Shown here: one piece after another, positions 1 to 22,040 of the stretch
Numbering within the stretch: position 1 is the stretch's first letter
Layout of the letters: each line of letters opens with the position of its first letter
Source of the DNA: a virus
Strand: one strand, 5' to 3'
Length of the DNA: 22,040 bases
Virus record (IMG/VR): IMGVR_UViG_3300009550_000071
Coordinates: 1 to 22,040 of that record
Translations under genes and position numbers: made by a program
Notes under the pieces: model-generated
The model's input: the letters and a program-made list of their open reading frames with translations, nothing else
Told to the model about the DNA's origin: nothing
The model's database searches: none

Positions 1-1839
1 AGGTCCACCAGAACCTGTAGCACCTTGAACACCTTGGTTGCCTTGGTTACCTGTTGGACCAGTGGGTCCAGTAGGACCAGTAGGACCAGTGGGTCCAGTT
101 GAACCACCAGGTCCACCAGCACCTTGAACACCTTGGTTTCCTTGAGCACCCTGGCGACCTTGATTACCTTGTGGACCTGTAGAACCCGTAGAACCCTGGC
201 GACCTTGATTACCTTGAGGACCTGTTGAACCAGTGGCACCCTGGACACCCTGATTACCTTGAGGACCTGTTGAACCAGTGGCACCCTGGACACCTTGGTG
301 ACCTTGGTTACCTTGAGGACCTTGGGCACCAGTGGCACCTTTCATAATAAACTCTACAACTAATTCTTCACCATTAGAAGGTATTGATCCTGAAAGTCCA
401 AATGCATCATATCTAGTAAATGTTCCAGAATTACCACCATTTTCATCACTAGTAACCCTAAATGTACCAAAAGTTGCATCACTATTAACATTGGATTTGA
501 TGAGAAGAAAACCTTTCTCAGAAGATGTTCCACTATCATCCCAAGTTTGTAGATAAGTCTCTTGGTCAACTCCCTCAGCATCAATATTGTGCAAAGCAAC
601 TCTACTAATACTACCAAAAATAGAGCTATTAAATCTTAATTCACCAGAAGCTACAGAAGTTTCTGTTGTATTACTATTAAATGTATATCTCAATCCACCC
701 TTATCTCCTTGATCACCTTGAGGACCTGTTGAACCACCAGGTCCACCAGAACCTGTAGCACCCTGAACACCTTGGTTACCTTGAGGTCCTGTAGGACCTG
801 TTGGACCTGTAGGACCTGTTGCACCTTGAACACCTTGGTTACCTTGTGGTCCTGTAGGACCTGTTGAACCACCGGCACCAGTAGCACCTTGAACACCTTG
901 AGCACCCTGGACACCTTGTGCTCCAGTATCTCCTTTTGTGCCAGTTCTGGCAAAGGTGACAATTATATCTTCACTATTACTAAAGGAAGTAGCACCAGAA
1001 ACATATGAAACATTTACTTTATGATAACCAGATGCTTCCGTGTTTGTTCCACTAATGGTAAATAGAGCAAAATCTCCTGCGTTGAGTCTATTGGAAACTC
1101 TGACGTGCCCCTTGACAGTAGATGTGCTGTCATCAATTGTTCTTAAGAATGCCTGAATATCATTACCACCGTCATCTTCATCGTCAATATACATCACTGT
1201 CGCTGAAGACAGTGTACCATTATTAAATCTTAAATTTCCCTGTCCAGGATCAGAGTCTGTGGTTGAAGTGCTAAAGGTATAATCAAAAGTTGCTCCACCA
1301 AAGTTTCCATCGGCACCTTGAGGTCCAGTAGGACCTGTTGAACCACCAGGTCCACCAGAACCTGTAGCACCTTGAACACCTTGATGTCCTTGAGCACCCT
1401 GAACACCCTGATTACCTTGAGGACCTGTAGATCCAGTGGCACCCTGGACACCCTGAGCACCCTGAACACCCTGGTTTCCTTGTGGACCAGCAGCACCATC
1501 ATCACCTTGAGGACCTGTTGAACCACCAGGTCCACCAGAACCTGTAGCGCCTTGGACACCTTGATTACCTTGAGGACCAGCAGCTCCATCGTCACCTTGA
1601 GGTCCAGTAGGACCAACTACACTAGAGTCAGCACCCGTAGCACCTTGAACACCCTGATGTCCTTGAGCACCTTGAGCACCTTGAACACCTTGGTTTCCTT
1701 GTGATCCAGTCGTGCCTTGAAAACCTTGATTTCCAGCACTAACTATACGAATCCAAGATGAACCATCAAATTGCCACTTAGTTCCATTTTCTTCATGGAT
1801 ATCATTATTTGATGGACTATTAGGAAAATTTAGTGCCAT
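1..1839 (-). CDS. Collagen-like virion/tail-fibre protein (3' end outside window)
   Basis: The frame is open from the ATG at 1839 to the left edge (613 codons, no stop), so the C-terminus is missing. After about 35 non-repetitive residues it runs into Gly-X-Y repeats of the type [13 protein letters not shown]. Two non-collagen domains of roughly 120 residues interrupt the repeats, at about residues 176-295 and 379-500. They resemble each other: both begin YTF then a short loop and LRFN, carry DD-rich loops, and end just before a new collagen block, so they look like a duplicated beta domain acting as a spacer or knob. The product is probably a trimeric fibre or whisker on the virion; no receptor-binding tip is visible because the end is cut off. 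A late-promoter-like octamer lies 17 nt upstream. Proline is mostly at the X position and Gln/Thr/Ala at Y. The assignment to a collagen-like phage protein is firm; the exact virion location is inferred. Confidence 0.85.
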
Positions 1840-1856
1840 TATCTACACTTTTTGAT

Positions 1857-1864
1857 TATTTATC
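1857..1864 (-). promoter_or_regulatory. Late-promoter-like octamer GATAAATA
   Basis: On the minus strand this reads GATAAATA, matching the NATAAATA pattern of T4-type late promoters in cyanophages. It sits 17 nt before the ATG of the collagen-like gene at 1839, just after the stop of the short upstream ORF. Assignment rests on motif and position only. Confidence 0.5.
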
Positions 1865-1868
1865 TGCC

Positions 1869-2036
1869 TCATACCTCTGTAAGATTTATCTTATATTTTT
1901 TATTATTAAGTCTATTGATTAAATACAAATCCTCAGCACCCTCTACAAACTCCCAATCCCCAGTGGTATTGTCTATAGTGTTATTGGTTGAATTTTTTAG
2001 ACGGAAAATATTATCACTAAAAGACTTGACTCCCAC
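1869..2036 (-). CDS. Short ORF without ATG, 55-residue protein of unknown function
   Basis: The 214-bp gap between the oxygenase and the collagen-like gene is not empty. On the minus strand a frame is open from just after an in-frame TAA at 2058-2060 to a TGA at 1869-1871. It has no ATG. GTG at 2036 (55 aa) is the best start; ATT at 2046-2048 would give 59 aa. The product looks like a real folded protein: alternating hydrophobic/polar strands, an acidic-aromatic segment GDWEFVEGAEDLYLINR, and a basic strand ending KKYKINLTEV. I have the impression that similar short endings occur in other cyanophage proteins but cannot confirm it. An ACTAAATA promoter-like octamer lies 28 nt upstream of the GTG. 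There is no good ribosome binding site, so this could also be the 3' remnant of a longer gene that lost its beginning. Confidence 0.5.
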   Translation of the reverse strand: MGVKSFSDNIFRLKNSTNNTIDNTTGDWEFVEGAEDLYLINRLNNKKYKINLTEV

Positions 2037-2053
2037 AGTAAAATAAATCGGTA

Positions 2054-2710
2054 TTAGTTATTTTTATTTAGTATACTATCAATCATATCTTTATTTTCCA
2101 CTCTCTGATGATGATACCATGCAGTAGCGATATACTTATTATTTTTTTTGACTCTACGTCCTCTATGCACAAACATCCAATTAGAGGGAAATATTACCAA
2201 TCTTCCAGTTTTAGGTGCAATCTTTTTACCATTACAAAATTCAGTCTCACCCTCATCAAAATCATCATTCAAATACCATATAAACGTTAATTCTCGCACA
2301 CCATGATAGGGATCAATTGTATAATCTTGATGCCAATCATAATGTCCACCAGGTTTATAAACTTTTACCATATACCCAGTGTCTGCAAAAAAATCGTTAC
2401 CATAGGAAAAGGAAAACCTCGCACTATTATTATCAGTTTGTATATCATCTTGATATTTTTTTAAGAACTGACTCATAGTAATAAAAAATATTTCATCCTC
2501 GTCTTTCCATTCTGACAAGTTACTAATTTTCAAATCAAAAGAACTTTTAAAATCAGGATCTGTTTCCTCAGATCCACCAAATACTCCTAGTTTTTTTCTA
2601 GGATCTTTATCTAATTTTTGACATACTGAATTGCAAAATTGTTCTGTAAGAGTATTGTCATATACTTTGATAAAACTATTAAAGGATAAATTAGGATCAG
2701 GTTTGAACAT
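2054..2710 (-). CDS. 2OG-Fe(II) oxygenase (prolyl 4-hydroxylase-like)
   Basis: This 218-aa protein is a 2-oxoglutarate- and Fe(II)-dependent dioxygenase. The double-stranded beta-helix core spans about residues 97-202. The iron-binding facial triad is visible as H127-x-D129 (in YDWHQDY) and H182 (in FVHRGRRV), and K192 in NNKYIATAW is in the usual place for 2-oxoglutarate binding. The order of elements (YKPGGHYDWHQD, then WYLNDDFDEGETEF, then FPSNWMFVHRG) is that of prolyl-hydroxylase-type enzymes, which hydroxylate proteins or small substrates. The start codon overlaps the end of the upstream 144-aa gene by 14 nt, indicating translational coupling. It lies between two collagen-like genes, which makes a virion-fibre substrate an attractive hypothesis, but such oxygenases also occur elsewhere in cyanophages without collagen genes. 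The family is certain; the substrate is unknown. Confidence 0.9.
   Translation of the reverse strand: MFKPDPNLSFNSFIKVYDNTLTEQFCNSVCQKLDKDPRKKLGVFGGSEETDPDFKSSFDLKISNLSEWKDEDEIFFITMSQFLKKYQDDIQTDNNSARFSFSYGNDFFADTGYMVKVYKPGGHYDWHQDYTIDPYHGVRELTFIWYLNDDFDEGETEFCNGKKIAPKTGRLVIFPSNWMFVHRGRRVKKNNKYIATAWYHHQRVENKDMIDSILNKNN
2065..2072 (-). promoter_or_regulatory. Late-promoter-like octamer ACTAAATA
   Basis: The minus strand reads ACTAAATA, one base away from NATAAATA. It lies inside the 3' end of the oxygenase gene, 28 nt before the GTG at 2036. The spacing is close to that of the TCTAAATA pair at the gp54-like/gp4 divergence, which weakly supports expression of the short ORF. In AT-rich DNA such a match can arise by chance. 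Confidence 0.25.
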
Positions 2711-3131
2711 TTAATCTCTCAATAACTTCAAAGTCGCCACTTTCCATAAAGAAAGGTCTTAATTCTGCCCACGGAATAACATAAAAATTACTTTTTGTAA
2801 CTCCACTGGATAATAATTTGTGTATTCTACGTCTCCCATCAATCATTCTATACTTATTATCATGAGGATTGTGTCCGGTTGTAACAATACCTGGATATTT
2901 TGTGTCAGATCTAGCATAACGTTCTCCTGACCAAGGTTGTGGAAAAAGATGTTTATCTCTCCACCCGATAGATTTTAATGAAATAGATTTTATCCTTTCT
3001 TCTGTTAACAAATGAAGAATATCTGACATAAAAATATAATGAATTTTTGTCAAATCTTCAGTAATACACCAATTACCAGATTTTGAATAATAACATGCTG
3101 TATGATAGGAATGATACCACTGTTTTTCCAT
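2697..3131 (-). CDS. Conserved phage protein with a ParB-N-like motif, function unknown
   Basis: This 144-aa protein has no signal peptide or membrane segment. Residues about 78-120 read as a ParB/sulfiredoxin-like N-terminal fold: YPGIV, then a loop, then YRMIDGRRRIHKLLSSG (94-110) and a beta strand FYVIPW. The MIDGRRRI element corresponds to the DG-x-RR/HR-I motif of ParB-N proteins, whose relatives bind nucleotide or act as nucleases or kinases. The first 70 residues are rich in aromatic and His residues and I do not recognise them. It is followed at once by the oxygenase (14-nt overlap), so the two are probably co-translated and may act together. A TATAAATG promoter-like element lies 16 nt upstream. 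The fold assignment is an inference from a short motif; no function is claimed. Confidence 0.6.
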   Translation of the reverse strand: MEKQWYHSYHTACYYSKSGNWCITEDLTKIHYIFMSDILHLLTEERIKSISLKSIGWRDKHLFPQPWSGERYARSDTKYPGIVTTGHNPHDNKYRMIDGRRRIHKLLSSGVTKSNFYVIPWAELRPFFMESGDFEVIERLNVQT

Positions 3132-3147
3132 AACACAAAATACTAAT

Positions 3148-3155
3148 CATTTATA
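3148..3155 (-). promoter_or_regulatory. Late-promoter-like octamer TATAAATG
   Basis: In the 29-bp gap after the 809-aa fibre gene the minus strand reads TATAAATG, one base from the T4 late consensus TATAAATA. It lies 16 nt before the ATG of the 144-aa gene, nearly the same distance as GATAAATA before the collagen-like gene at 1839. Confidence 0.45.
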
Positions 3156-3160
3156 TTATA

Positions 3161-5590
3161 CTACGTTTTCATAATATAGCAAAGCGCATAGTATGGTGGG
3201 AGGTTTGCATTATTACCAGATGATCCCTCCGATCCAGTGTTACTACTGCTGGCACCACTAGTAGTGGTAGTGCTAGCACCACCAGTGCTACTTATACTAG
3301 AACCACCAGAAGTACCACTTACACTGTGCGAGTGAGAACCAGTGGAATTACCAATATTCTGACTACCAGAGGGACTTGAGTTATTAGAATGAGCCCAACC
3401 ACTAAATCCGTCACTTTCTGAATCATAATATGGCGTAGAATAAGCACTGGTATGTTGGTGAGTACCACTACTACTAGTATCGTAACTACCAGCACCGTGA
3501 GTGTGACTCATACTGTGTGTATGACTCAAACTGTGAGTGTGAGTCATACTGTGAGTGTGAGAGACAACTATGGCATTAGCACTACCACCTTGAGCACCTA
3601 CACTATAAGTATCTCCAGCACCAATAACAAACCTATTTCTTAAATCAGGTGTGCTGTTAGAACCATTACATAAAGTCCAACCACTTGGAATTGCATTTGC
3701 TGCACCAGACCAAATAATAATCCCTCCAGTAGGAACTGATGAACCAGCTCCTCCAGTTGAACCTTGAACACCCTGGTTTCCTTGAGGACCGGTAGGACCA
3801 GCAGCACCATCATCACCTTGAGGACCTGTTGAACCACCAGGTCCACCAGAACCTGTAGCACCCTGAACACCCTGATGTCCTTGATTGCCTTGAGGACCTG
3901 GTACGCTTGAACCTGATCCAGTGGCACCCTGAACACCTTGATTACCTTGTGGTCCAGTGGGACCTGTTGAACCACCAGGTCCACCAGAACCTGTAGCACC
4001 CTGAACACCCTGATGTCCTTGAGCACCTTGAGGACCTTCTGAACCACCGGGACCACCAGAACCTGTAGCACCTTGGACACCCTGATGTCCTTGATTGCCT
4101 TGAGGACCTGGTACGCTTGAACCTGATCCAGTGGCACCCTGAACACCTTGATTACCTTGAGGACCTGCAGGACCATTAGCACCTTGAACACCTTGGTTTC
4201 CTTGAGGACCTGCAGGACCAGTAGCGCCTTGAACACCTTGATGTCCTTGAGCACCTTGAACACCTTGATTACCTTGTGGTCCAGTAGGTCCAGCAGGACC
4301 GTCATCACCTTGAGGACCTGTGGCACCATCATCACCTTGAGGACCAGCAGGACCAGCAGGACCATTAGCTCCTTGAACACCTTGGTTACCTTGAGGACCT
4401 GTGGGACCTGTTGGTCCAGTAGCACCCTGAACACCTTGATGTCCTTGAGCACCTTGAACACCTTGATTACCTTGAGGACCTGCAGGACCAGCAGCACCTT
4501 GAACACCCTGATGCCCTTGAGCACCTTGAGGTCCTTCTACATTTGAATCTGCACCTGTAGCACCTTGAACACCTTGATTACCTTGTGGTCCGGTGGCACC
4601 TGTAGCACCCTGGACACCTTGGGGACCAGCAGGACCAGCAGGACCATTAGCACCCTGAACACCTTGGTTTCCTTGTGGTCCTGCTGAACCGGTAGCACCT
4701 TGAACACCTTGATGCCCTTGATGCCCTTGAGCACCTTGAGGACCCGCAGGGATGTTAGTTAAATTAGAACCATCACCATAATAAAAGTTTGCTGTTACAA
4801 TACCAACAGAGAGAACTTTATCATTTGAAGAATTAGCAGCAGCAAGTGGATTAGTGGTTCCTATGCCAACATTCGTTAGAGTGTGAATACCAGCATTAGT
4901 GCTTATCCATCTACTACTACTACTAATTTCATCTAAAAGACCACCATTTGCATCAATCCACTGAGCACCATCACCATCGTTATAGTATATTTTGAGGCGA
5001 CCTGTATCACTTTCCCACCATAAATCACCAGAGTTAGGACTGGGTGGGGCATCATCAGATATAGTTACAGTTTCACTACCACCAGAAGTTTCTACCCACT
5101 GAGCACTATCAGCATCTACATAGTAAACATAAAGTTCACCGATATCAGTGTCCCACCATAAATCACCATTTACTGGTGCAGGAGATGTTGGTGGATTTTC
5201 GGATACCTTTACTCTAGCACTAGCAGCATCAATTCTGATGGTGGAAATAGTACCACTAGCGGTTGCAGTGACACCAGCACCAACAAAGTTAAGTTTTGAT
5301 ATACTATTAGCAACACCAATAAGAGTGCCTTCATCAAAAACACTGATACCACCTGGTTGTAATCCAGGTTGTTGTTGCCAATACCTATCATAAGTATCAC
5401 CATTTGGAATGGTAATTAGTTGAAAATATTGGTCGGATATTGGAACACTTTTTTCACCAGGAAATCCTAGATTTGGTTCTACTTCACCCGGAGACACATA
5501 AAGATGTCGGTCAGTATGTAGACCGGCATTATTGACAATCTTGACTCTACCACTAAGATATCTGTGCGTCGATTTTCTTGCGTCTGCCAT
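3161..5590 (-). CDS. Collagen-like tail fibre with tail-collar receptor-binding tip
   Basis: This is an 809-aa fibre protein. Residues 1-280 form the attachment half and contain a duplicated GDLWW module (about 141-167 and 188-213, each ending AQW) and a GIHTLTNVGIGTTNP segment. Residues about 283-616 are collagen-like Gly-X-Y repeats with short interruptions such as GSGSSVPG. Residues about 622-669 match the phage tail-collar domain (GGIIIWSG, IPSGWTLCNG, TPDLRNRFVIGAG). The tip carries HTH at 678-680, 684-686, 690-692 and 696-698, then HQH at 711-713 and HSH at 753-755, and ends PPYYALCYIMKT. HxH motifs near such tips bind metal in T4 gp37 and gp12. The role is most likely host recognition by a trimeric fibre. 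It starts 6 nt after the 322-aa gene ends. It shares near-identical collagen cassettes with the gene at the left edge. Confidence 0.88.
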   Translation of the reverse strand: MADARKSTHRYLSGRVKIVNNAGLHTDRHLYVSPGEVEPNLGFPGEKSVPISDQYFQLITIPNGDTYDRYWQQQPGLQPGGISVFDEGTLIGVANSISKLNFVGAGVTATASGTISTIRIDAASARVKVSENPPTSPAPVNGDLWWDTDIGELYVYYVDADSAQWVETSGGSETVTISDDAPPSPNSGDLWWESDTGRLKIYYNDGDGAQWIDANGGLLDEISSSSRWISTNAGIHTLTNVGIGTTNPLAAANSSNDKVLSVGIVTANFYYGDGSNLTNIPAGPQGAQGHQGHQGVQGATGSAGPQGNQGVQGANGPAGPAGPQGVQGATGATGPQGNQGVQGATGADSNVEGPQGAQGHQGVQGAAGPAGPQGNQGVQGAQGHQGVQGATGPTGPTGPQGNQGVQGANGPAGPAGPQGDDGATGPQGDDGPAGPTGPQGNQGVQGAQGHQGVQGATGPAGPQGNQGVQGANGPAGPQGNQGVQGATGSGSSVPGPQGNQGHQGVQGATGSGGPGGSEGPQGAQGHQGVQGATGSGGPGGSTGPTGPQGNQGVQGATGSGSSVPGPQGNQGHQGVQGATGSGGPGGSTGPQGDDGAAGPTGPQGNQGVQGSTGGAGSSVPTGGIIIWSGAANAIPSGWTLCNGSNSTPDLRNRFVIGAGDTYSVGAQGGSANAIVVSHTHSMTHTHSLSHTHSMSHTHGAGSYDTSSSGTHQHTSAYSTPYYDSESDGFSGWAHSNNSSPSGSQNIGNSTGSHSHSVSGTSGGSSISSTGGASTTTTSGASSSNTGSEGSSGNNANLPPYYALCYIMKT
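3497..3559 (-). repeat. 18-bp tandem repeat encoding the HTH ladder
   Basis: About 3.5 imperfect copies of an 18-bp unit (minus strand CACACTCACAGTATGAGT and variants) encode four HTH motifs spaced exactly six residues apart, residues 678-698 of the fibre. Several copies differ by synonymous or conservative changes, suggesting selection on the protein pattern. Confidence 0.8.
3867..4159 (-). repeat. 83-bp perfect direct repeat inside the collagen region
   Basis: Bases 3867-3949 are identical to 4077-4159 (offset 210 bp, 70 codons). The unit encodes collagen triplets plus the interruption GSGSSVPG. The perfect match over 83 bp, against diverged flanks, points to recent duplication or gene conversion. 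Confidence 0.8.
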
Positions 5591-5596
5591 ATTCTA

Positions 5597-6565
5597 TTAC
5601 GCCGTGGTATTTTCAAGAATACTTGCCAGGAATTCCATCTGAAGTGGCGCGACCAACCCACCAGCAGTTGAAACACCAACATAAACGGTGATGGTATTTG
5701 TAGTAGTAGATCCAATTCCAGTTTGAATACCAGCAACGGGATCTGTAGGTCTTGGATATGCGTGCTCTGTAGAATTATTATCTTGGGTGCAAGTAAATAT
5801 TAAAGAGGATGTGCCGATACTCACAGTATTAGAAGTCGTAAGACCATGAGAAGGCATAGTAAGAACTAAATTACCAGTCTTTCCACTATATTCTGCTGTG
5901 GTTGGTGTATATTTATCACCGTTATTGTCTGTGATGGACTCTGCTTTAGAACGCACAAAGTAGTGAATAGCAGGATTGAATACATGAACGTATCCAAGAG
6001 AACCGCCAATAAATGTAGTAAATGTTCTTGAGGTTCCCACATTATCAGTAATACTATCGACAGTGTAGGACTGTTGAGGATCTGGGAATATCGTTGTCGT
6101 AATACCTGTGCTTCCAAGACAAGTGAATGCAAGTCCAGCAAGAGTAACTTGATCTCCTGCCTCAAATCCATGTGGGTCCATGGTCGTGACAGTTGCCACA
6201 CCAGCGGGTTCATGGTATTTTACATCATAAACTGTTCCCACACCAGTCTGTGTTGCGGTCAAGAACAACCTATCAAATGTGGTGGCAGTTTTTTCTAATA
6301 CTAATCTACCATCAATCAAGATGGCAGCATCATTAGGTGGAATTTCAATGTCCTTAATGACTCTAATATCTCTCTGATTGCCCGTGCTTCTTGATTCTCT
6401 TCTATGAATTAAAGTTGCTGTTGGATAAGTTCCGACTCCAACATTAGCAACTTGTGCGTACAGCAAAATCGCAGATGTCCCTGTAGGAACCTCGTAAAGT
6501 TTTTGCTCTCCTGGTGCGACAGGGACAGCAAGTGTAAGAAACTTATTGACTGGTGCGACTGCCAT
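5597..6565 (-). CDS. Virion structural protein with duplicated beta domain
   Basis: This is a 322-aa all-beta-looking protein without signal peptide or membrane helices. Residues 1-105 form one domain (strand-rich, with RDIRVIKDIEIPPNDAAILI). Two related modules follow: about 120-188 (VTTMDPHGFEAGDQVTL, then AFTC) and about 230-308 (VLTMPSHGLTTSNTVSI, then IFTC), each ending in a Thr-rich strand. This looks like an internal duplication. Proteins of this type lie next to fibre genes in T4-like cyanophages, so it is probably a baseplate-peripheral or fibre-connecting component; I cannot match it to a named T4 protein. It begins 9 nt after the 1108-aa gene ends. A GGAGG about 14 nt upstream, inside the end of that gene, can serve as its ribosome binding site. 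Confidence 0.7.
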   Translation of the reverse strand: MAVAPVNKFLTLAVPVAPGEQKLYEVPTGTSAILLYAQVANVGVGTYPTATLIHRRESRSTGNQRDIRVIKDIEIPPNDAAILIDGRLVLEKTATTFDRLFLTATQTGVGTVYDVKYHEPAGVATVTTMDPHGFEAGDQVTLAGLAFTCLGSTGITTTIFPDPQQSYTVDSITDNVGTSRTFTTFIGGSLGYVHVFNPAIHYFVRSKAESITDNNGDKYTPTTAEYSGKTGNLVLTMPSHGLTTSNTVSIGTSSLIFTCTQDNNSTEHAYPRPTDPVAGIQTGIGSTTTNTITVYVGVSTAGGLVAPLQMEFLASILENTTA

Positions 6566-6574
6566 CTTATGTTA

Positions 6575-9500
6575 TTATCCTCCCAAGGCAAGTATCAATG
6601 GTGTAAGGTTAGCCTGAATCGCTCTATTGAAATCTCTTCCAGAAACTGTAGATGTAGTTTGGTCAATAACTAATCCTGCACCAATTCTAAAGTTTCCTTT
6701 TTGGTCAGTGCTTGTGAATGGAATTTGTCCACCATTGATAGCGACAATTTCATTATCAGGAATAGGTTCTCCACCCTGGAAGGGGTTTGCTCTATTTATG
6801 TCTGTACCTGCACCGACATATTCAAAGGAGTGAGAACTGGTGATGATACGACTAAGGCGGCGGAAGCTCATACTTACACCTGTTCCCACAGCATAAGGAA
6901 CAAATTCATTAAAGGTTACGGTAGATAATCCAGTATTCGTAGTTGGTTCAGTTGCCTTATCAACCGTGAACAAAATTGGGTCAGTAACTGCCTCTGCTGC
7001 TGCACCACCAGTTCCAGAGAATATAATTGAAATATTCTGCTGATTAGCACCAGAACCGGCAGGTAAGAAGTTTCTACCACTGGCGATAATATCAACAGAA
7101 CTAACAGTTCCGGCAGCACTAACATTAGCAGATAGTTCTGCCAGAATACCTTCCGGACCAAATGGTTCGGAGACAGTAACTGCTGGTGGTGCCGATTGAC
7201 TATATCCAGATCCACCATCAGTAATTTTTATAGTTCTAAGCACTCTAAGTGGTTCAGTAACAATACCTGCCTTTACTCCAGTATCACTATAATCATCAAG
7301 ATTTATCTTGAAGAAAGCTCCTTGACCATCAAATGGTTTTCTAACAGTAGCATCTTCATCACGTACACCAAATACTTGGAATGTATCAACGTCCGCTATC
7401 TTAGCACCAGTATTAATACCAGTAAATTCGTCGCCACTTGTGCCATCAGCAAAGAGACCAAAGATACCGAAAGAAGAGTTAGAGTTTGTGAGGTCACACT
7501 GACCACCGCTACCAGCAAAGATAGCAATCTTAGAGTTAATTGTGAATATAGAAACTAACTGAGCATATCCTTTGTTAGTTAGAGATACACCAATTCCATT
7601 CTGATTGTATTGAGTGTATGAGTCAACAACCATACTCTTAAGGTCTTGTCCAAGATTATTTGTGCCACTAAATGCAGCATCAGCAAGGTTTCCATCAACC
7701 CTCATACCAATACTATCAGTGGCAAAGTTAGTACAGTTGCGAATGTATGGTGATCTCCACCTGCCACTTGGACCTTCATTAGCAGGTCCTGGAGCAACAT
7801 ATCCACTATTTTGATTAGCAGTCAGCGGTGGGAAAGCTACCATGGCACCAGTGTATCCAATACCAACATTGTTACCGGCAAAATTCATATTCTCAACCAA
7901 ACAACCGCGTCTGACATGAAACAAATCATGTGCTGGATTATTTGGGACAACAGTTACAAGTCTCAAATCCTGACCAGAAATAGAAACATCAGTCCTTAGT
8001 CCAATAGGATTATCTTCAAAGTATGTTCCAGGTCTTACATATATGGTGTCTCCATCCAGAGCGACTGCTGCTGCTCCACCAATTGTAGCTTTGGCATCAC
8101 CCTCAAGTAATCCAGTATTACTATCATTACCATCTTTCGTTACATATAAAATATTTGTTGTCTCAACACCAGGTGGTCTCCATGACACACCAGTTCCAAC
8201 TGAAGATAATCTATAATCAGTCTTACCAGTGGCAACACTCCCATTAATATCAATTAGAGTACTGTTTAGTTCTAGTGACCCATCAATAACAGTGTTTCCA
8301 TCAACTTTGAGTGCACTGTGAATTGTTGTAGCACCACCAACTGTTAGTCCACCACCAACAATAACATTATCTCTTGCTGGATTGTATCTTATTCCACTAT
8401 CAACCCTTACTGTTTCAATACCAGTAGATACCGAGTTTTCAACAAAAGGAATGAAGAATTCTTGATCTGTCAGAGTTTGAACAGTCTCAATAAATGTAGC
8501 AATACCTGCTCTAGTTGCATTTGTTGCCAATCCTGCTACTGTAGCAAAACCAGATTGTCTGGCAAATGTGGAAAGACCGGCAAGTTTAGCGAACGTAGCA
8601 ATACCAGAAGCGGTAGAGAAACCAGATTGATTAGCAAATGTAGCGATGCCAGCGACGGTGGCAAATCCCGTCTGACTAGCAAAAGTAACAATACCTGCTC
8701 TTAAAGCAAAGGTAGCAGTTCCTGATACTGTCGAGAATCCTGACTGATTAGCGAAGGTCGCAATACCAGCGACTGTAGAAAATCCAGTCTGATTAGCAAC
8801 GGTGGCAACACCGGCAGTCTGAGCAAATGTAGCAGCAAAAGCAATATTAGAGAATGTGGAGAATCCAGCGACTTGTGCAAATGTTGCGGCAGCAGCAACA
8901 GTCGCGAATCCTGCTCTTCTAGTAAAAGAGGATATACCTGCAAGTGGAGTAAAAGATGCAGCAAATGCTACAGTTGATACGCCAGCATTATGTGCATATA
9001 TTGCCGTTGTTGCTGTGCCAACAATATCATTATCATGAACTCTTAAAGGAGCATCTATTCTTACAATATCGTCAAAGGTTGCAACACCATTCACATTAAC
9101 ACTTTGTCTGAATAAAGCAACTCCATTAACATCTAGAGGGACTGTTGGTGATGCTTGGTTGATACCTACATTAACTGTTGTATGAATACCAGAACCATTT
9201 TTTTGCCAGTGATCTTTAATACGAATATCAACAGTGGTTCCATTAGCAGTAGCATCAACTAAATCTCCACCACTATCAGTTCCAATCAGGTTCATCGTAG
9301 TGAATGAACCAACACCAACTAAGACACCCTCATTTTGAACGAAGAATCCATCAGTCTGAGCATCTGGTGCCGCATTAACCCAACGAATACCATTTACATC
9401 ACGAGAGAGGTAAAATCCATTAGACCCTTGATTATTAACAGAGTCAAAAATGTTGCGAGTAATCCTAAGTTCATTAAGATCAAGATCTCTGTCAGGTAGT

Positions 9501-9901
9501 GTGCTACCTATACCTACACTACCAGCACGGGGACCTGAAGCAAATCCTACAAGATAGTTTGTTCCAGAGTCACTAGTAAGTTCAAATCTTTCCCGAACTG
9601 TTGCAATACCAACATCAATTTGATCTACATCAAGTGCTCCAGTTACATTAACATCTGCAAGCGTTGCAGTAGATGCTACAGAAACTGTGCTTTGAAATAC
9701 TGAAGGACCTACAAACGTTGAAAATCCCGAAACATACAGGTTAGCAATATTTGCTTGTTTCGTTATATTAATATCTTCTACAGTAAGATCCGTTCCGAAT
9801 CCTACAAAGTCATAGTAAAGTGTGCCGTAAATGTATACGTCTTTTAAAAACTCAGTCTTCTGAGTGAATGTTGTTTCGTTATTAAAAACTTGATCTGACA
9901 T
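6575..9901 (-). CDS. Large virion protein with hexapeptide repeats and a pectin-lyase-like beta-helix
   Basis: This is an 1108-aa structural protein. Residues 1-300 are strand-rich and include a module shared with the 809-aa fibre (EGVLVGVGSF, then IHTTVNVGINQASP). Residues about 304-473 are a long run of Gx[A/S]T[F/V]A hexapeptides separated by three-residue linkers such as NQS, LRA and SQT, likely a fibrous beta structure. From about 579 the sequence LYVTKDGNDSNTG, followed by ATIGGAAAVALDGDTIYVRPGTY, opens a right-handed beta-helix of the pectin-lyase or DUF1565 type. The C-terminus ends FRIGAGLVIDQTTSTVSGRD, then FNRAI and LALGG, a pattern I associate with cyanophage virion proteins. It starts with a TAATG overlap with the spike gene. 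It is probably part of the baseplate periphery or a fibre; no enzyme active site is evident in the beta-helix. Confidence 0.75.
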   Translation of the reverse strand: MSDQVFNNETTFTQKTEFLKDVYIYGTLYYDFVGFGTDLTVEDINITKQANIANLYVSGFSTFVGPSVFQSTVSVASTATLADVNVTGALDVDQIDVGIATVRERFELTSDSGTNYLVGFASGPRAGSVGIGSTLPDRDLDLNELRITRNIFDSVNNQGSNGFYLSRDVNGIRWVNAAPDAQTDGFFVQNEGVLVGVGSFTTMNLIGTDSGGDLVDATANGTTVDIRIKDHWQKNGSGIHTTVNVGINQASPTVPLDVNGVALFRQSVNVNGVATFDDIVRIDAPLRVHDNDIVGTATTAIYAHNAGVSTVAFAASFTPLAGISSFTRRAGFATVAAAATFAQVAGFSTFSNIAFAATFAQTAGVATVANQTGFSTVAGIATFANQSGFSTVSGTATFALRAGIVTFASQTGFATVAGIATFANQSGFSTASGIATFAKLAGLSTFARQSGFATVAGLATNATRAGIATFIETVQTLTDQEFFIPFVENSVSTGIETVRVDSGIRYNPARDNVIVGGGLTVGGATTIHSALKVDGNTVIDGSLELNSTLIDINGSVATGKTDYRLSSVGTGVSWRPPGVETTNILYVTKDGNDSNTGLLEGDAKATIGGAAAVALDGDTIYVRPGTYFEDNPIGLRTDVSISGQDLRLVTVVPNNPAHDLFHVRRGCLVENMNFAGNNVGIGYTGAMVAFPPLTANQNSGYVAPGPANEGPSGRWRSPYIRNCTNFATDSIGMRVDGNLADAAFSGTNNLGQDLKSMVVDSYTQYNQNGIGVSLTNKGYAQLVSIFTINSKIAIFAGSGGQCDLTNSNSSFGIFGLFADGTSGDEFTGINTGAKIADVDTFQVFGVRDEDATVRKPFDGQGAFFKINLDDYSDTGVKAGIVTEPLRVLRTIKITDGGSGYSQSAPPAVTVSEPFGPEGILAELSANVSAAGTVSSVDIIASGRNFLPAGSGANQQNISIIFSGTGGAAAEAVTDPILFTVDKATEPTTNTGLSTVTFNEFVPYAVGTGVSMSFRRLSRIITSSHSFEYVGAGTDINRANPFQGGEPIPDNEIVAINGGQIPFTSTDQKGNFRIGAGLVIDQTTSTVSGRDFNRAIQANLTPLILALGG
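8480..8990 (-). repeat. Degenerate repeat array encoding GxATFA hexapeptides
   Basis: About 500 bp of imperfect repeats within the 1108-aa gene. Units such as GCAACATTTGC alternate with GGATTCTC-type codons and encode Gx[A/S]T[F/V]A blocks with intermittent 3-residue linkers. The copies are diverged, in contrast to the fresh collagen repeats. Confidence 0.7.
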
Positions 9902-10512
9902 TAGAAGAGACCACCTATTGCTCCGCCGACGAAACCACCAACAGGACCACCTATAGCACCACCAACAGCATTACCAAGGAACGAACCATCGATTCCTACT
10001 TCACCACTTAAGAAATCAGTTCCTATCTGTGTTCCGGTGTAAATTCTACCTATGAATTGTTCTAGTAATGGAGTTGCATTTCCACTGAGAGCTCTTATAG
10101 AAGAGTAATTTGCCCTTATCTGAACATCGTTTGATAGTAAACGAATTCTTTTTCCAGCAACCAAATCAAGATTCTTATCAGCATTAACGATTATATTAGC
10201 ACCAGATACAGTTACATTGCCGTTCCTGTCTGCTTTGATATTGACATTTCCTCTTCTTGCTTGAATGTTAATGTCAATACCCTTATCTTCATTATATTCA
10301 CCGGCAGCAATCTCAATACTCTTATCACTATGAATTTTTAAAGCACCTGATTCACTGAATCTGATTGAGGACTTAAGATCCTGGTCTGTTACACCATAAA
10401 ATTGATATATTTGCCTTCCATCAATTCCCATCTGCTGGTCATTGACATAGATACCAAATTTTGGACCGTAGAGTTCGGCAAATGATTGTGTGAATACTTT
10501 TGTTTCTTCCAT
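9901..10512 (-). CDS. Spike-like beta-helical baseplate protein with glycine-zipper C-terminus
   Basis: This is a 203-aa protein. Residues about 50-150 show short regular strands (ALKIHSDKSIEIAAG, IDINIQARRGNVNIKAD, ANIIVNADKNLDLVAGKRI) like the C-terminal beta-helix of T4 gp5 and VgrG spikes. The last 24 residues (180-203) are almost only Gly, Ala, Val, Ile and Phe with glycines every three to four residues, a glycine-zipper pattern. The gene follows the gp5-like OB-fold gene with a 1-nt gap and overlaps the next gene as TAATG, so it belongs to the hub operon. The likely role is the central puncturing spike, encoded apart from the OB fold. A plain baseplate accessory protein remains possible. 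Confidence 0.65.
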   Translation of the reverse strand: MEETKVFTQSFAELYGPKFGIYVNDQQMGIDGRQIYQFYGVTDQDLKSSIRFSESGALKIHSDKSIEIAAGEYNEDKGIDINIQARRGNVNIKADRNGNVTVSGANIIVNADKNLDLVAGKRIRLLSNDVQIRANYSSIRALSGNATPLLEQFIGRIYTGTQIGTDFLSGEVGIDGSFLGNAVGGAIGGPVGGFVGGAIGGLF

Positions 10513-10513
10513 C

Positions 10514-12583
10514 TTATAAGATACAGTCTATGACTTGAGTTACTCCTTCCTGTAGTTGTCTTCTTCCAAGTTTAGGAATAAGAACAGCACCACTACCAGT
10601 TACACTTGTAATAGTAATTCTTGGTAGTTCAGTTACATCTACAGTATTTATGGGAGTAACCTTGACGATTGCCCCTCCAACAATATTAAGTTCATATTGA
10701 TTTCCAAGATTATCAGAAACAATATCATCATTACTAAATCCAGAACCTGGATTAACAACATCAACTCTAGTTACAACTAGAGGTTCTATTTCCTGAACTG
10801 GATAATTTTCACCAACGGAAGACATATAGATCTTAGATATCTTTCCATCTTTAACTGTTGCCCTAGCAATAGCACCATATCCTTGATTACAACTATCCAC
10901 AATCTGAACAAACGGTGGATATACATACCCGTTACCAGGATTTGTCAATTCGATATCAATAATACTCGCTGTATTGGTTCCAAAGTCTGGGAATCCAAAT
11001 AGTGGAGCAGCAATAGCACCATCTCCTCCACCACCAAAAATGTTAATGGTAGGAGGTTTACAAAATTGTGGTGGTCCAGTATAACATCCACCAATATCAC
11101 TCATAAATCCAGGTTTTTTGGAATCTGGATTGAAGATATCAAAAGCACCAACCACGTCCTTAATACCGCCCGCAACATCTTGAACACCTTCAAGATCTAA
11201 TCCTGCCACATTAGCAACATTAGTAACTGCGCTGGCAATATTGGCATTATCGATTATTCCTCTCAAGTCAGTGGGGTCATTAAATGCTGGTCCAACACCC
11301 AAAATGGTTTTACATGGACCCATGGCATCTTTTTCTTTGCTATCATTACATCCAGCAACACCAATAAGACCAAGTAAACCACCCACAGTATTTCTCATCA
11401 AGTTCTCAACAAACTCTCCAGGACTATTGAAGGCATTGATGAACTGCATAATCTTATCAATACCACCAAGGGCAGCACTCAATCCATCTGCTGCCTGACT
11501 GATTACATCATTAGCAAGAACTCCTATTGTTTGATCAGCAACACACTGAACAAAGTTATCAACATTATCAACAATAGAACCAAGCAAACCCTCTACAGTA
11601 TCTCCAATCTTACCCAAAATTGTATTAACAATACATGGAAGTGTATCTTGTAAAAATTTAATTGGAATTGCCATCGCTTGTTGTGCTGCTAGACCTGCTG
11701 CTCTAGCGATAGGATATGATCCGGTTGCTGATAAAACCAAACCAAATACTTTCTTATACAGCATCTCAAGACCCTTCTTTAGTAAGGGTATTACTCGCTC
11801 TGCAAAGTCAACAATCATACCATTAACAAAACCATATGCTAAACCTTCTATTTGTTTTCTTCTAACCTTGATTTCTTGCTTAATCCAATCTTTTACAAAT
11901 TCAGAACCCTCATCAAAGTCTGCTTTTATTCTTTTTACTGATTCACTAAATTGCTCAACAGCATTTTTTATATTAGCTAAAGTTTGACTTCCTTTAGCAT
12001 CTTCAGGACTATCATTACCACCACAAGGGTTTGTAATTGTAATTCCATCATTAGCAGAAACTCTTGCAGGATTATCACTATCTTTAGTTCTCTCAGGAGT
12101 GTTTGATTGTGGAGATGGTTGTGCTTGAATATCTGATGATTCTGATTTTGTTCTCACCTTCGAAGAAGGTGACTCCATTACTTTATTATAACCAGTGAAA
12201 TTTCCAAATGGAAACACTGCATCAGTTTTTGCTGCATACTTAGAGTTACCCAGACCACCCATAATAATTGGTTGCTGGGCATTATCACCATCAAGGAAGA
12301 ACCCAATTACAGTATCACCTTGATTATAGTGAATAGTTTTGGACATACCTCCAGAACCAGTTCCAGTTCCTGGAGGGCGCATCACAATTGCCCATGGAAG
12401 ATCTTCATCTTCAAGTTCTGCGGTAGTATATGGGTGGTATCCCATGATACGCACTTTATATCTACATCCCCAACCATTAGCACCATCTTGACCTTCTGTG
12501 GCAGAAAATGGTGCAATTTGTCCCAACCACCAGGTGAAACCGTCTCTGCCTAGAAAATTGGTATTAAAAGAAAAATCGTCCAT
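10514..12583 (-). CDS. 5: gp5-like baseplate hub protein without lysozyme domain
   Basis: This is a 689-aa protein. Residues about 15-113 are an OB-fold domain like T4 gp5-N and VgrG: FTWWLGQI, GWGCRYKVRIMGYHPYT, EDLPWAIVMRPPGTG, VIGFFLDGDNAQQPIIMGGLGN. A Ser/Gln/Pro-rich linker (about 140-185) leads to a helical, partly hydrophobic section (about 200-460) with scattered cysteines. The C-terminal 170 residues carry a repeated beta motif (ELTNPGNGYVYPPFVQI, VVNPGSGFSNDDIV). I find no T4-lysozyme-type domain, unlike T4 gp5 (575 aa with lysozyme in the middle). The protein starts by a TAATG overlap with the gp27-like gene, the order expected for a hub followed by spike. Confidence in the OB-fold hub identity is good; the role of the middle region is unknown. 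Confidence 0.75.
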   Translation of the reverse strand: MDDFSFNTNFLGRDGFTWWLGQIAPFSATEGQDGANGWGCRYKVRIMGYHPYTTAELEDEDLPWAIVMRPPGTGTGSGGMSKTIHYNQGDTVIGFFLDGDNAQQPIIMGGLGNSKYAAKTDAVFPFGNFTGYNKVMESPSSKVRTKSESSDIQAQPSPQSNTPERTKDSDNPARVSANDGITITNPCGGNDSPEDAKGSQTLANIKNAVEQFSESVKRIKADFDEGSEFVKDWIKQEIKVRRKQIEGLAYGFVNGMIVDFAERVIPLLKKGLEMLYKKVFGLVLSATGSYPIARAAGLAAQQAMAIPIKFLQDTLPCIVNTILGKIGDTVEGLLGSIVDNVDNFVQCVADQTIGVLANDVISQAADGLSAALGGIDKIMQFINAFNSPGEFVENLMRNTVGGLLGLIGVAGCNDSKEKDAMGPCKTILGVGPAFNDPTDLRGIIDNANIASAVTNVANVAGLDLEGVQDVAGGIKDVVGAFDIFNPDSKKPGFMSDIGGCYTGPPQFCKPPTINIFGGGGDGAIAAPLFGFPDFGTNTASIIDIELTNPGNGYVYPPFVQIVDSCNQGYGAIARATVKDGKISKIYMSSVGENYPVQEIEPLVVTRVDVVNPGSGFSNDDIVSDNLGNQYELNIVGGAIVKVTPINTVDVTELPRITITSVTGSGAVLIPKLGRRQLQEGVTQVIDCIL

Positions 12584-13935
12584 TAGATCTTGGGCATCCC
12601 GTGCGTATCTCTGATTAACTTCATGGATGTAAGAGATTGGTCAATGTTAAAATGATGACATAACTCTTTAATCATATATAGTCCACTTAACTCAGGGTCA
12701 TTTTCTTTACTTTCAGATGATGTTTTAGGAAAGTTACACTTAATTACATCACCAACTTCCAGATTTGTATTGCAAGGGACCTGAATATCTAAAGTCTGCA
12801 TAAACAATAAGTTATATCTCATAATAGACTGCCGTTGGTTCTCAAAACCACTTGCATTTTTGGCAGGTAAATTAGAACCATTTTGAGCAACATAAGCATC
12901 CTTCTCTAAAGTTCCAACATCAGCAACCATTGAAACAATTCTACTAGGTAAATTAGTGAGTTCTGCTGCTCCTAAAATTTTTGGAACTTGAAAATCTTCA
13001 CCAAGTTTAACCCTAGGTTCTTTTTCTTGAATACTGAATTTACCTTGCTCTACACTAGAATAGTTTCCCGTTGAAGGGTCAAACTCTGCAAAGAAAGAAG
13101 AATACATCCCTCTTTTTAACTTTGATATTAAATCATGATTGAGAGAAATAGTATATGTCAATATCATGTCATCTGAATACTCAAGAGGAGTTGCCCCTAC
13201 AGATTTAAAAGTATATTCAGACTTTGGTGAATTTTTACCTTCCTCTATCAAAGTTGAGACAGATTTGAATTTAAAACCCGATTTTGTTTGATAGAAGAAA
13301 TATCCTGCCTCCTTATTAGCATCAACTGCTTTTGATGCCAACCATACTAATATATTAAATGGTTTTTTCATGTTACCCATGAAACCATACTGGTTAGATG
13401 TTGCGTCAGAATCAACTAACTCTGAAGAAAGTTTTTCCTTCACTATTTTTTCAACAGAATCTTTGATTGAAAGATTTCTTGGAAACTTTTGATTTACTCT
13501 TGCAAATTCATTAGTTAGAGCTTCTCTTGATGTTAAATCAAGAACAATAATTTCTCTTTGACCCTCTTTCATTACAGATGATATTTTGGAAACATAAAAG
13601 TAAGTGGTTCCAGTGCTAAAATCAAGTGCAGGATTACCACCATCAGTTCCAGGTGGGTTACCAAAAGGTTGAATTTTTATCGCAATCCTCTCACCACCTC
13701 TGAGAGGCAGACCACTATAAAGCGATTCCTTTTTGCCATCTGAACTTTTATCAGATACGACAACATTACCACCATCAACTAAAACAAGTTTTGCAGTTAT
13801 AGTTGGAGAAAATAAATCCTCATAGTAGTTAAAACTAATTACACCCAATCTGAGATCTACCGTCTTCGCTGGGTTGAACGAAGATTCAATTGTAAATACG
13901 CTATAGTTTGAAGTATCCTGAGCTTTTCCTGACAT
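12583..13935 (-). CDS. 27: gp27-like baseplate hub protein
   Basis: This is a 450-aa protein with no membrane segments. The N-terminal half has the strand pattern of phage hub proteins (DLRLGVISFNYYEDLFSPT, then ITAKLVLVDGG, LPLRGGERIAIKI, YFYVSKI, then REIIVLDLTSREAL), and the C-terminal part has LDIQVPCNTNLEVGDVIKC, then LSGLYMIKELCHHF, as in the last barrel of gp27/gpD/VgrG-type proteins. Length is close to T4 gp27 (about 390 aa). The position directly before the gp5-like OB-fold gene, joined by TAATG, supports it: gp27 forms the trimeric ring that holds gp5. It also starts in a TAATG overlap with the M23-containing gene. The assignment relies on pattern and neighbourhood, since sequence identity to T4 gp27 is not obvious by eye. 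Confidence 0.65.
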   Translation of the reverse strand: MSGKAQDTSNYSVFTIESSFNPAKTVDLRLGVISFNYYEDLFSPTITAKLVLVDGGNVVVSDKSSDGKKESLYSGLPLRGGERIAIKIQPFGNPPGTDGGNPALDFSTGTTYFYVSKISSVMKEGQREIIVLDLTSREALTNEFARVNQKFPRNLSIKDSVEKIVKEKLSSELVDSDATSNQYGFMGNMKKPFNILVWLASKAVDANKEAGYFFYQTKSGFKFKSVSTLIEEGKNSPKSEYTFKSVGATPLEYSDDMILTYTISLNHDLISKLKRGMYSSFFAEFDPSTGNYSSVEQGKFSIQEKEPRVKLGEDFQVPKILGAAELTNLPSRIVSMVADVGTLEKDAYVAQNGSNLPAKNASGFENQRQSIMRYNLLFMQTLDIQVPCNTNLEVGDVIKCNFPKTSSESKENDPELSGLYMIKELCHHFNIDQSLTSMKLIRDTHGMPKI

Positions 13936-15608
13936 TAACCCAATTTAGTAAGTATTTGATGATCTAACAGTTTTGCTGCTGCTCCACTACTATTTACACT
14001 AGCAGTATTGAAGGGTATCATGCTTTGAGATTTATCAGTATTTTGTGGTGGTTCTGGTGGTTTTGACTGACCACCATTGATTATAATGGTGTTAGTCGCT
14101 ATTTGTTTTGTTGGTGGTTGAGAAATTGTTGTATTTCTAGTCTGGTTTTGTTTTTTATTATTAAACAAATTAAAAATATTATTTAAAGGATTTGGATTTT
14201 GATTTGAGTTAGGACTTGTTTGAGGATTAACCACAGGTTTTGTTGTGGTATTAGTAGTTTTATTGTTAGTTTTGTTTTTAGATTCTTTACCAATTCTCAA
14301 ATATTTGATGTAACCACTAGGATCAATACCAGATTGCCCACCACCACCTTTGGGTCTGACTTCAAATTGTAAATGAATTCCAGTGCTTGTACCAGTACTA
14401 CCTATTTCACCAATAATTTGTCCTGTATAACTCTCACCCTGTCTAACATCAAAATTTGCCAGGTGAGCAAACACAAAATCTAAATTTCCAGAATTGATAA
14501 TAACTGTTTTTCCATATCCACTTAAAGTAGTGACAAGAGATACAGTTCCTGTCAATCCAAAAGCAACATGGAAACCTCTTTCATGCGAGGTGGCAATGTC
14601 AATACCCCTATGCATACTCGGTCCACCATGAACAGGGTGAGTTCTGTATCCATAATTACTGGACATACCAACTTTATTTGTTATATCGTCACCAGCATAA
14701 ACATTTTTTGCCTGGAGATTTGCAAGTGGAACAATATTAGTTAATTGTCCACTTGTCTGTTGTTGAGCACTAGGTTGTTGGGGACTAGGTTGTTGTGTTG
14801 GTTGTTGAGCACTAGGTTGTTGTGTTGGTTGTTGAGCACTAGGTTGTTGTGTTGGTCGTGTTCCCTGCTGTGCTTGACCTCCACCAGATCCATCTGGATT
14901 ACCGCCAGGTCCATAATATTCAGGTTTTTCTTCTTCAGATTCTTCTCCAGGTAATTTGAAATCTGAAATGTCAAATCCCATTTTAGCAAGCAAAGATTCA
15001 GCGTCTCCAGATAACATAATAATGCCTTGCTGAACAGAATTATTCATTCTTGAAAATGCAGAATTCATATCTTTTAATGATATGTCAATCGCACTTTTAA
15101 AATTTTGAAAATCCAAATTTGTGATACTATTAAATATCTCACCTATACCAGTTCCAAAAGCAGTAAATAATTGAACCGTTCCACCAAAAAAATCATCAAG
15201 AATACTTTTATATTTTCGAAGTCTTTTAGTTAAACCCTCAGCAAATTTGATAATTCTAGGTAGATTGACAACTGCCCATCCAATTAAAATATTGCCAAGG
15301 AAGTCCATTATTCTACCAAAAAACCCTTTGGTGCTCTTCATGGCACCTTGACCAGTTCTTCTTATAGCACCCGTTGATGATGATGCCTCAACAAGGTCCT
15401 CTCTTTCCTTTCTCCTAACAGACTCTCTTCTCATCTGGAAAAATTTGGCGCTATCAGCAATACCTCTTCTTTTTTTAATATTAGTTTCTTTAAGAGATTT
15501 TGATATACTCTGAGCAGACTTCCTAGTTCCAAGCATAGAACTTTGAAGTCTAGTTAGTGACTTCTGTATTCCGGATAAATTTTTAGCAGAATTAGTTGCA
15601 AATGACAT
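13935..15608 (-). CDS. Baseplate hub/tape-measure-related protein with M23 peptidase domain
   Basis: This is a 557-aa protein. Residues 1-75 are basic and helical, probably coiled coil; about 88-145 is a hydrophobic helical part (FFGRIMDFLGNILIGWAVV). A Gln/Pro-rich linker (about 245-285) encoded by 27-bp repeats follows. The M23 (lysostaphin/LytM-type) domain spans about 305-440: NYGYRTHPVHGG, H333-RGI-D337, FAH382L, then H412-L-Q414. M23 enzymes cut peptide cross-links in peptidoglycan, so this may open the wall during tail penetration. Against the usual HxH, the second His (a zinc ligand) is Gln. The C-terminus has a Thr/Asn-rich linker and a TNTIIINGG motif also found in the 443-aa neighbour. 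It begins in a TGATG overlap with that neighbour. Placement after gp26/gp51 suggests hub or tape-measure function. Confidence 0.75.
   Translation of the reverse strand: MSFATNSAKNLSGIQKSLTRLQSSMLGTRKSAQSISKSLKETNIKKRRGIADSAKFFQMRRESVRRKEREDLVEASSSTGAIRRTGQGAMKSTKGFFGRIMDFLGNILIGWAVVNLPRIIKFAEGLTKRLRKYKSILDDFFGGTVQLFTAFGTGIGEIFNSITNLDFQNFKSAIDISLKDMNSAFSRMNNSVQQGIIMLSGDAESLLAKMGFDISDFKLPGEESEEEKPEYYGPGGNPDGSGGGQAQQGTRPTQQPSAQQPTQQPSAQQPTQQPSPQQPSAQQQTSGQLTNIVPLANLQAKNVYAGDDITNKVGMSSNYGYRTHPVHGGPSMHRGIDIATSHERGFHVAFGLTGTVSLVTTLSGYGKTVIINSGNLDFVFAHLANFDVRQGESYTGQIIGEIGSTGTSTGIHLQFEVRPKGGGGQSGIDPSGYIKYLRIGKESKNKTNNKTTNTTTKPVVNPQTSPNSNQNPNPLNNIFNLFNNKKQNQTRNTTISQPPTKQIATNTIIINGGQSKPPEPPQNTDKSQSMIPFNTASVNSSGAAAKLLDHQILTKLG
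14755..14863 (-). repeat. 27-bp tandem repeat encoding TQQPSAQQP
   Basis: Two perfect copies of a 27-bp unit (14801-14827 and 14828-14854) are flanked by a variant copy (14774-14800) and partial ends. They encode a Gln/Pro-rich linker of nine-residue repeats before the M23 domain. Copy number is likely to vary by slippage without changing the reading frame. Confidence 0.85.
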
Positions 15609-16939
15609 CAGATACCCATACCTCCGATGTTATATTGAATAAGAGAATGTAACATATATGGATTATCCCTATTACCACTCGGAACACTAAGTAAGCTAGT
15701 CCCAGTGCCAGACCCACCAGAACTAGGAACTTCAGTGGTTCCACCATCATTTCCAGAATTATTAATTATAACCGTATTTGCCCTATCTTGATCTGATTTT
15801 AAATCTGCTTCGCTCTTTGTTAATCTTTCAAATATTGCTCTCGCCCCATCACCGAGGTCTGGGATTCCAAGATCATCTAAACTTTGACTTAGACCAGGTA
15901 TGCTCAAACCAGATCTTTCATACAAATCTGTTGCATATGAACTACCAAGCAAAGCACCAACCACTCTTGCTCCTGGTATTGGTATAAGACCTGTTGCGAG
16001 TGCGCCTGCTGCTCCACCTAAACCACCAACTATACTTCTATCAAAGTCCTCTCCAAATAATGCATTCAATATTGCAATATTTCTCGCGCCTCTGGCAAGG
16101 TTACCTAAAGGTCCCCTTAATCCACCAGTATTAGTATTAGATGTACGTCCTCCTCTATTGGATGAGTTTCCAGGTGCAGGTGATGCTGGTACAGGTGGTG
16201 CTGGTAATCGTGGAACATTTCTAATTCTACCAGAAAGTCTTCTTAATACTCCTCCAACAATTCCAAGGACAAGATTAATTGGTCTAAGTAATAAATTTCT
16301 AAAAGCAAAACCAGTTAATCTTGCAGTAAGAGAGGTTAAAGTTCTTAATGCTAATACAAATCCACCATTTATTGCAACAAATATTGTGCCTACAATCGCT
16401 AAGTCTTTTTTGACTTTATCAAATAAATTACCAAGACTTAATTCTCCTTCAGAAGATAAATCTCCAATAACTCTTAAAAGACGTGAACCAAGAGTTCCGA
16501 GGAGTAATATCTGGAAAAATCTTCCCAGATTAAATAAAGATTTTTGAGCAGCACCACCAACTTTTTGTAATGGTTTAGCAAGTGCAGATTGTATTTTTTT
16601 CTCTAATATCCCTTCCTTTCCTTCTCTTAATCTCTGTTCTGATAATATTCTTTGTTGTTTATTTTCTTCTGCCTGCTTTGCTTGTTCAAGAACACTTGAT
16701 TGTTGGATTTGAGTTGATATTGTTCTAAGGGAGTTACTTAAAACAGCAATCTGATTTGTAATTCCACCAATACTCGTATTGACCGTTTGAAGGGCAAGTT
16801 GATTTCTTCTTAAAGCTAATGCAGTCTGAGGATCTGGACCAGTAGCAACAGGTTGTTCTGAACGCCCCAATATAGCATTAGCAGGAATTACACTCCTCCT
16901 AACTTGCATTCCTAATATTGGAGACGATAACTCAGCCAT
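15608..16939 (-). CDS. Hub/tape-measure-like protein, paralogue of the M23 protein
   Basis: This is a 443-aa protein. Residues about 35-110 form an amphipathic, Gln/Leu-rich coiled coil. A hydrophobic helical section follows (GRFFQILLLGTLGSRLL near 140 and AIVGTIFVAINGGFVLAL near 185). Then come a Pro/Gly-rich linker, a glycine-rich hydrophobic segment (SIVGGLGGAAGALATGLIP, about 305-330) and a C-terminal NTVIINNSG motif before a short tail. The overall plan, coiled coil then hydrophobic helices then TIIIN-type motif, is shared with the 557-aa gene, so the two look like diverged paralogues. Position just after gp26/gp51 is where a tape measure (T4 gp29 type) would be. It overlaps gp51 by 8 nt. 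Other possibilities are a hub-associated DNA-ejection protein; no enzyme motif is seen. Confidence 0.55.
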   Translation of the reverse strand: MAELSSPILGMQVRRSVIPANAILGRSEQPVATGPDPQTALALRRNQLALQTVNTSIGGITNQIAVLSNSLRTISTQIQQSSVLEQAKQAEENKQQRILSEQRLREGKEGILEKKIQSALAKPLQKVGGAAQKSLFNLGRFFQILLLGTLGSRLLRVIGDLSSEGELSLGNLFDKVKKDLAIVGTIFVAINGGFVLALRTLTSLTARLTGFAFRNLLLRPINLVLGIVGGVLRRLSGRIRNVPRLPAPPVPASPAPGNSSNRGGRTSNTNTGGLRGPLGNLARGARNIAILNALFGEDFDRSIVGGLGGAAGALATGLIPIPGARVVGALLGSSYATDLYERSGLSIPGLSQSLDDLGIPDLGDGARAIFERLTKSEADLKSDQDRANTVIINNSGNDGGTTEVPSSGGSGTGTSLLSVPSGNRDNPYMLHSLIQYNIGGMGI

Positions 16940-17120
16940 TTATTCCAGATTGTTGAGCTTTGAGATTTTCTTCTTCAATATATTGATGTAAGAAAGTGAG
17001 ATAAACTTCTCTTTCCCACGGTATCATGTTTTCAATCTCTGTTAATGAGTATTTATGATGTTGAATCAAAGCAAAATTTGTTTTAAAGTATGACTCAAGG
17101 TCTTCATGAGCCATACTCAC
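16932..17120 (-). CDS. 51: gp51-like baseplate hub assembly protein (GTG start or frameshift product)
   Basis: A small protein (62 aa from the GTG at 17120; ATG at 17114 is an alternative) with the sequence YSLTEIENMIPWEREVYLTF followed by an acidic helix QYIEEEN. It is helical and soluble, and resembles the small gp51-type hub assembly factors of cyanophages, encoded between gp26 and the tape-measure-like genes. The GTG overlaps the gp26 stop (GTGA). No ribosome binding site lies at a proper distance; the nearest, GAGGG, is 18 nt away. Instead a slippery heptamer and a stem-loop at the junction would put this frame onto gp26 by a -1 shift, giving a predicted 300-aa fusion. It may therefore be made mainly as the tail of that fusion, as with the G/GT tail-assembly chaperones of lambda-like phages. 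Confidence 0.65.
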   Translation of the reverse strand: MSMAHEDLESYFKTNFALIQHHKYSLTEIENMIPWEREVYLTFLHQYIEEENLKAQQSGING

Positions 17121-17143
17121 GCGAAAAAAGAGTTTAGTCCCTC
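17087..17143 (-). promoter_or_regulatory. Predicted -1 programmed ribosomal frameshift signal at gp26/gp51
   Basis: On the minus strand, in order: SD-like GAGGG (17143-17139); 9 nt; slippery heptamer T TTT TTC (17129-17123) in register with the gp26 codons TCT TTT TTC; 5-nt spacer GCGTG containing part of the stop; and a stem of 11 bp with one G-U pair (17117-17107 with 17097-17087) around a 9-nt loop. After a -1 slip the next codons are CGC GTG AGT ATG, in frame with gp51. The layout is that of the E. coli dnaX signal: SD-like stimulator, heptamer, short spacer, hairpin. All elements are read directly; function is inferred. Confidence 0.7.
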
Positions 17144-17833
17144 TAAAACAATTTTATTATCAACTCCAGTATTTGGATTTTTCACCTTGACTGTATGAGA
17201 CAACTTAGGCATAGTTTCGAAGAACCTTTCAATCTCCTTGAACTGCTTTGAACTCAATTGCTCTAGAAATTCTGTCATTTCTTTTCTGGTGCAATCAGAT
17301 GCGGACCAGGATTCCTCCTCATTAAACACCTGCTCAACACACGAAGCAATCAAATCAAAAGTTCCCTCAACAGTAATTTCTTCTCCACTAAAATTATTTT
17401 TGATAAACTCACTCATAGATGGATATTTCATTCTGAGAGTAAGGTCATCATCAAGGACAATATCTTTGTTGTGATCTTTACCAGTATGAACTTTAATATC
17501 ATCAAGATTGATTACAGTAGGAACTTTAGTCTCACCATCATCAGGACAGGTTACAAGAACTTCAACATCTTCCCCAACAGACTTACCTCTAATGTTGAGA
17601 AAAACATATTCAATATCAAAAGTTGCAAAATCATCAACTTTCACACCACGAGTAATAATGCAGTTTTTGATTACATCTTTAACTGCTGTGGCGATTTGAG
17701 TTTCATCCTCACTTTCCATGGCAAGAATAAGAACCTTCTCTTCACGAACTAGGAAGGGTCTGTACTTAATTTTCTTTCCAGACGAAGGCAATACCAACTC
17801 ATATGTTGGAGTAGAAATTTTTGGTAAAGGCAT
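17117..17833 (-). CDS. 26: gp26-like baseplate hub assembly protein
   Basis: This is a 238-aa protein matching the T4 gp26 / T4_baseplate family as I know it: TYELVLPSSGKKIKYRPF, then LVREEKVLILAMESED, a conserved NCII segment, FDIEYVFLNIRGKSVGE, then a Cys-containing beta segment (VTCPDDGE) and LTLRMKYPSMSEFI. T4 gp26 is about 208 aa and is needed to build the hub; it is not thought to do catalysis. It comes directly before gp51 and the tape-measure-like genes, the position that tail-assembly chaperones hold in many tailed phages. Its last sense codons TCT TTT TTC GCG form a slippery site, so part of the product may continue into gp51. Upstream, AATAAATA overlaps the gp54-like stop codon and probably drives this operon. 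The ribosome binding site is weak. Confidence 0.8.
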   Translation of the reverse strand: MPLPKISTPTYELVLPSSGKKIKYRPFLVREEKVLILAMESEDETQIATAVKDVIKNCIITRGVKVDDFATFDIEYVFLNIRGKSVGEDVEVLVTCPDDGETKVPTVINLDDIKVHTGKDHNKDIVLDDDLTLRMKYPSMSEFIKNNFSGEEITVEGTFDLIASCVEQVFNEEESWSASDCTRKEMTEFLEQLSSKQFKEIERFFETMPKLSHTVKVKNPNTGVDNKIVLEGLNSFFA

Positions 17834-17853
17834 GATATGTTATTCAGTATGAT

Positions 17854-17861
17854 TATTTATT
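17854..17861 (-). promoter_or_regulatory. Late-promoter-like octamer AATAAATA
   Basis: On the minus strand AATAAATA matches the NATAAATA late-promoter pattern, 20 nt before the gp26 ATG. It overlaps the stop codon of the gp54-like gene, so the hub operon may have a start site separate from that gene. Confidence 0.5.
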
Positions 17862-18684
17862 AGGCGTTCATGAAAGTAGATCCGTTTATGTTTTCTCGAA
17901 TTCCTCTAATAGATTTAGTTGCTTCTTCAACTGTTCCTGCTCCAGATAATCCCTCTCTGGTCGTCCCTTTGATAAGAGAAGTTGCATTTCTTTCAAGAGC
18001 TGTTTCAAATTGTTCTTGAGTAGCATCTTGACCAACTAATGTTGGAACTCTATTACCCTCTCTTCCTCTTGCCACAGAGAAACTATCATATTTGCCCATA
18101 AGATACCTATCAAAACTAAATGTTGCTGTTGCTTTTAGAACTTGAGATTGCTCATACTTAACAGGAGTTGAAGTAAGATCAAGAGGGAACAACCCAATAA
18201 ATTTATATTCTAACTCTTCATTATAGTCTCTGTCAAATTTAATAATTTTTGTCTCATTACACTTATAGGTATCAGGATACTCCATTCTAAAATAATAATC
18301 TTTATTTGATTGACGATTTTCTCTACTTGTTGATCCATTAGCAATGAATTCCATCCAGTGCTCAAGGAACTTCAAAGTCTTATATTTGTTATCCACATAA
18401 AACTCAAGTTGAATCTGTGTGAATAGTCTTGTGTGTGCCATCTTCTCAGATACACCCATATGATTACCAATTATGTCCGCAGTAGCAAGTCTACTTCCAG
18501 GAAGAAGTGCACTACTACAGAGTAATCCTGAAGTTTCCGAAATAAATCTTCCATCAAGACCCCTGACTCTAAGATGCTGCCTTAACATAAGAGGCAGACC
18601 AGCAAAGAATACTTGATAATGAGAAGTCTGTGCAAGATTGGTGAGGGTTGGTTTGAAGTCTGATATTCTGCGAGGTCTTACCAC
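17860..18684 (-). CDS. 54: gp54-like baseplate tail-tube initiator
   Basis: This is a 274-aa protein starting at GTG (GTG GTA AGA CCT), with AGG about 9 nt upstream; no nearby ATG fits. It has the tail-tube fold pattern: YQVFFAGLPLMLRQHL, CSSALLPGSRLATADIIGNH, LFTQIQLEFYVDNKYKTL, FLEHWMEFIANGS, then FIGLFPLDLTSTPVKY and VLKATATFSFDRYLM. These segments line up by eye with the order of strands in T4 gp54 (about 320 aa), the ring that starts tube polymerisation on top of the baseplate. The Gly/Thr-rich C-terminal 60 residues are probably flexible. It is divergent from gp4, 37 bp away. Gp19-type tube protein is less likely, since gp19 is shorter and usually next to the sheath gene. Confidence 0.65.
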   Translation of the reverse strand: MVRPRRISDFKPTLTNLAQTSHYQVFFAGLPLMLRQHLRVRGLDGRFISETSGLLCSSALLPGSRLATADIIGNHMGVSEKMAHTRLFTQIQLEFYVDNKYKTLKFLEHWMEFIANGSTSRENRQSNKDYYFRMEYPDTYKCNETKIIKFDRDYNEELEYKFIGLFPLDLTSTPVKYEQSQVLKATATFSFDRYLMGKYDSFSVARGREGNRVPTLVGQDATQEQFETALERNATSLIKGTTREGLSGAGTVEEATKSIRGIRENINGSTFMNA

Positions 18685-18692
18685 TCTAAATA
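18685..18692 (+). promoter_or_regulatory. TCTAAATA, promoter-like, rightward
   Basis: On the plus strand TCTAAATA is one mismatch from TATAAATA. It begins at the base next to the gp54-like GTG and lies 29 nt before the gp4 ATG. It is the mirror partner of the same octamer at 18715-18722. Confidence 0.4.
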
Positions 18693-18714
18693 CCTAATAT
18701 GATTCTGTTATTAT

Positions 18715-18722
18715 TATTTAGA
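18715..18722 (-). promoter_or_regulatory. TCTAAATA, promoter-like, leftward
   Basis: On the minus strand the identical octamer TCTAAATA covers the first base of the gp4 ATG and lies 30 nt before the gp54-like GTG. With its partner at 18685-18692 it would give two short overlapping start regions in a 38-bp segment. Confidence 0.4.
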
Positions 18723-19159
18723 TGGCATATAAGGGAAAATATTCACCGTCATATCCTAGAAAGTATAAAGGAGACCCCACAAACATCGTCTATCGTTCCT
18801 TATGGGAACGAAAGTTCATGGTTTACTGTGATTTGAATGAGAATATTCTTGAATGGGGTAGTGAGGAAATAGTCATGCCCTACAGATCACCTGTTGATGG
18901 CAGAGTGCATCGTTACTTCCCAGACTTTTACATCAAGGTAAAAGAATCCACAGGAAGAATCAAGAAAATGATTATTGAAATCAAACCTAAGAGACAGTGT
19001 TCTCCACCAGCAAAACCTAAGAAGCAAACAAAAGGATATCTTCGTGAGGCATTTGAATATGCCAAAAATCAAGCTAAATGGGAAGCAGCATCAGAGTGGT
19101 GTAAAGATAGAGGATATATTTTTAAGGTATTTACTGAAAAAGAATTAGGTATTAAGTGA
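18722..19159 (+). CDS. 4: gp4-like head completion protein
   Basis: This is a 145-aa protein clearly of the T4 gp4 (gp4/50) family: GKYSPSYPRKYKGDPTNIVY, then RSLWERKFMVYCDLN, EEIVMPYRSPVDGRVHRYFPDF, and IIEIKPKRQ. Length matches T4 gp4 (150 aa). Gp4 completes DNA-filled heads before tail joining. The sequence also fits a PD-(D/E)xK nuclease-like core: E29 in WER, D68 in FPDF, and E86-x-K88 in IEIKP, as in TnsA-like proteins. Whether it cuts DNA is unknown. The family also shows a basic C-terminal part (KPKKQTKGYLREAF) that could bind DNA. It is first in the rightward group, and its TGA overlaps the next start by one base. Confidence 0.9.
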   Translation: MAYKGKYSPSYPRKYKGDPTNIVYRSLWERKFMVYCDLNENILEWGSEEIVMPYRSPVDGRVHRYFPDFYIKVKESTGRIKKMIIEIKPKRQCSPPAKPKKQTKGYLREAFEYAKNQAKWEAASEWCKDRGYIFKVFTEKELGIK

Positions 19160-19692
19160 TGGCAAGCATCAAGTCTGGTGGACGAATTGGTAAAAAGTAT
19201 TATTACGTCTATGAGACTGGTGAAGTAACTTCCAGTAATGACCCAGATATTGAAATAGGTTCTAACGTATATGATGATGGTCTTAGAAAAGATGTCCGCA
19301 GAGATGAAGATAGACCAACGGATACTGATGAAAATGTCAACAGGATTCGTGGAGTTGTTGATAGTTTGGGTAGAAGAAATAGGAGAATGCATCCCACCGA
19401 TATTATGCAAGCACTTATCACAGCATTAGAACCTATTGAAGGTGTGCCTCAACCTGATAAATACTACACATACATATATAACGCAAAAACTCCTGGTATT
19501 CGTTATGATCAGCATCCCCTGGTGCTTATCTCTAGTGTAGGAACTGAAGGATTCACCGCTTTTAGTTTACACTGGAGAATGATGAGAAAATACACATATC
19601 CAGAAATTGCCAGTAGTCTTTACGAAATTTATCCCTCGGAAGTAAGTGATGCCTTGAGACTTCCAACCGCTTACTATCTGACAAATAACTAA
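19159..19692 (+). CDS. Conserved T4-like cyanophage protein, function unknown
   Basis: I choose the ATG at 19159, which overlaps the gp4 stop as TGATG; a GTG three bases earlier is possible. AGGT about 10 nt upstream can act as ribosome binding site. The 177-aa product has a charged, probably flexible first half (many D, R, E). Its compact second half reads YYTYIYNAKTPGIRYDQHPL, then VLISSVGTEGFTAFSLHWRM, then YTYPEIASSLYEIYPSE. The TPGIRYDQHPL and FSLHWR segments look strongly conserved, and I have the impression of similar sequences in other cyanophages, but I cannot link them to a T4 gene. Being coupled to gp4 and followed by gp48 and gp53, it is probably a structural or assembly protein of the head-tail interface or baseplate. 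No catalytic motif is evident. Confidence 0.75.
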   Translation: MASIKSGGRIGKKYYYVYETGEVTSSNDPDIEIGSNVYDDGLRKDVRRDEDRPTDTDENVNRIRGVVDSLGRRNRRMHPTDIMQALITALEPIEGVPQPDKYYTYIYNAKTPGIRYDQHPLVLISSVGTEGFTAFSLHWRMMRKYTYPEIASSLYEIYPSEVSDALRLPTAYYLTNN

Positions 19693-19700
19693 AGTATCTG

Positions 19701-20837
19701 ATGACAGAAGATCAAAAAATTGTCTCATCTTCAAATTCCAACCTTTCCCAAGAACCATCAAATGGTGGTGGCTCTGGAAAAGCGACTTATGGTAAAAAAA
19801 TTCCCCAAAACAAAACCAAACTTTTCAGATACCCTAAAGACCGTATTGAGAACGATAGTGATTACTTAAAAATAAGAATAGCACAATATAAAGCTCCTTT
19901 TGATCTTGGTGGTGATGGAGGTGGAGATGGTATTTTAGGAGGTTTAGCAAGTGTTGATGTCAAGGAGGGCAAGGTAACACCTAAAAAAGAAAAAGTTGAT
20001 GGTAAAGAGATAAGTTTTGGATTAAATAAAGAAGTTTTTGGTAATATATCAAAAGCTACTGGTACGAGATCAAACAGAGAGGGTTTGAAAGATCCAAAAT
20101 ATACAATTGTGCTGCCAATTCCACAACAACTATCTGATATTAGTGCGATTGATTGGACTGATGGTAAATTAAATCCCATCGAGGCATATGGATTAGCAGC
20201 AACGTCTTCAATAATAAAGCAAGGCGGGGAAGGTATCCAAAGTCTCGGTAAAATGGCTCTTGATATGGTAACTCAGTTAGGAGCAACTGCCGGGAATGCG
20301 ATCGGGGATCCAAATGTAAAGAATGCTTTAATAGCAGCAATATCTGGATCAGCAGTTGGTGCGCTTGGTGGAACCGTAACTCCTTCTCAAATTATCTCTA
20401 GAGCAACTGGACAAGTATTTCAACCAAACCTAGAACTTCTTTTTAATGGAGTTAACCTTAGGGTATTTCCATTTACTTTTGAATTCTTCCCAAGAAATAG
20501 AGATGAAGCAGAAGAAGTGAAACTTATTTTAAGAACACTGAAATATTCTATGTTACCAGAAAACAGTGGTGCTGCAGGAATTTTTATCTCTGCTCCATAC
20601 ATATTTCAGTTAGAATATATGAAGGGTAAAGATAAACACCCATTTCTTAATAGATTTAAACCCATGGCACTGACAAACATGTCAGTTAATTACACAGGTT
20701 CAAACACATATTCTACCTTCTATGATGGTTCTCCCACACACATAAAAGTACAGATGTTGTTCAAGGAAATTAATCCAATTTACAAAGAAGATTATGATGA
20801 ACTTAATCGCCAAGGCGACTTTTCAGTAGGTTACTAA
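19701..20837 (+). CDS. 48: gp48-like baseplate tail tube cap
   Basis: This is a 378-aa protein of the T4 gp48 (tail cap) family; T4 gp48 is about 364 aa. The diagnostic block is at about 237-290: FQPNLELLFNGVNLRVFPFT, then FEFFPRNRDEAEEVKLILRT, then LKYSMLPE, followed by FISAPYIFQLEYMKG and NMSVNYTGSNTYSTFYDGSP. Gp48 sits with gp54 on top of the hub and starts the tube. The N-terminal 60 residues are low-complexity, and a Gly/Asp-rich loop lies near 70-78. A hydrophobic, Ala/Gly-rich section (about 165-230) may contact the tape measure. It begins 8 nt after the preceding stop and ends 1 nt before gp53. Its partner gp54-like gene is on the opposite strand, a rearrangement relative to T4, where 48 and 54 are adjacent. 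Confidence 0.88.
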   Translation: MTEDQKIVSSSNSNLSQEPSNGGGSGKATYGKKIPQNKTKLFRYPKDRIENDSDYLKIRIAQYKAPFDLGGDGGGDGILGGLASVDVKEGKVTPKKEKVDGKEISFGLNKEVFGNISKATGTRSNREGLKDPKYTIVLPIPQQLSDISAIDWTDGKLNPIEAYGLAATSSIIKQGGEGIQSLGKMALDMVTQLGATAGNAIGDPNVKNALIAAISGSAVGALGGTVTPSQIISRATGQVFQPNLELLFNGVNLRVFPFTFEFFPRNRDEAEEVKLILRTLKYSMLPENSGAAGIFISAPYIFQLEYMKGKDKHPFLNRFKPMALTNMSVNYTGSNTYSTFYDGSPTHIKVQMLFKEINPIYKEDYDELNRQGDFSVGY

Positions 20838-20838
20838 A

Positions 20839-21489
20839 ATGAGTTATTTCAGAGAACTACCCAACATATTCTATCAATCCCAATCAAAAGATAGAAATTC
20901 GTCATCCGAATATGTTCTGATTAAAAATCTTTTTAGAAGAACTAAGTTGCGTGATGATCTTAAAGATGTAGTAACTGCTTTTGACAGATATCAGATTGGT
21001 GAAGGAGAAAGACCAGATACGGTGGCAGATTATCTCTACGGAGATCCTGGTCTTGATTGGGTAGTTATGATAACAGCAAACATCATTAATGTAAGAGATC
21101 AGTGGCCATTATCTGATAAAGATCTCTACAGGTATGCAGATAATAAGTATGGCACAAAATTAAATGATGTGCGTTTTTACGAAACTACTGAGGTAAAAGA
21201 TTCTTCAGGGAGACTTATTCTTCCCGCTGGTAAAGTTGTTGACAAAGATTTTAAAATTGCAAATCCTTCAACACCAACTGCAGATCTAAACCCAGTGGTG
21301 TCAGTTAGCAATTATGTTTACGAAGTTAGAGAAAATGATAAAAAAAGACAAATTTTTGTACTGAAAGATGAATACTTAGGAATGTTCCTTGAAGATATGA
21401 GAAATGAAATGAAATATGGACGTTCCTCTGAGTACATAAGTAGCAACGTAGCAGCAACTAGAAATACTAGAAATACATCCGCACAATAA
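20839..21489 (+). CDS. 53: gp53-like baseplate wedge protein
   Basis: This is a 216-aa protein of the T4 gp53 wedge family (T4 gp53 is about 196 aa). N-terminal YFRELPNIFYQ is followed by a charged linker and the conserved core at about 50-105: GEGERPDTVADYLYGDPGL, then DWVVMITANIINVRDQWPLS, then a Tyr-rich helix. This corresponds to the T4 segment with RPEELANAIYGNPQLYWVLL. Gp53 joins wedges to each other around the hub. The middle carries KDSSGRLILPAGKVVD and the C-terminus has FVLKDEYLGMFLEDMRNEMK. The last 20 residues are Asn/Thr/Ser-rich and probably flexible. It is the last gene of the rightward unit, with a strong hairpin 1 nt after the stop. Confidence 0.9.
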   Translation: MSYFRELPNIFYQSQSKDRNSSSEYVLIKNLFRRTKLRDDLKDVVTAFDRYQIGEGERPDTVADYLYGDPGLDWVVMITANIINVRDQWPLSDKDLYRYADNKYGTKLNDVRFYETTEVKDSSGRLILPAGKVVDKDFKIANPSTPTADLNPVVSVSNYVYEVRENDKKRQIFVLKDEYLGMFLEDMRNEMKYGRSSEYISSNVAATRNTRNTSAQ

Positions 21490-21490
21490 A

Positions 21491-21514
21491 AAAGGGGGTC
21501 ATTAGACCCCCTTT
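21491..21514. terminator. Bidirectional intrinsic terminator between gp53 and gp32
   Basis: A perfect 10-bp stem (AAAGGGGGTC with GACCCCCTTT) and ATTA loop lie between the convergent genes. On the minus strand the stem runs into six T residues, giving a strong terminator for gp32. On the plus strand it is followed by a weaker TTTCTCT tract, so it may also end the gp53 transcript. Confidence 0.85.
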
Positions 21515-21521
21515 CTCTGTA

Positions 21522-22040
21522 TCAGTCTTCTGCCAGTTTGGCAAAGTATGACAGAGCATCATCTTCATCTTCAGTTTTATTTGATGATAGAGTGATGTCG
21601 GGATCATTAAATCCACCACTGTTAGTAGCAACTGTGGAAGTATCCCCACGGTTAGAAGCACGAAACTCCTCTTCTTGTTCAACGGTCTCTTGATCCTGGA
21701 AATTAGGAGTACCCTTGTTACCCAGAACATAGTCCAGACGCTTCTTCAGAGTGTCATAGTCCTTGAACTGGTCAGCAGCAACGAGTTCTGCCAGGGAATA
21801 TTCTTTCTTCCAGATTGCTTCCATGGCATCATCATCGTCTAGCAGAGCAGACTGTGCAGCGAACTCAGAGGAATCATAGTTACGATATCCTGCAACGTTC
21901 TTTGCCTTCAGTTTGAAGTTAGCACCTTGCCAGAAATCAAACGGATCGATTGCTTCCTCATCTTCAAACTCGGGTTGCATTGCGGCAGTGATCTTGTCAA
22001 AGATCTTCTTACCGAACTTGTAAAGCATGACTTTACCATC
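21522..22040 (-). CDS. 32: gp32-like single-stranded DNA-binding protein (5' end outside window)
   Basis: The frame is open from the right edge, so this is the C-terminal part (about 172 residues) of a longer protein; an internal Met at 22028 is not the start. The sequence DGKVMLYKFGKKIFDKI, then PFDFWQGANFKLKAKNVAGY and RNYDSSEF, aligns by eye with T4 gp32 ([32 protein letters not shown]). That part belongs to the OB-fold core that binds single-stranded DNA. The tail is acidic and disordered and ends DEDDALSYFAKLAED, like the T4 gp32 acidic tip that contacts replication and recombination partners. This is the only replication gene in the window and it is convergent to the late gene gp53, separated by a terminator. 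No late-promoter motif is visible in the part seen. Confidence 0.92.
   Translation of the reverse strand, partial: DGKVMLYKFGKKIFDKITAAMQPEFEDEEAIDPFDFWQGANFKLKAKNVAGYRNYDSSEFAAQSALLDDDDAMEAIWKKEYSLAELVAADQFKDYDTLKKRLDYVLGNKGTPNFQDQETVEQEEEFRASNRGDTSTVATNSGGFNDPDITLSSNKTEDEDDALSYFAKLAED

Follow-up and report, generated by a model that had tools for sequence, protein, structure and literature searches.

A conserved slippery heptamer at the gp26/gp51 junction of T4-like phages very probably directs a -1 frameshift producing two forms of a tail assembly chaperone

Introduction

The stretch of DNA analysed here, hereafter called the window, is a 22,040-base IMG/VR virus fragment of a marine T4-like phage. 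On its minus strand, a homologue of T4 gp26 is followed by a homologue of gp51, both recognized by profile search, and the frame of the latter overlaps the end of the former. This arrangement raises the question of how gp51 is made, namely whether it is a separate protein or the C-terminal end of a longer gp26 product. The reading that we favour, with a probability of roughly 0.93, is that the tail assembly chaperone (TAC) of T4-like phages comes in two forms by way of a programmed -1 ribosomal frameshift.

Results

Architecture of the junction

The features of the window on which the argument is built are the following:

17117-17833, minus strand: gene 26 homologue, putative short chaperone form, 238 aa (PF12322, 8.6e-76; phrog_150, 2.5e-81)
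17139-17143, minus strand: GAGGG, candidate SD-like stimulator 9 nt 5' of the heptamer (anti-SD pairing peak and GAG codon bias in relatives)
17123-17129, minus strand: slippery heptamer T TTT TTC (T TTT TTC/T/A in 281/287 related loci)
17117-17119, minus strand: gp26 stop codon TGA, 3 nt past the heptamer (sequence)
17087-17117, minus strand: downstream hairpin of 11 bp with a 9-nt loop, after a 5-nt spacer (z -4.32; pairing and compensatory changes in 61 relatives)
17112-17114, minus strand: gp51-frame ATG within the stem, a possible extra start in the window's clade (invariant in 61 close relatives; missing from many other lineages)
16932-17123, minus strand: gp51 segment predicted to follow a -1 slip (RVSMAHEDLESY..., 63 codons plus stop; phrog_634, 7.1e-27; -1 frame open past the junction in relatives)

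The PF12322 score of gp26 (254.9 bits for a curated cut-off of 24.5) places it in the gp26 family. Its gene ends with TCT TTT TTC GCG TGA, so that the heptamer is in X XXY YYZ phase, and the whole junction reads GAGGG-9 nt-TTTTTTC-GCG-TGA-GTATGGCTCATGAAGACCTTGAGTCATACT. The first-pass annotation had described this cassette, and its components were all recovered: the codon-aligned heptamer (17129-17123), GAGGG exactly 9 nt upstream (17143-17139), the GCGTG spacer (17122-17118) and a hairpin with stems at 17117-17107 and 17097-17087, including one G-U pair. The latter folds at -15.7 kcal/mol, and none of 200 shuffled sequences did as well. The gp51 frame is exactly -1 relative to gp26 and reads CGC GTG AGT ATG GCT up to a stop at 16934-16932, as had also been proposed. 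A slip would therefore yield a 300-aa gp26-gp51 fusion, continuing after SFF with RVSMAHEDLESY... The window itself thus combines the elements of a programmed -1 frameshift, with an in-phase X XXY YYZ heptamer, an overlapping open -1 frame, an upstream SD-like element and a downstream structure.

Relatives of the locus

We gathered gp26 loci from IMG/VR (six queries) and from phage records, 287 of which have a readable gp26 end. The heptamer, as T TTT TTC, T TTT TTT or T TTT TTA, is present in the correct phase in 281 of them, mostly 3 nt before the stop. Of the six others, four are lineages in which a TAATG overlap is found, one is a record whose run has five T, and one is an odd locus. Groups with the heptamer include Kyanoviridae (with a Methylophilales phage among them), Schizotequatrovirus, Emmerichvirinae, Pootjesviridae, Menderavirus and Chakrabartyvirus; phiM9 (Pootjesviridae) carries the run as T TTT TTG. 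Protein identity among the related loci is about 30-95%, and they represent several virus groups; we give no single probability for the conservation of the heptamer because the loci are related.

The five-T record is that of the Stenotrophomonas phage IME-SM1 (L088:2240-2270), where the slip site is one T short, so that the annotated gp26 continues in another frame. The full run of six T is found in BUCT608, and in alignments the remaining Menderavirus records are one base longer than IME-SM1 at this position. Its five-T run is either a sequencing slip or a real loss.

The 281 loci were sorted into 118 clusters by shared gp26 4-mers. Since these clusters were drawn from heptamer-carrying loci, the presence of the heptamer in all of them is not evidence in itself; only the last base of the run was left free by the filter.

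Coding in the -1 frame and the start of gp51

In 84 of 215 unique contexts, the -1 frame contains no ATG, GTG or TTG between the upstream stop and 45 nt past the heptamer start, and 48 of the 118 clusters are start-less near the junction by the same three codons. The gp51 N-terminal peptide is nevertheless conserved from the first codons in start-less contexts (e.g., RIALSHDSLENYYKTNF), with RIxLxHxxLxxYYxTNF as the conserved -1-frame peptide. Over its first 16 codons, the -1 frame of these 48 clusters is free of stops; its mean identity is 53%, compared with 31-32% for the other two frames, nearly all of which are closed by stops, and variability is maximal at the third positions of the -1 frame. 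Near-cognate starts are formally possible at gp51, yet they would not account for the heptamer.

Existing annotations differ in their treatment of this region. Among the 60 phage records listed, 14 (about a quarter) have no annotated feature at gp51, and in P-HM2 it is annotated as a stub of about 30 aa; gene callers probably missed gp51 because no start codon was found. No joined gp26-gp51 CDS was annotated among the phage records examined.

The main alternative is termination at TGA followed by reinitiation at the overlapping GTG or at the nearby ATG, giving a separate gp51. The window does have both codons in the gp51 frame. The first-pass annotation had stated that gp51 lacks an ATG at the overlap, which is incorrect, as an in-frame ATG lies at 17114-17112, 6 nt after the GTG; its other statement, that gp51 lacks a usable ribosome binding site, holds, no SD being found at normal spacing. 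We rejected GAGGG as a ribosome binding site for gp51, as it is located 24 nt from the ATG, too far to serve as its SD. This ATG (alignment A1 columns 16-18) is invariant in 61 close relatives, but because it lies inside the stem, structure alone may explain its invariance. The four heptamer-less relatives with a TAATG overlap in the same frame also fit termination-reinitiation. Against it, 48 of the 118 clusters have none of the three start codons there, and it leaves the retention of T TTT TTN unexplained. As the sole route to gp51, termination-reinitiation is thus very unlikely. It may occur in addition to the slip in the window's clade, where the invariant ATG makes a free gp51 possible.

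Conservation of the heptamer beyond coding needs

Returning to the frameshift, we compared the spelling of the run with that of similar codons elsewhere. Of the 131 further Phe-Phe pairs encoded by these genes, only 8 take the form T TTT TTN, to be set against 281 of 287 loci at the junction, indicating that the heptamer is conserved beyond what coding requires. The last base of the heptamer is C in 86, A in 18 and T in 14 of the 118 clusters. A final A turns Phe into Leu, so that these 18 clusters retain the slippery run despite the change of residue. The idea that the T run is a by-product of a conserved Ser/Asp-Phe-Phe end and AT-rich codon use, with which the conserved GLxxFF C-terminus and the preference of the genes for TTT (72%) agree, is hardly tenable, given that the mean chance per cluster of obtaining the run from the peptide and the gene's own codon use is 0.42, yet nearly all loci have it, that the second Phe is TTC in 86/100 cases versus 28% elsewhere, and that the run is retained when Phe is replaced by Leu (TTA). 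Judging from these sequence comparisons, the cassette is under strong selection and is in all likelihood functional.

Stimulatory elements

Across the 118 clusters, predicted pairing with the 16S tail is strongest in windows that start 19-14 nt 5' of the heptamer, where up to 78% of clusters reach anti-SD pairing of -5 kcal/mol or lower, versus 3.6% in the background. The Glu codon at the SD-like site is GAG in 62 of 90 cases, compared with 29% elsewhere in the genes.

In 60% of clusters, the stability of the 40 nt following the heptamer ranks within the top 5% of windows. A hairpin is seen in about 60-70% of clusters and is weak or absent in about 30-40%, with some clades having no visible hairpin downstream of the heptamer. 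We therefore rejected a universal downstream hairpin, as in several clusters (L162, L224 and L225 among others) this region is no more stably folded than other windows of the genes concerned, and likewise a single shared hairpin shape, as the geometry varies between clades. In the window's clade (61 relatives), the stem is paired in 95.2% of cells, versus 29-45% when it is slid, and 17 double changes were identified, most of them a U-A to G-C replacement found in 15 sequences. In a second clade, three pairs have changed in a compensatory manner, an excess over the shuffled control that is only modest.

The cross-genome comparison of the junction that the first-pass annotation had suggested hence agrees with a frameshift: the heptamer is kept in phase, the SD-like element is conserved, the hairpins are common and covarying, and the -1 frame is coding even where it is start-less. 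The colinearity of the predicted fusion with T4 gp51, described below, lends it further support.

Relationship with T4 gp26 and gp51

As in the window, T4 gp26 belongs to the PF12322/phrog_150 family, and the predicted fusion shares its domain plan with T4 gp51. T4 gp51 (249 aa) matches the gp26 family over positions 3-248 and the gp51 family at its end, and T4 gp26 corresponds to the short form by family matching. The predicted fusion covers positions 5-278 of the 282 of phrog_150 and, in BLAST, is colinear with T4 gp51 across the junction. Unlike the overlapping pair of the window, T4 genes 26 and 51 are divergent and full-length, and hence no slip can join them. Gene 26 of T4 ends with GAG TTC TTT GAG, without the T6 run of the window. 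Given the presence of both gp26-like and gp51 domains in its gp51, T4 has a separate paralogue for each of the two forms, short and long. Its gene arrangement recurs in Lazarusvirus and Tulanevirus, and an Acinetobacter record labels both genes 'tape measure protein assembly chaperone'.

The four lineages devoid of the heptamer, Vibrio K364, Vibrio D531, Pseudomonas Cygsa01 and Vibrio GR28A/Campanilevirus, instead enter the gp51 frame through a TAATG stop/start overlap (L089:2190-2270, L091:2205-2290, L092:2046-2130 and L095:2180-2260). As judged from their sequences, the slip appears to have been replaced in them by a stop/start overlap that would give a free gp51.

Identity of the chaperone and neighbouring genes

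As a prediction from sequence, the two products would be a short and a long form sharing their N-terminal domain, as is characteristic of TACs, and the T4 paralogues show both. The AlphaFold model of gp26 has a pLDDT of 88, and among PDB entries the one that matches it with the highest probability is 2ob9, the tail assembly chaperone of HK97 (probability 0.72, TMt 0.51); as this match is weak, with an E value of 1.2, we take it as suggestive. No meaningful sequence relatives were found among solved structures, an NCBIfam search returned nothing, and there was no near-identical DNA among phage records. T4 gp51, by comparison, is needed but is not found in the particle (PMC3004832).

The next gene (443 aa, 15608-16939), which we looked at for a tape-measure identity, gave no family match in the profile search. 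Two genes downstream of gp51, a 557-aa protein (13935-15608, minus strand) harbours an M23 peptidase domain (4.9e-15). Elsewhere in the window, an 809-aa protein (3161-5590, minus strand), probably a tail fibre, contains long collagen-like GPQG/GVQG repeats, which create long open frames in other frames.

Discussion

We propose that most ribosomes would stop at TGA and release the 238-aa short form, gp26, and that a minority would slip back by one base on T TTT TTC, aided by GAGGG, which would pair with 16S rRNA behind the ribosome, and by the hairpin in front of it. The slipped ribosomes would read through gp51 and make the 300-aa long form. By analogy with gpG and gpGT of lambda, the short form might coat the tape-measure protein, and the C-terminal gp51 domain of the long form might recruit or dock another tail component.

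In kind, this mechanism is that of the known G/GT-type -1 frameshift of tail chaperones, reportedly described for lambda by Xu, Hendrix and Duda in 2004. Lambda shares with the window a two-form product, a -1 slip shortly ahead of the short gene's stop codon, a location in the tail operon and a small C-terminal extension encoded downstream. The lambda slip site is a G-rich heptamer, whereas the family of the window has T TTT TTH, accompanied by an SD element like that of dnaX and in many cases by a hairpin. The dnaX cassette itself similarly has an SD-like element about 10 nt upstream, a heptamer and a downstream hairpin, but its heptamer and purpose differ from those of the window, and in the gp26/gp51 family the hairpin is not universal.

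The mechanism is probably also already known for the gp26/gp51 pair, contrary to the first-pass annotation, which was aware of no description of it. Vladimirov, Gautam and Davidson reportedly identified the TAC genes of T4-like phages in 2022 (Virology 566:9); going by the title and by citing papers, these genes are of the same kind as those of the window. In citing papers, poly-T slippery signals are presented as known in TAC-N genes of T4-like phages (PMC12846349, 2025), and some T4-like phages are stated to use a fusion gene in place of the slip (PMC10885494). In our literature search, neither the SD-like element nor the covarying hairpins nor the TAATG replacement lineages were found described; the 2022 paper may contain some of these.

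It is conceivable, if still somewhat doubtful, that T4-type myophages switched their route to the long chaperone at least twice, from the widespread slip to a TAATG overlap or to a second full-length gene as in T4, and the window's clade may make both the fusion and free gp51. Should the TAATG lineages be able to do without the fusion, the rule that tail chaperones come in two forms would not be absolute.

For several hundred genomes of cyanophages and related phages, these results represent an annotation correction. Their gp51 is missing, shortened or called a separate 'assembly catalyst', and the protein is most likely produced as the C-terminal part of a fusion with gp26. More broadly, this family makes it possible to compare frameshifting, stop/start coupling and separate full-length genes as routes to the same protein pair.
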